DNA of 64,000 nucleotides, taken from assembly GCF_949820605.1 (NCBI RefSeq), contig NZ_CATKVU010000001.1, positions 1 through 64,000 of the forward strand, written 5' to 3'. This DNA is from Segatella copri (GTDB lineage Bacteria; Bacteroidota; Bacteroidia; Bacteroidales; Bacteroidaceae). Below, piece after piece: positions 1 through 64,000 of this stretch (the first letter of the stretch is position 1; each line of letters opens with the position of its first letter). The position numbers and the translations under genes were made by a program. A model generated the notes under the pieces. That model was not told the DNA's origin. It searched no databases and saw only the letters and a list, made by a program, of their open reading frames with translations.

Positions 1-25
1 AAGCGTCTCCGCGTTTATACCTTGC
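1..25. repeat. IS66 left terminal inverted repeat
   Basis: These 25 bases match the reverse complement of 5295-5319 with one mismatch (T versus G at the sixth base). The outermost GT expected for IS66 lies just outside the window. Confidence 0.9.
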
Positions 26-67
26 ATAATTCAAAAAAAGCAGTAACAGCTGATTAAACTAATGCTG

Positions 68-1648
68 TTACTGCTTTTTCCATCGGTCAGGAAGTAAGTT
101 TCTATATTTTTCCAATGGGGTATTGGGTTGCCATTCTGCAGTCTTTTCTATTACGTCGCATATGTATTCAAACAGATTAATGCCATTCAGCCTGCATGAG
201 ATGGCGATGGAATATAGGATAGCCGCCCGGCTTGCTCCTTCGTGCGAACCAAAGAACATTGAGTTTCTTCTTGATAGTGATATGTACCTCTGGATTCTCT
301 CAATATAGTTGTTATCGAGAGCCGTATCACCTCTTTTGAAGATGTCACAAATGGCATTATATTCATTAAGGGCATAACCGACCGCCTGCGCCAAGGTAGA
401 CTTGGGCAGCAAATCCTTCCTGGAAGATATTTCCTCCAGTTTCTCCAATAAATCCTGTAAAATGTCCGGTGCATATGACTGCCGATAGGCTAGATGGTCT
501 TCAACGGTCCATCCATTTACCCCAACCTTATGTTTTTTGTCTTCTCGATAAAATCTGTTGAGGATATCTACGACTTCCTGAGCATCCTTGTCTTCCTTGC
601 CGCAGTCGATGAAATCTCTCTTGACATGCTGTAGGCAGGCGATTCTCATAATGTCAGGATAAGCATCCGACTCCAGTTTCCGGTAAGGAGCATATGCATC
701 ACTCTGTATGGTACCTTTATAATCAGAGAATACGTTAAGTATGACCTGCTCTGAGCGTGATCCATCCTCATATACGAAGAAGACAAGTCCCAGTTTAGGC
801 GCACTTACAGCCCAGAAGTAGCCTTTCTTCGACCCCTTGTCCGCAGGCTTTGTCTTGGCTAACAGTACTTTATGGTATGTCTCGTCCGCCGAGACATAAT
901 CCTGCTGCAACACTACTTGGCAGATAGCCTTATAGAAGTTTTCCAGTACATCGGCACTTCTGGCAATCAGCTTGTTTGCCGTGGTTTTCCTTAACGTAAA
1001 CCCATTGTCGGCAAAGTATTTGATGATTCGCTCTACCGGCATGGAATAGATGTATCGCATCTGCAGGAGTCCTGCTGCAAAGGAAGGTGAATAGGAAGAA
1101 TTCAACAACAGAGCCGGCGGAGTTTTCCCCGGATACATGATACTTCTATCAGTATAAGTGTTGATGTGATACACGGTCTTGATGAATTTGATGGGTTCCA
1201 TGCTGTAACGTATACAGGTACGAGTTCCGAAGAGACGCAACGTCTTCAAAAGCCCTGCATCCATGACTGGATCTATCGTAACATGCACCTCTTTCATCTC
1301 GTAATGCATGTCACGCTTGGCACCGTTGTTTTTGCGTGCCTTTCTCTTTTCGGCCTGCTCTGTTTTCTTCTTGTCAAATTCCTCCTGCGTCATCGAGGCT
1401 TGTGGATTCTTTTCCTGACGTTCGGACTTCTTGCCTGAAACGAGCTTGCCGAGTGCCTTGTTCTGACGATTCGCTTTGTCAATGGCGATTCCTTTCTGGA
1501 CGAGTAGTTCTTCTAATGACTTTATACGTTCAATGAGTTCGTTGACCTGTGCAGTCAACGAACTCACCGTAGCATTAGCTTGCTGAAGCTGTTCGTTTGC
1601 AAGCTGAAGCTGTTCCTTCAAAAGTACTATAATTTCGTCCTTTTTCAT
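68..1648 (-). CDS. tnpC: IS66 family transposase TnpC
   Basis: 526 residues, the usual length for IS66 TnpC, which carries out strand cleavage and transfer at the IS ends. The N-terminus (about residues 1-65) is a leucine/glutamine-rich coiled coil. A basic linker, a Zn-finger-like stretch and the DDE core follow: YVSADETYHK near residue 250, then TIQSDAYAPYRKL and CLQHVKRDF, and finally LDNNYIERIQRYISLSRRNSMFFGS near the C-terminus, the classic IS66 end motif. The ATG at 1648 is chosen because it opens the coiled coil and is preceded by an AT-rich gap after tnpB. The gene looks intact although tnpB upstream is disrupted. Confidence 0.95.
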   Translation of the reverse strand: MKKDEIIVLLKEQLQLANEQLQQANATVSSLTAQVNELIERIKSLEELLVQKGIAIDKANRQNKALGKLVSGKKSERQEKNPQASMTQEEFDKKKTEQAEKRKARKNNGAKRDMHYEMKEVHVTIDPVMDAGLLKTLRLFGTRTCIRYSMEPIKFIKTVYHINTYTDRSIMYPGKTPPALLLNSSYSPSFAAGLLQMRYIYSMPVERIIKYFADNGFTLRKTTANKLIARSADVLENFYKAICQVVLQQDYVSADETYHKVLLAKTKPADKGSKKGYFWAVSAPKLGLVFFVYEDGSRSEQVILNVFSDYKGTIQSDAYAPYRKLESDAYPDIMRIACLQHVKRDFIDCGKEDKDAQEVVDILNRFYREDKKHKVGVNGWTVEDHLAYRQSYAPDILQDLLEKLEEISSRKDLLPKSTLAQAVGYALNEYNAICDIFKRGDTALDNNYIERIQRYISLSRRNSMFFGSHEGASRAAILYSIAISCRLNGINLFEYICDVIEKTAEWQPNTPLEKYRNLLPDRWKKQ

Positions 1649-1749
1649 AGTGCAAAGGTACGAAAAAATATCGAGACATGCAAGGATTTTCAGATATTTA
1701 TTTTTACTATCTTACTGATATACAACCTATTAAACACAACCTTACACAC

Positions 1750-1925
1750 CTACAGATTAAGCCGTTTTCGATATCTCATACTTTTCAGGCAAATTCCGCT
1801 CATGATGGCAGATAGCGTCTTGTAAGGCATTTTGCATTGTTTGCTTTGGGAATCAAAGAATGGCAATTCAAAGGTTCCTCGCTCCAGTCGCTTCTGGTAC
1901 AGCAGGAAACCGTCGCCATCCCATT
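1750..1925 (-). pseudogene. tnpB: IS66 tnpB, 3' fragment
   Basis: This fragment encodes the C-terminal half of IS66 TnpB (accessory Orf2), recognisable from K-WDGDGFLLYQKRLERG and the following TFELPFF stretch to the stop at 1750. Its 5' half lies 2.75 kb away at 4673-4842. Joining the halves restores the family sequence ...VKML-KWDGDGF..., so the break falls between the Leu and Lys codons and was caused by the DNA at 1926-4672. The intact protein would be about 115 residues. Confidence 0.85.
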
Positions 1926-2178
1926 TGATTCCTAAGACATAGCCAAATTTTTGAGCAATTTTTTGTGTTAATAAATATAAAAGAGGCGTTTTGAAGCATA
2001 CAGGCACTAAAATATCGGTAGCAGAAATGGTCAAAAATGATTTTTCTGTTACAAATCAACACGGAACTCGTTCTTTTAATAGCGTGTGGCTAGATTCCTA
2101 ATTAGTTATCCGTGTTTGTGTCTTTACAAGACTCTAAATGGCAGTAGCACAGACTGCTATAGTTCACTTGTTTCGGAC
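1926..2178. other. Non-coding part of the insertion inside IS66 tnpB
   Basis: 253 bp lie between the tnpB 3' fragment and the first IS110 transposase stop. I see no convincing gene. There is a small hairpin (GCAGT/ACTGC at 2141-2157) next to one copy of the ATAGTTCAC motif (2159-2167) that also brackets the two IS110 genes. This may be IS110 3' flank or older insertion debris. Confidence 0.5.
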
Positions 2179-3204
2179 TTATGATATTGCAAGTTTTTCA
2201 TTGCTGCTCTTTGAATCCAACGGTTCCCATTTTCTGTTCTGCTTACCTATGGCGAACATTCTGAGAACAAGTTTGAACTTAACGGCATTCAATGCCTTGC
2301 GTTTAGTGTCTGAATCTTGCTTACCTCCTAATTTACGGTTATAAAATGATTGTAACTCTGCATCATATTGTACAGCAACTGTGGCCGCCATGGATAGATC
2401 CGCTTTCGCCTGACCATCACAGCGTGCTGAAGGTCGGGGACGCCATCTCACACTGGTGCCTGAAGTGTGGGAGTGCGGTGCCACGCCGACATAACTGGCA
2501 TATTGCCTTGCTGTTTCAAATGCGGTAAAGTTTCGGGTAATGACAATGACATTTATGGCATTGACGAAGCCGACTCCTGGTATTGTCAGAAGATTCTTGT
2601 AAGTAGCCAAAAGGCTATCGTCTGTAGCCAGCAACTTCTGCTCTTCCAACTCGATGTTATCAATGTCACGGCTGAATTTCTTGATGTAGCCATCATATAA
2701 CTGGGCATCTTCCTTTGTGGTGCACAGCTGTCTTCTGTTCATGAAGCATGTACGCTGTTCCACCAGGAACTTACGCTCATTCATCAGTGCCTTGAGTCTC
2801 TGCATGGTCTTGTCAGGCATTTTATAAGGCTTGACACATTCGGTACCATTATAGCGATAGAGAAAGTCTGCAATCTTGGCAGAGTCAATCTTGTCGCTCT
2901 TGTCCTTGGGTTCCATGGGATAATGCTTTACCACATGGGTGGAGAGCATGCAGAACTGATAGTTCCTGGCATTAAGAAACTTCTCCAGTTCCATGGAATA
3001 GCTGCCGGTGAACTCCATTCCAAAGAGACAGTTCGAGAGAACCACATGATTCTTCTTGAGCCATGTGCACATTTCGCCAAATCCCTTGCGGGAATTGTTG
3101 AATACATCGTGAGAAAAGTCCTTAATTGGGGCTTCTTCACAGAAAATTGATACGTCAATGACATTTTTTGAGATGTCGATGCCGATAAATGATTTATTTT
3201 TCAT
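2179..3204 (-). CDS. IS110 family transposase (copy 1)
   Basis: 341 residues from the ATG at 3204 (MKNKSFIGID). The N-terminal RuvC-like DEDD half opens with FIGIDISKNVIDVSIF and contains DKSDKIDSAKIADF near residue 105. The C-terminal half is Transposase_20-like, with LLTIPGVGFVNAINVI near residue 205 and the KADLSMAA region carrying the catalytic-serine domain. IS110 enzymes are recombinases guided by a bridge RNA and leave no classical inverted repeats. An upstream in-frame start adds five residues but lacks the family's start. The gene is paralogous to 3492-4517, and both sit in the same orientation inside IS66 tnpB. Confidence 0.92.
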   Translation of the reverse strand: MKNKSFIGIDISKNVIDVSIFCEEAPIKDFSHDVFNNSRKGFGEMCTWLKKNHVVLSNCLFGMEFTGSYSMELEKFLNARNYQFCMLSTHVVKHYPMEPKDKSDKIDSAKIADFLYRYNGTECVKPYKMPDKTMQRLKALMNERKFLVEQRTCFMNRRQLCTTKEDAQLYDGYIKKFSRDIDNIELEEQKLLATDDSLLATYKNLLTIPGVGFVNAINVIVITRNFTAFETARQYASYVGVAPHSHTSGTSVRWRPRPSARCDGQAKADLSMAATVAVQYDAELQSFYNRKLGGKQDSDTKRKALNAVKFKLVLRMFAIGKQNRKWEPLDSKSSNEKLAIS

Positions 3205-3420
3205 ACCTTTGTACCGCATTTTGCAGGAAGGAGCTCTCTATGTCAGGGTAAGCCACATCTTTTAAAAGCTTCCACGGCTAATTCCCTAAACGGCACTTGA
3301 CCTGGCATTTCAGGCTGGGGAGACTAGATCAGGGAAAGGTCTTTGTCTAAGACAAAATAGTTCACTACCCCCGTCCGGAGTTCCTTCCATTTCAGATGCT
3401 CCGGCAAAGGTAGTGAAAAA
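3205..3420 (-). ncRNA. Candidate IS110 bridge RNA region
   Basis: About 215 nt of non-coding DNA lie directly upstream of the IS110 copy-1 start, where IS110-group elements encode their bridge RNA. Several nested pairings are visible: TTCACTACC/GGTAGTGAA (3361-3369 with 3409-3417) enclosing CCGGAG/CTCCGG (3375-3380 with 3399-3404), TTTGTC/GACAAA (3343-3356), and TTCCCT/AGGGAA (3282-3287 with 3331-3336) enclosing CCTG/CAGG (3301-3314). A 5' stem-loop followed by two internal-loop hairpins fits the known bridge-RNA plan. Its transcript ends and guide loops are not proven here. Confidence 0.5.
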
Positions 3421-3491
3421 AACGCAGACAAAAGACTTAGTCGGGAAATAGTTATGCTCTAAGAAGTGCGATAGTTCACTTTTGCTGCATT

Positions 3492-4517
3492 TTAGTTCTT
3501 ATATGCATCTGTCTCCACATATGGTGTTCCACGCTTTATCACGGCAAACATACGAAGGACTAGCTTGAACTTGATGGCATTGAGTACGATGCCACCGCAT
3601 TTTTCCTTTCTCTTGCGTATCCAATAGTCTCTTATTGAAGGATTGTTCCTTATGGCGGAAAGGACAGCTATGGATAAGTCTGCCTTGGCTTCAGAAAAGC
3701 CTTTCTTGGAAACACCCGTTTTCTTTCTTACTGAGGTACCAGATTCCTTTTTAAAAGGGGCTATTCCTATGTAACAGGCATATTTGCGAGGATTGCTGAT
3801 TGCAGTGAAATTTTCCGTCAATACAATGGTTTCCAACGCTATGATGCGACCAATGCCAGGAATGGAGGTCAGCAGATTGTAATTCTTTCTGATGCTTGTA
3901 TCTTCATTCATGTAGCTGTCAATCTCCTTGTCTATTGCTTTCTGGTTTTCCTGCATGTTCTTCAGCAGGAGTTTCTTGCGTTCAACGGATAAGTCTGTGT
4001 CGTATGCGCAGATATCATGAAGCTGTTGCTTGTAAAGAACAGACTGTTTGGTGTTCTGCTTACGCTCAGCCAGCAATCTCTTCAACTTGAAATAGACAGA
4101 TGAAGGAAGTTTGGAGGGATTGCGAAGAATCTTCTTGTGGTTCTGCTCACAATAGATTGCTATTCTGAAAGCATCCAGTTCATCAGTCTTGATACGGTCT
4201 AGAGAGCGCTGGTCATCATCCAAGTCTGGCTCGAAGCGATGCATTTTGCGAGGTTCCACCATACCATAGATATATTCTTTGGATTCCAGCCATAATCTGA
4301 AGTTTTGATTATAAAGTCCAGTATATTCCATACAGAACAAAAAGGTAGCAAAGTCTTTTCCTACCTTTGCAACCCAGGAGCCAATCTTTTTGAATCCAGC
4401 ATCATCATTGCTCACCTGAATATGGGCATTCTTCCAATCGATGGCTTCACCATCATAATAAGCAAGGTCGAGAGTCTTCTTGGAGACATCTACGCCAAAA
4501 TACAGTTCTTTATCCAT
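3492..4517 (-). CDS. IS110 family transposase (copy 2)
   Basis: 341 residues with the same architecture as 2179-3204. The DEDD N-terminus is YFGVDVSKKTLDLAYYD, with DRIKTDELDAFRIA near residue 105. The C-terminal Transposase_20 half has LLTSIPGIGRIIALE and ends NAIKFKLVLRMFAV, which aligns with NAVKFKLVLRMFAI in copy 1. The two copies are clearly paralogous but diverged, so they are two different IS110 elements and not a recent tandem duplication. Only about 100 nt lie between its start and the ATAGTTCAC motif, so less room is left for an upstream bridge RNA than in copy 1. Confidence 0.92.
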   Translation of the reverse strand: MDKELYFGVDVSKKTLDLAYYDGEAIDWKNAHIQVSNDDAGFKKIGSWVAKVGKDFATFLFCMEYTGLYNQNFRLWLESKEYIYGMVEPRKMHRFEPDLDDDQRSLDRIKTDELDAFRIAIYCEQNHKKILRNPSKLPSSVYFKLKRLLAERKQNTKQSVLYKQQLHDICAYDTDLSVERKKLLLKNMQENQKAIDKEIDSYMNEDTSIRKNYNLLTSIPGIGRIIALETIVLTENFTAISNPRKYACYIGIAPFKKESGTSVRKKTGVSKKGFSEAKADLSIAVLSAIRNNPSIRDYWIRKRKEKCGGIVLNAIKFKLVLRMFAVIKRGTPYVETDAYKN

Positions 4518-4672
4518 ATTATTAACATTTTAATATTAAATGGATACAAGAAAACATTTGGCTTGGCGAAGGACTGAGTCAAATGATAGTGATATTCTAG
4601 AGCATTTTATAGTTCACCTTAACACCCGTTAACCAATTCGTTTAAACTTGTTTCCGAGTGCAAAGGTAAAAG

Positions 4673-4842
4673 AGCATTTTTACCTGCTGGCGGTTCTTTG
4701 AGAAGAAGATGAAGACGGCACCACCGAGTGGCGGCAGCTCCATCTCCGTCCTCACAATCTGGTACAGGCCATTTATGCCCATGTTCATTCGGACATATCG
4801 CTGGCAGACGTAATACTGGGTATTTTCGTTTAGTCCAAACAT
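4673..4842 (-). pseudogene. tnpB: IS66 tnpB, 5' fragment
   Basis: From the ATG at 4842 this encodes MFGLNENTQYYVCQRYV...MELPPLGGAVFIFFSKNRQQVKML, the N-terminal half of IS66 TnpB, up to the point where the inserted DNA begins (about 4672). Beyond that the frame runs into unrelated residues and stops near 4645. Its start overlaps the 3' end of tnpA (4830) by 13 bp, the coupling usual in IS66. The 3' half is at 1750-1925. Confidence 0.88.
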
Positions 4843-5240
4843 AGCATATCCTCCTTTTCATAAAGTTTCATCAGATGCATGACAGATTTGGCGCTACCTT
4901 TCTTGATGGTGACTATCGTTCCATTTGGGAAGGTTAGGGTTATGCCAAAAAGATAGTTCTCTGGACAGACGGGTTCGGATGGCATTTCCATGGGAAGGAA
5001 CATCATCCCAGTGTCCTTGGCTATTGCCTCGGAACATTCCTTACGGGCTTCGGCCTGAAGCAGACGGATCTGCTGTTTGGCTAACCTAACGGAATAACCT
5101 TTCTCTGACATCCATCTATGCATCGAGCGATGGTTTACATGCCGTTCCTTTAAAAAAGGAATCAAACTGGCTTTTGGATTATGATTCAAATGAATCTGGA
5201 AGGCATTCCATGCCCTCTCATAACGTTCTGTTGCTCTCAT
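4830..5240 (-). CDS. tnpA: IS66 accessory protein TnpA
   Basis: 136 residues from the ATG at 5240 (MRATERYERAW). IS66 Orf1/TnpA is a small DNA-binding accessory protein. A helix-turn-helix-like segment (ERHVNHRSMHRWMSEKGYS) covers residues 35-55. The C-terminal half ends LTFPNGTIVTIKKGSAKSVMHLMKLYE, a typical Orf1 tail. A TTG start 30 bp upstream is possible but less likely. The gene ends 13 bp inside tnpB, consistent with coupled translation. Confidence 0.85.
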   Translation of the reverse strand: MRATERYERAWNAFQIHLNHNPKASLIPFLKERHVNHRSMHRWMSEKGYSVRLAKQQIRLLQAEARKECSEAIAKDTGMMFLPMEMPSEPVCPENYLFGITLTFPNGTIVTIKKGSAKSVMHLMKLYEKEDMLCLD

Positions 5241-5294
5241 AATTTCATTGCTTTTAAAATTATGGTGCAAAGGTAAGAACTTTTACGATAAAGG

Positions 5295-5321
5295 GCAAGG
5301 TATAAACGCGGAGCCGCTTAC
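5295..5321. repeat. IS66 right terminal inverted repeat
   Basis: Read in reverse complement this begins GTAAGCGGCTCCGCGTTTAT and matches the left end at 1-25 with one mismatch. A diverged solo copy of the same end occurs at 48103-48129. Confidence 0.9.
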
Positions 5322-5644
5322 AAAGAAGAGTTGTGAAATAACTTTGTTTACGACAATCTATATTATATATATGTCGCAATCTAATTCAAAATTTTATTTT
5401 TACTTATAATTTTGTCGCATCTATTTTCTAATCGGATACCATGTTTTTTACGCTCAGAACTCAAATTACCCTATTGATTTTCAATTAGTTATAGAATGAC
5501 TTCCTGCTTTTTGAACTCATTGTTTCTAGATTTTATAATTTTGTCTTGTCTTTTAGAGGTTAAAAAAATGTAATTTACGACTCTTTTAAGAGGATTGTCG
5601 CAGAAATTATGTATTTTTGTGCCCAAAATTAAAATCATACAGCC
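5322..5644 (+). promoter_or_regulatory. RepB upstream region with TGTCGCA boxes and -7 element
   Basis: 323 bp without a gene. The heptamer TGTCGCA occurs at 5372-5378, 5413-5419 and 5596-5602, and a related inverted box CGACAATC at 5351-5358. TATTTTTG at 5612-5619 is a Bacteroidales -7 element about 25 bp before the repB ATG; I do not see a good -33. The box at 5596-5602 lies just upstream of the -7, so it could be a Rep autoregulatory site. That role is inference. Confidence 0.45.
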
Positions 5645-6910
5645 ATGGCTAAAGCGAAGAAAAAGGAAGAAATTGAGGAGGTCGTTGCAGAGGTAATACC
5701 TTCTGGCGATGAAGGAGGCAAGATTGCTAAGAAGAAATCTGGGCGTCCTAAGAAAGTTGATGGATTGATTCTGGCAGAAAATCCACACTATTTTATTTCT
5801 CAGCCAAACGATGTTACTCAGGCAATCAGCAATCTTTCTGCAGTTGAGAGAAATTGTTGGTTGCAGATTCTTCGTGGTATACAGAAAAACAAGGATCTTC
5901 CAGATGGACATCCAGAGAAGTATCAGCTTACCCTGACTCGTAGCCAGCTGCTTGAATGTGTATCCGGGCATAGCTCAAACTTGGATTATGCCTTCAATGC
6001 ATTAAAGAACATTACTGATTCAAAGAAGGTCTTTCATTCCAAAGACGGTCACCGCATTTATGCTGGTTTATTGTCGTATGTGGATGAGCATCCTGATCAA
6101 GAGACCTACACTGTGGGTATTACTCCAGTACTCCTCCCCTACTTCACCAACCTCTCATCTGAATTTACTGTCTTTGACATGTATATTGAGATGAGCTTCA
6201 AGAGTGTGTACTCACAACGCTTCTATGAATTCTGCTGTCAGTATCGCAACAAGGAAGACAAGATCTTCTTCATGACCGTTCATGATATCAAGAAGATGTT
6301 CAACCTTCTAGAAATTAAGGATGAAAAGGGCAACATTATCCAGAAAGAACAGTATAAAAACGGTTCTGATTTCAAGAAACGAGTGCTTGACAAGGCTAAG
6401 AACGACATCAGGAAACTCTACGAAAAGGGACTTTGTGACGTTTGTTTTGATTATAAGGTTAAGAGCAAGAACTCCAGAGGTGCTGTTACTGCCTACTATT
6501 TTATCATAGAAACAAATGGTAATACTGCAAGACTTGGTGCAAAGAAGCCGGTTACACCAACACAGATTAAGATTCTGTCAGAAGGTTATGGTGCAAAACT
6601 GACCAAGATCATCACCCAGATCAACACCTTCCTTCGTGCGCATTTCAGAGTTGAGCAGTCCAGCTATTATATCACTGCCATCAGCAAATCTGTTTCTACA
6701 GTTGACTCGCAGTCAGAAAGAATTGAAATTCTAGAGAAAATTGCCAAGCAGCTGAAGAAAATAGCCTTGAGATATAGTAAAGATGATTTTGATACTAACG
6801 AGAGAAAAATCTGTGGTTCAGTATGCAAGATGCTCTATGAAGATTATGGAGTTCCGTATATGAATGGAAAGCCAGGTAAGGGAGTACAAGGTAGATTGTT
6901 TGACGATTAA
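5645..6910 (+). CDS. repB: RepB/Rep_3 family plasmid replication initiator
   Basis: 421 residues. After a basic tail (AKAKKKEE... KKKSGRPKK, residues 1-38) comes a Rep_3 (initiator replication protein) body: LSAVERNCWLQILRGIQKN near residue 68, then FTVFDMYIEMSFKSVYSQRFYEFCCQYRN and FKKRVLDKAKNDIRKLYEKG, the paired winged-helix segments that bind iterons in this superfamily. It would start replication at a nearby origin. The basic, GRPKK-containing N-terminus could contact AT-rich DNA. A possible operon partner follows 11 bp downstream, and parA lies 3.4 kb away beyond a repeat-rich region, so this looks like a plasmid or chromid replication block. Confidence 0.85.
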   Translation: MAKAKKKEEIEEVVAEVIPSGDEGGKIAKKKSGRPKKVDGLILAENPHYFISQPNDVTQAISNLSAVERNCWLQILRGIQKNKDLPDGHPEKYQLTLTRSQLLECVSGHSSNLDYAFNALKNITDSKKVFHSKDGHRIYAGLLSYVDEHPDQETYTVGITPVLLPYFTNLSSEFTVFDMYIEMSFKSVYSQRFYEFCCQYRNKEDKIFFMTVHDIKKMFNLLEIKDEKGNIIQKEQYKNGSDFKKRVLDKAKNDIRKLYEKGLCDVCFDYKVKSKNSRGAVTAYYFIIETNGNTARLGAKKPVTPTQIKILSEGYGAKLTKIITQINTFLRAHFRVEQSSYYITAISKSVSTVDSQSERIEILEKIAKQLKKIALRYSKDDFDTNERKICGSVCKMLYEDYGVPYMNGKPGKGVQGRLFDD

Positions 6911-6921
6911 TACATAAAATT

Positions 6922-7413
6922 ATGGTGAAAATAATATCTAGTTTCAATTCATCTATTCCATCTGTGCGCAAAGTGAAGAATTGGTTGCAAACTGACCCAC
7001 ATCACATTTGGCATGGTAGAGATAGGTTGGTTGTATTCTTCATCCTGGCTGGCGATGAAGCTGCCACTGCATTCATTCCACTAGAAGAAGTTGACTTCTC
7101 GGAACAGGATGAAGGCCTGAGAATGATTTTAGAATCTACTCATCATGAGGAAATGGAGAAAAGGAATTATTATCAGCAAGTGTATTTCAAGCTCAATGCT
7201 CATCTCGATGCTCTGGATGACCTGAATATTCAGCTTACCTCTACTTCTAAAGATGAGGATTTAGACTATTATAATCAAATTGCTGATAGCATCCATGAGC
7301 AGCATGAGAAGTTGATGAATTTTATCAATGATGTTTTTGTATGGAGAGACAGGAAGAATATGGGGGCCTATCTTGGTGAGATCCCATCTGTTGAAATCTC
7401 TGAGGAAGAATAG
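6922..7413 (+). CDS. Hypothetical protein in the rep operon
   Basis: 163 residues, starting 11 bp after repB and ending just before a hairpin terminator, so almost certainly co-transcribed with repB. No family was recognised. The N-terminus (VRKVKNWLQTDPHHIWHGRDRLVVFFILAGDEAATAFIPLEEVDF) looks like a compact alpha/beta domain. The middle (about residues 75-140) is acidic and helical and could be a coiled coil. The context suggests a role in plasmid replication or copy control, but the sequence itself does not show one. Confidence 0.75.
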   Translation: MVKIISSFNSSIPSVRKVKNWLQTDPHHIWHGRDRLVVFFILAGDEAATAFIPLEEVDFSEQDEGLRMILESTHHEEMEKRNYYQQVYFKLNAHLDALDDLNIQLTSTSKDEDLDYYNQIADSIHEQHEKLMNFINDVFVWRDRKNMGAYLGEIPSVEISEEE

Positions 7414-7421
7414 TATATACG

Positions 7422-7450
7422 GGGCATGTCTTCAGCAAGGCATGCCCTTT
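7422..7450 (+). terminator. Terminator after the rep operon
   Basis: GGGCATG (7422-7428) pairs with CATGCCC (7441-7447) across a 12-nt loop, followed by TTTCTC. It lies 9 bp after the stop of the 163-residue gene. Confidence 0.65.
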
Positions 7451-7499
7451 CTCGTTGTATTTTGTCCTCTCCCCTTCCCTATTCTGTAACATATTTCCG

Positions 7500-10259
7500 G
7501 CATTTTCCTTTGCCTCTTACTTGCTAATACCTGGATATTTTCACATCTATATCATTCTTGATTGAACGCTATCATTAAAAGTTTGTATGTTTGAAAGTTT
7601 GTAAGCACATTTACATGTAGGTTACCTTACTTGATTGTAGTATAATGTAAATTGCTGATCTATAGAATTATATCTTATTTGCAGGTTTCCAAACATGTTT
7701 GAAAATAAATAAAAATGTTCGCCATACTTTATTATTTATTGTATTTTAGAATCCATTTTGTTCAGAGCATGGGAATTAGTTTCTCCCCTACCCTACATGC
7801 TTATAGTATTAGCAACGTGGCGATAGGTTACCATGAGACATAGATGATTTGTGACTGCCGTAACACGAATTTGTATCAGATGCTGTTATTAATTATAGTT
7901 GGATAGACTTAACTGTCATAGTTGTATAAGATACCTGCTACCCCACCCCATCAATAATCTATCTTACATACTTTTGTTATTCTTTACTATCTTATTTTGT
8001 ATTGAGCTTTCCAAATCTTTTCACCTGATGATATGTTCTCTTTTACTTTCTATATTTGTTTGAAAGTTTGAAAACCTACAAACTAGTATGTTTGTATTTT
8101 TGTATTGCGTTTTTTAATACATTAATATATAGATATATAGCTATAGTATATGTTTACAGGTATGTTTGAAAACAAAATAAACTGAAAAAGTGAAAACCCG
8201 TACGCAAACGTATTTCATTTGTCACTCTTCCATTTTTTTTGAATCTCTATTTATCATTGTGCCCTCTCCTTCTTTCTTTTTCAAGAAATATTGTTTGCTC
8301 GTTTAATTGCAAGTTTGTCTGGTTGATTCTTGTTCTTTTGATCTCAAACATTCTTGTTTCTTTGTATTCTAGTTATTATGTATCTTGGTTAACATGCTGT
8401 TTTGTTTATATGATTTTTAGTATGTTTTATTATCCGTATTGCTGCCTGATTTTCATTATATTGTTGACTTTGTGAAAAATTTCTTGAATGTTTGAAAAAT
8501 ATGTATTTTGTGAAGCTGTTTACTTCTAAACATGAAAAACCGAAAACATGTTTACTTGAAAGATATAAAGTCAGAATACGGGTTATCATATTATTATCTC
8601 TTTTATACAATATCTTTTGTTTACATGTATGTTTGTAAACTCAAAAACATAAATATTTGTATTAGAATCGTTTTATCCTGGTTTAGTCTGTTAACTGTTG
8701 CATGAGCTTAATTGGGTATCTATTTTGTATGTTTGAAAACATGTTTCTTTGAATCCTTGTTTAAATTCATGATACCCTATGACTTTTATTTATTCCTGTT
8801 TACTTTCTCATATTTACTAATATATTCCTATTTTACTGAACTCTTTGTATGTTTGAAAACAAATATGTTTGAAAGAATGAATCTTTGAAAGTTAGAATTA
8901 GTTTTTCTGGTGTTTCTTTGAGCTGTTAACTTACTGATATGTAAGTTATTAATATATTTGTAATATTGCTTACATGAATACATGTATGTTTGTATACGTG
9001 TATTTACTATTATATATTATTGGGTTTTAGGTTGTTTTATTTTACTATTTGTAATGTACTTTATCACTTTAGATTCTTTGTTTCTTTTTAGTTTTGATCA
9101 TACTTTTTGTTTGTATGTTTGGACGTTTGATTGTTTGTGTGTTTGAATATTTGAAACTTGCAGGTGTATCAAATGTCCTTATTTCTTTTTTATGTGTTTG
9201 TAAACATGTATGTTTGGTTACATGTTCCTTTGTTTTCTATAACTTTTTACATTCCTGTTTTATCTGTTAGCTTGCTTACATGAATACATGTAACTTTGTA
9301 TGTTTGATTGTTTGGTTCTTTGCAAACCGATAATTACGTATATATGATTATCTGTATGTTTGATTCCAATTAAACAAAGTCTTTTGTTTTTTTACACTGC
9401 TTCCTTTGAAAACTAGCTTACATTTTTTCTTTGGTTGTTTGATTGTTTGATAGTCGGCAAACTATGTATAATGTAAACGTGTATGATTGAAAGCAAACCT
9501 GTTTGCATTTAGCATTTCGGTTCATTACCTTTGTGATGCATTTCATATTTACTATCTTTTTTGTAAGACCGCAACCATGTATGTTAGAATTTGGTCGTGA
9601 ATTCTTTCGGTGGTTGGCCAGAGAGAGTGTCTGAGGGTGACGAACAATGCCATCAAACGTTCACTCGGTTGGTCTTTCTATCAGACGCTTTGCAAAGATT
9701 ATCATTTTTGGGGAGAATTTACATTTTTCATTCAATAATTTGTTTTATAATCTTTTTGATGACTTGAACATGGATCCATGTTTTTTTCGTAAGTTGGTAT
9801 TCCTGAATGTTTCCTAACAGTTTTATCCTGGTGTTGCTTGATTTTGTTTGGTATTGCTATCATCAATTATCTGCTATCTCCTTTTCTTTCCTTATCTGAT
9901 CTTTGTATGTTACTTTTGAGAGGTATGTTTCTTGTTGATGTTAATAGAGTGGAGTAGGGATGTAGGTGTTTCCGTCTGGAACTACTATCAGCTCTACTTT
10001 TCTTTATAGTGTTGCTTAACTGTCCCTTTTACTTTTTTATACTCAGTTCGTTTATGTTTGAAAGTTATTATATTTGACTGTTTGTAAAACCGTAAGCCGA
10101 AAAACATAAAAACATGTATGTTTGAAAACCTTTTTAATTGCTTTTTATAAACGTTTGATTAATAGTATGATATAAGTTGTTTGATGCTTGCAAACTTATA
10201 TGTACACAAACATGTTTGCAAAATATTATGTTTGAAAACAAACTTTTTTGCGATTTCTC
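7500..10259. repeat. 2.8-kb non-coding, T-rich region with many TATGTTTG-type repeats; candidate origin/centromere
   Basis: No convincing gene lies between the rep operon and parA. Short degenerate repeats with a TATGTTTG(A/T)AAAC-like core recur throughout in both orientations. Examples are near 7585, 7695, 8095, 8170, 8500, 8625, 8730, 8850, 8985, 9115, 9205, 9300, 9355, 10055, 10125 and 10230, often as paired arms such as TTTGTAAACATGTATG or TTACATGTATGTTTGTAAAC. The density, and the position between a Rep_3 initiator and a ParA operon, fit iterons or a parS-like centromere. Which proteins bind it is inference. Confidence 0.6.
9624..9691 (+). ncRNA. Possible structured RNA or stem-loop island in the repeat region
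   Basis: Within the T-rich region, 9600-9700 is markedly more GC-rich and mixed in sequence. AGAGTGTCTGA (9624-9634) pairs with TCAGACGCTTT (9681-9691): 11 bp including two G-U pairs. Inside it, GGGTGACG (9635-9642) pairs with 9658-9666, leaving one bulged base, and encloses a 15-nt loop. A 14-nt bulge separates the two helices on the 3' side. Candidates are a copy-control RNA or an origin structure. No promoter was identified for it. Confidence 0.35.
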
Positions 10260-10290
10260 TTGTTTATTTTAATTATTTAATGTATCTTTG
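10260..10290 (+). promoter_or_regulatory. parA promoter
   Basis: TTG (10260-10262), 20 nt, then TATCTTTG (10283-10290) fits the Bacteroidales -33/-7 consensus. The parA ATG is 31 nt downstream. Confidence 0.6.
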
Positions 10291-10321
10291 CACCATAAAT
10301 TAATAATTAAAAGTCAAAGAT

Positions 10322-11128
10322 ATGGAAAATAGACTGAAAATGATCTTGGCTATCGTCAATAATAAGGGTGGCGTTGGCAAAACGACTACAGTGCAAAATC
10401 TTGCAGCTGGTATGCTCCGAAAGGATAAGAATCTAAGAATCCTTGAGATAGACTTGGATCCTCAGTGTAACTTAACCCTTTTGAACCATGCTCCAGAAGG
10501 TTGTGCTACTGTTTTTGATTCTATGATTGCTTGTAAGGGTCTTCCTATATACAAGTCTAAGATAGGTGTGTATTATGTTCCAGGTTCTGCAAAAATGCAG
10601 GATGTGGATCCTTTCCTTCAGAATACCGGATCTCCTCGTCAAGTGTTAGGAGCTTGCATCAGCAGTCCTTGCATAGATTTTACCGGTGAAGGTATCACTG
10701 ATCCTATAGATTTCTTTGACTATATCTTCATTGATTGCCCTCCAGCATTGTCTCAGTCAACTTACAATGCTATGGTTGTTGCCAGTCATTTGCTTATACC
10801 AGTTCAGATGGAAGGACTTTCTGTGAATGGTTTGGCTGCCATTCTTGGAGCATTGAATGAGGTAAAAAATGGCAGATTTGCCTTGAATAAAGATCTTGAA
10901 TTATTAGGTCTGTTACCTGTAATGCTGGATGAGAGACCTCGCATTGTCCGTCAGGCGCTGGGTTTTCTTAAAGAGATATATGGTGATAAGGTCTTGTCGC
11001 ATGGTATTCGACGTTGCATCAAGGTAAATGAAGCGCAGACAGAGCTGACTGACCTGTTCTCATATTCACCTTATTGTACAGCAGCAAATGACTACTCTTT
11101 AGTAATTAAAGAATTGTTTAATCTATAA
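10322..11128 (+). CDS. parA: ParA family partition ATPase
   Basis: 268 residues. The deviant Walker A motif KGGVGKTTT is at residues 17-25, after ILAIVNN. LEIDLDPQCNLT (Walker A', about 42-53) and FDYIFIDCPPALSQ (Walker B, about 137-150) follow. This is a type Ia/Ib ParA without a long N-terminal DNA-binding region. ParA ATPases move plasmid or chromosome copies apart by binding nucleoid DNA dimerically in the ATP state, together with a centromere-binding partner. The downstream gene, 12 bp away, is the likely partner, and the repeat region upstream the likely centromere. Confidence 0.93.
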   Translation: MENRLKMILAIVNNKGGVGKTTTVQNLAAGMLRKDKNLRILEIDLDPQCNLTLLNHAPEGCATVFDSMIACKGLPIYKSKIGVYYVPGSAKMQDVDPFLQNTGSPRQVLGACISSPCIDFTGEGITDPIDFFDYIFIDCPPALSQSTYNAMVVASHLLIPVQMEGLSVNGLAAILGALNEVKNGRFALNKDLELLGLLPVMLDERPRIVRQALGFLKEIYGDKVLSHGIRRCIKVNEAQTELTDLFSYSPYCTAANDYSLVIKELFNL

Positions 11129-11140
11129 ATATTTAGAATT

Positions 11141-11389
11141 ATGGCAGGAAAGGATTTTCGCGCAGCGTTTAGTAATATGAATCAGGCAGTACGTCCTGGT
11201 AATGAACAGCCTGTTGTTAAGAAACAGAAGATGTCTCTTGCAGAGAAAAGAGCCACTATGCATGGTGTTCAGACTTATTTGTCTGATGAAGATTATGAGC
11301 AGCTTATGCTTACTAAGATTAAGACAAAAAAGAGTTGTGAAGAGATATTACGTGATGCTTTAAAGCAGTATATTCAGGCATTTAAGTAA
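11141..11389 (+). CDS. Small putative ParA partner (ribbon-helix-helix-like)
   Basis: 82 residues in a two-gene operon with parA and followed by a strong terminator. The N-terminal third is basic and probably disordered (KDFRAAFSNMNQAVRPGNEQPVVKKQK). The C-terminal half, HGVQTYLSDEDYEQLMLTKIKTKKSCEEILRDALKQYIQAFK, reads as a beta strand followed by two helices, as in ribbon-helix-helix DNA-binding proteins. Small RHH proteins serve as ParB equivalents in many plasmid par loci. The fold assignment is inferred from pattern and context, not from a recognised family signature. Confidence 0.7.
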   Translation: MAGKDFRAAFSNMNQAVRPGNEQPVVKKQKMSLAEKRATMHGVQTYLSDEDYEQLMLTKIKTKKSCEEILRDALKQYIQAFK

Positions 11390-11413
11390 AATGTCTGCTA
11401 AGAGATAGGGTTG

Positions 11414-11457
11414 GCCATTGACTGAGATTGTTGGATCTTAGGCAATGGCTTTTTTTT
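11414..11457 (+). terminator. Rho-independent terminator of the par operon
   Basis: GCCATTG (11414-11420) pairs with CAATGGC (11443-11449), with additional pairing inside (GAGAT/ATCTTA), followed by an eight-base T run. Confidence 0.85.
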
Positions 11458-11613
11458 GTCTTAAGCTGTACTGATGTTTCCTTGTTTTATTCTAATGTAA
11501 ACAGATTTAACTTTTTATACTATTGCGTTGTTTGTCTATGTATTATATCTATAGGTAATTTTGCTATCGATATAAAACCTCGTGCTTTTTCTGTCTGACT
11601 TACCTGTCATCAG

Positions 11614-12039
11614 TTGCTTTTTGACGTGCAAAGGTATGGCAGGCTTGTCAGATACCAAACACCACATTTCTGCTATCTGCAGAGAATCTTTTCAAGCAGC
11701 CTTCCACAATCAGAGATTGGGTATTCCAGAAAAGATTCTCTACAGATTGTTGGGTGTTCTGACTTCTTGAGCCTTCCATCTTTTAAGCACGTAAAAAGGC
11801 AAAGTGATGACGGGTATGCCGTTACAGACACATTCCATCGTGCGTTCAATGAATGGAAAGACAATTGTGTTTACATTACTGAACTTGTTATGGTGTTGAA
11901 TCATAAGATTGCCCAGTGGTATGAAAAAAACATGGAGCTAGCCAAACTTTACGATAAGTATTATCATGCAGCAGCTTGTTACGCAGAGGATAATCTCAAA
12001 GGGGCTAAGCTACAGTATTATTATAGGGTGACAGATTAA
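11614..12039 (+). CDS. Hypothetical protein, start uncertain
   Basis: The last ~90 codons look genuinely coding: SDDGYAVTDTFHRAFNEWKDNCVYITELVMVLNHKIAQWYEKNMELAKLYDKYYHAAACYAEDNLKGAKLQYYYRVTD, a helical, Tyr/Lys-rich sequence of the kind seen on Bacteroidales plasmids. The upstream part of the frame overlaps a strong inverted repeat and reads poorly. Another frame (ATG 11637 to 11770, MAGLSDTKHHISAICRESF...) competes there, so a frameshift or a later start (non-ATG, near 11800) is possible. Function is unknown; it sits next to the plasmid backbone genes. No recognisable domain. Confidence 0.45.
   Translation: MLFDVQRYGRLVRYQTPHFCYLQRIFSSSLPQSEIGYSRKDSLQIVGCSDFLSLPSFKHVKRQSDDGYAVTDTFHRAFNEWKDNCVYITELVMVLNHKIAQWYEKNMELAKLYDKYYHAAACYAEDNLKGAKLQYYYRVTD
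11629..11659 (-). promoter_or_regulatory. Candidate leftward promoter
   Basis: On the minus strand TTTG (11659-11656), 19 nt, then TACCTTTG (11636-11629) is a near-consensus Bacteroidales promoter reading toward the par terminator. Only a 24-codon ORF lies downstream, so its product, if any, could be a short RNA. Confidence 0.4.
11675..11747. repeat. Long inverted repeat (18 bp paired, one mismatch)
   Basis: AGAGAATCTTTTC (11681-11693) is perfectly complementary to 11729-11741. Beyond one mismatch the pairing continues with ATCTG/CAGAT, giving arms 11675-11693 and 11729-11747 around a 35-nt loop. It lies inside the doubtful 5' part of the reading frame ending at 12039, which argues that this stretch is regulatory or element-derived rather than ordinary coding DNA. 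Confidence 0.6.
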
Positions 12040-12049
12040 AGAAGGAAAC

Positions 12050-12070
12050 GGCAAGGCTAACCACCTTGCC
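12050..12070 (+). terminator. Hairpin between two hypothetical genes
   Basis: GGCAAGG (12050-12056) pairs with CCTTGCC (12064-12070); ACAACTTTTT follows. It could end the upstream gene or act as a 5' hairpin of the next gene, whose ATG is 15 nt on. Confidence 0.5.
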
Positions 12071-12084
12071 ACAACTTTTTCAAC

Positions 12085-12573
12085 ATGGCTGACATTTTAG
12101 ATGATGAAATTTTGGAGTTGGAAGGTCTTTTTGCATCAGACCACTCAAGTATGAGAAATCGGCATATAGAGTTTGCCAGACGTGATTATGTAAAGCTCAA
12201 GCAGTTGGGGTATGTCCGTGCTCCTTCTGAACTTAAACTCAATGAGTATCTTTGGGTTGACGTACTTTCCTACTTGCAACCACGCACTCAAGTAGAGAAG
12301 ATTGAGGAAAACCTGGAAATTAGAATATTGCAGCATCCCAATGGATTGTGGACATATGGGGTTTTTGTAAGCTATGGAACCAGGGGATGGTCTTTCTTGC
12401 CAGGTCTTTTTACCGGTCTTTTTCGTTCCGAGAATGAGGCGCATGATACGGCTATCAATAGCCTGGTCAGATTTCTACAGGAAGACAAGAAAGCAGCTAA
12501 ACTTGTGAAGAAGTTAAAGGGGCGGCTTTCTGGTACCCTGCAGTTGGACTTGTTTGCTGGTTTTGTCTTTTAG
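12085..12573 (+). CDS. Hypothetical plasmid-backbone protein
   Basis: 162 residues from an ATG 15 nt after the hairpin. No named family was recognised. The N-terminus is acidic and helical (MADILDDEILELEGLFASDHSS), followed by RRDYVKLKQLGYVRAPSELKLNEYLWVDVLSYLQPR and a likely beta-rich segment (LEIRILQHPNGLWTYGVFVSYGTRGWSFLPGLF). The C-terminus is basic (KKAAKLVKKLKGRLSG) and ends LQLDLFAGFVF. There is no signal peptide or membrane segment. It lies between the par operon and hipBA; a plasmid maintenance role is possible but unsupported. Confidence 0.65.
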   Translation: MADILDDEILELEGLFASDHSSMRNRHIEFARRDYVKLKQLGYVRAPSELKLNEYLWVDVLSYLQPRTQVEKIEENLEIRILQHPNGLWTYGVFVSYGTRGWSFLPGLFTGLFRSENEAHDTAINSLVRFLQEDKKAAKLVKKLKGRLSGTLQLDLFAGFVF

Positions 12574-13297
12574 CAGGGAGTGGGGGAGAGGCTCTATCTA
12601 GGGTTTCTTCCCCTCGGTTCGGTTGCTTTCTTAGGGCGCAGCCGTCCGTCATAACAGGAGGTTATATCGGATAAATAGGTATCGCAGATGCTTGCCTGAT
12701 GGCTGATTCTTTATATCTATATTTTTTTGAGAAGTTTGGAGAGTTGCAATGGGGGTAGGCTACCTTCTAACAGATAGGTAGGAGGTCCTGCAGGCGATAT
12801 GAAAGAATCTGCTTCCTCTTCCTTTTGCTTCACTTTTTTGAAGATGGTGGCTTGTTTTTGGAAGGTGGTAGTCCTTTGCCATCCTTGTGACAGGTCTCTT
12901 TTGTTTGGATGTCACCTCCTTTCGCTTGCCTTCCTTGATGGAGGAGTGGCTGGTCATCGTAGGGTGGGGACTCGAAGGCCTGGTTGAAAGAGGTTTAGAT
13001 TGTCTCTATTTTCTCAGTGATGTTGATGGATACGCCGGGATTTGGCAGGGCTGCTGTTCTCTAAGTTTGGTTGTTGGAATGCGTCCTTTTTGATTCCTAC
13101 TACTTTTCTTGTTTCCTGGAGTAGCGTCCATTCATTTATCTTCATCTTATCATATCTATTTGCGAGGGGGAATTTGGAATGTGAATCTGTTCATTCCTTT
13201 AATGGGTCAGTTTTAGGGCTTGTTTTGTATGCTTTTTGGATTTTTGACTTACAGAAAGGTTAAAAAGTATGCAAAAAACAGAAAATCTTCATGATAG
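12574..13297. other. Gene-free stretch, nothing recognised
   Basis: 724 bp between the hypothetical gene and the hipBA promoter. Short frames occur on both strands, but none has a credible start, composition or motif. It may be decayed DNA. Confidence 0.5.
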
Positions 13298-13330
13298 TTG
13301 AAATTATCTGAAAATAAATGTGTATTTTTG
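13298..13330 (+). promoter_or_regulatory. hipBA promoter and AT-rich operator region
   Basis: TTG (13298-13300), 22 nt, then TATTTTTG (13323-13330) is a Bacteroidales-type promoter. Between it and the hipB ATG (13414) are related motifs AAGTATAATA and TAGTATAATT (about 13343 and 13390), candidate HipB operators. HipB families autorepress, so this placement is as expected. Confidence 0.5.
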
Positions 13331-13413
13331 TACCTATAAATATAAGTATAATACAATATAAAGCTGAATAAAGCGTATAACTTATATTATAGTATAATTT
13401 AAAATGAGAAATT

Positions 13414-13722
13414 ATGGTTGATTATTACGAGTATTCTATACCAGAATTGGTAAAGCTTCTTGGTGCAAGATTCAAGGATTACCGTCTGCGTAGCCATATG
13501 ACGCAGAAAGAGGTATCTGAACAATCGGGTATTACAATCACAACCATTCATAAGTTTGAGAATGGTACATCTGGCAATGTTTCACTCGGCACATTTCTTT
13601 TGCTGCTGAAGGCGATAGGGCAGATAGATGCCCTTGATGAACTGATGCCGGATTTACCGCCATCTGCGTACCTGATGAAAGAAGAAAAGAAAGTTCAACG
13701 AATAAAACATAAGAAGTCATGA
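13414..13722 (+). CDS. hipB: HipB-like antitoxin (XRE/Cro HTH)
   Basis: 102 residues. An XRE-type helix-turn-helix spans about residues 14-65 (LGARFKDYRLRSHMTQKEVSEQSGITITTIHKFENG...LLLLKAIGQIDALDELMP), followed by a short basic tail. HipB proteins bind and neutralise the HipA kinase and repress their own operon. The stop overlaps the hipA start by four bases (ATGA), so translation is coupled. It belongs to the short HipB group with a tail after the HTH. Chromosomal and plasmid copies both exist; here it adjoins a plasmid-type replication block and may stabilise it. Confidence 0.88.
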   Translation: MVDYYEYSIPELVKLLGARFKDYRLRSHMTQKEVSEQSGITITTIHKFENGTSGNVSLGTFLLLLKAIGQIDALDELMPDLPPSAYLMKEEKKVQRIKHKKS

Positions 13723-15212
13723 TAGCTAGTTCATTAAAAATAATGCTTTGGGACAAGGAAATCGGTCGCTTGTTCTGGGATGCAAGGAGAGGGGTTTCGT
13801 TTTTTGAGTACAATCCTGCTTTTCTTGGTGGGAGGCTTGATCCGTTCCCTCTGGTGGCTTCTGTCAAGTCACCTGCCAGCCGTCGTCCCATCATGGGTGA
13901 CAGGGAAACGAAGCTTTACCGCAAACTGCCTCCTTTTCTTGCTGATTCTTTACCTGATGCTTGGGGTAATCAGGTGTTTGAGTGTTGGCGCATACAGAAT
14001 GGCATTCGCAATCAGGAAATAACTCCGCTTGAAATTTTGTCCTTCATTGGTAAGCGTGGTATGGGAGCATTGGAGTTTATTCCTGAATCATCCGGCATTA
14101 GAAAGTCGGAAAAGCTGAATATGAAGTTGTTGACGGATTTGGCTCAGAGAATATTCTTGGAGCGTGAGAATGTGAAGCTGTTGCCAGATGAATCGCTGAC
14201 CATGCAGTCGTTGATAGCTGTAGGTACTTCGGCAGGCGGTCGCCAACCGAAGGCTATCATCGCAATCAATCCGGAAACCGGAGAAATCAGAAGCGGTCAG
14301 ATTGCCGGTCACAAGGGCTTTGATTATTGCATCCTGAAGTTTGGTGATGCAGAGCGTTCTTCTGCAGAACTGGAAATGGCCTATTACAAGATGGCTAGGG
14401 CTGCAGGCATAAGCATGATGCCTTGCAGGATTATTGAGATCGAAGGTCAGAAGCATTTCATTACCCATCGTTTTGATCGTGATGAGGAACGTAAATTACA
14501 CATGCAGACATTGGCGGCTCTATACCCTGATGCCGACAGCTATGAAAAGTTGCTGATGGTTTGTCGAAAGATGCGTCTGCCTGAAAGTACTCAGGAGGAA
14601 GTTTTCCGCAGGATGATATTCAATATTCTTGCCAACAACACTGATGATCACAACAAGAACTTCTCTTTTCTGATGGATGAAAGTGGAAAATGGCAACTTT
14701 CTCCTGCATACGATATGACCTATATCTTCAATACAGGTGGCTTTCTTCCTGAGAAGATGCATTGTATGATGATGCAGGGGAAGCTTCAAGGTCAGACTCT
14801 TGAAGATGCTTTGGCTCTCGGCAAGGAAAATGGTATCAGGAAGGCTGAAAGTATCATAGGTGAGGTTGCCTCTGCTATCCGCCAATTTAGACACTTTGCT
14901 GAGGAGTGCGAAGTTAGCCAGCGTTGGATAGGTGCTGTAGAAACCACCCTTAACCAGCATCTGGCAGAGTGGGGATTGCTCGAACGGAGAAAGAATGTTG
15001 CATTCAGAATTGGCGAAACTCTTTTTGAAAAGGTACGTGTAGAAAAGACATACAAAGGTAATTATCATCTTTTGTGTGAAGTGGACGGGAAAGAACGCAA
15101 GTTCGTGATTACCGGAAAGAAAGAAGAATATGCGTTGATTGATAGGGTTGGTACGGAAAATCTAACTGATGAGCAATTGTATTCGTTGGTTGAAACCTTC
15201 TTTGTAGGATAA
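13719..15212 (+). CDS. hipA: HipA-like serine/threonine kinase toxin
   Basis: 497 residues. HipA kinases phosphorylate translation targets such as glutamyl-tRNA synthetase and halt growth. The N-terminal subdomain is present (FLGGRLDPFPLVASV, LPPFLADSLPDAWGNQVFECW). The Gly-rich nucleotide loop AVGTSAGGRQPKAI is near residues 166-179, the catalytic loop NNTDDHNKNFSF near 306-317 and the metal-binding SPAYDMTY near 327-334, so the kinase looks active. About 70 residues after the kinase core (from roughly 425, RIGETLFEKVRVEKTYKGNYHLLCEVDG...) extend past the usual 430-440-residue length and look like a small beta-rich domain. A terminator follows. Confidence 0.92.
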   Translation: MIASSLKIMLWDKEIGRLFWDARRGVSFFEYNPAFLGGRLDPFPLVASVKSPASRRPIMGDRETKLYRKLPPFLADSLPDAWGNQVFECWRIQNGIRNQEITPLEILSFIGKRGMGALEFIPESSGIRKSEKLNMKLLTDLAQRIFLERENVKLLPDESLTMQSLIAVGTSAGGRQPKAIIAINPETGEIRSGQIAGHKGFDYCILKFGDAERSSAELEMAYYKMARAAGISMMPCRIIEIEGQKHFITHRFDRDEERKLHMQTLAALYPDADSYEKLLMVCRKMRLPESTQEEVFRRMIFNILANNTDDHNKNFSFLMDESGKWQLSPAYDMTYIFNTGGFLPEKMHCMMMQGKLQGQTLEDALALGKENGIRKAESIIGEVASAIRQFRHFAEECEVSQRWIGAVETTLNQHLAEWGLLERRKNVAFRIGETLFEKVRVEKTYKGNYHLLCEVDGKERKFVITGKKEEYALIDRVGTENLTDEQLYSLVETFFVG

Positions 15213-15236
15213 AAGACATTATTATATTTATTAAGG

Positions 15237-15263
15237 AGAGCGGCCTTTGGGTCCTCTTTTTTT
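15237..15263 (+). terminator. Terminator after hipA
   Basis: AGAG-GGCC (15237-15245, with one bulged C) pairs with GGTC-CTCT (15250-15257) around a TTTG loop, followed by seven Ts. It lies 25 bp after the hipA stop. Confidence 0.6.
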
Positions 15264-15265
15264 GT

Positions 15266-15376
15266 CATCTATTCAAGACTACCTATCAGAAGGATGGCAA
15301 GGACCATCATGTGATTAAACTTATTGCCACCAGCCTCTCAGAGGTAGAGAAGCAAAAGAAGGAGGAGGCAGCTTAG
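15266..15376 (+). pseudogene. 3' remnant of an unidentified small gene
   Basis: An open frame without a start codon reads FKTTYQKDGKDHHVIKLIATSLSEVEKQKKEEAA and stops at 15374-15376. The composition is clearly protein-like (amphipathic, charged C-terminus), and it begins immediately after the hipA terminator, so the 5' part has been lost. Family not recognised. Confidence 0.45.
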
Positions 15377-15756
15377 CCTCCTTTCCTATATCTGCCATGT
15401 TTATCTTTCCAAGGCTATCTTTTAGGTAGTCTTGGATTGATGGTACTTGGGGGATGGTATTATATCTACTTTTCGATGGATTCGCATATTTTCAAGGGGT
15501 TTCTTTGTCTATCTGTTTTGTTGATATCTATGGTTTGGTAAATGCCAAAAATCGGCTTTCCTATCAAATTTTAAAGTGGATGGAATATAGAGCTTTAGAA
15601 ATGAACCATTATGAACCGTTTTTCTGAATCTCGATGTAAATGATGCAAGAAAATTGTAACTGTCTGATAATCGGAATGGTAGAGAAATGCACTTCATACG
15701 CCTCTCAACTTAAAAACAGAATATCTTGGTGAAAATCAATATTTTAACATTTGTAA
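15377..15756. other. Gene-free stretch before the capsule-regulator promoter
   Basis: 380 bp with no credible ORF, repeat or RNA that I can see. Confidence 0.5.
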
Positions 15757-15788
15757 TTTGTGTGTTTACATTTTTTTTAGTATTTTTG
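15757..15788 (+). promoter_or_regulatory. Consensus promoter of the NusG-like (UpxY-type) gene
   Basis: TTTG (15757-15760), 20 nt, TATTTTTG (15781-15788) matches the Bacteroidales consensus exactly. Transcription would start near 15795, giving a leader of about 340 nt. I saw no inverted repeats directly flanking this promoter of the kind that make Bacteroides capsule promoters invertible. Confidence 0.8.
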
Positions 15789-15794
15789 CAACGT

Positions 15795-16136
15795 ATTTCT
15801 GTGTTTCTCATAGAGAGATGCAGGAGAGTGTGAAGAGTTAAAAACTTATAATATGGCTTTCGCCGTAAGCAGAATGTTTATGAAGTACAATTTGCTAAAC
15901 ACTAGCCTGTTCGCATCATGTATGTGTAAGGTTGAAAGACATAAAAGTATTGAAGATTAGTGGAAGTTAGTCTATTGGTTTTTCAATGCTGTGATACATT
16001 TCACAACCCCAATAACTCGGGAAGAGGCATCTTTTCAGGGGAAGCCGAAATATGTCTTGCAACCAAATCAGGTTGGATATTTAGTTACACTTTTTAACTC
16101 TTCCCTTGCGTTTACAATTCAAATTCAAAATCCTGT
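15795..16136 (+). promoter_or_regulatory. Structured 5' leader with 13-bp long-range inverted repeat
   Basis: GAAGAGTTAAAAA (15832-15844) is a perfect inverted repeat of TTTTTAACTCTTC (16091-16103), enclosing 246 nt. Inside are local hairpins TGTGA/TCACA (15990-16005) and AACC/GGTT (about 16061-16074), and a 35-codon ORF. Long leaders are where UpxY/NusG-type antiterminators act in Bacteroides capsule operons, so this may be the recognition or attenuation element. A DNA-inversion role is not excluded. Confidence 0.55.
15853..15960 (+). CDS. Possible 35-residue leader peptide
   Basis: ATG at 15853 to TAG at 15958-15960, encoding MAFAVSRMFMKYNLLNTSLF... It starts 8 nt after the 5' arm of the 13-bp leader repeat, so pairing of that arm could mask its start region. 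Not a known family; it could be chance. Confidence 0.3.
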   Translation: MAFAVSRMFMKYNLLNTSLFASCMCKVERHKSIED

Positions 16137-18119
16137 ATGTGGTTTATAGTCAAGACTGATGTTTTTTCAGAGCAGCAATCCATAGATTTTCTGCGTGAAA
16201 AATACAATCATATCATCACCGACTTCTATTTTCCTTTAGGAAGAAAAACCTACAAGAACGAAAATGGAGAAGTGAAGGTACGCTTCGTGCCGGTCTTGCA
16301 GGGAATGTTCTTCATCAGAGTGCAGAATGAAAGGCGTTTGAAGAAGGTTCTCTCTCCATATGGCTACTTTATGTACAAGGGTTTTGAAATGGAACCGCAT
16401 ACTTCCGAACTGGTAGAACGCACCTTCTTTACCAAGGCGCATATTCTAACTGCCGACAGCAAGCAGATGTCATTGGATGAAATAGTAAGACAGTCAAAAA
16501 TCCCTGATGAGGATATGGAGACTTTTGTCTATTTCAATGACAGAATAGGCGATGACATCAATGGATTGAGTATCGTCGAAAAGCGTTACAGCGACTTGGT
16601 CAAGGAGAATGACACCATCCGCATCCTCTCCGGGCCTCTGGCTGGTCGGGTTGGCGTAATCAAGCAAATCAAGCATAAGGGTAAGAAAGATCGTCATCTT
16701 TTGGTGCGCTTTGGAAACAACTACTGTCTCAGTATCTCCAATATCCGCCAGTATGCCTTGCAGATAGAGCATGAGGCTCCTTCTGAATCCGTGGGTGCAT
16801 GGCGGGCTATTGACCAGATGATCGGTTATCTGCAGATGAAGGAACCTTCGAAAAATGCGGGGGATCTATTACGCAAGCTCTTCATGAATTATCAGAAGAA
16901 ATTGACCATATATCACAACCGTCAAACTTCTGATATCGCCTACAGTAAGATGATGGCAAACAGGAAGGATGTCCAGCAACAGGAGGTGCTTGAAAATTTA
17001 GATGAATCGATGTGGAAGAACTTCCGCATCCTGGCCAACTACCTCCCTTGTGATAATGCAACCCTCGAACAGGGATTGAAGGAACTGATTCCAGATGTCG
17101 TTCTCCGTCCGTTTCTCACGCCTGCTTCAGGCATTGCTATTCCTGAGGGACAAGGTTACCATGTATTACAGCATAATGGAATTACGGAATTCATCTTTCC
17201 ATGCAACCTTCGGGAATTCTTCAGGGGCAAGGAATATGAGGCAGACAAATATGCACCGGTCTTTGATGAGGACTATGAGTATGATGCTCATTTTGCACTC
17301 TTGAAGACTGTAGAAGGCAAGGTAAAGGCTATCTGTTCATGGGGGGGCTTCTATGACAATTATGCTTCTCAAAGTAAAGATGAAAGGGCTCTGTTCCTTT
17401 CAGACCTGGAAGCAAAGAAATATCCCCGTTTGCTCTACCTGCTTACACAAAGCGACTATCGGTTTGAAAAGATCGATGGAATCGGGGGCTTTTCGCTAGA
17501 GACAGGTATTGAATACCCTGATGATATGGAGGAGTTGGGGAGAAGAGCTCATGAGTTCTTCACTCTTCATTCATCTCTCTTCACTTCCCTCACCGCAGCA
17601 GCCGTAGAAGTATGGCAGGGAGCGCGTCTTCTGATTTGGCGTAAGTATCTCCAGCGCTACGTCTTGCTTCATAAGGTGCCTGTCATCGACCAGCCTTCTG
17701 TCATCACTGTTGATTCCAAGCAGGAAGATGCATTTGCAAAGACTGACGGCAAATCGGATATGACAAAGATAGCCGCAGTTTTGAATGATGCGAAGGAAAT
17801 CATAGAGAACCATCTGGCAAAGGAAGAAATTGCGTATGCTATATTACGGTTCCTTTCCACCTCATTGGTATTCTCTTCCCATTTTGCAGAAGATGAACTA
17901 TATAATTATATCACAGACTCATTCCATCCGGACAACACGCTTTCTGAGTTGTTCCATAAAATTGTAGGGAAAATCACTCAGATGGATCGCTGCTGTTCAA
18001 TAGTCAGCCATCTTCATAAAGGAATGGTAGAGTTGCAGGAACAAGATTCGTGGATATACTTCAAGTTTCCATCCTATCTCAAGCAGATTCAGGCGATAGA
18101 TAAGATGGTAAAAAAATAA
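16137..18119 (+). CDS. NusG-like (UpxY-type) transcription antiterminator with a large C-terminal extension
   Basis: 660 residues. The first ~210 match the UpxY/NusG plan: MWFIVKTDVFSEQQSIDFL, RFVPVLQGMFFIRV (NGN domain, about 1-85), then a KOW-type segment VKENDTIRILSGPLAGRVGVIKQI at about 155-180 with HLLVRFGNNYCLSI. UpxY proteins are normally about 170-190 residues and stop elongating RNA polymerase from terminating in capsule operons. Here ~450 additional residues follow, with no motif I recognise. They contain Trp/Tyr-rich segments (SWGGFYDNYASQ) and helical stretches and no membrane segment. The gene has its own consensus promoter and long leader. The N-terminal assignment is firm; the C-terminal role is unknown. 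Confidence 0.8.
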   Translation: MWFIVKTDVFSEQQSIDFLREKYNHIITDFYFPLGRKTYKNENGEVKVRFVPVLQGMFFIRVQNERRLKKVLSPYGYFMYKGFEMEPHTSELVERTFFTKAHILTADSKQMSLDEIVRQSKIPDEDMETFVYFNDRIGDDINGLSIVEKRYSDLVKENDTIRILSGPLAGRVGVIKQIKHKGKKDRHLLVRFGNNYCLSISNIRQYALQIEHEAPSESVGAWRAIDQMIGYLQMKEPSKNAGDLLRKLFMNYQKKLTIYHNRQTSDIAYSKMMANRKDVQQQEVLENLDESMWKNFRILANYLPCDNATLEQGLKELIPDVVLRPFLTPASGIAIPEGQGYHVLQHNGITEFIFPCNLREFFRGKEYEADKYAPVFDEDYEYDAHFALLKTVEGKVKAICSWGGFYDNYASQSKDERALFLSDLEAKKYPRLLYLLTQSDYRFEKIDGIGGFSLETGIEYPDDMEELGRRAHEFFTLHSSLFTSLTAAAVEVWQGARLLIWRKYLQRYVLLHKVPVIDQPSVITVDSKQEDAFAKTDGKSDMTKIAAVLNDAKEIIENHLAKEEIAYAILRFLSTSLVFSSHFAEDELYNYITDSFHPDNTLSELFHKIVGKITQMDRCCSIVSHLHKGMVELQEQDSWIYFKFPSYLKQIQAIDKMVKK

Positions 18120-18141
18120 AGTAGAATTAAAAATTAATATT

Positions 18142-18384
18142 ATGCAGAAACTGAAACTGGTAATTCTTAGAAAAATTGAATCCAAATTCAAAGATTCTAA
18201 GTATGTGGCAGATATTGTGAAAATCAATGATGAGACAGGTTGTGGCGGTCTTCATGGCTATACTGACATCAACGACCCCGCCCTTGATGAATACCGTGAT
18301 TGGATCAATTTCCATATTCGGATGATGGAGAGCATGAACGCCAGTAAGATGACCCTGACTGTTGGTGAGAATGTTGAACTCTGA
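18142..18384 (+). CDS. Small hypothetical protein downstream of the NusG-like gene
   Basis: 80 residues, beginning 22 bp after the NusG-like gene, so probably in its operon. The sequence (MQKLKLVILRKIESKFKDSKYVADIVKINDETGCGGLHGYTDINDPALDEYRDWINFHIRMMESM...) reads as a small alpha/beta protein without signal or membrane segment. Not recognised. Its stop lies 15 bp before the miniature IS66-derived element, so any genes that once followed may have been displaced. Confidence 0.55.
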   Translation: MQKLKLVILRKIESKFKDSKYVADIVKINDETGCGGLHGYTDINDPALDEYRDWINFHIRMMESMNASKMTLTVGENVEL

Positions 18385-18399
18385 AATCAAATTACATAT

Positions 18400-18548
18400 G
18401 TAAGCAACCCCTATTTTGGCGGTTTGAGACAGAGGCACTTTTAGTTAAACCTGTTTAAAAATCGAAAAAGTTCAAATTCTTAAAATACTCTGTATCCCCA
18501 GTAAACACTGGGGATGGAGTTGTATTGCCATAGGGGTTGGATGCTTAC
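18400..18548. mobile_element. 149-bp miniature element derived from the IS66 at 23889-26843
   Basis: It starts GTAAGCAACCCCTATTTTGG and ends TAGGGGTTGGATGCTTAC. The first ~28 bp match the left end of the complete IS66 element (with a 4-bp deletion) and the last ~120 bp match its right end, including the hairpin ATCCCCAGT/ACTGGGGAT (18494-18515). The three genes are missing, so this is an internally deleted, MITE-like copy. Flanking octamers (18392-18399, 18549-18556) do not match. Confidence 0.85.
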
Positions 18549-18549
18549 G

Positions 18550-18755
18550 TTAATCAAGGCGGTGTCGAGCAGCCCAGCTTCCAGCATCCAGACACGGACA
18601 CTCCTTTGGAGTAGTCCCAGGCAAGTCCCGATGGCCCACAATCTTCGCTTTCGGAAAGAGAATCTTCAGATTCCTGAAAAGGTCAATGAGTCTCGTTTCC
18701 TGCTCAGTGGTCATGGTGTTGCAAGGCTTGCCTTACTCATCGAGCCCTCCCTCAT
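18550..18755 (-). pseudogene. N-acetylmuramoyl-L-alanine amidase, C-terminal fragment
   Basis: On the minus strand the frame reads EGGLDE-stop-GKPCNTMTTEQETRLIDLFRNLKILFPKAKIVGHRDLPGTTPKECPCLDAGSW, ending at 18550. KIVGHRDL and PKECPCLDA are the zinc-ligand and catalytic segments of Amidase_2 enzymes. The N-terminal half lies on the far side of an IS1182-type element at 20680-20975. An in-frame TAA within GLDE*GKP, and about 12 residues missing at the junction (HARPY to EGGLD), suggest the gene was already decaying before or during the insertion. Confidence 0.85.
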
Positions 18756-18872
18756 GAGGGTGTGTCATAAGTCTGTGGCGCACCCCTTTTTATTTTTTGC
18801 CTTTTCACAGATACGAAATCTTTAAAAAACATTTTTATTTACAACAAAGCCCAAACTTTCACAAGCTCGGGC

Positions 18873-18903
18873 TTTGCCTTTCCGCAAAAGATTTGTATCT
18901 TTG
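18873..18903 (+). promoter_or_regulatory. Transposase promoter with protective hairpin
   Basis: TTTG (18873-18876), 19 nt, TATCTTTG (18896-18903). The -33 overlaps the right arm of an AAAGCCC/GGGCTTT hairpin (18846-18852 with 18869-18875), the kind that blocks read-in transcription from outside an IS. Confidence 0.65.
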
Positions 18904-18921
18904 CAGAAAACTTCTTTAAGT

Positions 18922-20478
18922 ATGGCAAAGATACAAATAAAATCTGAAACTCGGCACGAATTGAGCTTTTTTCCTAACTCTTTCGATGATTATGTGCCAA
19001 AAGACAGCAAAGTTCGTATGGTGGATCGTATTGTTCGCAGTATGGACATCAACCCTCTCATGGATACCTATGATGGGATTGGTGCTCCTCCTTACAGTCC
19101 GAAGATGCTTCTAAGTTTAGTTGTTTTTGCCTATATCAATGGCGTTTATTCCTGTCGTGGCATAGCGGACGCACTTAAATACGATGTTCGCTATATGTGG
19201 ATTTGTGGAGGTAAGCAATTATCTTTCGCAACAATCAACCGCTTTAGATCCCATCATATGATTAAATGCATCGACTTTTATTTTGATGCAGTCGTCTCCA
19301 TATTGGCTGAAAAGGGCGTGATTAGTCTGGAGGAACAATATGTTGATGGCACTAAGATAGAGTCGAAAGCAAACAAGTACACGTTTGTATGGAAGAAGAC
19401 TGTGGAAAAGAACAGGGCTAAGCTCTTGGAAAAGACCTCTGCTGCATTGGCTCAGATAAAAGAACAAATTCGCCTGAATGGCGGGAGTGACATTAAGGAA
19501 GAAGACAGCGAGCCAGCCACTTCCGCCAAGGATGTAGAGAGAAGTGCACGTTTGTGTGAGAGGCAAGCTAAGAACCTTCCTAAGGCAAAGCTTACAGGAA
19601 GAGAGAAGCAAAAGCTAAATACTCAGATAGATCACTTGTTCAAAGCCTCGGACAAACTGCGCGAGTATGAAAAATCACTGGATATACTGGGCGAGAGAAA
19701 CAGTTACTCCAAGACTGATCCCGATGCGACCTTCATGCGCCTCAAGGAAGATGCCATGAACAATGGGCAGACAAAGCCTGCCTATAACCTTCAAATTGCG
19801 ACAGAGAATCAATATTGGACGAATTTCGCCCTTTATCCCAATCCAACAGACACCCTGACCTTCAAGCCTTTTTTGGATAAGTACAAGAAAAGATATGGAA
19901 AGCAATCCAAGAGCGTCACCGCAGACTCAGGGTATGGTTCGGAGGAGAACTACGAGTACCTAGAGATGGAAGAGATGATGGGTTATGTAAAGTACAACTG
20001 GTTTCACAAGGAACAGCATAAGCCTTTCAAGGAGGATGCCTTCAACCAAGCGAACTTCTACTACAACAGGGATGATGACTATTATGTCTGCCCCATGGGA
20101 CAACACATGGAACCTTGTGGACAACGGCAAACGAAAAGTGACTCCGGCTATGTGTCTGTCATTACATTATATAGAGCACAACGATGTGATGGATGTCCGC
20201 TTGGAAGTCTCTGCAAGAAATCCAAAGGCAACAGAACCATATATGTCAACCATAAACTGAATGCATATAAAAAGGAAGCCTTCCTGCTACTAACGTCTGA
20301 AGAGGGCTTGAAACACAGAAGCCAGCGACCGATAGAGCCGGAAGCTGTATTTGGGCAGATGAAGGCAGATATGCATTATAAGCGATTCAGGCATTTCGGA
20401 AAGGACAAAGTTTACATGGACATAGGGTTGTTCGGTATAGGATTCAATTTGAAGAAATATTTGGGGATAAAACGATAA
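18922..20478 (+). CDS. IS1182 family transposase
   Basis: 518 residues from the ATG at 18922 (MAKIQIKSETRHELSFFPNSFDDYVPKDSKVRMVD). The N-terminal DUF772-type helical domain has YDGIGAPPYSPKMLLSLVVFAYINGVYSCRGIADALKYDVRYMWICGG at residues 45-95. The DDE core has EEQYVDGTKIESKANKYTFVWKK near 135, KSVTADSGYGSEENYEYLE near 330, and a Glu in RPIEPEAVFGQMKADMHYKRFRHFGKDKV near 475. A Cys-rich segment (CDGCPLGSLCKKSKG, about 425-440) is also typical of IS1182/IS5-group enzymes. It appears intact. Confidence 0.93.
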   Translation: MAKIQIKSETRHELSFFPNSFDDYVPKDSKVRMVDRIVRSMDINPLMDTYDGIGAPPYSPKMLLSLVVFAYINGVYSCRGIADALKYDVRYMWICGGKQLSFATINRFRSHHMIKCIDFYFDAVVSILAEKGVISLEEQYVDGTKIESKANKYTFVWKKTVEKNRAKLLEKTSAALAQIKEQIRLNGGSDIKEEDSEPATSAKDVERSARLCERQAKNLPKAKLTGREKQKLNTQIDHLFKASDKLREYEKSLDILGERNSYSKTDPDATFMRLKEDAMNNGQTKPAYNLQIATENQYWTNFALYPNPTDTLTFKPFLDKYKKRYGKQSKSVTADSGYGSEENYEYLEMEEMMGYVKYNWFHKEQHKPFKEDAFNQANFYYNRDDDYYVCPMGQHMEPCGQRQTKSDSGYVSVITLYRAQRCDGCPLGSLCKKSKGNRTIYVNHKLNAYKKEAFLLLTSEEGLKHRSQRPIEPEAVFGQMKADMHYKRFRHFGKDKVYMDIGLFGIGFNLKKYLGIKR

Positions 20479-20679
20479 AACTCAATTTGGACAGTTTTAC
20501 CGTCTGGGACAATTATGCCCTTTTGTGAGCTTTGGGGCTGTTTTGTTATCGATAAAACAAGAAAAGTAAAGTTTCTATACAATATAATAAGATTCCCTTT
20601 GTGAAGAAAGACTACGATTCAACTAGAAGATACAGAAACACACAAAAAAAAGGGTGCGTCACAGACTTATGACACACCC

Positions 20680-20975
20680 TCATAAGGTCTGGCATGAGCC
20701 CCCACCTCCAGCAGCTTACGGTGCTGCGTCATCGTACCATCCTTACGGATGTAGAAGTGGTAGCCGATGTCATAAAACCCACGAGCCTTATGGTCACGGC
20801 GCAGCTGTTCCACACTATAGTCCTGATTGCATCGGCTAGCCGAGCAATGCAGTACTAGAAATCTCACAGAGTCGGCAGACATCATGTTCTTGCCGTCTTC
20901 AACTCCGGCGAGGAGTCTACGCTCAGAGCGCACCTTCCCCCCGCCAATGTTCATTGGAAATGTATCTTTCGTCAT
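20680..20975 (-). pseudogene. N-acetylmuramoyl-L-alanine amidase, N-terminal fragment
   Basis: From the ATG at 20975: about 35 leader residues, then SVRFLVLHCSASRCNQDYSVEQLRRDHKARGFYDIGYHFYIRKDGTMTQHRKLLEVGAHARPYEG. FLVLHCSAS carries the first zinc His of Amidase_2, and GYHFYIRKDG and VGAHARPY are family motifs. The frame runs into the IS1182-type element and stops. The enzyme would cleave the stem peptide from peptidoglycan N-acetylmuramic acid. In Bacteroidales this gene commonly lies next to smalltalk and HU genes, as here. The missing half is at 18550-18755. Confidence 0.88.
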
Positions 20976-21021
20976 AGGAATAATTCAACATTCAACACTC
21001 AACATTCAACACTTAACATTG

Positions 21022-21156
21022 CTATAAGGCACTCGCGCACGAGCTTACTCCCAGTGCCGTGAGAGCAGCAATCAGCGCCTGTACGATGGCATTCACGATT
21101 TGAGTCCAGGAAATCTTGTGTGGATTTGATTCAGAGTTAGAACGAAACATTTTCAT
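21022..21156 (-). CDS. Smalltalk protein (44 residues)
   Basis: MKMFRSNSESNPHKISWTQIVNAIVQ...ALGVSSCASAL, ATG at 21156 and stop at 21022-21024. A hydrophobic helix covers residues 19-37 and ends at Ser-Ser-Cys. This matches the very short 'smalltalk' proteins annotated next to amidase and HU-like genes in Bacteroidales; their function is unknown. The SSC near the C-terminal end of the hydrophobic segment resembles a lipoprotein-type Cys but comes after an unusually long N-region. It lies between the HU gene and the broken amidase, all on the minus strand. Confidence 0.85.
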   Translation of the reverse strand: MKMFRSNSESNPHKISWTQIVNAIVQALIAALTALGVSSCASAL

Positions 21157-21244
21157 AATCAGTAAAATTTAAATGAAACAATAAATTATCAGAGTTTAGC
21201 AGTGCCTCCCTTTCAGAGAGGTAAGGCACTGCCAGAGTTGGAGA

Positions 21245-21757
21245 CTATTCCAATCCGCCACCATTGTCGGAACCAGTTCCGCCAGCCTCGGTGCCGGAAC
21301 CGCCGCCAGTACTCTCGCCGCCTGTGGTCTTATCCTTCTTCTCTTCACCGTACTTGACGAGTTCGATGGAATCAGGAATCAGGTTGTAGAGACGAGTACC
21401 ATTCTGCAACTTGGTGAAAGAAGGACGGAAGGCAGGAACGAGACTCTTGACGAGTTTAGCGTTCGCCTTACTCTCATCTTCTACGGCTTTGCCGGTAATG
21501 AAGCGGATGAAGAGCTTGCCGAATCCAAGCAACTCGATGTCGTAACCCTTCTTCAGGTTCTCCTTCACGTAGTAAGCATAGCGGTCGAGTACCGCCTTTA
21601 CGTCTGCAGGAGTAGCTGTAGACTCCACTGCGATTTGGTTAGCAACCTCCTCGGTGGTCAAGGTTCCGTAACTGTAAGGTCTAACAGAAAAGAGTGTCTG
21701 ACCCTTCTTCTCACCCATGTTAATGGTCTTCTTAGCAACTTTGTAGCTTTTACTCAT
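21245..21757 (-). CDS. HU-family DNA-binding protein with Gly-rich tail
   Basis: 170 residues. The HU/IHF-like fold runs over about residues 20-125: LTTEEVANQIAVESTATPADVKAVLDRYAYYVKENLKKGYDIELLGFGKLFIRF then FRPSFTKLQNGTRLY. A long Ser/Thr/Gly-rich tail (TTGGESTGGGSGTEAGGTG) follows, typical of the Bacteroidales 'HU-like' group found beside amidase and smalltalk genes in capsule regions. It probably binds DNA, but a structural or cell-surface-locus role is unproven. It has its own promoter and diverges from the plus-strand gene at 21950. Confidence 0.88.
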   Translation of the reverse strand: MSKSYKVAKKTINMGEKKGQTLFSVRPYSYGTLTTEEVANQIAVESTATPADVKAVLDRYAYYVKENLKKGYDIELLGFGKLFIRFITGKAVEDESKANAKLVKSLVPAFRPSFTKLQNGTRLYNLIPDSIELVKYGEEKKDKTTGGESTGGGSGTEAGGTGSDNGGGLE

Positions 21758-21845
21758 AATTTAAAACATTTAAGAAATTAATACTAAAGTTCAGTCATCG
21801 TCAGTCCAAAGAGATTTGCAATCCCGTTTGTTCTGATTGACGTTG

Positions 21846-21877
21846 CAAAGATACAACATTGGCGAGGCGAAAACAAA
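21846..21877 (-). promoter_or_regulatory. Promoter of the HU-like gene
   Basis: On the minus strand TTTG (21877-21874), 20 nt, TATCTTTG (21853-21846), with the ATG about 90 nt downstream. Confidence 0.75.
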
Positions 21878-21949
21878 TGCCTTCACTGACGTTCACCATC
21901 TGTTTACTGCTCATTCACTATACGTTCACTTTTAATAAAAATCATAGCA

Positions 21950-22372
21950 ATGGAAGATACCAGCAAGGCAAATATCGTCTTTAATATCTCTGGCGGTAAC
22001 AACCAGATTCTGCCCAATGCTATCAAGGCTGAGCAAAACTTTTATGGCGACAAGTACATAGAGGAGATGATGAAGGCGAAGACCACAAGTCAAGAGCCTG
22101 TTCTCTCACCCGAAACAACCCGTCTCTCCTTATATATTAATAATGTGGAAGCATTAGCAGAATATGTAGCCAAGCTCTCTGCATGCATCAATGCCAAGGA
22201 ATTGGCTCAGGTGGTGATGGATATGGTGAATGATACAGATGTAAAGGTTGACCAAGATATTATGGTGAAGCAGGAGTTCATCGAAGTCTTACAGCCCTTG
22301 GCTCCTCAGGTTGCTACAGGCATCAGTAATATCCGCAAGTATATCAATGAAGCTTGGTATAAGTGGAAATGA
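21950..22372 (+). CDS. Hypothetical protein with FNISGGNNQI motif
   Basis: 140 residues. Near the N-terminus NIVFNISGGNNQILPNAIKAEQNF (8-31) closely resembles AIFNIHGGNNLIAPTASQAEQ in the next plus-strand gene (22747-23016), so the two share a short module. The rest (about 50-140) is helical (LSLYINNVEALAEYVAKLSACINAKELAQVVMDMV...). No catalytic motif, signal or membrane segment. Such GGNN...AEQ segments recur in Bacteroidales accessory proteins, but I know of no assigned function. It diverges from the HU-like gene. Confidence 0.7.
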   Translation: MEDTSKANIVFNISGGNNQILPNAIKAEQNFYGDKYIEEMMKAKTTSQEPVLSPETTRLSLYINNVEALAEYVAKLSACINAKELAQVVMDMVNDTDVKVDQDIMVKQEFIEVLQPLAPQVATGISNIRKYINEAWYKWK

Positions 22373-22557
22373 TCACCAATGAAGTAGCGTGAGGAAAAAT
22401 ACTGACAAAAGGCACTTTTACGCACTCCATAATTTCAGAATTTTCAATGAATCCAAATTCGTTTTGTAGAATTGAAAATATGTTGAGGCTTGTTAAGTGG
22501 TTGATAATCAGTAGTGTATAAAAATTGAAAAATATACTTGGTCTCTTGAAAATCTAT

Positions 22558-22664
22558 AGTTGTACGACTATGACCCCTATAGTTGTACGACTATAACTCC
22601 AGAGTTGTACAACTATAGCATGTATAGTCGTACAACTGTAGCTTTACAGTCGTACAACTATAGG
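22558..22664. repeat. Five-copy palindrome array, 22-23-bp period, overall dyad symmetry
   Basis: The 12-mer AGT(T/C)GTAC(G/A)ACT occurs at 22558-22569, 22581-22592, 22603-22614, 22626-22637 and 22648-22659. Start-to-start spacing is 23, 22, 23 and 22 bp. The central copy is a perfect palindrome, the left two read AGTTGTACGACT and the right two AGTCGTACAACT, so the array is symmetric. CCTATAGTTGTACGACT (22576-22592) pairs perfectly with 22648-22664. It lies about 80 bp upstream of the gene at 22747. It could be an operator array or a cruciform/RNA hairpin. Confidence 0.9.
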
Positions 22665-22746
22665 ATTTTCAACTCGCAAAACTTGCGGATTATGGTCAAT
22701 TGCTGCTGAAAATTGGCTTTTATTGATTCTAGATGGTTAATTTAGT

Positions 22747-23016
22747 ATGGAGGATAAATATTTATACATGATACGAAAGGCACAGGAGTTCATGAATGAG
22801 AATCACTTTGCCGACGTCTCCCGTGTGCAATGTCTGCTACGCAAGATGATGTCCAAGGAGTATCATGGCCTCATCGATCAAATCAAGGAGTGTCAGGATC
22901 CCCATGCTATCTTCAATATTCATGGCGGAAACAATCTCATTGCGCCCACTGCCAGCCAGGCAGAGCAAAAATTGGTGGAGAAACCTGCTGACGAGATAAA
23001 AAAAGATAAGGAATAA
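22747..23016 (+). CDS. Small hypothetical protein with FNIHGGNN motif
   Basis: 89 residues. The helical N-terminus (YLYMIRKAQEFMNENHFADVSRVQCLLRKMMSKEYHGLIDQIKECQD) is followed by AIFNIHGGNNLIAPTASQAEQKL, shared with the protein at 21950-22372, and a charged tail. The domain order is reversed relative to that protein, where the motif is N-terminal. No function known. It is the first gene after the palindrome array. A 17-codon frame (23035-23088, MLNDFDSPFDITVDLYK) follows and may be the end of a lost gene. Confidence 0.65.
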   Translation: MEDKYLYMIRKAQEFMNENHFADVSRVQCLLRKMMSKEYHGLIDQIKECQDPHAIFNIHGGNNLIAPTASQAEQKLVEKPADEIKKDKE

Positions 23017-23119
23017 TCAAGAAAGAAGACCGAGATGCTGAACGATTTCGATTCACCATTCGATATCACCGTAGATCTCTACAAGTAATTGGGCGGAGTT
23101 GAAAAAACACCCCCAAAAA

Positions 23120-23151
23120 TTTGGTAGTTTCACGGAAAACCCTTATTTTTG
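23120..23151 (+). promoter_or_regulatory. Promoter of the YafQ-type toxin-antitoxin pair
   Basis: TTTG (23120-23123), 20 nt, TATTTTTG (23144-23151): an exact consensus match, 23 nt before the antitoxin ATG. Confidence 0.8.
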
Positions 23152-23174
23152 CACCTAAAAAAGGAGATACAATT

Positions 23175-23378
23175 ATGAATACAGCTACATATACATTAGA
23201 TGTCCCTGCAACCGATATTTCTCTTTTCAAATCATTGATTAAGAAATTCGGGTGGGTTGCCAAAAAGCAAAAAGCCCCTAAGGCTTGTAGATTAGACAAG
23301 GCATTAGAAGCTGCAAAGAATGAAAAACTCTTTGCTACTAATGATTTGGATGAATTAATGAAGAGTCTTGCTGAATGA
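23175..23378 (+). CDS. Antitoxin of a YafQ/RelE-type pair
   Basis: 67 residues from ATG 23175 ([32 protein letters not shown]). A longer frame begins upstream at 23121 but would start before the promoter's -7 element, so the ATG at 23175 is preferred. It opens with a short strand ([11 protein letters not shown]) and a helix, followed by a helical, charged C-terminus, as in small type II antitoxins of the DinJ/RelB size class. It lacks an obvious full DNA-binding domain, so DNA binding is only inferred. Four-base overlap (ATGA) with the toxin gene. Confidence 0.75.
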
Positions 23379-23659
23379 TGAAATATACAGTTAAGTATTC
23401 AACTTTGTTTAAAAAGTCATTTAAAAAATGTATGAAACGAGGTTGCTCTGAGGGTAAATTTCGTAAAGTCATTTCTATTTTGGCAGAAACTGGAACTTTA
23501 CCACCAGAATATAAACCACATCCTTTAAAGTCAAACTATAAAGGGTGTATGGAATGTCATATTACTTCCGATTGGCTTTTAGTTTGGAAACAAAATGATA
23601 AAGAATTGATTCTGATTTTAACCGATACAGGTACACATAGTGACATTTTTGGCTGGTAG
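23375..23659 (+). CDS. YafQ-family toxin (RelE superfamily mRNA interferase)
   Basis: 94 residues: [93 protein letters not shown]. The spacing of [30 protein letters not shown] and TGTHSDIF is the YafQ signature, including the His in the PHPL segment and the C-terminal His-x-(D)-(I/L)-F that contribute to ribosome-dependent mRNA cleavage. It looks intact. It overlaps the antitoxin gene by 4 bp and shares its promoter. Confidence 0.9.
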
Positions 23660-23711
23660 CCCACTAATATGAGTTATCTGAGTAAAATGTTATAGAAAGT
23701 TATAGCAAAGT

Positions 23712-23886
23712 GGTCCCATCCCGCACAACATGGCGAAGACCGCTTTGGTCCGCCAACCTTAGAGCGAAGCGGTTCTGAGCACCGGAGGGCGGTTACATCC
23801 CTAATCCCTATGGTAGGGATTTAGGGCTTGGGTATAGGGTAAGAACCCCCTCTTCGCAAGAGTGGGACAGGGGAGTCGAAACAAAA
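23712..23886. repeat. Dispersed structured repeat, copy A
   Basis: The first ~89 bp (23712-23800, GGTCCCATCCCGCACAA...GGAGGGCGGTTACATCC) are nearly identical to 34478-34567. Two hairpins then follow in both copies, at the same relative places but with different stems. In copy A these are ATCCCTA/TAGGGAT extended by CCCTA/TAGGG (23799-23826) and CTCTT/AAGAG (23850-23862). The copy ends at GTCGAAAC, two bases before the IS66 left end. No ORF. Confidence 0.8.
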
Positions 23887-23907
23887 CTGTAAGCATCCAA
23901 CCCCTAT

Positions 23908-23939
23908 TTTGGCGGTTTGAACAATAAGTGCTACCTTTG
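23908..23939 (+). promoter_or_regulatory. IS66 tnpA promoter
   Basis: TTTG (23908-23911), 20 nt, TACCTTTG (23932-23939), just inside the left inverted repeat. Confidence 0.75.
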
Positions 23940-23968
23940 CGCCATGTTTAACATTAAATGTTATAAGT

Positions 23969-24355
23969 ATGGCAATAAGTAGTAAAGATCTTGAAAGCCT
24001 GTGGCAACGCTATAAAGCGGAGGCGGTACCAGCAGGCATTTCGGTAAATCAATTTTTCGAATCCAATGGAGTTCCTTATCATGTATTTGAAAAGTGGTAC
24101 AAGAAGAAGTTCCAGGCTCCAAATGTTGTGGAGTGTGTTGTTGCAGGTGCGCCAGATTCAACAAGTGCAGTTCCAACACCATCCAAACAGGGTAATCCTT
24201 CAGCCGGTTTATCTCCAGCTCCGACCGAGGATGCCGTTGTCATCAAGTATGTCAATCTTGGACTTAGCAATGGTATGAAGATAGAGCATCATAATTTGAG
24301 CTATTCTGGTCTTCAAAGTTTCATCTCTAAACTTCAAGCCTTATGTTTAGCTTAA
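23969..24355 (+). CDS. tnpA: IS66 accessory protein TnpA
   Basis: 128 residues. The N-terminal helix-turn-helix-like segment (LESLWQRYKAEAVPAGISVNQFFESNGVPYHVFEKWYKKKFQ, residues 7-48) is followed by a Pro/Ala/Ser linker and a short beta-strand tail (VIKYVNLGLSNGMKIEHHNLSYSGLQSFISKLQAL), the general plan of IS66 Orf1. The protein probably binds element ends together with TnpB and TnpC. Its stop overlaps the tnpB start by 13 bp, as in IS66 generally. Confidence 0.85.
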   Translation: MAISSKDLESLWQRYKAEAVPAGISVNQFFESNGVPYHVFEKWYKKKFQAPNVVECVVAGAPDSTSAVPTPSKQGNPSAGLSPAPTEDAVVIKYVNLGLSNGMKIEHHNLSYSGLQSFISKLQALCLA

Positions 24356-24702
24356 ATGGTGCCGTAAAATATAAGTATATTCCCAACTATCAGGATATGC
24401 GTGGAGGTTATGACAAGCTTTGTGGAGTGATACGCTCTTTGGGCGAAGATCCAGAGGATGGCACCGCTTACGTGTTTACTTCCAAGGATCAAAAGATAGT
24501 AAAGATCATCAGACATGAACATAATGAGTGTCAGATGTATTATCAGAAGTTTGACAAGAACATGAGTTTTGTCCGTCTAGAGTTTGAAGGTGTCCTTCCA
24601 ATTTATGTGTTGGAGTGGAAGTATCTAGTGGCTATGCTTTCATGCCCTGTTGTAAAAAGCATAGGTCCAATAGAGCTAAAATGCTATGAGGAAGCAGCTT
24701 GA
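24343..24702 (+). CDS. tnpB: IS66 accessory protein TnpB
   Basis: 119 residues, MFSLNGAVKYKYIPNYQDMRGGYDKLCGVIRSLGEDPEDGTAYVFTSKDQKIVKIIRHEHNECQMYYQKFD. The DMRGGYDKLCGVI segment and the VFTSKDQKIVKII segment align with the DMRKG...L and F.N..RD.IKIL motifs of IS66 Orf2. It overlaps tnpA by 13 bp. About 290 bp of non-coding DNA separate it from tnpC; a -7 element TATCTTTG lies at 24965-24972, 21 bp before the tnpC ATG, so tnpC may have its own promoter. Confidence 0.88.
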   Translation: MFSLNGAVKYKYIPNYQDMRGGYDKLCGVIRSLGEDPEDGTAYVFTSKDQKIVKIIRHEHNECQMYYQKFDKNMSFVRLEFEGVLPIYVLEWKYLVAMLSCPVVKSIGPIELKCYEEAA

Positions 24703-24992
24703 TGTCGAAAATGATAGTTAATTTTCTAAAAATACGTATTCGTTTTTTGGGGTAAAATAGAGTTAAGTAAATGATATTCAGAGTGTTGTAGAAAGCTTTA
24801 AGGTTGGCTTGTTAAGCCCTGTTTTCGATGTTTTGCGATACTGCAAACATGTCTGACATAGGGTGGTATTACGACAAATGTTAAGTCTCTAAAATAGTGT
24901 AAAATACTGAATATCAGATTGTTAAATAAGCTTTATGCGTTTTGTGGAGTCTCATAATATGATTATCTTTGCATCTGCAAACGTTTCATATT

Positions 24993-26753
24993 ATGGCAGA
25001 TATACATATAGACATAGAGCGCATGATAATGCATTCCAATTACTTGCTGGAGGTAGACAATTCTTCGGCAAGTGATGGATTATCGGATATGGAACGTAAG
25101 CAATATCTAGATCAGATAAAGGAATTGGTTCAGACTGTCCAGACACTTCTGGATGCCAACATTGCCTTGGGTAATAAGCAGAAGGAACTACAGGCAGAGG
25201 CAGATCGTAAGATTGCCGGTTTGCAGGCTCAGGTTGACAAGCTTACTGGAGAACTGCAAGCCCGTAGGCGTAAGATGCATGGCAAGAACAATGAGAAGCA
25301 AACTGGTGACAAGTCGGTAAACACAGGCAAGACCAAGGATGAGGAAGAGGGGGAATACATCGAGAATGGATGTGAGCAACCTTCCGATTCTGATGATTCA
25401 GACGAAGTTACCGACACAGAGGCGACCAATCCCAAAAAGGATTTGAGCCAACGCCCGGACCACTACAAGACTATGAAGGCTGAAGTTCTTGTGGTTCATG
25501 ATTGTGACAAGGACAAGCTTAAGGCTATGGGTTTGGAGTTCATTCGCTATACCAGACCTGTCGACCAGTTTGACCGAATCAGTATGATCCGTCAGGACCG
25601 CTACCTTTATGCTTGGGTACGTGACAAGGATGGCAACGAGTTCGCTTTCTTCGTGCCAAAAGATGAAGAGGTAGAACAGCGTACTTGCTCGTTTGTCAAT
25701 GAGTCGAAGTACGACGTGCCAAGTCTGGTTCCTCATACCAGCAGTACTGGTGGCATGCTTTCAGACTTGATTGTCAATCGCTTTCAGTATGCGATAACGA
25801 GTGGACGTGAGATGTATCGCATGATCAATGAGAAGATGCGTATGTCTAAGTCTACCATTTTCAACTGGTTGCGGCATGGTGCAGAGTTCTTGGAGAATTG
25901 TCAGGAGACCATCAAACAATGGCTATTGAAGCCTGGCTCAACGATTTATTGTGATGAGTCCTGGGTAGACACCAAGGTGACGGATGCCAATGGTGAGGTG
26001 CATTACAAGAAACGATATATGTGGGTCATTGTCAACTTGACCACCAAGGTCTGCTATTATCTGTATGGCAGCCGTAAGAAAGAGGTTATCAAGGAATTCC
26101 TTGGTGACTTCAAGGGCACGTTGATGACCGATGCCTATGCTGCATACCTTTACTTCAATAAGTTGAAGGACTGTACTCATGTATGTTGCTGGTCGCACGT
26201 TAGAAGACTGTTTGTCTCGGCGAGTCGTGACTACAAGGATACCTTGGCACAGGCATTCATAGACTTGATCGGTATATTATATAAGGTCGAAGTTGAAAAT
26301 CAAGTATTGGGTCGCACAGAAAAAGAGATAGTCAAGCATCGAGGTGAGGAATCCCTACCAGTTTTACACGACCTCTATCAGCAAGCGACGGCACTGTTGA
26401 AACAGTTTGAGAAAAACGAGATTAAGCTCTCTGCTAAGTTGCAACAAGCCTTGACATATATGACCAAGCATTGGGAAGAGCTGATGGCATATACGAAGAT
26501 AGGCAGCGTCTTGATAGACAACAACTGTTGTGAACGCGCAGTCCGCCCATTCACAAATCTCCGAAAGAACTTCGGTGGATTTAGCAGTGAGCAGGGTGCC
26601 AGAGTTACAGCGACCTTCCTTACTTTCGTTGAAACCTGCAAGCTAATGGCAATGGCTCCACTGGATTTCTTCAGGGGATTCTTTGACATGATTGTAGCTG
26701 GAAGAAGGGATTATGCCTTGATGACAGAGGCACTTTTAGTTAAACCTGTTTAA
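24993..26753 (+). CDS. tnpC: IS66 family transposase TnpC
   Basis: 586 residues from the ATG at 24993 (MADIHIDIERMIMHSNYLLEVDNSS), preferred over 24969 because that codon falls within the -7 region. A coiled coil (about 35-95) and an acidic linker (EEEGEYIENGCEQPSDSDDSDEV) precede the core. The DDE region has STIYCDESWVDTKV, TLMTDAYAAYLYFNKLKDCTHVCCWSHVRRLF, and the C-terminal VLIDNNCCERAVRPFTNLRKNFGGFSSEQGARV. It is longer than the copy at 68-1648 and not closely similar, so the two IS66 elements are different. It appears functional. Confidence 0.94.
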   Translation: MADIHIDIERMIMHSNYLLEVDNSSASDGLSDMERKQYLDQIKELVQTVQTLLDANIALGNKQKELQAEADRKIAGLQAQVDKLTGELQARRRKMHGKNNEKQTGDKSVNTGKTKDEEEGEYIENGCEQPSDSDDSDEVTDTEATNPKKDLSQRPDHYKTMKAEVLVVHDCDKDKLKAMGLEFIRYTRPVDQFDRISMIRQDRYLYAWVRDKDGNEFAFFVPKDEEVEQRTCSFVNESKYDVPSLVPHTSSTGGMLSDLIVNRFQYAITSGREMYRMINEKMRMSKSTIFNWLRHGAEFLENCQETIKQWLLKPGSTIYCDESWVDTKVTDANGEVHYKKRYMWVIVNLTTKVCYYLYGSRKKEVIKEFLGDFKGTLMTDAYAAYLYFNKLKDCTHVCCWSHVRRLFVSASRDYKDTLAQAFIDLIGILYKVEVENQVLGRTEKEIVKHRGEESLPVLHDLYQQATALLKQFEKNEIKLSAKLQQALTYMTKHWEELMAYTKIGSVLIDNNCCERAVRPFTNLRKNFGGFSSEQGARVTATFLTFVETCKLMAMAPLDFFRGFFDMIVAGRRDYALMTEALLVKPV

Positions 26754-26896
26754 AAATCAGAAAAGTCCAATTTCTTAAAATACTCTGTATCCCCAGTAAA
26801 CACTGGGGATGGAGTTGTATTGTCATAGGGGTTGGATGCTTACTTACATTAGAGGAATCCTATGAATTTATCAAACATGCTTAAAAAAAGATCATT

Positions 26897-28711
26897 ATGT
26901 GGAAAGATATAGAAACATCTGAAGATTTGTTGGGCTATCGCTTTCATGCAAGACTATTGAAAGAGATAGTCTTGGATAAATCTATGTTGCCAACCTCTAT
27001 TGGTATATTTGGCAATTGGGGATATGGTAAAAGTAGCTTAATGCTATTGATGGAGAAAGAGATTAATGAAGAAATAACAAAGCAGGTTGCTGAGGAGAAC
27101 AACCCTAGAATCTTGCAGGTACGTTTTAATGGCTGGCAATATGAAAGTTATGAGACGACAAAGTATTCTCTAATACAGGTACTACTTGATTCTGTTGAGA
27201 AATATCTTTCTGACAATCGCGATATCTTTGATAAGCTAGATATTATATTAAAGCGCATCAACTTGCTTAAGCTCGGTGTCTTGCTGCTGAAGAAATATGT
27301 TTGGGATAAGATTCCAAATGCGATAAAGAGCAATTTGCCAACAGCAGATGATTTGAAAAAATGCGTTGGTGTAGACGATATTACGAAGTTTCAAAATGAA
27401 TTTCAAAACGAACATACCTCATTGTTTGTCACCAAATTCAGAACGCTTTTGGAGAGTATAGTAGAGGATGCGAAATTTGATTCCATCATAGTCTATATCG
27501 ATGACTTAGATAGATGCTCTGGCGAAAAGATGATAGAATGCATCGAGGCAATCAAACTCTTCCTTAATGTCAAGAATACGGCTTTTGTGCTAGGTGCCGA
27601 TGAGCGAATGGTGGAAAGAGCCATCAAAGAGCATTATCCAGAGATAGAACAAGATAAAAGACAGATTTATAGTCCTTTTTCTGATTACTTGGAAAAGCTG
27701 ATACAGATTCCATATCGCTTGCCAAGACTTTCATTAAATGAGCAATATACATATATTTTGTTTCTGCTTCTGAAAAGTAAGTATCCAAACTTCTTTAATG
27801 CCGTCATCAAAGACTATAATGACTATAAGAATAAAGAACCCTTCGGCAATTATGATGCGGAAAAAATGAGAGCTGCACTTGGAGAAAACAAAATTCCAGA
27901 TGTGGAAGCTCTTATCCCAATCATCCCCATGATGACGCGTTTCCTAAATGGTAGCCCTCGCCAGTTAAAGCGTTTCCTCAATACGTTTGACTTGCGAATG
28001 CGGATGGTACAGGTTGCGAACATACGTGAAATAGACCCAACAGTGTTGGCGAAGCTGATGCTTCTCGAATATAATTTCAAATATCAAAGATTGTTTGAGT
28101 CTTTATATGGGATGCAATTATTGGGAGATGGTATAATAGATAAAATTGGCGAGGTAGAAGAATGTGCAAGGCAAAAGAAAAAGTTGAATGATAAACGATG
28201 GCAGGAATGGGAAGAAGATAATCTGGTCTTGGATTGGTTGTCCCTTTCTCCTAGTTTATCTGGTGTAAACCTCAAAGAATATTTCTGGATTGCAAGAGAC
28301 TCTTTAAAAAATAGTGTACCTGTAGAAAGTTTAGTTTCCAATGTTGCCCGTAGGTTTTATCTGACTCTTCGTAATAAGCAATCAGCCATAGCTAAGAAAA
28401 AGTTTTTACAGGAGGAAATTGCCAAATTGGAAGATGAAGAACGGCAGATGGTTATCATGTTGCTCAATCATGATTTTACTAAAAATCCCAATGATAGTAA
28501 GGTCCTTGAATTACTACAAGCTGATAGTGAAGTAAGAGTCCTAATCCAAAATGAGTCTGATTGCAAGAGCTTGTTTTCTCATGTTGATACTTTAAAAATG
28601 GAACCAGCATGGGGAGTAATTTTAGGAAAACTAAAGAAAAACGATTTTTGGAATCATTTTATTAGTCCTTTAAAATTTGGAGAAAAATTACAAAAAATGC
28701 TAAACAAATAA
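26897..28711 (+). CDS. qatA: QatA: KAP-family P-loop ATPase (Qat anti-phage system)
   Basis: 604 residues. The KAP NTPase core has Walker A FGNWGYGKSSL at residues 38-48, the KAP-typical RFNGWQYESYE at about 76-86 and Walker B SIIVYIDDLDRCSGEKM at about 196-212. IRQ/arginine-type segments follow (NGSPRQLKRFLNTFDLRMRM). No membrane insertion is obvious. It is the first of four tightly packed genes (ATPase, unknown, QueC-like, TatD-like) in the order of the QatABCD system described as phage defence. It starts only 53 bp after the IS66 right end and I see no consensus promoter there, so expression may depend on read-through from the IS. Confidence 0.93.
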   Translation: MWKDIETSEDLLGYRFHARLLKEIVLDKSMLPTSIGIFGNWGYGKSSLMLLMEKEINEEITKQVAEENNPRILQVRFNGWQYESYETTKYSLIQVLLDSVEKYLSDNRDIFDKLDIILKRINLLKLGVLLLKKYVWDKIPNAIKSNLPTADDLKKCVGVDDITKFQNEFQNEHTSLFVTKFRTLLESIVEDAKFDSIIVYIDDLDRCSGEKMIECIEAIKLFLNVKNTAFVLGADERMVERAIKEHYPEIEQDKRQIYSPFSDYLEKLIQIPYRLPRLSLNEQYTYILFLLLKSKYPNFFNAVIKDYNDYKNKEPFGNYDAEKMRAALGENKIPDVEALIPIIPMMTRFLNGSPRQLKRFLNTFDLRMRMVQVANIREIDPTVLAKLMLLEYNFKYQRLFESLYGMQLLGDGIIDKIGEVEECARQKKKLNDKRWQEWEEDNLVLDWLSLSPSLSGVNLKEYFWIARDSLKNSVPVESLVSNVARRFYLTLRNKQSAIAKKKFLQEEIAKLEDEERQMVIMLLNHDFTKNPNDSKVLELLQADSEVRVLIQNESDCKSLFSHVDTLKMEPAWGVILGKLKKNDFWNHFISPLKFGEKLQKMLNK

Positions 28712-28717
28712 TATACA

Positions 28718-29440
28718 ATGGGAACATCGCAATCTTTAAACTTAAAGACCACACCTAATTGGTCATCAGCTAAGAAAGCTATGACTACAATAGTGAGGCA
28801 TCGGAATGAGGTTACGCAACCTATGGTTCGTAATTTCTTGAGGCAATTGTCTAGAGCCATCATCACTGACTCCCATGGAAGTTATGGTCGTGCAGGAGGA
28901 AGAGTAGCTCGTAATTTTATAGGTGCTATTTCTTCTGTCAAGAATGGTAGCTTGCAAAGTTATATTGCTCAACTCGAACCTGATGCGAATTATGCTCAGC
29001 TTACCGTTCGAGATGTTATAGTACAATTAGCTAAACATCTATCCAATCCTAATGCTGAACATGACCATTCTACATTGGATGAGATAGCTGCTCGTGCAGC
29101 ATTTGAAAACCTATTGCAACAAATCTTCTCGGAAGTAGAGACTGCAGAGGATATTGAACAAATTCTGAAAGATGCCACAGAGGATCAAATAGAAGGTTGG
29201 ATGATAGAATTTCAGCTTAATTATATCATGGAACTGAATGGAGTCTTGTTCGATTCTTATATCTTTTCCAAAGATGCTGAACCTGATCAAGTCTGTCGAG
29301 AAATAAGGGATTTTGTTCGTGCTGCTATTAATGAAGCATGTTTGGATAATATGCATCATGTCAACTTCGAAACAGAAGAGGGTAAGCAATTCATTGAAAC
29401 GTTAACTCAACAAATTTTGGAAATATGGAGTCAAGAATAA
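28718..29440 (+). CDS. qatB: QatB: Qat system protein
   Basis: 240 residues, 6 bp after qatA and overlapping qatC by 16 bp. QatB proteins have no assigned biochemical activity; this one is named from position and general character. The N-terminal MGTSQSLNLKTTPNWSSAKKAMTTIV, with a Gly/Arg-rich YGRAGGRVARNFIGAISSVKNGSLQSYI segment, precedes a helical C-terminus rich in acidic residues (IFSEVETAEDIEQILKDATEDQIEGWMIEFQ). The N-terminal GTS/NWSSAKK start is what I expect for QatB. No membrane segment. Confidence 0.85.
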   Translation: MGTSQSLNLKTTPNWSSAKKAMTTIVRHRNEVTQPMVRNFLRQLSRAIITDSHGSYGRAGGRVARNFIGAISSVKNGSLQSYIAQLEPDANYAQLTVRDVIVQLAKHLSNPNAEHDHSTLDEIAARAAFENLLQQIFSEVETAEDIEQILKDATEDQIEGWMIEFQLNYIMELNGVLFDSYIFSKDAEPDQVCREIRDFVRAAINEACLDNMHHVNFETEEGKQFIETLTQQILEIWSQE

Positions 29441-30840
29441 ATGTAGAATTCACTCCTTCCCATGATGTTCAGAGTAAGGAGTTGGGGCAGTTTGTCCTGC
29501 ATGCCACAGATGTTAATGATCAACCGATAGAGACAACATTAAATTTTGATTTCTTCCATTTGTGGGAGTTTTCGCAAGATACGTCGTCTACTTATTTTGA
29601 TGTGTTAATCTTGTCTCAGCTGGTATATACTGCTGATCGCATAATCAATCGTCTTGCTTTTGCGGATGATGGGTGGTGCAGAGATATCGTCTTGCAAGAT
29701 GTCCCAGTTGTCAATGTAGATATATTTAGGCAGAATCAAGAAATGTTCAATACAGCATTAAGCTATTTGACAGGAGATAATTGGAGCGTATCATTCGTTC
29801 CATTTCCTCAAATCAATTATGCCCCTCAAATAGAAAGTCATTATAATCATGAAGAATATGAGTATGTATCTTTGTTTTCTGGAGGTCTTGATTCATTGAT
29901 AGGTTTTATAGACTTTGCAAGTTTAGCAAGAGAAGGTAAGAAGGTCTTGCTGGTATCCCATTGTGATATGGGTAAGGAGCGACAAGATCAAAAACGTATA
30001 CTTGATGCTTGCTGGAGGAACCATTATTTGGAAGGAAAATATACCAGTATTCAGTCAAAGGTTGGTATGAGGAGTTGTGCAAAGCAAAGAAGTGCTAAGT
30101 ATGAGACAACATTTCGCTCTAGATCTTTTCTGTTTTTTGCAATGGGCTTGTATTGCGCCCATACCATACAAGGAGTGCATAACTTGATAGTTCCAGAAAA
30201 TGGTACAATCTCAATCAATATTCCTCTTTGCAAATCTAGACGAAGTTCTTGTAGTACTCGAACCACTCATCCTGTTTCAATGAAGCTAATCATGAATGCA
30301 TTGGAGAGAGTAGGTATCCGTGAGCAGCTACTTAATCCTTATAGGTTTAAGTCAAAAGCAGATATGATGTATGATTGTGCTGCTGAAGCTCATAAAAAAG
30401 AGATGCTAGTCACGCTTGCTTCATTGTCTTGTTCATGTGCTAAGCGTTCTCATAATAGATGGTGGGACAAAAGCGGAGATTATATCAAAGTACATCATAT
30501 CCATCATTGTGGAATGTGTATGCCTTGCATATATCGAAGAGTGGCTATGCATGCGATAGGTTTAGATGACCCAAATGAATTGGGTACAGATATTTTTCAT
30601 GCTACACGATACTTTGATATCAACAATTTAGCCAAGAAGACAAGCCTTGACATCAACTTGCTGTTGCGTTTCGTGCGTAAAATGAATAGGCAAGATGTCT
30701 TTGATGAATTGTTGGCGGAAGGTATTGATACTGCAGATATTGATCATTATGTAGAACTTGTTATGCGCTCCTATCAGCAAATCCAGGATTGGGTTGCAGA
30801 GAATGGTGATGTAGTCATGAGACGAAAGGTAGGATTATGA
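29425..30840 (+). CDS. qatC: QatC: QueC-like PP-loop ATPase
   Basis: 471 residues. The PP-loop SLFSGGLDSLIG is at residues 149-160. A QueC-like metal site is suggested by Cys residues near 336-338 plus CGMCMPC at 362-368. QueC makes 7-cyano-7-deazaguanine in queuosine synthesis. The defence versions, including QatC, have an extra N-terminal domain (here ~145 residues) and are thought to modify a protein or nucleotide rather than tRNA. The gene overlaps qatB by 16 bp and qatD by 4 bp. Catalytic residues look intact. Confidence 0.93.
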   Translation: MESRINVEFTPSHDVQSKELGQFVLHATDVNDQPIETTLNFDFFHLWEFSQDTSSTYFDVLILSQLVYTADRIINRLAFADDGWCRDIVLQDVPVVNVDIFRQNQEMFNTALSYLTGDNWSVSFVPFPQINYAPQIESHYNHEEYEYVSLFSGGLDSLIGFIDFASLAREGKKVLLVSHCDMGKERQDQKRILDACWRNHYLEGKYTSIQSKVGMRSCAKQRSAKYETTFRSRSFLFFAMGLYCAHTIQGVHNLIVPENGTISINIPLCKSRRSSCSTRTTHPVSMKLIMNALERVGIREQLLNPYRFKSKADMMYDCAAEAHKKEMLVTLASLSCSCAKRSHNRWWDKSGDYIKVHHIHHCGMCMPCIYRRVAMHAIGLDDPNELGTDIFHATRYFDINNLAKKTSLDINLLLRFVRKMNRQDVFDELLAEGIDTADIDHYVELVMRSYQQIQDWVAENGDVVMRRKVGL

Positions 30841-31535
30841 TGATAGACACCCATTGCCATTTTGATATGATGCCTAATCCAGAAAAATATATAAGTGATA
30901 TAGAGCAACGGGGAGACATTGTTATCGGAATGACAAACGCTCCTAGTCACTTTCAGATAGGATGGCAGCATGTCAGAACCTATAAGCATGTACGGCTAGC
31001 TTTGGGTTTTCATCCTTTGTTGGCTCATGAACTTCAAAATGAGTTGTCTTTGTTTGAACGATTGCTTGATAAAACTTCTTATATAGGTGAAATTGGATTA
31101 GACTTTTCTCGTGAAGGTAAAGCTACTAAAGATATTCAAATTGAAAGTTTACGTAGAATTCTATCCTACTTGCGAGGCAAAAGCAAGATACTGAGTGTAC
31201 ATTCTAGAAATGCTGAGCAAGAACTTCTGGCTCTATTGAAAGAGTATGAGATAAGAAATGTGATATTTCATTGGTATACAGGAGATGTCAGTCTGGTGCC
31301 AGAGATATTGCAAGAAGGTTACTATTTCTCTGTAAATGAAGCGATGACTTTGACAAATAAAGGTCGTAATATTATTGATAGGATTCCTTTGGATAGATTG
31401 CTAATAGAAACTGATTGTCCGTTTAATAGAAAATGTGACATAAAAAATACTTATTCTTTCTTAGCAGAATTGGGATGTTATGAGAGTATTATCAAAGATA
31501 ATTTTTATAGGCTTATAGAAAGTTGTATTTCTTAG
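30837..31535 (+). CDS. qatD: QatD: TatD-family metal-dependent hydrolase
   Basis: 232 residues. TatD motifs are in order: IDTHCHFD (His6, His8), IGEIGLDF (Glu85), ILSVHSRN (His122), IFHWYTGD (His145) and IETDCPF (Asp193), a complete set of metal ligands. TatD proteins are DNases or deacylases with a TIM-barrel fold. As the fourth gene of the Qat operon it completes QatABCD. It overlaps qatC by four bases, so the four genes are one translationally coupled unit. The start could be either of two adjacent ATGs (30837 or 30840). Confidence 0.93.
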   Translation: MMIDTHCHFDMMPNPEKYISDIEQRGDIVIGMTNAPSHFQIGWQHVRTYKHVRLALGFHPLLAHELQNELSLFERLLDKTSYIGEIGLDFSREGKATKDIQIESLRRILSYLRGKSKILSVHSRNAEQELLALLKEYEIRNVIFHWYTGDVSLVPEILQEGYYFSVNEAMTLTNKGRNIIDRIPLDRLLIETDCPFNRKCDIKNTYSFLAELGCYESIIKDNFYRLIESCIS

Positions 31536-31590
31536 TAAAGTATTAAGCAAGTGCAAAATTAAAAATGTTTTGGTTAATCACCAATACTGC

Positions 31591-31725
31591 GTAAGGTAGG
31601 CTGAAATAAAAATATTACCTTTGCATCCGAATTCAAAATTTTAGAGAATGGAAACAAGGGAATATTTTGAGAAAGTGATGCAGGACTTTAATTAGAACCG
31701 CAAAGGTCGAAACATAATTAAATGA
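31591..31725 (+). pseudogene. 5' end of a truncated IS gene with promoter element
   Basis: TACCTTTG (31616-31623) precedes an ATG at 31648 encoding METREYFEKVMQDFN, an in-frame stop at 31693, then NRKGRNIIK and another stop. Ignoring the stop, the stretch METREYFEKVMQDFN(x)NRKGRN looks like the N-terminus of an IS-encoded small DNA-binding protein common in Bacteroidales (from memory, IS66-type Orf1). GTAAGG at 31591 would be the element tip. The remainder is missing; the ATPase gene begins at 31730. The surviving promoter may drive it. Confidence 0.5.
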
Positions 31726-31729
31726 ATTA

Positions 31730-33097
31730 ATGATGAAAGGAAAGTATCGTGTTAATTACATTGCCTTGAGAAGGTATATCCATGATCTTAGGCGGAAAAA
31801 GAAGAAGCGACTTGTTCGTAGAAAAAGGCATGAGCAATATCTGGCTTTATTACAATCTCTAGATTACGAAACATCGATTGACAATATTTTAAAATTAAAG
31901 TTGTCAGAAAGTACTAAATACTTATTTTCGAATGTAGAAAGTCCTCTCAGTTTCGAAAAGATAATGAGTGTTGTTGATAATTACGAGGGAGTTGTTGAGA
32001 TTCCCAATGTCTTTTCTTTAATTGAAAACCCAAAAGAAAGTTTTGAGGCTATCAAAATGTTAACAGCATCCTTGTTGTTTCAAAAACATAGTGAAGTTGT
32101 GATTGATTATTCACAATGTAAGCGCTTTACTTTAGAAGCTCAAGTGCTTTTGGATTTAGTTTTAAAAGATATTTTACGCATTTATGATATTTGCGAGCGT
32201 ATTCCCAAGAATCGTTCTTTTACAAAGGCTATAACTGATAAGTCTAAGAAAGGGAGCAATGTGAGAACTATGCTTTTTTCTGTAGGATCACAAGCTATTC
32301 ATGCTAATAGACACATTGAATATCCTAATATTATACCTTATCATTTGTGTATGCATAGAGCAGTCAATAATTCTATAGAGCAAATTGAACAAAAAGAATT
32401 AGATACGACATCTTTATCAGATTATGTCGAAAAATGTCTTGCTAGGATGGGGCGGAAACTAGATGATGATAGTATGGACAATCTTTGTACTGTAATAGGT
32501 GAAATCTTGATAAATGCAGAGGAGCACTCTAGTACTCATTGTCGATATTCTATAGGATATTTTGAACAGAAAGTTATTGAAGGCAGAGAAGTTGGAGTTT
32601 TTCAACTTGTAATTTTGAATATGGGTAGATCTATATATGAAAAGTTTCATGATAATGATTGCCCTAATCAAGATGTTGTTGAAAAGATGAAAACTTTATC
32701 TAGTAGATATACACGGAGAAGATTTTGGCAAACAAACAAGTTTGACGAAGAGACACTTTGGACATTATACTCATTGCAAGATGGAGTGACTTCTGTGTCA
32801 CCGCAACGATATTCTCAACGAGGAAATGGATCTTTAAGATTCATTGAAAGTTTTTTTAATCTTAAAAATGTAGATGGGGAAGATAAAGTTTCCAAAATGG
32901 TTTTACAATCAGGCCATTCCAATATCGTTTTTGATGGAACCTATGGTACAGCCGAAAGAATGGTTAATAACCATAAATATCGAGTTATGACTTTTAATGA
33001 GAGTAATGATATTGAGGAAGCGCCTGATACGAAATTTGTAAGGCATACAGACTTTTATTTTCCAGGTACTTTTATATATGCTAATATAATTTTATAG
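31730..33097 (+). CDS. GHKL (histidine-kinase-type) ATPase with STAS-like segment
   Basis: 455 residues. The very basic N-terminus (RRYIHDLRRKKKKRLVRRKRH) is followed by a STAS-like strand-helix (EVVIDYSQCKRFTLEAQVLLDLVLKDIL, about 122-150). An HATPase_c core follows: N box GEILINAEEHSS (257-268), G1-like VILNMGRSIYE (294-303), G2-like QRGNGSLRFIESFF (363-376), and a closing HTDFYFPGTFIYANIIL. There is no dimerisation His, so it is not a standard sensor kinase but resembles anti-sigma-type or MORC-like ATPases. It is the first gene of a three-gene operon 3' of the Qat genes. No named defence system was matched. Confidence 0.75.
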   Translation: MMKGKYRVNYIALRRYIHDLRRKKKKRLVRRKRHEQYLALLQSLDYETSIDNILKLKLSESTKYLFSNVESPLSFEKIMSVVDNYEGVVEIPNVFSLIENPKESFEAIKMLTASLLFQKHSEVVIDYSQCKRFTLEAQVLLDLVLKDILRIYDICERIPKNRSFTKAITDKSKKGSNVRTMLFSVGSQAIHANRHIEYPNIIPYHLCMHRAVNNSIEQIEQKELDTTSLSDYVEKCLARMGRKLDDDSMDNLCTVIGEILINAEEHSSTHCRYSIGYFEQKVIEGREVGVFQLVILNMGRSIYEKFHDNDCPNQDVVEKMKTLSSRYTRRRFWQTNKFDEETLWTLYSLQDGVTSVSPQRYSQRGNGSLRFIESFFNLKNVDGEDKVSKMVLQSGHSNIVFDGTYGTAERMVNNHKYRVMTFNESNDIEEAPDTKFVRHTDFYFPGTFIYANIIL

Positions 33098-33102
33098 ATG
33101 TT

Positions 33103-33444
33103 ATGGCAGATGCAGTTATTAATTTAGAGGAATTCAGAGTGAAGAAAGGTAATGCTATATCTAAGGTCTTTACAGGTAGAGATCGAGGAGAAATGGTTCG
33201 TAAGAAATCTAAAATAGATGAATTAGAGCGTGAGTTTGATAAAGTGACAATAATAATTCCCAAAGATATTCGATCTATAAACCCTTCTTTTTTTGAAGAG
33301 ATGTTGAAAAATGTTGTACTTAAAATAGGGCGAGAAAAATTCTTAGAAAAATTTTCATTTCAGAGTCTAGGAAGTTATAATTATAGTAAACCTTTAAATG
33401 AGGCAATAGATCGTATATTAAGGCCTGATACCGCAATAGGATAA
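33103..33444 (+). CDS. STAS-like (DUF4325-type) protein
   Basis: 113 residues, 5 bp after the ATPase gene. VTIIIPKDIRSINPSFFEEMLKNVVLKIGREKFLEKFSFQ (about 48-88) has the strand-loop-helix pattern of the STAS-like DUF4325 family, where a small hydroxy-residue-containing loop (here S-I-N-P-S-F) precedes the helix. In such pairs the STAS protein is a likely binding partner of the HATPase, analogous to anti-sigma factor antagonists. The N-terminus is charged (VINLEEFRVKKGNAISKVFTGRDRGEMVRKKSK). The next gene begins 21 bp downstream. Confidence 0.7.
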   Translation: MADAVINLEEFRVKKGNAISKVFTGRDRGEMVRKKSKIDELEREFDKVTIIIPKDIRSINPSFFEEMLKNVVLKIGREKFLEKFSFQSLGSYNYSKPLNEAIDRILRPDTAIG

Positions 33445-33465
33445 AATGATGAAGCCAATATTATT

Positions 33466-34062
33466 ATGGTAAGTAACGCTATATTTCTATTTATTTCGCA
33501 GATTCCTGATTCTTGGGGAATTCCTTTTATTGGGATTTTATATAATAGTCAATCGACAAATTGGCTAGATGTAGTATATAAAGTCGCAATGATAATAATA
33601 GGAGTTGTAAACGCAAGTTTCGCATTTTATATTTTTTATTATAGAAATCGTGTAGAGAAAAAGAAGGAGTTAGAAAATCTCAGAAGGGATATTTTAAATA
33701 GCTTTGTTCTTAAATATAAACTCCAGACATTTTATGACTATTTTACGGAACTAGTGACCAATAGCGAAAAATTATTAGATAGACAGGCATCTTTAGATGA
33801 TGTTAAAATCATATTGGATGATAAAAATCAGGATGTTTTTTCTAGTGTACGTAAAAACTTTACAGAATATCTAGATGCTGTTGATGCTAGTCTGTATAAA
33901 AAAATATTGAAAATTTGTGATGATTTACAAGGTGAAATTTCTGAAAATTTGTTTGATGAGAATGTAGATTTAAGGGATAAATGTGTATATAAAGAATACA
34001 TTTTGAGTCCAATCCAAACATCACAAAAAGAGATTTTGGTAGCTTTGTTTAGTTATAAGTGA
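33466..34062 (+). CDS. Single-pass membrane protein, third gene of the ATPase/STAS operon
   Basis: 198 residues. The N-terminus is hydrophobic (MVSNAIFLFISQIPDSWGIPFIGILY). A clear transmembrane segment covers about residues 38-58 (VAMIIIGVVNASFAFYIFYYRNRVEKKKELENLRR), whose basic end suggests a cytosolic C-terminus. The rest (about 65-198) is a charged helical domain with no recognised catalytic motif. As the only membrane protein of the operon it could be the effector or anchor. Gene order ATPase, STAS, membrane protein next to Qat suggests a defence module; this is inference. Confidence 0.7.
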   Translation: MVSNAIFLFISQIPDSWGIPFIGILYNSQSTNWLDVVYKVAMIIIGVVNASFAFYIFYYRNRVEKKKELENLRRDILNSFVLKYKLQTFYDYFTELVTNSEKLLDRQASLDDVKIILDDKNQDVFSSVRKNFTEYLDAVDASLYKKILKICDDLQGEISENLFDENVDLRDKCVYKEYILSPIQTSQKEILVALFSYK

Positions 34063-34143
34063 TGTTGTGTGGATGAGGATTGTCCTTAAAAACTATTTCA
34101 ATTGCTTTATAAACGAAATATAAAAATATAAACATACAATATA

Positions 34144-34209
34144 ATGTTTAATCTCTGTAAATTCATAGGTCAGTATGTGACCAAGCGTGAAACAAGTATA
34201 ATATTATGA
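34144..34209 (+). CDS. Possible 21-residue peptide coupled to the next gene
   Basis: MFNLCKFIGQYVTKRETSIIL; its TGA overlaps the ATG of the next gene (ATGA at 34206-34209). It may be a leader peptide or the remnant of a larger gene. Confidence 0.3.
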   Translation: MFNLCKFIGQYVTKRETSIIL

Positions 34210-34391
34210 GCGAGGAACAATACAACGAATTGCTGAAAGCCTACACAAAGGAGGTTTTGGCAAATATGATAAAGGCTGATATACGACAAAGGTTCCCTGA
34301 ACCTTATGCCAGTATGTATTGCCAGCAGTTTGATAATTTCAAGAATGTTGCAGATTTCTTTGAATTTGCGGCAAAGTTAATGAGGAGATAA
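34206..34391 (+). CDS. Small hypothetical protein
   Basis: 61 residues, MSEEQYNELLKAYTKEVLANMIKADIRQRFPEPYASMYCQQFDNFKNVADFFEFAAKLMRR. Predicted helical with a Cys and aromatic residues; no motif recognised. It follows the membrane-protein gene by about 140 bp and precedes a dispersed structured repeat. It could be the last gene of the defence island. Confidence 0.5.
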   Translation: MSEEQYNELLKAYTKEVLANMIKADIRQRFPEPYASMYCQQFDNFKNVADFFEFAAKLMRR

Positions 34392-34477
34392 CAATATATT
34401 TATTGCTAGTCTTTGTTTTTCTCAGACTTGTGTAAATAAGCATTAAACTTATGCACATAGTATTGTTATCCCCTGGC

Positions 34478-34640
34478 GGTCCCATCCCGCACAATATGGC
34501 GAAGACCTTTGATGGTCCGCCAACCTTATAGCGTAGCGGTTCCGAGCACCGGAGGGCGGTTACATCCTTCCTTCTGAGGAGGAAGGCTTGGTTAGAGGTG
34601 GAGCTCCCTTTGGAAAGGGAGACGGAGGGATTCGAAAAAA
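34478..34640. repeat. Dispersed structured repeat, copy B
   Basis: 34478-34567 is about 95% identical to 23712-23800. The two hairpins that follow keep the layout of copy A but use different stems: CCTTCC/GGAAGG (34566-34586) and CTCCCTTT/AAAGGGAG (34604-34621). The copy ends at a TTCGAAA stretch. Between it and manC are two direct GAGTGCA-n-CTCGCTTT repeats (34672-34693 and 34703-34718), each able to form a small hairpin. Confidence 0.8.
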
Positions 34641-34776
34641 TCCTTCTTTAATGGGAAAATGCGATGCCAGTGAGTGCAATGAAAACTCGCTTTCAAATTG
34701 CCGAGTGCAGCTCGCTTTATCAACAAAAAAGGACGGAATGATTTTAGAAATCTTTATTATTTAAAGAACAAGATTT

Positions 34777-35823
34777 ATGCACGACATACATATCATAATT
34801 ATGGCTGGCGGCGTAGGCAGCCGCTTCTGGCCTATGTCAACCCCCGATTACCCAAAGCAGTTCATAGATGTGATGGGTGTCGGCCGTTCCCTTATACAAG
34901 GGACAGTAGATAGATTGAAGCCAATCTGTCCTGTCGAAAACATGTGGGTAGTGACAAACGAGAAATACATAAGCATAGTCAAGGAGCAAATCCCTGACAT
35001 GCCAGTAGATAACATATTATCAGAGCCGGAGGCTCGCAATACCGCTCCATGTATTGCTTATGCCTGCTGGAAGATCCAGAAGAAGCATACTGATGCCAAC
35101 ATCGTGGTGACACCATCCGATGCCCTCGTCATTAATACCACGGAGTATCAGCGAGTGCTCAGCAAGGCATTGAGCTATACATCCGATAAGAACGCCATCG
35201 TGACCATCGGTATTAAGCCAAGCCGCCCGGAAACAGGCTATGGCTATATAGCCTCAGCAGAGCCAACATCCGTAGATGAAATCTACAAGGTTGAGGCTTT
35301 CAAGGAAAAGCCAAACCTGGAGACAGCCGAGCAATACCTTGCCGCTGGCAATTACTATTGGAATGCCGGAATCTTCGTATGGAACATCGATACCATCAGC
35401 AAGGCAATCCGTACCTTTCAGCCTCAGCTTGCCAGCATCATGGACGAGATGGCACCTTCTTTCTATACTGAACAGGAGAAAGAGGTGGTCGGCAAACTCT
35501 TCCCAACCTGCGAGAAGATAAGCATTGACTATGCCGTGATGGAGAAGTCGAAGGAAATCTATACCTTGCCAGCTGAGTTTGGTTGGAGCGACTTAGGTAG
35601 CTGGGGGAGCCTCCGTACCTTGCTTCCACAGGATGAGGCTGGCAATGCCAAGGTAGGCAAGGACATCCGCTTGTATGAATGCAAGAACTGCGTGGTTCAT
35701 GCAGCCGATGAAAGCAAGGTGGTAGTTCAAGGCTTGGATGGCTATATCGTAGCCGAGAAGAATGGACAGCTGCTTGTTTGCTCTTTGAAAGAGGAGCAGA
35801 GAATTAAAGAGTTCGGAAAATGA
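34777..35823 (+). CDS. manC: Mannose-1-phosphate guanylyltransferase (copy 1)
   Basis: 348 residues. The nucleotidyltransferase signature IIIMAGGVGSRFWPMSTPDYPKQFIDV is at residues 6-32, followed by the GDP-mannose pyrophosphorylase motifs LSEPEARNTAPCIAYA, VTPSDALV and FKEKP. The product, GDP-mannose, feeds mannose or fucose transfer in the polysaccharide locus. It is single-domain (no phosphomannose isomerase tail). A near-identical copy occurs at 57566-58615 in the same orientation. It starts about 210 bp after repeat copy B, and I see no consensus promoter directly in front. Confidence 0.95.
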   Translation: MHDIHIIIMAGGVGSRFWPMSTPDYPKQFIDVMGVGRSLIQGTVDRLKPICPVENMWVVTNEKYISIVKEQIPDMPVDNILSEPEARNTAPCIAYACWKIQKKHTDANIVVTPSDALVINTTEYQRVLSKALSYTSDKNAIVTIGIKPSRPETGYGYIASAEPTSVDEIYKVEAFKEKPNLETAEQYLAAGNYYWNAGIFVWNIDTISKAIRTFQPQLASIMDEMAPSFYTEQEKEVVGKLFPTCEKISIDYAVMEKSKEIYTLPAEFGWSDLGSWGSLRTLLPQDEAGNAKVGKDIRLYECKNCVVHAADESKVVVQGLDGYIVAEKNGQLLVCSLKEEQRIKEFGK

Positions 35824-35922
35824 AAGAACGATAAATATAATTATCCTAGAATAGTTAATATGCTTTACATAAAGCAATGTTAGTATGAATGGCTATGATG
35901 TAATCTAATTAAATAAGTATCT

Positions 35923-36642
35923 ATGAATCACGATAAAGAGGCAATTAAAACTATTTCTGAGAGTGTAGGTAAGCAACTTCTAAATTTAAATCCCATTACC
36001 GGCTTTATTGTTTCTTACGTTGAAACAGTAAAAGAGAGACAAGCGGAAAGAAAATTGACTCGATGCTTGGAAATGTTAGAAAGTTTGCAAAAAGACTTGG
36101 ATGAATCACAAAAGAGCATTAATGAGAAATATGTGAAGAATGATAATTTTCTTGATATATTTGAGCAAACTGTAAATCAAGTCGCAAATGAACGAAATGA
36201 TGACAAAAGGATGTATTTCAAGAATATTCTATTGAATAGCATCTTTAAAGATACAGTAGATTATGATATTACAGAGAAATACATGAATATTTTGTCACGG
36301 TTGGAAAAAGATGATTTAACCATTTTAAAAGTTCTATATCAGCCAGAGCTGGCTAATAAAGCAAAAGGATATGTCTTGAAGAATCCGAATCTGGAAAATG
36401 GTAAACGTTCTGAAGTGTATCGAATAGAGAAAAATTATGATTTAGTATGGACTCTCAAAGATTTACTTCAAATCAATGAAGAACAGATAAAGGATTCATT
36501 ATATGCTTTGACTAGAGAGCGATTAGTTAATGATAATACTCTAAGTTTTTCTCTTAAAACTGATGGAAATCCTGTTGATGTTCTTAAAAATCATTTAACA
36601 ACAAAAGGCAAATCCTTTATTAGTTATCTTCTAAAGGATTAG
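35923..36642 (+). CDS. Hypothetical protein inserted between manC and rfbF
   Basis: 239 residues, MNHDKEAIKTISESVGKQLLNLNPITGFIVSYVETVKERQAERKLTRCLEMLESLQKDLDES... It appears mostly helical with a coiled-coil stretch (about 40-75) and a C-terminal winged-helix-like region (LKDLLQINEEQIKDSLYALTRERLVNDNTLSFSL). No catalytic motif. AT-rich and unlike its sugar-gene neighbours, it resembles small cytosolic accessory proteins found alone in Bacteroidales islands. It is unlikely to be a biosynthetic enzyme. Confidence 0.65.
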   Translation: MNHDKEAIKTISESVGKQLLNLNPITGFIVSYVETVKERQAERKLTRCLEMLESLQKDLDESQKSINEKYVKNDNFLDIFEQTVNQVANERNDDKRMYFKNILLNSIFKDTVDYDITEKYMNILSRLEKDDLTILKVLYQPELANKAKGYVLKNPNLENGKRSEVYRIEKNYDLVWTLKDLLQINEEQIKDSLYALTRERLVNDNTLSFSLKTDGNPVDVLKNHLTTKGKSFISYLLKD

Positions 36643-36702
36643 GTTAGTATATTCAGTTTATATACTATAGAAAATAAATTCTATTCTAAAAATAAAATAG
36701 CT

Positions 36703-37509
36703 ATGAAAGTAGTACTTTTAGCAGGAGGCTTTGGCACTCGCATTAGCGAGGAGAGCCAGTTTAAGCCTAAGCCAATGATTGAGATTGGCGGAATGCCAAT
36801 CCTTTGGCACATTATGAAGGAATATTCATATTATGGGCACAATGAGTTTATCATCTGTGCAGGTTACAAACAAGAATACATCAAGGAATGGTTCTCCAAT
36901 TACTTCCTTCATAACAGCGATGTGAGTTTCGATTGGCGGAATGGGACTAATGAGGTTACTATTCATCAAAGCGAGTTGGAACCTTGGAAGGTGACGGTAG
37001 TCGATACTGGCTACAACACCATGACTGGTGGCCGTATCAAGCGTGTGCAGAAATATGTGGGTAACGAACCTTTCTTCATGACATACGGTGATGGTGTTTG
37101 TGATGTAGATATAGACAAACTCTTGAAATTCCATCAATCACATGGCAAACTTGCCACATTGACCGCTGTCAAAATGAAGCAAGAGAAAGGTGTACTCAAT
37201 ATTGGTGGTGATAATGCTGTCAAGTCCTTCCGTGAGAAGAATATCACCGATGGTGCACCTATCAATGCTGGTTATATGGTTTTGCAGCCAGAAATCTTTG
37301 ATTATCTTACAGGTGATGACTGCGTCTTCGAGAAAGCACCATTGGAACAATTGGTAAAAGAAGGCCAGTTGATGTCATATGTCCATGAAGGATTCTGGCA
37401 GTGTATGGATAACATCCGTGAGAAGAATATGTTGGAGAAGTTATTGGAAACCAATACTGCTCCATGGAAGAAATGGGAAAGAGAAGTCCCTAAATCATCA
37501 ATTTTATAA
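36703..37509 (+). CDS. rfbF: Glucose-1-phosphate cytidylyltransferase
   Basis: 268 residues, the usual RfbF length. The N-terminal VVLLAGGFGTRISEESQFKPKPMIEIGGMPILWHIM carries the nucleotide-binding G-G-x-G-T-R and the KPMIEIG motif. It makes CDP-glucose from CTP and glucose-1-phosphate, the first step to CDP-6-deoxyhexoses. The gene is followed by rfbG 20 bp on, as in known CDP-sugar clusters. SFDWRNGTNEVTIHQ and the C-terminal EGFWQCMDNIREKNMLEKL are also family features. Confidence 0.95.
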   Translation: MKVVLLAGGFGTRISEESQFKPKPMIEIGGMPILWHIMKEYSYYGHNEFIICAGYKQEYIKEWFSNYFLHNSDVSFDWRNGTNEVTIHQSELEPWKVTVVDTGYNTMTGGRIKRVQKYVGNEPFFMTYGDGVCDVDIDKLLKFHQSHGKLATLTAVKMKQEKGVLNIGGDNAVKSFREKNITDGAPINAGYMVLQPEIFDYLTGDDCVFEKAPLEQLVKEGQLMSYVHEGFWQCMDNIREKNMLEKLLETNTAPWKKWEREVPKSSIL

Positions 37510-37529
37510 ATCAATTAAAAATAAATAAT

Positions 37530-38630
37530 ATGGCATTTAATAACGTCTATCAAGGAAAGAAAGTATTGATTACTGGCAATACAGGTTTTAAAGGTTCATG
37601 GCTTTCTACATGGCTCACTATGTTGGGTGCTGAGGTTTATGGCTATTCTATCGATGTGCCTTCAGAACCTGGAATGTTCAATGTATGTAAATTGAATGAG
37701 AAGATTCACCATAAGTTTGGAGATATCCGTGACAAAGAGGCAATGAACGCTTATGTGCAGGAAGTGAAGCCTGACTTCATCTTCCATTTGGCAGCGCAGG
37801 CATTGGTGTTGACGTCATACAAAGATCCATTTGATACAATGACAACAAATGTGATTGGCACAACATCAGTACTCGAAGCAATCAGAAATATTGATTGGAA
37901 TTGTACATGTGTATTGATTACCTCAGACAAGGCATATAATAATGTAGAATGGATTTGGGGCTACCGTGAAACTGATGAGGTTGGTGGCAAGGATGTTTAC
38001 TCAGGTTCAAAGGGTGCAGCAGAATTAGCAATCCGTTGCTATTGGTATTCTTTCATTCAGAACATGCCAAATATCAAGATGGGTGTGGCTCGCGCTGGTA
38101 ATGTCATCGGTGGTGGAGATTGGGCTAAAGATCGTATTATTGTAGATTGTGTTAAGGCATTCTCTAAGGGAGAAACTGTAGAAATCCGTTGCCCTAAGGC
38201 TACCCGTCCTTGGCAGCATGTATTGGAACCACTGAGTGGTTATCTTACTTTGGGACAATATCTCTATGAGAACAAGTCGGAAAATGGAGAGGCTTATAAT
38301 TTTGGTCCACGTGCAGAACAGACAAAGACTGTGTTCGAGTTGACGCAGGATTTGGCAGAAGAATGGGGATTGGATAAGGAGAAAGCATCTAAGCTGACCG
38401 GTAATGTTCCGTTCAAGGAGGCTACCCTTTTGAAATTGAACTGTGATAAGGCTCTTGCTTATCTCAATTGGCATTCAACTTTACATTATGAGCAGTGTGT
38501 ACATATCATTGCAGAGTGGTACAAAGCATTCTATGAGGGCAAAAACGTAGATATGTTCGATTTGACCAAGAAGCAGATTGAATATTATACTAAGGAAGCT
38601 GTAAGTCAGAACTTAAATTGGACAAAATAA
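37530..38630 (+). CDS. rfbG: CDP-glucose 4,6-dehydratase
   Basis: 366 residues. The extended SDR NAD site is VLITGNTGFKGSWLSTWL (about 11-28), and active-site residues lie in SDKAYNNVEW...YSGSKGAAEL (YxxxK). This enzyme converts CDP-glucose to CDP-4-keto-6-deoxyglucose. It lies between rfbF and a cupin epimerase, forming a contiguous CDP-sugar pathway. The usual next enzyme of 3,6-dideoxyhexose synthesis, the PLP-dependent RfbH, is not seen in this window. Confidence 0.95.
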   Translation: MAFNNVYQGKKVLITGNTGFKGSWLSTWLTMLGAEVYGYSIDVPSEPGMFNVCKLNEKIHHKFGDIRDKEAMNAYVQEVKPDFIFHLAAQALVLTSYKDPFDTMTTNVIGTTSVLEAIRNIDWNCTCVLITSDKAYNNVEWIWGYRETDEVGGKDVYSGSKGAAELAIRCYWYSFIQNMPNIKMGVARAGNVIGGGDWAKDRIIVDCVKAFSKGETVEIRCPKATRPWQHVLEPLSGYLTLGQYLYENKSENGEAYNFGPRAEQTKTVFELTQDLAEEWGLDKEKASKLTGNVPFKEATLLKLNCDKALAYLNWHSTLHYEQCVHIIAEWYKAFYEGKNVDMFDLTKKQIEYYTKEAVSQNLNWTK

Positions 38631-38631
38631 T

Positions 38632-39069
38632 ATGATAGAAGGAGTAGAATTACATCCGATGAAGCACATTGCTGTTCCTAAGGGTGATATATTTCATGCC
38701 ATTCATAGTACAGATGAAGGATATGTTGGTTTTGGAGAAGCTTACTTCTCTGAAATCAAACATGGCATGGTGAAAGGCTGGAAGCGCCATAATCGTATGG
38801 TGCTAAACATCGTTGTACCTGTTGGTGCTGTAAAGTTTGTTGTTTACGATGATCGTGAAGGCAGTAAGACAAAAGGACAGTTTGAAGAAATTATCCTTTC
38901 ACCAAAGGATAATTACCAGCGTTTAACGGTTCAGCCAGGTCTCTGGATGGCTTTTGCAGGAGCAGGTGAGGGCACATCTATGCTGATGGATATTATACCG
39001 GAAGTTCATGATGATTCAGAGGCATCAAGGGTTGATTTGTCAGAGATTCCTTATAATTTCAACGTATGA
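38632..39069 (+). CDS. Cupin sugar 3,5-epimerase-like protein (RfbC-related)
   Basis: 145 residues, shorter than RfbC (about 180). The RfbC pattern is recognisable: KHGMVKGWKRHNRMVLNIVVPVGAVKFVVYDDREGSKTKGQFEEIILSPKDNYQRLTVQPGLWMAFAG. The active-site His corresponds to KRH. It may epimerise CDP-4-keto-6-deoxyglucose at C3 and/or C5. The gene starts one base after the rfbG stop and overlaps the next gene by 4 bp, so all four genes are one unit. The exact substrate is inferred from context. Confidence 0.8.
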   Translation: MIEGVELHPMKHIAVPKGDIFHAIHSTDEGYVGFGEAYFSEIKHGMVKGWKRHNRMVLNIVVPVGAVKFVVYDDREGSKTKGQFEEIILSPKDNYQRLTVQPGLWMAFAGAGEGTSMLMDIIPEVHDDSEASRVDLSEIPYNFNV

Positions 39070-40013
39070 GAATATTGATTACTGGAGCTACAGGGTTCGT
39101 TGGCAAGACTTTGATACCTTATCTCATTAGTAAGGGTATGAAAGATTTAGTTCTTTTAGTCCGAAATCTAGATAAGGCTAAGGCTATGTTTGGCAACGAA
39201 TCTGTAGGAATGATAACTACCCAGTCTTCTGATTGGATGGAGCAGGTAAAGAATACTAACCCAGATGCTACCTTACATCTGGCAGCATTCTTCACAGGCC
39301 GTCATAATCATGAGAATGCAAATAAATTGGTGGAAGCCAATATTTCGTTTACCACATTTTTGTTGGAGGCATTGAGTAATACTCAGTGTCAGCACTTCAT
39401 CAACATAGGTACATTCTCAGAATTCAGATATGGAAATGGTGAGTTTCATCCTAACAACTTGTATTCTGCAACAAAAACGGCAGAACGTCCAATCATCCGA
39501 TATTATCAATCCATTTCTAAGTGGAATTGGATTAATGTTGTTGTCTATTCTCCTTATGGTAGATATAATGCCTATAAGAAGGTAATAGATTATATGATTG
39601 ATTCTTTTTCCGCCAGCGAACCCGTTGATTTTACAAGGGGTGAACAGATTCTTGATTTCATTCATGTTGATGATATGGCTGATTTCTTCTATACGTTGTT
39701 GCAGAAACTACCAGAATTGAAAGATTCTTTTTACCAGTTTCATTTGGGAACAGGAAAAGGATATTCTATTCGAGAGGTTGCATCTAAGATGGAAGAGATT
39801 TGGGGAAAGAAAATGAATGCAAATTGGGGTGGTAGAGTTTATTCTGAGCAAGATATTATGCATGCTGTTGCACCGATTGAGCAGAATATAAGGCTATTAG
39901 GTTGGAAATCTAAAATCTCTTTAACTCAGGGAATTGAAATCTTGAAAAAAGATACTCAAATTACCCCCCCCATTTTAGAATATGTTAAACTATTTTATCT
40001 ATGTGCAGCATGA
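39066..40013 (+). CDS. NAD-dependent epimerase/dehydratase (SDR), paralogue 1
   Basis: 315 residues. The NAD site is RILITGATGFVGKTLIPYL (2-20), followed by LHLAAFFTGRH and NLYSATKTAERPIIRYY (YxxxK). EQILDFIHVDDMADFF is typical of the CDP-sugar reductase group (CDP-abequose/paratose synthase-like). It probably reduces the 4-keto group of the CDP-6-deoxy sugar. A run of eight Cs (39964-39971) near the 3' end, 17 codons before the stop, could change its C-terminus by slippage. It overlaps the next, paralogous gene by 13 bp. Confidence 0.88.
   Translation: MRILITGATGFVGKTLIPYLISKGMKDLVLLVRNLDKAKAMFGNESVGMITTQSSDWMEQVKNTNPDATLHLAAFFTGRHNHENANKLVEANISFTTFLLEALSNTQCQHFINIGTFSEFRYGNGEFHPNNLYSATKTAERPIIRYYQSISKWNWINVVVYSPYGRYNAYKKVIDYMIDSFSASEPVDFTRGEQILDFIHVDDMADFFYTLLQKLPELKDSFYQFHLGTGKGYSIREVASKMEEIWGKKMNANWGGRVYSEQDIMHAVAPIEQNIRLLGWKSKISLTQGIEILKKDTQITPPILEYVKLFYLCAA
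39964..39971 (+). repeat. Eight-C homopolymer in the 3' end of an SDR gene
   Basis: The tract lies in codons encoding QITPPILEY near the end of paralogue 1. Such poly-C runs are prone to length variation. Slippage would alter only the last ~17 residues of this gene and its overlap with the next gene. Confidence 0.7.
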
Positions 40014-40915
40014 GAATACTGATTACTGGAGCTACGGGCTTTGTGGGTCAGAACCTCATGCCGATGCTCGTAGATAAATGTCCGGAAGCTGAAATCTTAG
40101 TTCTCTGTAGAAATGTAGATAAGGCACATGCTCTTTTTCCTAATTTATCAGTCTTATTTAAAGAGGCAGAAGATTGGGATAGTGTTAAAGCCTTCAATCC
40201 TCAGATAGTATTGCATTTAGCAAGTCTTTCTACATCACGCAATGATACAGATATTATTCAGCCGCTATTGCAGTCGAATATATTATATGGTATCCAGTTG
40301 TTGGATGCTCTGAAAAAATGTAAATCCTTGAAGCTGTTTGTTAATACAGGAAGTTTTGCAGAATATAGATTTGGAACGGAAGCAATAAATGACGCATATC
40401 TTTATACCGCAACAAAGAGTGCATTTCGTGTATTTGTAGATTATTATTCGCAACTCTGTCAATTCAAGTACATCAACGTCATTCCTTATACTATATACGG
40501 AGGAAAACCGACAGTCAAACGACTAATGGATTATATTTTGGAATCTATGGATAGTAAGGAATCTGTTGACATGACAGCTGGAGAGCAAATCCTTGATTTC
40601 ACTCATGTTGATGATTTGTGTGACTTCTATGTTCATGTAGTAGAGAATGCAGAAAGAATATCTGATATAAAGAATGGTGAGTCATTTCATATCGGTACCG
40701 GAAGGGGAACTACTATCAGAGAACTTGCTTCCATGATGGAGCATGTATATGGCAAGAAATGCAATATTCATTGGGGTGGACGCCCATATCGCGACAGGGA
40801 TACGATGCAAGCTGTTGCTCCGATAGCCAAGAATATATCTATGTTAGGATGGAAAGCTAAGATTTCGTTGAAGGATGGAATATTAAAAATGAAGAATCAA
40901 ATCAATTATGAATAA
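40001..40915 (+). CDS. NAD-dependent epimerase/dehydratase (SDR), paralogue 2
   Basis: 304 residues, clearly homologous to the preceding gene: RILITGATGFVGQNLMPML, LHLASLSTSRN, YLYTATKSAFRVFVDYY, EQILDFTHVDDLCDFYVHV and the closing KNISMLGWKAKISLKDGI. The two arose by duplication and probably catalyse related reductions or consecutive steps on a CDP-deoxy sugar. The first residues (MCSMRILITG) leave two possible starts, 40001 or the ATG at 40010, which aligns with paralogue 1. It overlaps the next gene by 8 bp. Confidence 0.88.
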   Translation: MCSMRILITGATGFVGQNLMPMLVDKCPEAEILVLCRNVDKAHALFPNLSVLFKEAEDWDSVKAFNPQIVLHLASLSTSRNDTDIIQPLLQSNILYGIQLLDALKKCKSLKLFVNTGSFAEYRFGTEAINDAYLYTATKSAFRVFVDYYSQLCQFKYINVIPYTIYGGKPTVKRLMDYILESMDSKESVDMTAGEQILDFTHVDDLCDFYVHVVENAERISDIKNGESFHIGTGRGTTIRELASMMEHVYGKKCNIHWGGRPYRDRDTMQAVAPIAKNISMLGWKAKISLKDGILKMKNQINYE

Positions 40916-42173
40916 GACAATTATATTGGGAGCCGGTATCTCTGGTTTAGGAGCTGCTTATGCTTGTAAGCAGAAAGGCATACAGCCTCTCATTCTGGAA
41001 AAGGATGATACTTTTGGCGGATTGTGTGGATGTTTTACTATTGATGGGTTTACCTTTGATCGCTTTGTTCATCTTTCCTTTGCCAAGGAAGAGGAAGTAT
41101 TGAAGATTTTTAATTCATCTGCAGGTGAAATCATAACTCACATCCCTAATCCTTACAATATCTATAACAGAAAATGGATTAAGCATCCTGCCCAAAACAA
41201 TCTGTTCCCATTGGATGAGCAAGAGAAAAAGAAAATCATAGACGATTTCTTGGCTCGTCCACAAGTAGATATGTCCCAAATAACGAACTATGAACAGTGG
41301 TTAAGAATACAATTTGGTGATTACTTTGCAGAACATTTCCCTATGGTTTACACCAAAAAGTATTGGATGTGTGAAGCAAAGAATCTTGAGACAAAATGGG
41401 TAGGACAGCGAGTATATCAGCCATCTGTTGAGGAAGTAATCCAGGGATCTAAAACCGCAGATACACCTGTTACTTATTACGCAAAGGAGATGCGTTATCC
41501 AAAGACGGGAGGTTTTAAGCATTTCTTTAGTTCTTTGGCAGATAGTACTGACATTCGATACAATCAAAAGGTTGTGGCAATTAACACAGAGAAAAAAGAA
41601 GTAAAGACAGAAGATGGTAATGTATATCAATACAATAAGCTTTATTCTTCTATACCATTGCCTGAATATAGTCACCTCTTGCATGATATCCCTGAGGATG
41701 TAAAGATAGCAATAGGTAAGTTGAAATGTACCTCTGGTTATCATGTATCTATTGCATTAAAGACTAAGAATATTCCTCCATATTTGTGGTGGTATATCTA
41801 TGATGAGGATATTCTGGCAGCAAGAGTCTATTCCCCATCATTAAAATCACCAATGAATGCTCCTGAAGGTTGTTCGTCTTTGCAAATGGAAGTATATTGT
41901 AAGGAGGGTGAATACACAGAAAAACAGCTTTTGAATGGAACTGTAGGAAAGTTGGTTGAATTAGGTATAATAAAACAGGAAGATGTACTCTTTACTCATG
42001 TCGGTTTCGAAAAGTATGCCAACGTAATCTTCGATCAGAATATTTATGATAGTCGGGAGATAGTGAGAAACTATCTTAAATCTGTAGGTATAGAGCCTTT
42101 CGGACGATTTGGAGAATGGGGTTATCTTTGGAGTAACCAAAGCTTGTTAAGTGGTATGAATGCAATAAAATAA
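40908..42173 (+). CDS. FAD-dependent amine oxidase-like protein (possible sugar-furanose mutase or oxidase)
   Basis: 421 residues. The N-terminal Rossmann motif is TIILGAGISGLGAAYACKQKGIQPLILEKDDTFGGLCG (3-40). YNRKWIKHPAQNNLFPL (about 85-101) resembles the PLQNN segment of UDP-galactopyranose mutases, and the protein belongs to the amine oxidase/protoporphyrinogen oxidase-like superfamily to which those enzymes are related. Directly downstream of the CDP-sugar reductases, it could convert a pyranose nucleotide sugar to its furanose form, but this is inference. A true glf is also present at 46944-48074. Confidence 0.75.
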   Translation: MNKTIILGAGISGLGAAYACKQKGIQPLILEKDDTFGGLCGCFTIDGFTFDRFVHLSFAKEEEVLKIFNSSAGEIITHIPNPYNIYNRKWIKHPAQNNLFPLDEQEKKKIIDDFLARPQVDMSQITNYEQWLRIQFGDYFAEHFPMVYTKKYWMCEAKNLETKWVGQRVYQPSVEEVIQGSKTADTPVTYYAKEMRYPKTGGFKHFFSSLADSTDIRYNQKVVAINTEKKEVKTEDGNVYQYNKLYSSIPLPEYSHLLHDIPEDVKIAIGKLKCTSGYHVSIALKTKNIPPYLWWYIYDEDILAARVYSPSLKSPMNAPEGCSSLQMEVYCKEGEYTEKQLLNGTVGKLVELGIIKQEDVLFTHVGFEKYANVIFDQNIYDSREIVRNYLKSVGIEPFGRFGEWGYLWSNQSLLSGMNAIK

Positions 42174-42176
42174 TAT

Positions 42177-43601
42177 ATGGCATCCTTAAAGAAGAATATA
42201 TTTTATAATTCAATCCGGGTAGGAAGTAATCTAGTCTTTCCTCTTGTTACATTTCCGTATGTAACAAGAATCATGGGACCAGATACATTAGGCTTGTTTA
42301 ATTATATAACAGCAATAGCAGGATACTTCACTTTATTTGCAAGTATTGGATTTCCTATTTATGGTATAAGAGAAGTTGCACAGAGTAAAGATGATCCAAA
42401 TAAACTGCAATCAGCAACAAATGCAATATTCACAGCTAATATTCTTGCATGTTTGGTGGTCTATGCTGTATATTTTATAGCTTCTTTATTGCTGGCGCAT
42501 TCAGAACATGACTTTTGGCTATACTTTGTTCTTGGTCTGTCAGTCCTACTGTCGTGCATCTCCTTTGATTGGTTTTATCAAGGCGTTGAAGATTTTAAGT
42601 ATATAACGATCAGAAGTATAGCAATAAAGCTGATTTCAATAGTTTGTCTTTTTATCTTTGTACGTACACAAGACGATATTTTACCCTATGCGATACTGAC
42701 AATAGCAGGAACTTGTGGTAATAATATATTGAACCTTATAAGAATAAGGAAATATGTAAAGCTGAAAATCTCATTTCAGGACTGTTGGAAACATACAAAA
42801 GGTGCTTCTGTACTTTTCTTAGGTACAATAGCTGTTAGTCTTTATACGAATCTCAATAGTGTAATGGTGGGAGCGTTAGGTACAATGGCAGCTGTCGCCT
42901 TTTTTACAACAGGTAATAAACTGGTACAAATGCTGATGACTGTCTTAGGGGCAGTCACATCTTCTATTATTCCTCGTATGGCTTATCTTGTAGGCAAGGG
43001 AGATGAAAAAGAAGCAATAGCTTTGCAAAAGAAAACGTTAAATTTACTTCTTTATGTTTCCATACCTATGGTATTTGGTATAATTGCTTTAGCTCATCCC
43101 CTAATATTATTATTTGGAGGTAAGGAGTTTTTGCCTGCAGTTCCTGTTATGCAGATATTATCGACTCTTTTGGTTATCATTACATTATCTGGTTTTTTAG
43201 GAAATCAAATTTTGATACCTATGCATAAAGAAAAATATGGCAACTATTGTGTGGGGGGAGGAGCAATTGCGAATTTAACAGTGAATTTCATATTGATACC
43301 ATTATTTGCAGAAATTGGCGTAGCAATAGCAGTCGTTATAGCCGAAACTGTTGTGACTGCAATGCATTTTTATTTTGCTCATCGTTATATGAAACTCAAG
43401 TGGATGGATTTTGTGCCTGTTAAATGTATTTTAGCTTCAATTTTAATGTTTTTGGTTATAGTAGCTACCTATTCCAATGACTTCTCTCCACTCTATTGTT
43501 TTTTGTGGGCAATAATAGGAATGATAGTATATGTGGTTAGTCTATTGGGGCTAAAAGATCAATATTTCAAAGAAACAATTTTTAAACTTATTAAGCGATG
43601 A
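42177..43601 (+). CDS. wzx: Wzx-type oligosaccharide flippase
   Basis: 474 residues with about 12-14 membrane segments throughout and the polysaccharide-transporter pattern at the N-terminus (MASLKKNIFYNSIRVGSNLVFPLVTFPYVTRIMGPDTLGLFNYITAIAGYFTLFASIGFPIYGIREVAQSKDD). Wzx proteins flip undecaprenyl-linked repeat units to the periplasm. It ends 4 bp inside the next gene (ATGA). A single flippase and one Wzy/EpsG candidate (52722-53825) indicate a Wzx/Wzy-dependent polysaccharide. Confidence 0.93.
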   Translation: MASLKKNIFYNSIRVGSNLVFPLVTFPYVTRIMGPDTLGLFNYITAIAGYFTLFASIGFPIYGIREVAQSKDDPNKLQSATNAIFTANILACLVVYAVYFIASLLLAHSEHDFWLYFVLGLSVLLSCISFDWFYQGVEDFKYITIRSIAIKLISIVCLFIFVRTQDDILPYAILTIAGTCGNNILNLIRIRKYVKLKISFQDCWKHTKGASVLFLGTIAVSLYTNLNSVMVGALGTMAAVAFFTTGNKLVQMLMTVLGAVTSSIIPRMAYLVGKGDEKEAIALQKKTLNLLLYVSIPMVFGIIALAHPLILLFGGKEFLPAVPVMQILSTLLVIITLSGFLGNQILIPMHKEKYGNYCVGGGAIANLTVNFILIPLFAEIGVAIAVVIAETVVTAMHFYFAHRYMKLKWMDFVPVKCILASILMFLVIVATYSNDFSPLYCFLWAIIGMIVYVVSLLGLKDQYFKETIFKLIKR

Positions 43602-44614
43602 GAGATATATATGAATATCGAGATAATTTTGCTGATTACAGAGATGTAAAATCAATTTTGTTATGGGGAGATACGAACGCAATACAGAATCCTGAAGTTT
43701 CTATCATCATGCCATGTTTTAGTCATCCGGATTTTCTGAAAACATCTTTAAAGTCTGCTATTAATCAAGATTTTAAAGGTAAATATGAAATAATTATCTG
43801 TGACAATAATGAACTGACTGATATTCCTACAGAAAATCAGAAAATAGTTGAGGAATTTGCTAATTCCAAAATTCTTTATTACAGAAATGAAAAAAATATA
43901 GGAATGATTGGTAATTGGAATAGATTGATAGAATTAGCTCATGCTCCTTTTGTTGTATATCTCCATGATGATGACCTTTTGCTGCCAACAGCATTGTCTA
44001 CATTAATAAGAATACAGAAAAAATATAATGCTGATGGTGTGAATGCTGCATTTAATAAAATAGGAGCAGATGGTAATATCTTATCTGAAGCAAAATATGT
44101 ACCGCATATTAAACTTGGGTTTCTTAAATCACATAAGATAATTAAATCATCTGTAATAGATTTGTTTTTAGGGCGTAATGGAGGCTTTGGCTGTGGATGC
44201 CTGTTTAGAAAAAAATGTTTATTAGAGATTGGTGGCTTTTCTCCAGAATTTTATCCTTCTGCAGATTATGCCTTGAATGCGGTAATGGCAACTAAATATA
44301 ATGTATATTTCTGCAAGGAACCGACTTTCTGTTATAGAGTTGCAGAAAATGAATCGCTATCAGTTTATGAACAATTTGCAGAAGTAGATAAGCATTTTAG
44401 GAATTGCATGAAAAAATTCATTCATATTCCTAACTTTATATTAAATCGATTAATTCTTGCCATGTATAGAACTTCCCAAATATCTTTTAAAGTAATGTGG
44501 GGTAAAGCTGACAAGAGTTTTCTTAAACAACAAAGAAAAGATGATTTGTTAGTTTTAAAATTAGCACATAGAGTTAGACTTTTGATGTCCGATTTTAAAC
44601 CTTTTAGTAATTAA
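43598..44614 (+). CDS. Glycosyltransferase family 2
   Basis: 338 residues. The GT2 core has VSIIMPCFSHPDFLKTSLKSAINQDFKGKYEIIICDNNE (about 35-70), the DxD-type YLHDDDLLLP near 127 and GGFGCGCLFRKKCLLEIGGFSPEFYPSADY near 200. It transfers a sugar from an activated donor to the lipid-linked repeat unit on the cytosolic side. It overlaps wzx by 4 bp. Immediately downstream is a broken copy of glf. Confidence 0.9.
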   Translation: MRDIYEYRDNFADYRDVKSILLWGDTNAIQNPEVSIIMPCFSHPDFLKTSLKSAINQDFKGKYEIIICDNNELTDIPTENQKIVEEFANSKILYYRNEKNIGMIGNWNRLIELAHAPFVVYLHDDDLLLPTALSTLIRIQKKYNADGVNAAFNKIGADGNILSEAKYVPHIKLGFLKSHKIIKSSVIDLFLGRNGGFGCGCLFRKKCLLEIGGFSPEFYPSADYALNAVMATKYNVYFCKEPTFCYRVAENESLSVYEQFAEVDKHFRNCMKKFIHIPNFILNRLILAMYRTSQISFKVMWGKADKSFLKQQRKDDLLVLKLAHRVRLLMSDFKPFSN

Positions 44615-44621
44615 GAGAATT

Positions 44622-44803
44622 ATGACTAATAATAAATATGATTATCTTATAGTTGGCTCCGGTCTTTTCGGAGCCACATTCGCACATCTTGCTCATAAGC
44701 AAGGTAAGAAGTGCTTGGTCATTGACAAGCGATCTCACTTGGGTGGCAATATCTATTGTGAGAATATCTAAGGTATTAATGTACTTAAATATGGTGCATA
44801 AGA
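44622..44803 (+). pseudogene. glf: Truncated glf copy (5' end only)
   Basis: ATG at 44622 encodes MTNNKYDYLIVGSGLFGATFAHLAHKQGKKCLVIDKRSHLGGNIYCENI, stops at 44769, and homology continues as GINVLKYGA to about 44803. This matches the first ~60 codons of the full glf at 46944 almost exactly, including DNA identity, then ends where the ATPase/nuclease cassette begins. It is therefore a duplicated or displaced glf 5' end decaying after an insertion or recombination event. Confidence 0.9.
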
Positions 44804-44852
44804 CACAAAAAATATCCATTTTGCTCGAAAATAAGTTTTTTAGCAAAAAAAA

Positions 44853-44884
44853 TTTGGTCTTCTCGCCTAAAAGTTCTATCTTTG
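44853..44884 (+). promoter_or_regulatory. Promoter of the ATPase/nuclease cassette
   Basis: TTTG (44853-44856), 20 nt, TATCTTTG (44877-44884): exact consensus spacing, 31 nt before the ATPase ATG. The cassette has its own promoter although it lies inside a biosynthetic operon. Confidence 0.8.
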
Positions 44885-44915
44885 CAAGGTATTTGAGACA
44901 TTAAAACATTGCTAT

Positions 44916-46148
44916 ATGAATATCCGAATAATAATAGATAAGTTAGGACCTATTACTGATTCTGAGATAGAACTGAAGCCTTTTATGGTTTATACGGGTG
45001 AATCGGGATTAGGTAAGAGCTATACCGCATTATTGTGGTATAACTTAGTTACTTCATTGACTCCTATTAGACTTCAAGAGTTTATCACAATGAAGTTGAA
45101 TGGGAGCGCAAAGGAAGAACTTACTTTTAAATTCAAGGATTTCAGAATGTGGCTCAATCAAAATACTGCTGCATTTCTTGGTTATTTGTTAGGTAACAAT
45201 AATTTTGAGTGTCAAGTTAATTATGTTTTTGAGCAGGACGATAACATGAATATTGCAATCAAAAGGTTGCATGATGAGGATGCGTCTGGATTTACTCGCT
45301 TTAGTATCAATGATGATATAGATGTTTTTCCCCTTGATTTGGAGGACAATGTCATGATGATGAGTTTTAGCCTTCATGGCTATTTGGCACAATTATACTT
45401 TGACAAAAATTATCTGCGCCCTTTGATCTTACCACCTGCTAGAGCTGCCTTTATGGGAGCTAACACTACATCGCCTATTGGTATGTATCGTGATTTCTTG
45501 GCTCAGCTCGACGATCTCAAGACTCCTTCCAGAATTATCAGCCCAGACAATCAATTCTATGCCAACTATATCGCAAAGTTGGCTGATGGTGAGATTGTCT
45601 TGGAAAATGGTAGTGTGTTCTTGCTGTTTGAGTCTGGTGAAAAGATACCTGTATCTGCAGCAGCCTCTTCAGTAAAGGAGCTGATGCCATTCTTACTGAT
45701 GTTACAAAATGGAAAGAATAGACAGTATAATAGTCTGCTTTTTGAGGAACCAGAAGCTCATGTGCATCCTAAGAAGCAATTTCTCGTGATGGATATGTTG
45801 GTTCGCTGTTGTAACAAGGGTATGCTCATCCAGATGACTACCCATAGTGATTATCTCCTGGGTCGCATGAATCAGTTGCTATTATTGGGTAAGATTAGAA
45901 ATAAGTCTATGAAAGCTTTCGAGAAATTCTGTAGTGATCATCAGTTTAATAAGAACCTGTATCTGGAGACTGAACAGGTAGGTGCTTATTATTTCAAGCG
46001 TCAAGATGGTAAGGTGGTCATAGAAAATCAAGATTTGTCAACAGGCCTTCCTTTCAGTTCTTTTGAGAACACGGTAAGAAGCCAAATGGAACTGTCGGCA
46101 GATATTACTGATTTGGCGGAAAACTTGGGTATCGAGTCTAACTTATAA
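44916..46148 (+). CDS. ABC/AAA_15-type ATPase (SMC/OLD-like), cassette gene 1
   Basis: 410 residues. Walker A YTGESGLGKSYTALL is at 26-40. A signature-like AAASSVKELMPFLLML lies at about 248-263, Walker B SLLFEEPEAHVHPKKQ at about 273-288 and H-loop QMTTHSDYLLGRMN at about 306-319. This order is that of the OLD/AAA_15 ATPases common in defence systems. No TOPRIM domain follows, so a separate effector is expected; the next gene, 18 bp on, has a nuclease-like motif. No coiled-coil arm is obvious. Confidence 0.85.
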   Translation: MNIRIIIDKLGPITDSEIELKPFMVYTGESGLGKSYTALLWYNLVTSLTPIRLQEFITMKLNGSAKEELTFKFKDFRMWLNQNTAAFLGYLLGNNNFECQVNYVFEQDDNMNIAIKRLHDEDASGFTRFSINDDIDVFPLDLEDNVMMMSFSLHGYLAQLYFDKNYLRPLILPPARAAFMGANTTSPIGMYRDFLAQLDDLKTPSRIISPDNQFYANYIAKLADGEIVLENGSVFLLFESGEKIPVSAAASSVKELMPFLLMLQNGKNRQYNSLLFEEPEAHVHPKKQFLVMDMLVRCCNKGMLIQMTTHSDYLLGRMNQLLLLGKIRNKSMKAFEKFCSDHQFNKNLYLETEQVGAYYFKRQDGKVVIENQDLSTGLPFSSFENTVRSQMELSADITDLAENLGIESNL

Positions 46149-46166
46149 TAGAAAGGAGGACTTGAT

Positions 46167-46805
46167 ATGGAGGCAACGTTAGAGGAATTTGGAATATTAT
46201 ACCCAAAGTATGCTACCTCTTTGTTTGAAGAGTCATGCGAGGTGATAGAGCCAGTACCTAATAGTGAATCTGATTTTAGACATTTTATCGTGACTGGGGG
46301 TAATGGTTATGTCTTTCCACGCGAGTTTGCTGCAGATACGGTCTCTTTTTATGGAAAATCAAAAAGTCCAGACCCCATGAGGCTTAATTGCGATGGTATT
46401 TTCTTTTCAGAGATAGAAAATAGAAAATGTCTTTTTATCTGTGAATTAAAAAGTACTTTTAGTACAAGTCAAATAGCACATGCTAAGGAGCAAATTATGG
46501 GAACAGTATTGAGGCTAAAGGCGCAGATGAGTATCTTGCAGACTCAGCCTGATTGGGAGATACATGGAGTAATAGTTTCATTTGAACCGACAGAAAATCA
46601 ACTTATATCTGTCAACAAGTTGACGAGTAAAGATGCCAATTTTTCCAAATATCTATTTACAAAGGGGCATAAGGTGATAACAGCGGAAATGTCAAAAGTT
46701 CATTACGCCCCGATGGCTATGCCTGATATTACAATTCATTATGTAGCTGTGCCAGAAAGAAAAACTGAATATCAGATGACCTTAAGAGAATTGGTGAATT
46801 TATAA
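46167..46805 (+). CDS. Putative PD-(D/E)xK nuclease, cassette gene 2
   Basis: 212 residues. RLNCDGIFFSEIENRKCLFICELKSTFSTSQIAHAKEQIMG (about 72-112) fits the PD-(D/E)xK core: Asp76, then strand and Glu93-x-Lys95, then a helix with Gln109. The rest is mixed alpha/beta with no signal peptide. Paired with an OLD/AAA_15-like ATPase in a promoter-bearing cassette, it is a plausible DNA-cleaving effector. I do not match the pair to a named system; related ATPase-effector pairs (for example PARIS and AbiL) are conceptually similar. The nuclease call rests on motif reading only. Confidence 0.65.
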   Translation: MEATLEEFGILYPKYATSLFEESCEVIEPVPNSESDFRHFIVTGGNGYVFPREFAADTVSFYGKSKSPDPMRLNCDGIFFSEIENRKCLFICELKSTFSTSQIAHAKEQIMGTVLRLKAQMSILQTQPDWEIHGVIVSFEPTENQLISVNKLTSKDANFSKYLFTKGHKVITAEMSKVHYAPMAMPDITIHYVAVPERKTEYQMTLRELVNL

Positions 46806-46873
46806 GGTAACAAATCGGATACTATATAGAAGAAAAAAAAGAGGAATATATTAATACGCAATATGGAGACAGG

Positions 46874-46901
46874 TGAGCATCATTTTTCTAGATGATGCTC
46901 A
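46874..46901. other. 10-bp hairpin upstream of glf
   Basis: TGAGCATCAT (46874-46883) pairs perfectly with ATGATGCTCA (46892-46901) around an 8-nt loop. It could be a terminator for the cassette, although no T run follows, or a processing site before glf. Confidence 0.45.
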
Positions 46902-46943
46902 TCCTAAGATATATTGTCTTATCTCTATAAAGATTTTTTGATT

Positions 46944-48074
46944 ATGAGTGATAATCATTACGACTATTTGATAGTTGGCTCCGGTCTTTACGGAGCCACA
47001 TTTGCACATCTTGCTCACAAGCAGGGCAAGAAGTGCTTGGTGATAGATAAGCGATCTCACTTGGGTGGCAATATCTATTGTGAGAACATCGAGGGTATCA
47101 ACGTGCATAAGTATGGAGCACACATCTTCCATACCTCCAATAAGAAGGTGTGGGACTTCGTCAACTCCATTGTTGAGTTCAACCGCTATACCAACTCGCC
47201 AGTGGCAAATTACGAGGGCAAACTCTATAATCTGCCTTTCAATATGAATACCTTCTATCAGATGTGGGGCGTAACCACACCTGAAGAAGCTCAGACTAAG
47301 ATTGATGAGCAGAAGGCGGAAGCTGTTGCTCGTATGAAAGCAGATGGCGTTACAGAACCTCGCAACCTGGAGGAGCAAGCCAAGGTATTGATTGGAAAAG
47401 ACATTTATGAGAAACTTATCAAGGGATATACTGAGAAGCAGTGGGGAAGAAAATGTACGGAACTTCCTGCTTTCATTATCAAGCGCTTGCCAGTTCGTCT
47501 TATCTTCGATAATAACTACTTCAATGATAAGTACCAGGGTATCCCTGTTGGTGGTTATAACAAACTCATTGATGGCTTGCTTGAAGGAGTAGAGACGAAA
47601 ACGAATGTAGATTTCTTTGAAAACCGCTCTTATTGTGAGGGTATCGCTGACAAGATAGTGTTCACAGGTAAGATAGATGAATTCTATAATTATCAGTTTG
47701 GCAAGCTAAACTATCGTACAGTACGCTTTGAGACAGAGATTATTGATAAACCAAATTATCAGGGCAATGCGGTGGTAAACTATACCGAGCGTGAAGTACC
47801 TTACACTCGTGTTATTGAACACAAGCATTTTGAAATGTTTGGTCAGGAAGTATATGAAAACCCAAAGACTGTTATTTCGAAAGAGTATTCTACAGAATGG
47901 AAGGATGGCATGGAGCCATACTATCCTGTGAATGACAAGCTGAACTCTGAGCTATATGCCAAGTACAAAGGTCTGGCAGACAAGGAAGAGAATGTTATCT
48001 TTGGTGGTCGCTTAGCTGAATATAAGTATTACGATATGGCTCCTGTAATTGAGAAGGTGATGGAGAGGTTCTAA
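46944..48074 (+). CDS. glf: UDP-galactopyranose mutase
   Basis: 376 residues from ATG 46944 (MSDNHYDYLIVGSGLYGATFAHLAHKQGKKCLVIDKRSHLGGNIYCENIEGINVHKYGAHIFHT). FAD-binding GSGLYGATFA and GGNIY motifs, the active-site loop NRYTNSPVANYEGKLYNLPFNMNTF and KGYTEKQWGRKCTELPAFIIKRLPVR are all present. It interconverts UDP-galactopyranose and UDP-galactofuranose, indicating Galf in the polysaccharide. An upstream in-frame start (46914) would add 10 unusual residues and is not favoured. The 5' end is duplicated at 44622-44803. Confidence 0.95.
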   Translation: MSDNHYDYLIVGSGLYGATFAHLAHKQGKKCLVIDKRSHLGGNIYCENIEGINVHKYGAHIFHTSNKKVWDFVNSIVEFNRYTNSPVANYEGKLYNLPFNMNTFYQMWGVTTPEEAQTKIDEQKAEAVARMKADGVTEPRNLEEQAKVLIGKDIYEKLIKGYTEKQWGRKCTELPAFIIKRLPVRLIFDNNYFNDKYQGIPVGGYNKLIDGLLEGVETKTNVDFFENRSYCEGIADKIVFTGKIDEFYNYQFGKLNYRTVRFETEIIDKPNYQGNAVVNYTEREVPYTRVIEHKHFEMFGQEVYENPKTVISKEYSTEWKDGMEPYYPVNDKLNSELYAKYKGLADKEENVIFGGRLAEYKYYDMAPVIEKVMERF

Positions 48075-48102
48075 GTAACTAATCAGCACCCCTATGGGCA
48101 TG

Positions 48103-48129
48103 GTAAGCAGCTCCGCATTTATACCTTGC
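48103..48129. repeat. Solo IS66 terminal repeat
   Basis: GTAAGCAGCTCCGCATTTAT and following bases match the terminal repeat of the IS66 at 1-5321 with two mismatches in 27. No IS66 genes lie next to it. It marks a deleted element end and coincides with the truncation of the next reading frame. Confidence 0.75.
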
Positions 48130-48334
48130 ATCATTCAAATCCTGGCTGATTTGCCCCCGCCAGGTGTTCCGTAAGTATTCTTTTAGTAAAGGTGATGTTC
48201 TTACTTGTGATATACAAGTATTTGAAACACTTGAAATGGATGGGAGTACAAAGGTAAAATATGTTATTTCAAAAGTATATGGCTTGCCACACTACCATAG
48301 AGTTCCTGAAGAACAAAATATTAATTTTGAATAA
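48130..48334 (+). pseudogene. 3' end of an unidentified gene cut at the IS66 relic
   Basis: An open frame without a start runs from the IS66 repeat to the TAA at 48332-48334. Its last 50 codons are protein-like: FRKYSFSKGDVLTCDIQVFETLEMDGSTKVKYVISKVYGLPHYHRVPEEQNINFE. Not recognised; it may be the C-terminal part of a small beta-rich domain. It is followed 15 bp on by a small basic protein that might belong to the same operon. Confidence 0.6.
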
Positions 48335-48349
48335 TATTAATTTGATAAT

Positions 48350-48517
48350 ATGAGAAAGAGAGTAAAAAGACAATATCAAAAATCTGGAAACAAAAATGTA
48401 AGATCGGGACGAAACAGTTATAGCGTTATTGCTGTTTCAAAACGTTTGTCCATTCATAGGCATGGAAGGACATCGATGGATCCTGTATTTCCTGGTAAAA
48501 AGCAAAGCAACAAGTGA
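48350..48517 (+). CDS. Small basic protein (55 residues)
   Basis: MRKRVKRQYQKSGNKNVRSGRNSYSVIAVSKRLSIHRHGRTSMDPVFPGKKQSNK: about one residue in three is Arg, Lys or His, and no hydrophobic segment is present. It could bind nucleic acid or a membrane. It lies between a truncated gene and the small membrane protein of the kinase cassette. Start ATG 48350; no family recognised. Confidence 0.5.
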   Translation: MRKRVKRQYQKSGNKNVRSGRNSYSVIAVSKRLSIHRHGRTSMDPVFPGKKQSNK

Positions 48518-48544
48518 ACAAGAAAAAAGCTAATTAGTAAGAAT

Positions 48545-48955
48545 ATGGATGTTTTAAAAAAGAAAGATGAGGTACATACTGATTGGGTAAGTTTCCGTAA
48601 AAAGAATATAGCCTGTGTTTCTGCTAATGTATCCAATATCTTACGTCAGTTTATTTTAGCTGGTGTGGGTATAGTGTGGCTCTTTAAAGTTGTTGGGAAG
48701 GATGGTCATTTCCAATTGGACTTTCAATTGCTAATAGCATTAGGATTCTTTGTTTTGGCAATATTATTAGAACTTTTACATTATATTGTGGAAATTATAA
48801 TGAATGCGGTTTACTTGACTGATAAAATGAAGGATAAAGAGATGCCAACTTATCTATCAAGCATATCATGGCTTTTTTGGATAGGCAAGATAGTGTTGGT
48901 TCTTTTAGCTTATGTTTTAATAGGAAGATTTTTGTGCGGAAAAATTATTTTATAA
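48545..48955 (+). CDS. Small multi-pass membrane protein
   Basis: 136 residues with three likely membrane segments: about 34-48 (QFILAGVGIVWLF), 60-85 (LLIALGFFVLAILLELLHYIVEIIM) and 108-132 (WLFWIGKIVLVLLAYVLIGRFLCGK). The N-terminus is charged (MDVLKKKDEVHTDWVSFRKKN). No catalytic residues seen. It precedes the membrane histidine kinase by 134 bp and could be its partner or the cassette's effector, but the link is positional only. Confidence 0.6.
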   Translation: MDVLKKKDEVHTDWVSFRKKNIACVSANVSNILRQFILAGVGIVWLFKVVGKDGHFQLDFQLLIALGFFVLAILLELLHYIVEIIMNAVYLTDKMKDKEMPTYLSSISWLFWIGKIVLVLLAYVLIGRFLCGKIIL

Positions 48956-48969
48956 ATGAATTTGTAAAA

Positions 48970-49050
48970 AAGATTTTTGACTTCTACAGACTGATAGCCA
49001 TCAGCTATTACATTTATGAGCTACTTTTCTGCTGGCGGCATGAAGCCTAA
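48970..49050 (+). pseudogene. Gene 3'-end relic 1 (RHE tail)
   Basis: The frame KKIFDFYRLIAISYYIYELLFCWRHEA stops at 49048-49050. A related tail, DIILDFGRRIAFSFYYKLLFGCRHEVY, ends at 51576 on the other side of the kinase/regulator pair, with DNA similarity over about 55 bp. Neither has an upstream body. They appear to be two copies of the 3' end of one unidentified gene bracketing the pair. Confidence 0.55.
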
Positions 49051-49089
49051 TTGGTCTTTTTGTGAAAGATAAATAAATAATATGAAGAT

Positions 49090-50481
49090 ATGGAGACATA
49101 TATTTATTATATTGAAATACTGTCAATGGTATCGCTATTCTTGTTGTATGGCTTGTCGGTATTACTGATGTTGGCAGATGATGGGGATATGCGATGGACG
49201 GTTTTGTTGAATGGTTTTGCATTGCTGCTGTCATTTAATATATATCAGAGTTGTAGAATTTTTTGGGAACCAGAGAAAGCATATATATTGTGGGGAATTC
49301 TCATATTGATTACCTTGATAGTGCTGATAGTTGCACTTTATAAAAAACAAATAGGTATATTTATGAAGATTCTAAGTATATTGCTTTTTGTGTCTTGCGG
49401 AATCCTGCCTTTTGGAGTGGTGTATTCTTCTAATAATATTTTAGCTCTGTTGCCTAAGGTTAATTTAGTTGTAGATACAAAACTAGAACAATATATTCCT
49501 TATGTCATGTGCTTTATGATGATAGTATTGGTCTTATATATTGTTTTTCATACTCGTAATATGATGCGTTATACTCAAAGGACATTAGATGATCAAATTG
49601 ACGATATAAAAAGGGAGATGGCTTTAAACAGTAATTTTGAAGAGCCATATTCACGTTATATACGTGATGACTTGAGAAATTTGATGTCCGTAATGTCTGA
49701 AGAGTTGATGGAGGAATTACATAAAGATATAGTAATATCTAAAGGATCCGGAAAGGGAAATATCAAGCATCAAAACCAGATCATGGCAGAGCTAAGAAAA
49801 ATTAATCAAAAAATATCTTCGTCTCCTCAACAGACTATGCCTTTTAGCTTTTCTGATTTGACTAGTAATATAAAGCATACATTGACAACTCCATTATCTC
49901 AGATACAGATAAATTGCGAGGTGTTAAAGCCCAAGTTGGAAGGCGAAGAATTGGATAAAATTATTCGTATTGATAATTATTCTAAAATCTGTTTATCTGT
50001 AATAAATGCTTATGTTGAGGCAACAACAGTTTCTTCTTTGCCTTCATTTTTGGGATTGAACGCCGCTATATTAGAATATGCAAATGTAATATGCATTCAA
50101 AATAAGCTAGACAACGTCAAGTTGAGAATTGAGGCCTTACCTGATATCATCGAGGGATATTCTAGTAATTATATTTTTGCTCTGATTATTCCTTTGTTGC
50201 AAAATGCATTGGTTGCCTCGCCTGCTAATACAGAAGTTAGGATTTCTTATAAAGGAACTATAGAGGGACTTATTTGTATAGACATTTCAAATCAATGCAA
50301 GGATGAAGTTCCTACGATTGATCAACTTAATACTACTGGCTTTTCTTCGAAAAGTAATCATACTGGTGTCGGAATTCAGTCAGTTCGTAATTTAATAAGT
50401 TTAGTAAAGGGTAGCACTCTTAATTATCAAGTAGAGAGTGATCAGGTTATAGTAACTATAAAATTAAAAACTAGAGTATGA
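49090..50481 (+). CDS. Membrane histidine kinase
   Basis: 463 residues. Five likely transmembrane segments cover residues 7-28, 36-53, 66-84, 90-112 and 135-154. A coiled linker and an H box, TSNIKHTLTTPLSQIQI with His263, follow. The ATPase domain has N box PLLQNALVASPAN (Asn372) and G box SNHTGVGIQSVRNL (426-428). The atypical H box (H-T-L-T-T-P) retains the His and Pro. It overlaps the response-regulator gene by 4 bp, so the two form a cognate pair. The sensor is entirely membrane-embedded, with no large external domain. Confidence 0.85.
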   Translation: METYIYYIEILSMVSLFLLYGLSVLLMLADDGDMRWTVLLNGFALLLSFNIYQSCRIFWEPEKAYILWGILILITLIVLIVALYKKQIGIFMKILSILLFVSCGILPFGVVYSSNNILALLPKVNLVVDTKLEQYIPYVMCFMMIVLVLYIVFHTRNMMRYTQRTLDDQIDDIKREMALNSNFEEPYSRYIRDDLRNLMSVMSEELMEELHKDIVISKGSGKGNIKHQNQIMAELRKINQKISSSPQQTMPFSFSDLTSNIKHTLTTPLSQIQINCEVLKPKLEGEELDKIIRIDNYSKICLSVINAYVEATTVSSLPSFLGLNAAILEYANVICIQNKLDNVKLRIEALPDIIEGYSSNYIFALIIPLLQNALVASPANTEVRISYKGTIEGLICIDISNQCKDEVPTIDQLNTTGFSSKSNHTGVGIQSVRNLISLVKGSTLNYQVESDQVIVTIKLKTRV

Positions 50482-51443
50482 TGCAAATAGATCTCTTTGA
50501 AGTTTTGGTTGTTGATGATGTCTTGTCAGCTGCTGAGGATTTCGCAAGACTAATTCATGCTAAGACGGGATTAAAAACAACTTACACTTCTTCTGCCAAG
50601 GAAGCTATTAATATTGTTCAGTGTAATGATATTAAAGTTTTGGTCTTGGACCAGGTAATGCCTGAGAAGACTGGTACAGAATTATTAAAAGAATTAAGGC
50701 AATATACTAGTGCAAAAGCTTTGATGCTAACAGGTGAAGCTTCAAAAGACGATTTAGGTGAGGCCATTAATTTGAAATTTGATGCGCACTTAGATAAGGC
50801 TTTGGCTACAACAAGTCTTTGTGGCAGAGTGACAGAGCTATATGCTCTGTTTGAGGATGAGTTTAGAGAGAAAGTAAATCGTTCGAAATCATTGAAGCGC
50901 ACTTTTACATTGTGTAAGTTTAAGCTGTATAAGGCTGTCCTTTTCTATGACAAAATAATTCACTTTGGGTATGTTGATTTGAAACAGGCGCAGACATTAT
51001 TGACAATATTTTCTGGGCAAGAGCAAGAAACTGAATCTGAAATAGTGTATGCGGAAGAGATTATTGTTGAGCAAAGTGCAAGCTTTGATGCCAAGTTTGG
51101 CATAGAAATCCCTATACAAGATGCTGTAGCAAAAATGGAACGTAGCATAGCTAACAGTATCAGGAAAATTACTACAGTCAAGAAAAATAAAAAACTGAAA
51201 AATATTTCAAAGTATCATCTTACGGAAAAAGACTCAGAAAAAGTAGATCATCGCATAATAACATATGCTCCAATTTATGAAATCCATAAAATGATAGTTG
51301 GTTATAAGATTCCTTTTATTGGAAAATACCATAGAAGTCTAATGATTGTATACGAGTTTACAGGTGAATACCAATTATTCCAGAAGGATTTTTTTAAAGA
51401 TGGTACAGAAAAAGAAAGAACATTGTCTAGGCAAAAATTTTGA
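50478..51443 (+). CDS. Response regulator with unknown output domain
   Basis: 321 residues. A complete REC domain covers about 1-125: acidic pair DD at 13-14, phospho-acceptor Asp58 in VLVLDQVMPEKTG, Thr85 and Lys107. The output region (about 130-321) has no helix-turn-helix, GGDEF, HD-GYP or kinase motif. It contains FKLYKAVLFYDKIIHFGYVD and, at the end, YKIPFIGKYHRSLMIVYEFTGEYQLFQKDFF. A regulator lacking DNA binding paired with a membrane kinase inside an accessory region is reminiscent of Detocs-type defence two-component systems, but the output is not their known nucleosidase. Confidence 0.8.
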   Translation: MMQIDLFEVLVVDDVLSAAEDFARLIHAKTGLKTTYTSSAKEAINIVQCNDIKVLVLDQVMPEKTGTELLKELRQYTSAKALMLTGEASKDDLGEAINLKFDAHLDKALATTSLCGRVTELYALFEDEFREKVNRSKSLKRTFTLCKFKLYKAVLFYDKIIHFGYVDLKQAQTLLTIFSGQEQETESEIVYAEEIIVEQSASFDAKFGIEIPIQDAVAKMERSIANSIRKITTVKKNKKLKNISKYHLTEKDSEKVDHRIITYAPIYEIHKMIVGYKIPFIGKYHRSLMIVYEFTGEYQLFQKDFFKDGTEKERTLSRQKF

Positions 51444-51489
51444 TTAACTTTTGCTATGGAAATCAAAGGCAAAACAGTTTAGATATATA

Positions 51490-51576
51490 AGAGATATAAT
51501 TTTGGACTTTGGCAGGCGGATTGCCTTCAGCTTTTATTATAAGCTACTTTTCGGCTGTCGGCATGAAGTCTACTGA
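51490..51576 (+). pseudogene. Gene 3'-end relic 2 (RHE tail)
   Basis: The frame DIILDFGRRIAFSFYYKLLFGCRHEVY stops at 51574-51576 and matches relic 1 (48970-49050) over its last ~17 codons with one 3-bp gap. It lies directly between the response regulator and the next glycosyltransferase. Confidence 0.55.
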
Positions 51577-51604
51577 TTTTAAAAATAGAAAAATAATAAT
51601 CGAT

Positions 51605-52642
51605 ATGGAAAAGATATTAACAATAGTAATTCCTACGTACAATATGCAAGACTATCTTCGTAGATGTCTTGATTCCTTGATTGTACCTGAGGAACAAATG
51701 CAGCACTTAGAAGTGCTTGTAGTGAATGATGGCAGCAAGGATAATTCTTCTGCCATAGCACATGAGTATCAAGATAAGTTTCCTGATACGTTTAGAGTGA
51801 TTGATAAGGAGAATGGTAATTATGGATCCTGTGTAAATCGTGGCTTGAAGGAGGCTGCCGGAACGTATTTTAGAATTCTTGATGCTGATGATTGGTTTGA
51901 TAATGAAAGCTTACAACTTTTGATAAACACATTATTTAATTTGCATCAAACAATAGATGTAGTTTTTACTAATTATATTCAAATATATAATAAAAATAAA
52001 AATATTAAAGCTGTCGATATTCCTATTACTTTCGATAAATTAATCATAAGGCAGAAATTTTTCCCTTTTAAGGAAAAGCATTTGGAAGGTCTACTAGTAA
52101 TGCATTGTATTACTGTAAGAACTCAAAAAATGAAGGATATGAATTATTTCCAACAAGAAGGTATAAGTTATACAGATACTGAATTCGCTTTTTATTCTTT
52201 GTTGCATGCCGATTATATGTTGATTTTAGATGTTAATCTTTATAATTATTTTCTTGGCAGAGAAGGACAAACTATGGAGTCTTCTTCCATGATTTCTAAA
52301 GAAAATGATTTTTATTTAATAAGTAAGCGTTTAGTTGAGCAGTTTTTACAGGTAGATGATTTGAATGAAAATGAAAAATGTAATTTAATACAACCTTTAA
52401 GTAATATTGTATATTATTTTTTGAGAATAAATTTAGTACTAACGCCTTTAACCGATGATAGTAAAAATAAGCTTGATACAATCATTAAGTTATATTATCC
52501 TATTACTAAGGCGTATTCTAAATATTTTACAAAACTTAATGTATGTAAACTACCAATAGTTTATTTATATAAAATAACCAAGTTGGACTTGCATAGCTTC
52601 TATAAATTTCTGATAGCTTTACGAAATATATTTTGCTCTTAG
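51605..52642 (+). CDS. Glycosyltransferase family 2
   Basis: 345 residues from ATG 51605 (MEKILTIVIPTYNMQDYLRRCLDSL). A longer frame starts at 51509 but its first 32 residues come from relic DNA. GT2 motifs include VVNDGSKDNSSAIA (about 37-50), ENGNYGSCVNRGLKEAAGTYFRILDADDWFD with the DxD at about 94-100, and a C-terminal helical region. It is a cytosolic transferase acting on the repeat unit. It is the first of a run of sugar genes extending to 57552. Confidence 0.9.
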   Translation: MEKILTIVIPTYNMQDYLRRCLDSLIVPEEQMQHLEVLVVNDGSKDNSSAIAHEYQDKFPDTFRVIDKENGNYGSCVNRGLKEAAGTYFRILDADDWFDNESLQLLINTLFNLHQTIDVVFTNYIQIYNKNKNIKAVDIPITFDKLIIRQKFFPFKEKHLEGLLVMHCITVRTQKMKDMNYFQQEGISYTDTEFAFYSLLHADYMLILDVNLYNYFLGREGQTMESSSMISKENDFYLISKRLVEQFLQVDDLNENEKCNLIQPLSNIVYYFLRINLVLTPLTDDSKNKLDTIIKLYYPITKAYSKYFTKLNVCKLPIVYLYKITKLDLHSFYKFLIALRNIFCS

Positions 52643-52721
52643 TGATAGGAAAAAGTTGTTTTTTTGATTGGATATGAAATCAAAAAAAAATTAATAGTTT
52701 AATAAGATCTTTATTTCGAAA

Positions 52722-53825
52722 ATGATTTACTATTTAATATATATACCTTTTATTTTGTCTTCTTTTCTTGATGTTCCGAATTTTTCATTGAAATTTAGAC
52801 AAAAACTATGTTGGCTTTGGGTAATAATTCTCACTTTATTTTGGGGATTGAGATGGCGTTGTGGAACAGATTGGTATAACTTTTTTGATTATTACCAATG
52901 GAGTCATTTAAACAATGTTTTCACCTTTGACAGAGGTATGGGAGAGCCATTGGAATGGGGCTTTGTGTTACTTAATGCTATATTCCATGATTTGGGCTTT
53001 AGTTATACAATTTTCCTTTTATTTTTTAGCTTTACAATTCTAGCTTTGTTTGCAAAGTTTTGCATATCTAATTTTGATTATCCATTAATTGGATTTGTTT
53101 TTATTATAGCAACAATGGCACCGATATTTCCAACAAGGCAAGCTTTGGCATTAGGTATTATTTGTTTGGGATATAAATATATAAATCAAACAAGTCTTAG
53201 ATCATTCTTAAATTTTGCAATTGTAGTGCTAGTAGCTTCTTCTATTCATACTTCTGCCTTATTGGCGATAATTGTTTATTTTATTCCCAAAATTAAGCTT
53301 AATGTATATTTAGCTATATCGTTATTAATCGGATCGATGTTCATAGGTAAGTTCCTATCTTCATTTTTTGAATATATCATTAATAAATTTACATTTCTAG
53401 GTTCTATTGTTTTAATACGTCTCTCAACATACACAAATCAAGAGACGTCTTCAGTTGGTGAGGGCGTATTTGATAGAGGAATTATGAGTTATTTGTTATC
53501 ATTATTCTATTTCTTGTTATTTGTTTATAGAAAATATAATAGGAGTATTTCTCAAAATTTTAGAGGTACTTTCAATAATTATACAATTAAAGAAATAATA
53601 AGAAATATCTTTTCGCAAACGATGCAAGATATGAGTAGACTTAGTAATTATTTTTTGCCATCAGTCTATTGGGGCACAATAGAGGTGTTTGTAAGTTTTG
53701 AAACTAGTACACGAAAATATATTTGTGTTAGGTTGTTGTTTAATGCATTAATGTTTTATTTCTTTTATCGTCAATTGAATGGCGTTTATGTGCATGAATA
53801 TTTACCATATAATTCGATTTTATGA
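52722..53825 (+). CDS. EpsG-family polysaccharide polymerase (Wzy-like)
   Basis: 367 residues, mostly hydrophobic with roughly 9-10 membrane segments. The early segment WVIILTLFWGLRWRCGTDWYNFFDYYQWS matches the EpsG family's R(W/Y)..G.DW..Y signature. FPTRQALALGIICLGYKYI and VASSIHTSALLAIIVYFIP (with the conserved His) are also typical. EpsG/Wzy proteins polymerise flipped repeat units in the periplasmic leaflet. It ends 4 bp inside the next gene. Confidence 0.85.
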   Translation: MIYYLIYIPFILSSFLDVPNFSLKFRQKLCWLWVIILTLFWGLRWRCGTDWYNFFDYYQWSHLNNVFTFDRGMGEPLEWGFVLLNAIFHDLGFSYTIFLLFFSFTILALFAKFCISNFDYPLIGFVFIIATMAPIFPTRQALALGIICLGYKYINQTSLRSFLNFAIVVLVASSIHTSALLAIIVYFIPKIKLNVYLAISLLIGSMFIGKFLSSFFEYIINKFTFLGSIVLIRLSTYTNQETSSVGEGVFDRGIMSYLLSLFYFLLFVYRKYNRSISQNFRGTFNNYTIKEIIRNIFSQTMQDMSRLSNYFLPSVYWGTIEVFVSFETSTRKYICVRLLFNALMFYFFYRQLNGVYVHEYLPYNSIL

Positions 53826-54967
53826 ATATAGTTTTAATAGGTGACGGATTTACCGGTTCAACATTGCCTTTAGCTAAGAGATGGGCTGATGAAGGGCATA
53901 AGGTAACTTGTTTCTTTTATGTAAATGTAGGAAAAGGATGTTTGGAGGGATTTGATTTTTCACCAAAAATATTACCAGGAATCTACAATGTGAATTTAAA
54001 AGAAACCAATTTGTCTAATTATTTTTGTAGAAATGTTAGTGTCAATATAATAGTTTTGCTTCGTGAAAGGAAAAAACTACGTAAAACTGGAATTAATTAT
54101 TTTATTAGTCATATAGATAGGTATACAGAGAAAAAATTATTGAAGAAAATCAAATCGTTGAATTACGATATTGTGAATTTAGTAGGTCATAACCCTCCAT
54201 TAGATTATTTAATTGATCATTTGGATGTATCTAAAGTTTTTTGCTCTGTGCATGAGGTTTTGGAAAATCATTTACATGATAATGTCTCGCTAAATAAATA
54301 TACAAAATGGTTAATTAAGAATAATATTAAAATTATAGTTCATTCTTATTTTTGTTATTCAAAATTAGGTGACTATAAATATCGATATTATATTCCTTTT
54401 GGAGCCTTTGAAACTTTTAAAACTTATACTACTACAGTAAAAAGTTTAGGTTTGCAACCAGGTTATTTGCTCTTTTATGGTTATATATTGCCTTATAAAG
54501 GTTTAGAGCTATTATACCAAGCGTATTTAAAAATCTTAGATAAAGGAGAGAATATTCCCATAGTTATAGCAGGTAAGGGCAATGATAAGTATTTGCAATT
54601 GTTTATGAAAGCACCAAACGTTAAGGTAATTAATGCTTATCTTTCTAATCAAGATTTAGCTACGCTAATTTCTAAATGTAGAGCGGTAATATGTCCTTAT
54701 CTGTCCGCTTCTCAATCAGGGATTCCTCAAACTGTCAATCAATTTGGAAAAAAAGTAATTGCAACAAATGTAGGTGCTTTCCCTGAATTTATATATAATC
54801 GAGAAAATGGCTGTGTTGTAGATGTTGATTCAGTAGAATTAGCCTCTGCTATGGAATATGTAGAATCTTCAGATTTTTCATTTGCAACATTTTTAAAACA
54901 TCATTCAGATTTAAACTGGGATGAGATAGCTGTGAAGTATTTAAAATTATTTCAAAATAAAAAATGA
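53822..54967 (+). CDS. Glycosyltransferase family 4 (GT-B)
   Basis: 381 residues. The N-terminal IVLIGDGFTGSTLPLAKRWADEGHKVTCFFY fits a GT-B acceptor half. The C-terminal half has LLFYGYILPYKGLELLYQAYLKIL, VVIAGKGNDKYLQLF-type and ICPYLSASQSGIPQTVNQFGKKVIATNVGAFPEFI, the E-x7-E region of GT4. It transfers a sugar from a nucleotide donor. It overlaps both neighbours by four bases, so all are one operon. Confidence 0.88.
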   Translation: MNIVLIGDGFTGSTLPLAKRWADEGHKVTCFFYVNVGKGCLEGFDFSPKILPGIYNVNLKETNLSNYFCRNVSVNIIVLLRERKKLRKTGINYFISHIDRYTEKKLLKKIKSLNYDIVNLVGHNPPLDYLIDHLDVSKVFCSVHEVLENHLHDNVSLNKYTKWLIKNNIKIIVHSYFCYSKLGDYKYRYYIPFGAFETFKTYTTTVKSLGLQPGYLLFYGYILPYKGLELLYQAYLKILDKGENIPIVIAGKGNDKYLQLFMKAPNVKVINAYLSNQDLATLISKCRAVICPYLSASQSGIPQTVNQFGKKVIATNVGAFPEFIYNRENGCVVDVDSVELASAMEYVESSDFSFATFLKHHSDLNWDEIAVKYLKLFQNKK

Positions 54968-55785
54968 GAATATTAGTATTTACAGGAGGATTGGGTAACC
55001 AAATGTTTGAGTATGCATTCTATAAACACTTGGAGTCTTGCTTTCCAAAAGAAAAGATTTATGGGCATTATGGAGTGAAACTTAAAGAACACTATGGGTT
55101 GGAAGTTAATAAGTGGTTTGAAATCTCACTTCCACCAGAGAAGTGGTGGACGTTACCCGTTGTAGGTCTCTTTTATATATATAAGCAACTGGTGCCAAAT
55201 TCCCAATGGCTAGATTTGTTTCAAAGAGAGTGGAAGCATAAAAAGGCGAAAGTTTTTTTTCCTTTCAAGTTTACTAAACAGTATTTTCCAAAAGAGAATG
55301 GTTGGCTAAAATGGAAAATTGATGAGAAATCTTTGAGTGAGAAGAATATAAAACTTCTTCAGATTATTCATAAGGAAGAAACTTGTTTTGTCCATGTAAG
55401 ACGTGGAGATTATTTGGCTTCCAACTTTAAGTATATTTTTGAAGGATGCTGCACATTGGATTATTATAAGCGAGCTTTGGAATATATGAAAGGGATTAAT
55501 CCTAAAACTCGCTTTATCTGTTTCTCTGATGATTTGGAGTGGATTCGCAAAAATCTTCCTATGGAAGAAAACACAATCTATGTAGATTGGAACACAGGCA
55601 CTGATTCTCCTCTAGATATGTACTTGATGTCTCAATGTGATAATGGTATCATAGCCAATAGTTCTTTTAGCTATTGGGGTGCATATCTAGGAAAGAAAAA
55701 AAACTCAGTGATTTATCCTCAGAAATGGTGGAATATGGATGGTGGCAATCCTGATATTTTTATGGATGAATGGTTCGGAATGTAG
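54964..55785 (+). CDS. Alpha-1,2-fucosyltransferase-like (GT11)
   Basis: 273 residues. GT11 features are the N-terminal RILVFTGGLGNQMFEYAFYKHLE (2-24), VHVRRGDYL (the HxRRxDY motif, about 142-151), and NSSFSYWGAYLGKKKNSVIYPQKWW near the C-terminus. Family members transfer L-fucose or related sugars from GDP donors, consistent with manC in the locus supplying GDP-mannose. No gmd/fcl genes were seen in the window, so GDP-fucose would be made elsewhere. Confidence 0.9.
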   Translation: MRILVFTGGLGNQMFEYAFYKHLESCFPKEKIYGHYGVKLKEHYGLEVNKWFEISLPPEKWWTLPVVGLFYIYKQLVPNSQWLDLFQREWKHKKAKVFFPFKFTKQYFPKENGWLKWKIDEKSLSEKNIKLLQIIHKEETCFVHVRRGDYLASNFKYIFEGCCTLDYYKRALEYMKGINPKTRFICFSDDLEWIRKNLPMEENTIYVDWNTGTDSPLDMYLMSQCDNGIIANSSFSYWGAYLGKKKNSVIYPQKWWNMDGGNPDIFMDEWFGM

Positions 55786-55818
55786 CAAGAATATTATTTT
55801 TTAAAAATATCATAGCAA

Positions 55819-56361
55819 ATGAAATCAATTCTTTTACAATGTAAATTTCTCTTGGTGGAATTCTTAAATATATCCTACCAACTCGTTCCAAATCCCCTTC
55901 GAAATTACTATTTGAGAATGTTCGGAATACGGATATGGGGGGGCAAGTCTTGTATCCATAGAGGATGTAAGTTCTTTCATGTTGGTAAAATGAGCGTAGG
56001 AAGGGACACTGTAATCAATTTTGGTTGCTATCTTGACAATCGACGAGGTATCTATGTTGGTAACAATGTCGGAGTTGCTCATAATACTAAAATTTATACA
56101 TTAGGTCATGATTTAAATGATTCTTCTTTTTCGACAAAGGGAGCGCCGGTCAATATTGAAGACAATGTTTTTGTCTTTTCCAATGCAATGATAATGCCGG
56201 GAGTGACAATAGGGGAAGGTGCTATTGTACTAGCTGGAAGTGTTGTAATTAAGAATGTGGAACCTTGGACAATAGTTGGAGGTAATCCTGCAAAAAAGAT
56301 AAGAGATCGCAATCATGACATAGATTACAGACAAGTTTATAGATATTGGTTCGCTTTATAA
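55819..56361 (+). CDS. Hexapeptide-repeat acyltransferase
   Basis: 180 residues. Left-handed beta-helix repeats include YVGNNVGVAHNTKIYTLGHDLND and VFVFSNAMIMPGVTIGEGAIVLAGSVVIKNVEPWTIVGGNPAKKI, the signature of the acetyltransferase group (CysE/LacA/NodL). It probably O-acetylates a sugar of the repeat unit, with the active His near TLGHD. It ends 3 bp before the next glycosyltransferase. Confidence 0.9.
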   Translation: MKSILLQCKFLLVEFLNISYQLVPNPLRNYYLRMFGIRIWGGKSCIHRGCKFFHVGKMSVGRDTVINFGCYLDNRRGIYVGNNVGVAHNTKIYTLGHDLNDSSFSTKGAPVNIEDNVFVFSNAMIMPGVTIGEGAIVLAGSVVIKNVEPWTIVGGNPAKKIRDRNHDIDYRQVYRYWFAL

Positions 56362-56364
56362 GTA

Positions 56365-57552
56365 ATGAATAAACCAAATGTTTTATTTTTGCTGAAAGGT
56401 CTTGAAACTGGAGGTCTTGAGGTGGTAACAGCTGTTCTCGCGAACAAATTTGTAGCCGAAGGGCATAGTGTTAGTGTCTTTGCATTCTTAGGTGGAAAGA
56501 ATTCTATTGCTGATAGGTTTGATAAACGTATTAAACTTTATCAACAAAATGATTATTCACAGAGTAGAACGAATGTAGAGAACCTTAGACGTGTTCTGCA
56601 GGTCGATGATATAAGTGTGATTATCAATCAATGGGGATTACCATATATTCCTATTAAGGTTGCCTTAAAAGCATCAAGAGGACTACAGGTCAAGATAATA
56701 TCTGTTTATCATAACGCTCCTAGCTTTAATGGAAGAATTCAAAAACTCAATATTGGGTTGAATGGATGTGAAAATCCTATAAAGCGATTACTTTTGAATG
56801 TATTGCGTACAGCCTTTAAATATGTAACAAGTCGTGCAATGGCTTACATATATAGGCATAGTGATATTTTTCTTGTATTGTCACCTAGCTATATTGATGA
56901 CTTTCAAAAATTTACTCATGTCAAAAGTCTTAATCATCTAAAGGTACTGACCAATCCGGTGACTATATTGAATGATGACTATGAGTATCAGTTTAAACAT
57001 AAACAGAAAGAAATTATATATGTAGGTAGGTTGGATTTTGTGCAAAAGCGAGTATATAGGGTCATTGATACTTGGAATTATCTCGAAAATCATTTCCCTG
57101 ATTGGCGATTGACTATAGTTGGGGATGGAGAAGATAGACAGAATTTGGAAAATCACGTTAAAGCTTTAGGTTTAAAACGTGTATCTTTTGAAGGTTTCCA
57201 AAAACCTATAGTTTATTACAAGCGAGCATCTATTTTACTTCTTACTTCAGATTTTGAAGGTTTCCCTCTGGTGCTTGCTGAATGTATGAGCTTTGGTGGG
57301 ATACCTGCTGTATATAACAGCTACTCTGCTGTATGTGATATTATAGATGATGGCAAGGATGGCATCGTGCTTCCTTATCATAAGAATGGGTATAATGCCA
57401 ATGAAGCAGCAGATATGATTGCCAACATCATGAAGGATGATGGTAAACGTGAGCAAATGGCTTTGGCTGCTATCAAGAAAAGCAAAGAATATTCTGCCGA
57501 GAAGATTTATAGTGAATGGGAGAGAATTTTTGATTCTCTGTTACAGAAATAA
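56365..57552 (+). CDS. Glycosyltransferase family 4 (GT-B)
   Basis: 395 residues. N-terminal GGLEVVTAVLANKFVAEGHSVSVFAFLGG is a classic GT4 donor-side start. The C-terminal half has IIYVGRLDFVQKRVYRVIDTW, LTIVGDGEDRQNLENHVKALGLK and LLTSDFEGFPLVLAECMSFGGIPAVYNSYS (E-F-E-G-F-P-L-x-x-x-E motif). It is the last transferase before the second manC copy, which starts 13 bp downstream. Confidence 0.9.
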   Translation: MNKPNVLFLLKGLETGGLEVVTAVLANKFVAEGHSVSVFAFLGGKNSIADRFDKRIKLYQQNDYSQSRTNVENLRRVLQVDDISVIINQWGLPYIPIKVALKASRGLQVKIISVYHNAPSFNGRIQKLNIGLNGCENPIKRLLLNVLRTAFKYVTSRAMAYIYRHSDIFLVLSPSYIDDFQKFTHVKSLNHLKVLTNPVTILNDDYEYQFKHKQKEIIYVGRLDFVQKRVYRVIDTWNYLENHFPDWRLTIVGDGEDRQNLENHVKALGLKRVSFEGFQKPIVYYKRASILLLTSDFEGFPLVLAECMSFGGIPAVYNSYSAVCDIIDDGKDGIVLPYHKNGYNANEAADMIANIMKDDGKREQMALAAIKKSKEYSAEKIYSEWERIFDSLLQK

Positions 57553-57565
57553 AACTTATAGTATT

Positions 57566-58615
57566 ATGTATAACGATATTCAAATCATAATCATGGCCGG
57601 CGGCGTAGGCAGCCGCTTCTGGCCTATGTCAACCCCCGATTACCCAAAGCAATTCATAGATGTGATGGGAGTCGGTCGTTCCCTCATTCAATTGACAGTA
57701 GATAGATTGAAGCCAATCTGTCCTGTCGAAAACATGTGGGTAGTGACAAACGAGAAATACATTCGCATAGTCAAGGAGCAAATCCCTGACATGCCAGTAG
57801 ATAACATATTATCAGAGCCGGAGGCTCGCAATACCGCTCCATGTATTGCTTATGCCTGCTGGAAGATCCAGAAGAAGCATCCTGATGCCAACATCGTGGT
57901 GACACCATCCGATGCCCTCGTCATCAATACTTCGGAGTATCAGCGAGTGCTCAGCAAGGCATTGAGCTATACTTCCGATAAGAACGCCATCGTGACCATC
58001 GGTATTAAGCCAAGCCGCCCGGAAACAGGCTATGGCTATATCGCTGCAGCAGAGCCAACATCCGTAGATGAAATCTATAAGGTTGAGGCATTCAAAGAAA
58101 AGCCAAACCTGGAGACAGCCGAGCAATATCTTGCTGCCGGTAATTACTATTGGAATGCTGGAATCTTCGTATGGAACATTGATACCATCAGCAAGGCAAT
58201 CCGCACCTTCCAGCCTCAGCTTGCCAGCATCATGGACGAGATGGCACCTTCTTTCTATACCGAACAGGAGAAAGAGGTGGTCGGCAAACTCTTCCCAACC
58301 TGTGAGAAGATAAGCATTGACTATGCCGTAATGGAGAAGTCGAAGGAAATCTATACCTTGCCAGCCGAGTTCGGCTGGAGTGACTTAGGCAGCTGGGGCA
58401 GTCTCCGAACCTTGCTTCCACAGGATGAGGCTGGCAATGCCAAGGTAGGCAAGGACATCCGTTTGTATGAATGCAAGAACTGCGTGGTACATGCAGCCGA
58501 TGAAAGCAAAGTGGTGGTTCAAGGCTTGGATGGCTATATCGTAGCCGAGAAGCACGGACAATTGCTTGTTTGCTCTTTGAAAGAAGAGCAGAGAATTAAA
58601 GAATTCGGAAAATGA
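57566..58615 (+). CDS. manC: Mannose-1-phosphate guanylyltransferase (copy 2)
   Basis: 349 residues, starting MYNDIQIIIMAGGVGSRFWPM at ATG 57566. Earlier in-frame codons belong to the preceding glycosyltransferase gene's end in another frame and are not used. It is near-identical to the gene at 34777-35823; the proteins differ at roughly ten positions (for example QGTVDR versus QLTVDR, and VAEKN versus VAEKH). Both copies are on the same strand and all motifs are intact. The pair brackets about 22.8 kb of biosynthesis and inserted cassettes. Confidence 0.95.
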   Translation: MYNDIQIIIMAGGVGSRFWPMSTPDYPKQFIDVMGVGRSLIQLTVDRLKPICPVENMWVVTNEKYIRIVKEQIPDMPVDNILSEPEARNTAPCIAYACWKIQKKHPDANIVVTPSDALVINTSEYQRVLSKALSYTSDKNAIVTIGIKPSRPETGYGYIAAAEPTSVDEIYKVEAFKEKPNLETAEQYLAAGNYYWNAGIFVWNIDTISKAIRTFQPQLASIMDEMAPSFYTEQEKEVVGKLFPTCEKISIDYAVMEKSKEIYTLPAEFGWSDLGSWGSLRTLLPQDEAGNAKVGKDIRLYECKNCVVHAADESKVVVQGLDGYIVAEKHGQLLVCSLKEEQRIKEFGK

Positions 58616-58633
58616 TAAATAATATAAATTTAA

Positions 58634-59728
58634 ATGACTGAAAATATGTTGACACCAGAAAAAAAACAAAAGATTGAAGATCAGATAGAACTTCAACAGA
58701 ACGCAATTTCATATGATATGAAAGAGTTTACAATAGAATTGTATGTTAATAAATATCTTAAGGATATAGATAAAGAAGATAACGAACTGTATGTTCCTGA
58801 TTATCAAAGAGAATTTATTTGGGATGATAGACATCAGTCTCGTTTTATTGAAAGTCTTTACTTAGGATTACCAGTCCCTTTTATGTTTTCAGCAGAAATT
58901 AAAGAGAGTGGAAGATTGGAAATTGTAGATGGTTCGCAGCGAATTAGAACTTTGGCTGCATTCTTATCTGACGAACTAACTTTATCCCATTTGGAGAAAC
59001 TTTCTGAAATGAATGGTTGTAAGTATTCAGAACTTCCTGTTGGCTTACAAAGAAGCTTTAAAAATATATCAATCAGAATGGTTGTGTTATCTGCTAAAGC
59101 TACAGAAGATGTAAGAAATGAAATGTTTGACCGTATAAACACAAGTAGTGTGCCTTTGCTGCCGATGGAAACGCGTCGAGGAATTTATAAAGGTATTTTT
59201 ACTGATTTTATTGCAGAATTGGCAAAAGAACCTAGATTTAAGAAACTTTGTCCACTGGCAAATTACATGCAAAATAGAAGGGAAGAAGAGGAACTCTTGT
59301 TGAGATTGTTTGCTTTTAGCGAGATATTCCCTTCGTTTTCGATAGTAGAGAACAAAGGGGTTGCTAAATTTTTGGATAATTACTTGGCAGAAAAAAATAA
59401 AACCTTTAACAAAAATGAAAAGGCCGTACTGAAGAAAAATTTTTATAATCTTATAAATGCAATAGAAAAAATATATCCTAATCAAGGCTTTGCAAAGACA
59501 AAGATGGCTATAGGAATTTCTAAGCCATATTTTGAGGCAATTGCCGTTGGTATATATTTAGCCCTTATTGATAATCCTGATATTAACTTAGTAGCGAAGA
59601 AAGAATTGATTATAGACAAAAATAACAGAAATGAATTCTTTAAGTTAATTGAAGGTCGATATCGAACTCATACAGCTCAAAAGATACGTAATAGAATTGA
59701 ATATGTAAAAAATCTGTATCTTAAATGA
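58634..59728 (+). CDS. DUF262 (ParB/GmrS-like) protein
   Basis: 364 residues. DUF262 motifs are YVPDYQREFIWDDRHQSRFIESLYLGLPVPFMF (about 50-82) and LEIVDGSQRIRTLAAFLSDEL (about 94-114), with the DGxQR core of the GmrSD/ParB-like nuclease fold. No HNH (DUF1524) domain follows, so it corresponds to the GmrS-like half alone. It overlaps the next gene by 4 bp. Pairs of DUF262 with HEPN proteins look like conflict or defence modules. It has no evident role in polysaccharide synthesis. Confidence 0.85.
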   Translation: MTENMLTPEKKQKIEDQIELQQNAISYDMKEFTIELYVNKYLKDIDKEDNELYVPDYQREFIWDDRHQSRFIESLYLGLPVPFMFSAEIKESGRLEIVDGSQRIRTLAAFLSDELTLSHLEKLSEMNGCKYSELPVGLQRSFKNISIRMVVLSAKATEDVRNEMFDRINTSSVPLLPMETRRGIYKGIFTDFIAELAKEPRFKKLCPLANYMQNRREEEELLLRLFAFSEIFPSFSIVENKGVAKFLDNYLAEKNKTFNKNEKAVLKKNFYNLINAIEKIYPNQGFAKTKMAIGISKPYFEAIAVGIYLALIDNPDINLVAKKELIIDKNNRNEFFKLIEGRYRTHTAQKIRNRIEYVKNLYLK

Positions 59729-60396
59729 TAATAGATAAAAATTTTAAAATGCGGGTGGAGGACATTAATGAAATTTTCACCATGCTTTCATTTGTATTAA
59801 AGCTAGAGTCACACAAAAACAAGCCATTGTTAAATGATGATACAAAAGAAGAATTGTATGTTACTCAAGAAATGCAGTGTGTGTTAAAAGCTCAATTTCT
59901 CTTGGTTCTATATAATTTAGTAGAATCAACTGTAAATGATTGTTTAAATGCATTATATGATGCTGTTTTTGATGACAACTTGACATATTTTTCCCTATCA
60001 GATGATATGAGAAAAATGTGGAGAAGTCATATGAAACGTCGCAACCATCCAAGTTTTGATAAGCCAGATGATGAGATAATGACTATGAAAATTAAATTTG
60101 AGGAATTGGCTGTTAATATATCAGGTAGCTTAGATATTAGAAAAATTTTTGAAATATTCCAAAAATATGGTTGTCCTTTAGATGATAAAGATAGAGGTGA
60201 GTTTTCTAATAGTTTTTTAATTGTGAAAAATCGTAGAAATATGTTAGCTCATGGTAACATTTCATTTTCTCAATGTGGTGCTTGTTATATGCTAACCGAT
60301 TTGGAAAGGTTTAAAAATCATATTATTACTTTTATGCAGATGGTTACAACGACGATGAAACAACACATTAGTGATCATAAATATAAACGATATTAG
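59725..60396 (+). CDS. HEPN-domain protein (MAE_28990/MAE_18760-like)
   Basis: 223 residues. The HEPN RNase motif is R171-N-M-L-A-H176 (Rx4H) in IVKNRRNMLAHGNISF, preceded by a helix with QFLLVLYNLVESTVNDCLNALYD, as in MAE_28990-type HEPN nucleases. Such proteins cleave RNA as toxins or abortive-infection effectors. Coupled by a 4-bp overlap to the DUF262 gene, it would form a two-gene toxin- or defence-type unit. The catalytic pair appears intact. Confidence 0.82.
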   Translation: MIIDKNFKMRVEDINEIFTMLSFVLKLESHKNKPLLNDDTKEELYVTQEMQCVLKAQFLLVLYNLVESTVNDCLNALYDAVFDDNLTYFSLSDDMRKMWRSHMKRRNHPSFDKPDDEIMTMKIKFEELAVNISGSLDIRKIFEIFQKYGCPLDDKDRGEFSNSFLIVKNRRNMLAHGNISFSQCGACYMLTDLERFKNHIITFMQMVTTTMKQHISDHKYKRY

Positions 60397-60409
60397 GGCG
60401 ATAATAGAA

Positions 60410-61165
60410 ATGAAAACAGTAGAAATCTTAAATATTGAAATTCAGAACATTACCCGTCAGGAACTCTTGGAGAACCTGAAGGAGGGTGTTCTTGTGACTC
60501 CTAATCTTGACCATCTGATTAAGCTTCAGAAGGACAAGGAGTTTTATGATGTGTATCAGAAGTCGGAATGGGTGGTATGTGACAGTAAGATTCTCTACCT
60601 GTTCGGTAAGTTGTTGAAGACTCCAATCAAGGAAGCGATTCCGGGTTCCAGCTTCTTCACCTCTTATTATATGTATCATAAGAATGATGCTGACTGCAAA
60701 ATCTTCTTGCTTGGTGCCAAGGAGGGTATTGCTGCCAAGGCTATGGAACGTATCAATGAGAAGGTGGGGCACAAGATGGTGGTTGGTGCTCATTCTCCTT
60801 CCTTTGGCTTCGAGAAGCATGAGGATGAATGTGAGGAGTTGGTTCGCATCGTCAACGAGAGTGGTGCAAATGTACTGCTCGTTGGTGTGGGTGCTCCAAA
60901 GCAAGAGAAATGGATTATGAAGTATCGTGATAAGATGCCTGGAGTAAAGGTATTCATGGCTCTGGGTGCTACCATTGACTTCGAAGCTGGAACATTGAAA
61001 CGTGCGCCTAAGATTTGGCAGAAGATTGGTATGGAGTGGCTGTATCGTTGCATGAAGGAGCCAAAGCGCCTCTTCAAGCGTTATTTCGTGGATGATATGC
61101 AGTTCTTCTATTACTTTGGTAAGCAGCTCTTGGGAATATACAAGGATCCTTTTCGAAAAAAGTAG
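60410..61165 (+). CDS. WecG/TagA/CpsF family glycosyltransferase
   Basis: 251 residues from ATG 60410 (MKTVEILNIEIQNITRQELLENL); the longer frame from 60371 overlaps the HEPN gene. Family motifs: TPNLDHLIKLQKDKEFYDVYQKSEWVVCDSKILYLFGKLL, FLLGAKEGIAAKAMERIN, and LLVGVGAPKQEKWIMKYRDKMPGVKVFMALGATIDFEAGTLKRAPKIWQKIGMEWLYRCMKEPKRLFKRY. These GT26 enzymes add N-acetylmannosamine-type residues to lipid-linked intermediates. Together with the other transferases it belongs to the repeat-unit assembly set. Confidence 0.93.
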   Translation: MKTVEILNIEIQNITRQELLENLKEGVLVTPNLDHLIKLQKDKEFYDVYQKSEWVVCDSKILYLFGKLLKTPIKEAIPGSSFFTSYYMYHKNDADCKIFLLGAKEGIAAKAMERINEKVGHKMVVGAHSPSFGFEKHEDECEELVRIVNESGANVLLVGVGAPKQEKWIMKYRDKMPGVKVFMALGATIDFEAGTLKRAPKIWQKIGMEWLYRCMKEPKRLFKRYFVDDMQFFYYFGKQLLGIYKDPFRKK

Positions 61166-61167
61166 GA

Positions 61168-61260
61168 TTAATTTCTTCGGAAGAACTTACATAGTAAGGC
61201 TATCGGAAGGAGGATGATAGTTGCTATGTAGGATAATATGATGCGTATGGCTTGCTTCAT
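61168..61260 (-). CDS. Possible 30-residue membrane peptide
   Basis: Minus strand, ATG at 61260 and TAA at 61168-61170: MKQAIRIILSYIATIILLPI...CKFFRRN, a single hydrophobic helix with basic ends. TACTTTTG lies just upstream on that strand (61274-61267), so its transcript would be nearly leaderless. It is convergent with the WecG-type gene. Either a genuine small membrane protein or chance. Confidence 0.4.
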   Translation of the reverse strand: MKQAIRIILSYIATIILLPIALLCKFFRRN

Positions 61261-61280
61261 GCGTGCAAAAGTACTACTTT

Positions 61281-62426
61281 ATGTTGAAACAACAAAAGAT
61301 TTTCTTTGATTTCTTGCGATTCTGTATTGGTTCTGCCAAGGAAATACCTGGTTCTTTGAAGGAGGTGGATTGGAAGGAGCTGTATGCTATTGCCAAGAAG
61401 CAGGCTTTGCTTGGTGTGCTGTTTTATGGTATCCAGCGGTTGCCAAAGGAGTTGGCACCAGAGCAGAAGCTACTGATGCAATGGATGGTGATGGCGGAAC
61501 AGATACGAAAACAGAATATCAGACTGTTTCAAGATTCCGTAAAAATTTGCAAGAACTTCGAGAACGAGGGCTTTGCTAACTGTATCTTGAAGGGGCAGGG
61601 GAATGCGTTGCTTTATCCTGACCCTTATATACGTACTCCCGGGGACATAGATATTTATCTTTCGGGTGGTCGCAAGAAAATCATGAAGTATGTAGATCGG
61701 GTGTGCCCGAATCAGGTGATGCGGTATCATCATATGGATTATCCAGTGATGAAGACGGCGATAGAGGTGCATTTTACTCCTTCGTATATGTTCTATCCGA
61801 TTCATAATAGGAGAATGCAGAAGTGGTTTGAGGAGGTGACGGGTGAACAGTGTAATCATCGGGTTTCATTGCCTGATGGATATGGGGAGATTCATGTGCC
61901 TCAGGTTTCATTCAACGTTATCTATATCCTTTCTCATCTGTATCGGCATATCTTTACGGAGGGTATCGGATTGAGGCAGCTTCTGGATTACTATTTTGTG
62001 TTAGTGAAGTGGCACACGGATCTCACAAATCTCACGAATTCTAATAAAAGTCTCCCACAGATGACAGAGATTAACACAGATTTGGATGCCTTACGGCATA
62101 AATTGAAATATCTTGGATTATGGAAGTTTGCTCAGGCTGTGATGTTCGTGATGAAGGAGGTGTTCGGGCTATCAGAAGATAGGATGATTGCACCGATGGA
62201 TGAAAGGGAAGGTAGGTTCCTGCTTGATGAAATCATGCGAGGAGGAAACTTCGGACAGTATGATGACAGGATGGGTAGTAAGATCGGTGAAAGTAAGATG
62301 CATCGTTACTTCAGAATGAATCTCAGGAATCTCAGATTCGTGAAGCATTATCCTACTGAGGCATTGAGTGAACCTTTGTTTAGAACGTGGTTTGCAGTAT
62401 GGAAGAAGATTCATGGAATAAAATAA
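61281..62426 (+). CDS. Nucleotidyltransferase family protein (NTP_transf_5-like)
   Basis: 381 residues from ATG 61281. The nucleotidyltransferase motif is CILKGQGNALLYPDPYIRTPGDIDIYLSGG (about 97-127), with the D-x-D pair and a third Asp/Glu likely in the EVHF strand near 160. The family (DUF/PF14907-type) is common in polysaccharide loci, but its substrate is unknown. Residues around 240-270 (HTDLTNLTNSNKSLPQMTEINTDL) come from an inserted repeat-like sequence in frame. Its C-terminal 35 residues recur in the fragment at 62455-62640. Confidence 0.8.
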   Translation: MLKQQKIFFDFLRFCIGSAKEIPGSLKEVDWKELYAIAKKQALLGVLFYGIQRLPKELAPEQKLLMQWMVMAEQIRKQNIRLFQDSVKICKNFENEGFANCILKGQGNALLYPDPYIRTPGDIDIYLSGGRKKIMKYVDRVCPNQVMRYHHMDYPVMKTAIEVHFTPSYMFYPIHNRRMQKWFEEVTGEQCNHRVSLPDGYGEIHVPQVSFNVIYILSHLYRHIFTEGIGLRQLLDYYFVLVKWHTDLTNLTNSNKSLPQMTEINTDLDALRHKLKYLGLWKFAQAVMFVMKEVFGLSEDRMIAPMDEREGRFLLDEIMRGGNFGQYDDRMGSKIGESKMHRYFRMNLRNLRFVKHYPTEALSEPLFRTWFAVWKKIHGIK

Positions 62427-62454
62427 TCAATGAGCATCGCCCGTTTAGAGATGC

Positions 62455-62640
62455 TTGCAGCTTTCCTTTGAGAACTTTAGCGAGCTTGAGTTAAAAAAGA
62501 AGGTTGATTCATTAGTTGGACATAATCTCCAAAGGGTATATCGGGATATAAGACTCGTGAGATATTTTCCTGCTGAGGCTCTATGCGAGCCTTTGTTTAG
62601 AACTTGGCACTTCTTCTGGAGGCTAAAATATAAAAAATAA
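62455..62640 (+). pseudogene. 3' relic of a second nucleotidyltransferase-like gene
   Basis: The frame encodes LQRVYRDIRLVRYFPAEALCEPLFRTWHFFWRLKYKK at its end, which aligns with MHRYFRMNLRNLRFVKHYPTEALSEPLFRTWFAVWKKIHG at the end of the preceding gene. Only ~60 codons are present, so it is the leftover of a tandem copy or of recombination. Confidence 0.75.
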
Positions 62641-62751
62641 AATAATCAAATAATTAATTGAAATAACTCTGTTTATTTTTGTCGAGATGCAGATAGGTAA
62701 TCTGCTAGATGAGGATGACTATCTGTACTTCGATTATCAATGATAATCATA

Positions 62752-63981
62752 ATGAAGAAAAAAGTTTTTGTGAGCGGTTGCTATGACCTGCTACATTCCG
62801 GTCATGTTGAGTTTTTCCAGCAGGCATCACGGTATGGTGACCTGTATGTGGGTATCGGATCGGATGCTACTTATCTGGAGTATAAGCATCGCAAGCCTAT
62901 GTTTCCGCAGGAGGAAAGGCTATTCATGGTCAAGAATATCAAGGCGGTGAAGGAGGCATATATCAATGAGGGAAGAGGAGTCATCGACTTTCTGCCAACT
63001 CTTGATAAGGTGAAACCGGACGTGTTTGTGGTGAACGCTGAAGGTGGGTCTGATGAGAAACGTAGAATTTGTAAGGAAAGGGGCATCGAATATGTCGAAC
63101 TCCAGCGCACTCCTCATGCTGGTTTGAAGGCGCGGTCTTCTTCTGACTTGAAGAAGGCGTTATCGAACGTATCTGATAATTCGGCACAGGAAGTGGGGAT
63201 TCCTACCCGTCTGGATCTGGCTGGTACTTGGATTGACCAGCCTTATGTAAGTATGTATCATCCGGGATGGGCGATTACCATCTCGCTGGAACCGACCTTT
63301 GAAGTGCGCGACCGCTGTGGTCTGTCTACCTCTACCCGTAAGATGATTCAGAAGATATGGCCGGTGAAGTTGCCGAAGATGGATCCGGAGATGCTTGCAC
63401 GACTGGTATTCTGCTTCGAGAACAATCCGGAGCGTCATGATGGTATCATCTCGGGTGCCCAGGATTCTATCGGTATCTGTGTTCCCGGTCTGGTGCGTCA
63501 TTATTATGACAACAACTTCTGGCCGGAGAAGATAGAGAGTACGCAGGATGAGATGACCCTCCGTTTCCTGGAAGACCATCTGGTGATGATTCCGATGGAA
63601 CCGAGAAGACCGGGATGCAGTGTGGTGGAAGGTAAGGATATCACGCCTGAGAAGGTGAAGGCGCTGGCTGATGCAGCTGATGCCTGCTGGAAGGCGATTC
63701 TGGCGCACGACCTCGATGCCTTTGCTGCAGCATACAGGGCATCTTTCGAGGCCCAGATTGCAATGTTCCCGGGTATGGTGAATCCGTCTATCAATGGTGT
63801 GATAGAACCGGAGGCAAGTGTACAGCCGATGATTGACCGCTACAGCCACATGGAGGAGGTTCTGGCATGGAAGATGCCGGGAGCCGGTGGCGGTGGTTAT
63901 CTGGCACTGGTAGTAAAGGACAGTCTTAAATTTGCAGAGAATCATGACGAAGCCATCCATCTTCAGATACGAAGGGCATAA
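62752..63981 (+). CDS. Fused cytidylyltransferase and GHMP kinase
   Basis: 409 residues from ATG 62752 (MKKKVFVSGCYDLLHSGHVEFF; an ATG 12 bp upstream is an alternative). N-terminal ~130 residues: cytidylyltransferase-like fold with HSGH near 16-19, and the ARSSS loop near 127. From about 150 to the end: GHMP kinase, with IPTRLDLAGTWIDQPYVS, SGAQDSIGICVPG (ATP-binding loop) and the C-terminal GAGGGGYLALVV. The fusion probably phosphorylates and activates a sugar (heptose- or fucose-like) for the polysaccharide; the substrate is not evident. Confidence 0.88.
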   Translation: MKKKVFVSGCYDLLHSGHVEFFQQASRYGDLYVGIGSDATYLEYKHRKPMFPQEERLFMVKNIKAVKEAYINEGRGVIDFLPTLDKVKPDVFVVNAEGGSDEKRRICKERGIEYVELQRTPHAGLKARSSSDLKKALSNVSDNSAQEVGIPTRLDLAGTWIDQPYVSMYHPGWAITISLEPTFEVRDRCGLSTSTRKMIQKIWPVKLPKMDPEMLARLVFCFENNPERHDGIISGAQDSIGICVPGLVRHYYDNNFWPEKIESTQDEMTLRFLEDHLVMIPMEPRRPGCSVVEGKDITPEKVKALADAADACWKAILAHDLDAFAAAYRASFEAQIAMFPGMVNPSINGVIEPEASVQPMIDRYSHMEEVLAWKMPGAGGGGYLALVVKDSLKFAENHDEAIHLQIRRA

Positions 63982-64000
63982 CTATCTGGTGCCCTTCCTC

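Follow-up and report, generated by a model that had tools for sequence, protein, structure and literature searches.

Organization of the locus

The window, that is, the whole stretch of 64,000 nucleotides of Segatella copri DNA that was analysed, carries on its forward strand three consecutive genes, hereafter the trio. Gene 1 (31730..33097, +; defined from the open reading frame, models and alignments) codes for a 455-residue STAS and GHKL protein that resembles protein kinases of the SpoIIAB/VapK kind, gene 2 (33103..33444, +; open reading frame, Pfam and alignments) for a 113-residue DUF4325 STAS-like protein, and gene 3 (33466..34062, +; open reading frame and model) for a 198-residue single-pass membrane protein, the candidate effector. 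The three reading frames are those placed there by an earlier sequence-only reading of this DNA, and their sizes, the DUF4325/STAS-like character of the second product and the single transmembrane helix (TMH) of the third were all confirmed. That reading let the unit begin at position 31616, which is the start of a promoter-like box, TACCTTTGC (31616..31624, +), the first coding start being at 31730. The box resembles the -7 element of Bacteroidetes promoters and has no exact TTTG partner at -33; it is not among the 16 sites in the window that match the two-box Bacteroidetes promoter pattern. With 1.75 such matches expected, this excess points to a Bacteroidota origin of the window. Just ahead of gene 1 we also noticed a relic open reading frame of 15 codons (31648-31695, +), which may resemble the accessory reading frames of IS66 elements.

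On the same strand, qatD immediately precedes the trio, with a gap of 195 bp between them. QatA, QatC and QatD were recognized by PADLOC models, and QatC alone exceeded the NCBIfam cut-off. The protein at the QatB position (28718-29440, +) was matched by neither PADLOC nor NCBIfam, its Pfam matches were at chance level, and it is probably a divergent QatB. Further downstream, a protein flanked by apparent sugar-nucleotide genes (35923-36642, +) gave a sub-threshold match to Abi_alpha (23.2 bits, cut-off 29), and may be a second abortive-infection gene in the window.

Features of the three proteins

Gene 1 is composed of a basic N-terminal helix (residues 2-43), a STAS-like domain (about 82-193) and a GHKL domain (200-455), in which we could identify an N-box (E258, N262 and H266), a G1 box (N297-x-G299) and a G2 box (R364-G365-x-G367). 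The three N-box residues, including the Glu and Asn typical of GHKL ATPases (E258 and N262), are unchanged in all 56 aligned gene 1 proteins. Position 297, the site of the G1-box aspartate, is occupied by asparagine in 52 of them and by serine in the other four, so that the aspartate of the DxGxG motif is absent, a replacement that might signal weak or altered nucleotide binding. The AF2 model combines a STAS domain with a SpoIIAB-like GHKL kinase, and its comparison with VIA-align gave a clear match to SpoIIAB; Foldseek retrieved SpoIIAB and STAS chains only at E-values of 0.2 and above, HATPase_c_2 of Pfam stayed below threshold (12.8 bits, cut-off 27.4), no significant match was obtained among PDB sequences, and the protein is not named by Pfam, PADLOC or NCBIfam. 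The assignment as a GHKL ATPase with a STAS-like segment holds, with the correction that the protein has a STAS domain of its own and looks like a protein kinase of the SpoIIAB/VapK type, for which kinase activity is predicted. The N-terminal region carries a net charge of +2 to +21 across 44 loci, and its basic character is weak in four relatives from viral contigs (L134, L139, L140 and L143; 0 to +5). The basic N-terminal helix found on most of these kinases is a new feature. The idea that the N-terminal STAS domain acts as a pseudo-substrate was abandoned, since positions 137 and 138 vary.

In gene 2, DUF4325 was matched by Pfam above its cut-off (31.6 bits, cut-off 23; residues 38-92), and a match at an E-value of 0.1 or better was obtained for 25 of 26 relatives. 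Pfam contains no HTH or wHTH match to this 113-residue protein, and its comparison with PDB sequences gave nothing significant, the best being an anti-sigma antagonist (1sbo, E 0.59). The N-terminus has a conserved TGRDRG motif, and two residues, G29 and S62, are invariant in the 56 aligned proteins. Ser62, which immediately precedes a conserved phenylalanine in the profile alignments, is the candidate phosphoacceptor.

The model of gene 3 (pLDDT 84.3) is all-helical, with one TMH at about residues 33-57 and a helix bundle at about 79-198 that is assigned to the cytoplasm. Basic residues follow the TMH, within which position 49 is a conserved polar position (N in 30, T in 10, S in 4 and A in 1 of 45 proteins). 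The topology is probably N-out/C-in, as read from these residues, and the signal-peptide-like starts seen by eye ahead of the TMH in three distant relatives (L135, L138 and L142) fit this orientation. Structural comparison with PDB and viral structures produced generic helix-bundle matches and no known toxin fold, PDB sequences gave nothing significant, and Pfam matches were at chance level, the protein being unnamed by Pfam, PADLOC and NCBIfam. No PIN match was observed in Pfam for the window protein or in PDB sequences, nor among the Pfam families listed (25 of 32) for 41 relatives.

Conservation and distribution

All three genes are present, in the same order, at 57 of 58 distinct loci, the window included, and the remaining locus is a broken copy; as the loci were located through gene 1, this figure is conditional on its presence. 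A search with gene 1 retrieved 35 loci on genome contigs and four on viral contigs, with the complete ordered trio at 38 of these 39 (L035 is broken). Seven plasmid records matched, five of which were examined and all five carry the trio, the other two being Pantoea records with the same match coordinates; in one of the plasmids (L041) gene 1 spans the origin of the record and is visible only in part. A distant trio (L047) came from a sample of Bacteroidota genomes. A second scan of viral contigs gave 15 loci, three already known and 12 new, and the trio is present in all 12, identified by the open reading frame script in 11 and from the reading frames in the other (L144); gene 1 is short in L134. 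Moreover, the pairwise distances of the three proteins are strongly correlated over 44 loci, i.e. the proteins have diverged together. The trio is a real, widespread and strictly conserved unit.

Trio loci were observed in Bacteroidota, in gammaproteobacterial plasmids and in viral contigs. By record title, the genomes are mostly of Bacteroidota, with one of Ignavibacteriota and one metagenome-assembled genome of Alphaproteobacteria. For the locus titled Alphaproteobacteria (L012, JASGCT010000006.1) title and placement are in conflict, as its phylum sample consists of the same genomes as that for Phocaeicola. In the protein database, matches at the level of single proteins are also named in Bacillota (e.g., Paenibacillus, Priestia, Bacillus and Clostridium) and in Leptospira. 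The frequency is low: three of 395 Bacteroidota genomes, two of them already known, and two of 200 genomes of the genus of L001, one being the genome already known and the other apparently the contig of L003, since both are 4,078 bases long. The phage collection contained no gene 1 relative, and E. coli genomes had nothing that matched the trio of Pantoea at the DNA level.

The trio is cargo of a 6.8-kb Providencia plasmid (L041), where the seven genes listed in the record include, beside it, only genes named for mobilisation, replication, DNA-binding and GTPase functions. In Pantoea it sits between two tyrosine recombinases, and in two viral contigs (L037 and L039) it adjoins lysis genes. It is, therefore, a stand-alone mobile module: its position directly 3' of Qat in the window is as first described, and the trio is nevertheless independent of Qat, having a Qat-free plasmid copy and other neighbours elsewhere.

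Association with defence genes

Several loci have defence genes next to the trio. It is preceded by hsdS and followed by hsdR in L008, an hsdS is near it in L011 and L002, and an hsdR that is 60.8% identical to that of L008 is near it in L007. A pAgo gene lies 45 bp upstream in L034, and DruE (Druantia-like), the PADLOC candidate PDC-S05 and a DNA-methyltransferase-like gene are found nearby in L023, L016 and L036, respectively. An established defence neighbour could be named at six of the 35 genome loci, which is a lower bound, as the gene-by-gene attribution covered only some of the flanks. Among ten neighbours tested singly, three (L001, L026 and L030) gave no match. In the plasmid copies the trio stands apart from other defence genes.

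We also compared flanks with controls in bulk. The 143 flanking open reading frames of at least 180 residues, from 20 matched genomes, included, among the families listed (25 of 117 and 25 of 29), type I restriction-modification (R-M) proteins (restriction enzyme, methyltransferase and specificity subunits, two proteins each), a type II methyltransferase, mad2, mad3, DruE and HamB. The matched control reading frames (171 of 172, a single one of 4,326 residues having been omitted for its size) had mad3, DpdF, MzaA, PDC-S26, PDC-S48, RtcR, WYL, DEDDh and IetA among their matches. This comparison, which is not a formal test, is suggestive of an association with defence. The earlier placement of the trio in a defence island is supported by the type I R-M, pAgo, Druantia-like and Qat genes beside it at several loci; that trio loci are found mainly in such islands is not established, the count being at least six of 35. 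PADLOC-DB 2.0.0 (2023) does not recognize the trio itself, its best matches being at chance level (AbiEi with gene 3, E 0.017; with gene 2, E 0.031).

Relation to VapKSC

The closest parallel that we identified is VapKSC, a toxin-antitoxin and anti-phage system reported in June 2026 (Chambers et al., EMBO J 2026; PDB 9Z7O; PMC13373217). Among the matches listed in our search of the open-access literature, this article alone deals with a pair of GHKL and STAS proteins in immunity, and the trio is the subject of none. As far as its available text describes, both CapK/CapS and VapKSC use a STAS substrate with a conserved serine, the CapK kinase is activated by single-stranded DNA, and in VapKSC the PIN RNase is freed upon phosphorylation of the serine, as indicated by phosphomimic variants; VapKSC protects about 2-log against phage Bas42, and 103 of 289 vapKSC operons have a PADLOC gene at a distance of no more than 10 kb (PMC13373217). 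Single-stranded DNA is contacted by an aromatic residue, F54 in VapK and W68 in CapK, and position 48 of VapS is always Ser or Thr. The words 'transmembrane' and 'DUF4325' are absent from the main text and, according to its methods, vapK neighbourhoods were searched for vapC genes (PMC13373217), so that a class with a membrane-type third gene may have been passed over.

In a survey of DUF4325 among 296 Bacteroidota genomes, 45 had a match, and 30 cases with a short reading frame were taken, excluding the known trio of L002. The third open reading frame has a PIN-type motif, as defined by a regular expression, in 13 of the 30, is of a short membrane type in three and is neither in 14. In one of these loci (L102) the S and C proteins match the solved Escherichia VapS and VapC of PDB 9z7o (E 7.7e-38 and 1.4e-43, respectively), which makes it a true VapKSC and the anchor of the following comparison set. 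The kinases of the 13 PIN-motif loci, together with that of L103, whose third gene is missing at the end of the contig, were taken as a VapK-type set (n = 14). Gene 1 aligns with this set over 261 columns that cover both the STAS and the GHKL domains (hhalign probability 97.0, E 1.2e-10); the N-boxes coincide, and Asn297 faces the G1 aspartate, Asp180, which is present in 14/14 VapK-type kinases. Gene 1 is, on the strength of this profile alignment, homologous to the kinases of VapKSC loci. The alignment of gene 2 with VapS profiles is non-significant (probability 0.8, E 0.067) and puts Ser62 one residue after Ser48 of VapS. By its kinase, the trio is a relative of VapKSC with a different third component.

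Some surveyed loci differ from both. Three of them (L113, L118 and L123) form a second, divergent class of kinase/STAS/membrane-type operons, with kinases of 320-354 residues that have the canonical G1 aspartate and, in two of three, a Lys/Arg-rich N-terminus (net charge +16, +13 and +4), and with STAS proteins that share an F-L-[ED]-E motif; the hydropathy of the third protein of L113 is borderline (1.65). Profiles of this class matched gene 1 (probability 84, E 7.5e-6) and gene 2 (probability 56, E 1.1e-4), and gave no match to gene 3 (probability 0.3). In two other loci (L125 and L126) a kinase and DUF4325 pair is followed, after 61 bp, by a 147-residue protein that appears RadC-like by eye.

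Proposed mechanism and alternatives

The conservation of the trio, the folds, the homology between gene 1 and VapK and the invariant motifs are computed results, and the switch mechanism is their best-supported reading. We propose, with a probability of about 0.58, that the trio is a VapKSC-related kinase-antitoxin-effector module, whose released membrane effector damages the inner membrane and arrests or kills the infected cell. In the unstressed cell, gene 3 would be kept in check at its cytoplasmic bundle by dephosphorylated gene 2 protein. Stress, from either infection or DNA damage, would activate gene 1, which would phosphorylate gene 2, most likely at Ser62; the gene 3 protein thus freed could self-associate through its TMH and damage the inner membrane, and the infected cell would be arrested or killed. 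Gene 3 is the candidate effector, a role in defence is likely, and the trio may represent a defence system that has not been described before. The earlier proposal of an ATPase/STAS switch coupled to a membrane protein is in line with the folds and with the conserved trio.

Gene 3 could instead be a sensor or membrane anchor, in which case an input from membrane stress would retain both kinase and STAS protein at the membrane, with another protein as the output. The cytoplasmic helix bundle is suited for protein binding, the basic N-terminal helix of gene 1 could reach the membrane surface and the structural comparisons of gene 3 revealed no toxin fold; nevertheless, we consider this unlikely, as the third position is that of the toxin in VapKSC, as described in the available text (PMC13373217), 13 of the 30 DUF4325 loci have a PIN-motif reading frame there, and the genes of the Providencia plasmid offer no obvious other output. 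The occurrence of the trio on small plasmids, beside recombinases and in viral contigs would also be expected of an addiction (toxin-antitoxin) module, in which the same switch would stabilise mobile elements without any selected anti-phage role. That explanation seems unlikely to us, given that the trio is also present on chromosomal contigs, at some of them within R-M loci or next to pAgo, and that in VapKSC itself addiction and defence are hard to tell apart.

The SpoIIAB/RsbW fold of gene 1 and its STAS partner would suit a housekeeping partner switch of the RsbW/RsbV kind as well, tuning an envelope or sigma-factor response; the patchy distribution, the mobility of the module and a Pfam scan of five neighbours in the window, none of which is a sigma factor, make this improbable. 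Finally, the position of the trio directly after qatD, on the same strand, could indicate an accessory component of Qat, an explanation to which we give hardly any credence, since the gap of 195 bp has a promoter-like box of its own, no Qat gene is listed beside the trio on the Providencia plasmid or in a 13-kb stretch of L040, and the defence neighbours are different at other loci.

Beyond the kinase-antitoxin-effector module, we may speculate that VapKSC-like kinase-STAS modules serve as a general immune chassis with exchangeable effectors, and that the trio belongs to a membrane-effector branch which has exchanged the adenine-contacting aspartate for Asn or Ser and senses infection through a nucleotide other than ATP (e.g., a guanine nucleotide or a phage-altered pool), a proposition that we regard as unlikely. 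If the trio is a kinase-antitoxin-effector module as proposed above, VapKSC would belong to a modular class of such systems, whose membrane branch extends across Bacteroidota and other bacteria. The change from Asp to Asn/Ser raises the question of nucleotide use by GHKL kinases.

Comparison with known systems

A GHKL domain in phage defence is also found in VcSduA, a Shedu protein with a GHKL ATPase domain. Unlike the trio, this system consists of one protein, which contains a Shedu nuclease domain, and the term 'STAS' does not appear in the main text of the article (PMC12137116). The trio differs from SpoIIAB/SpoIIAA and RsbW/RsbV in having a kinase fused to a STAS domain and a membrane protein as partner. 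With CapK/CapS, which are tied to immune operons, it shares the switch made of a GHKL kinase and a STAS substrate; however, an HTH is present in CapK and a C-terminal wHTH in CapS, as far as described (PMC13373217), whereas gene 2 has no wHTH match.

The likeness to VapKSC is more extensive: a three-gene operon, a homologous STAS-GHKL gene 1, a small STAS gene 2 with an invariant serine, a candidate effector in third position and proximity to defence genes at some of the loci. In contrast to VapKSC, in which the third gene codes for a PIN RNase, that of the trio codes for a helical protein with one TMH, gene 1 differs from the VapK-type kinases in its mostly basic N-terminal extension and in the Asn/Ser in place of the G1 aspartate, and the serine of gene 2 is offset by one from Ser48 of VapS in a non-significant alignment. 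The suggestion that this set of genes is without parallel among named systems thus has to be withdrawn for the kinase-STAS half of the switch, which is already known from VapKSC and CapKS, as presented in the available text (PMC13373217); the membrane third component, the basic N-terminal helix of gene 1 and the replacement of the G1 aspartate by Asn/Ser are new.
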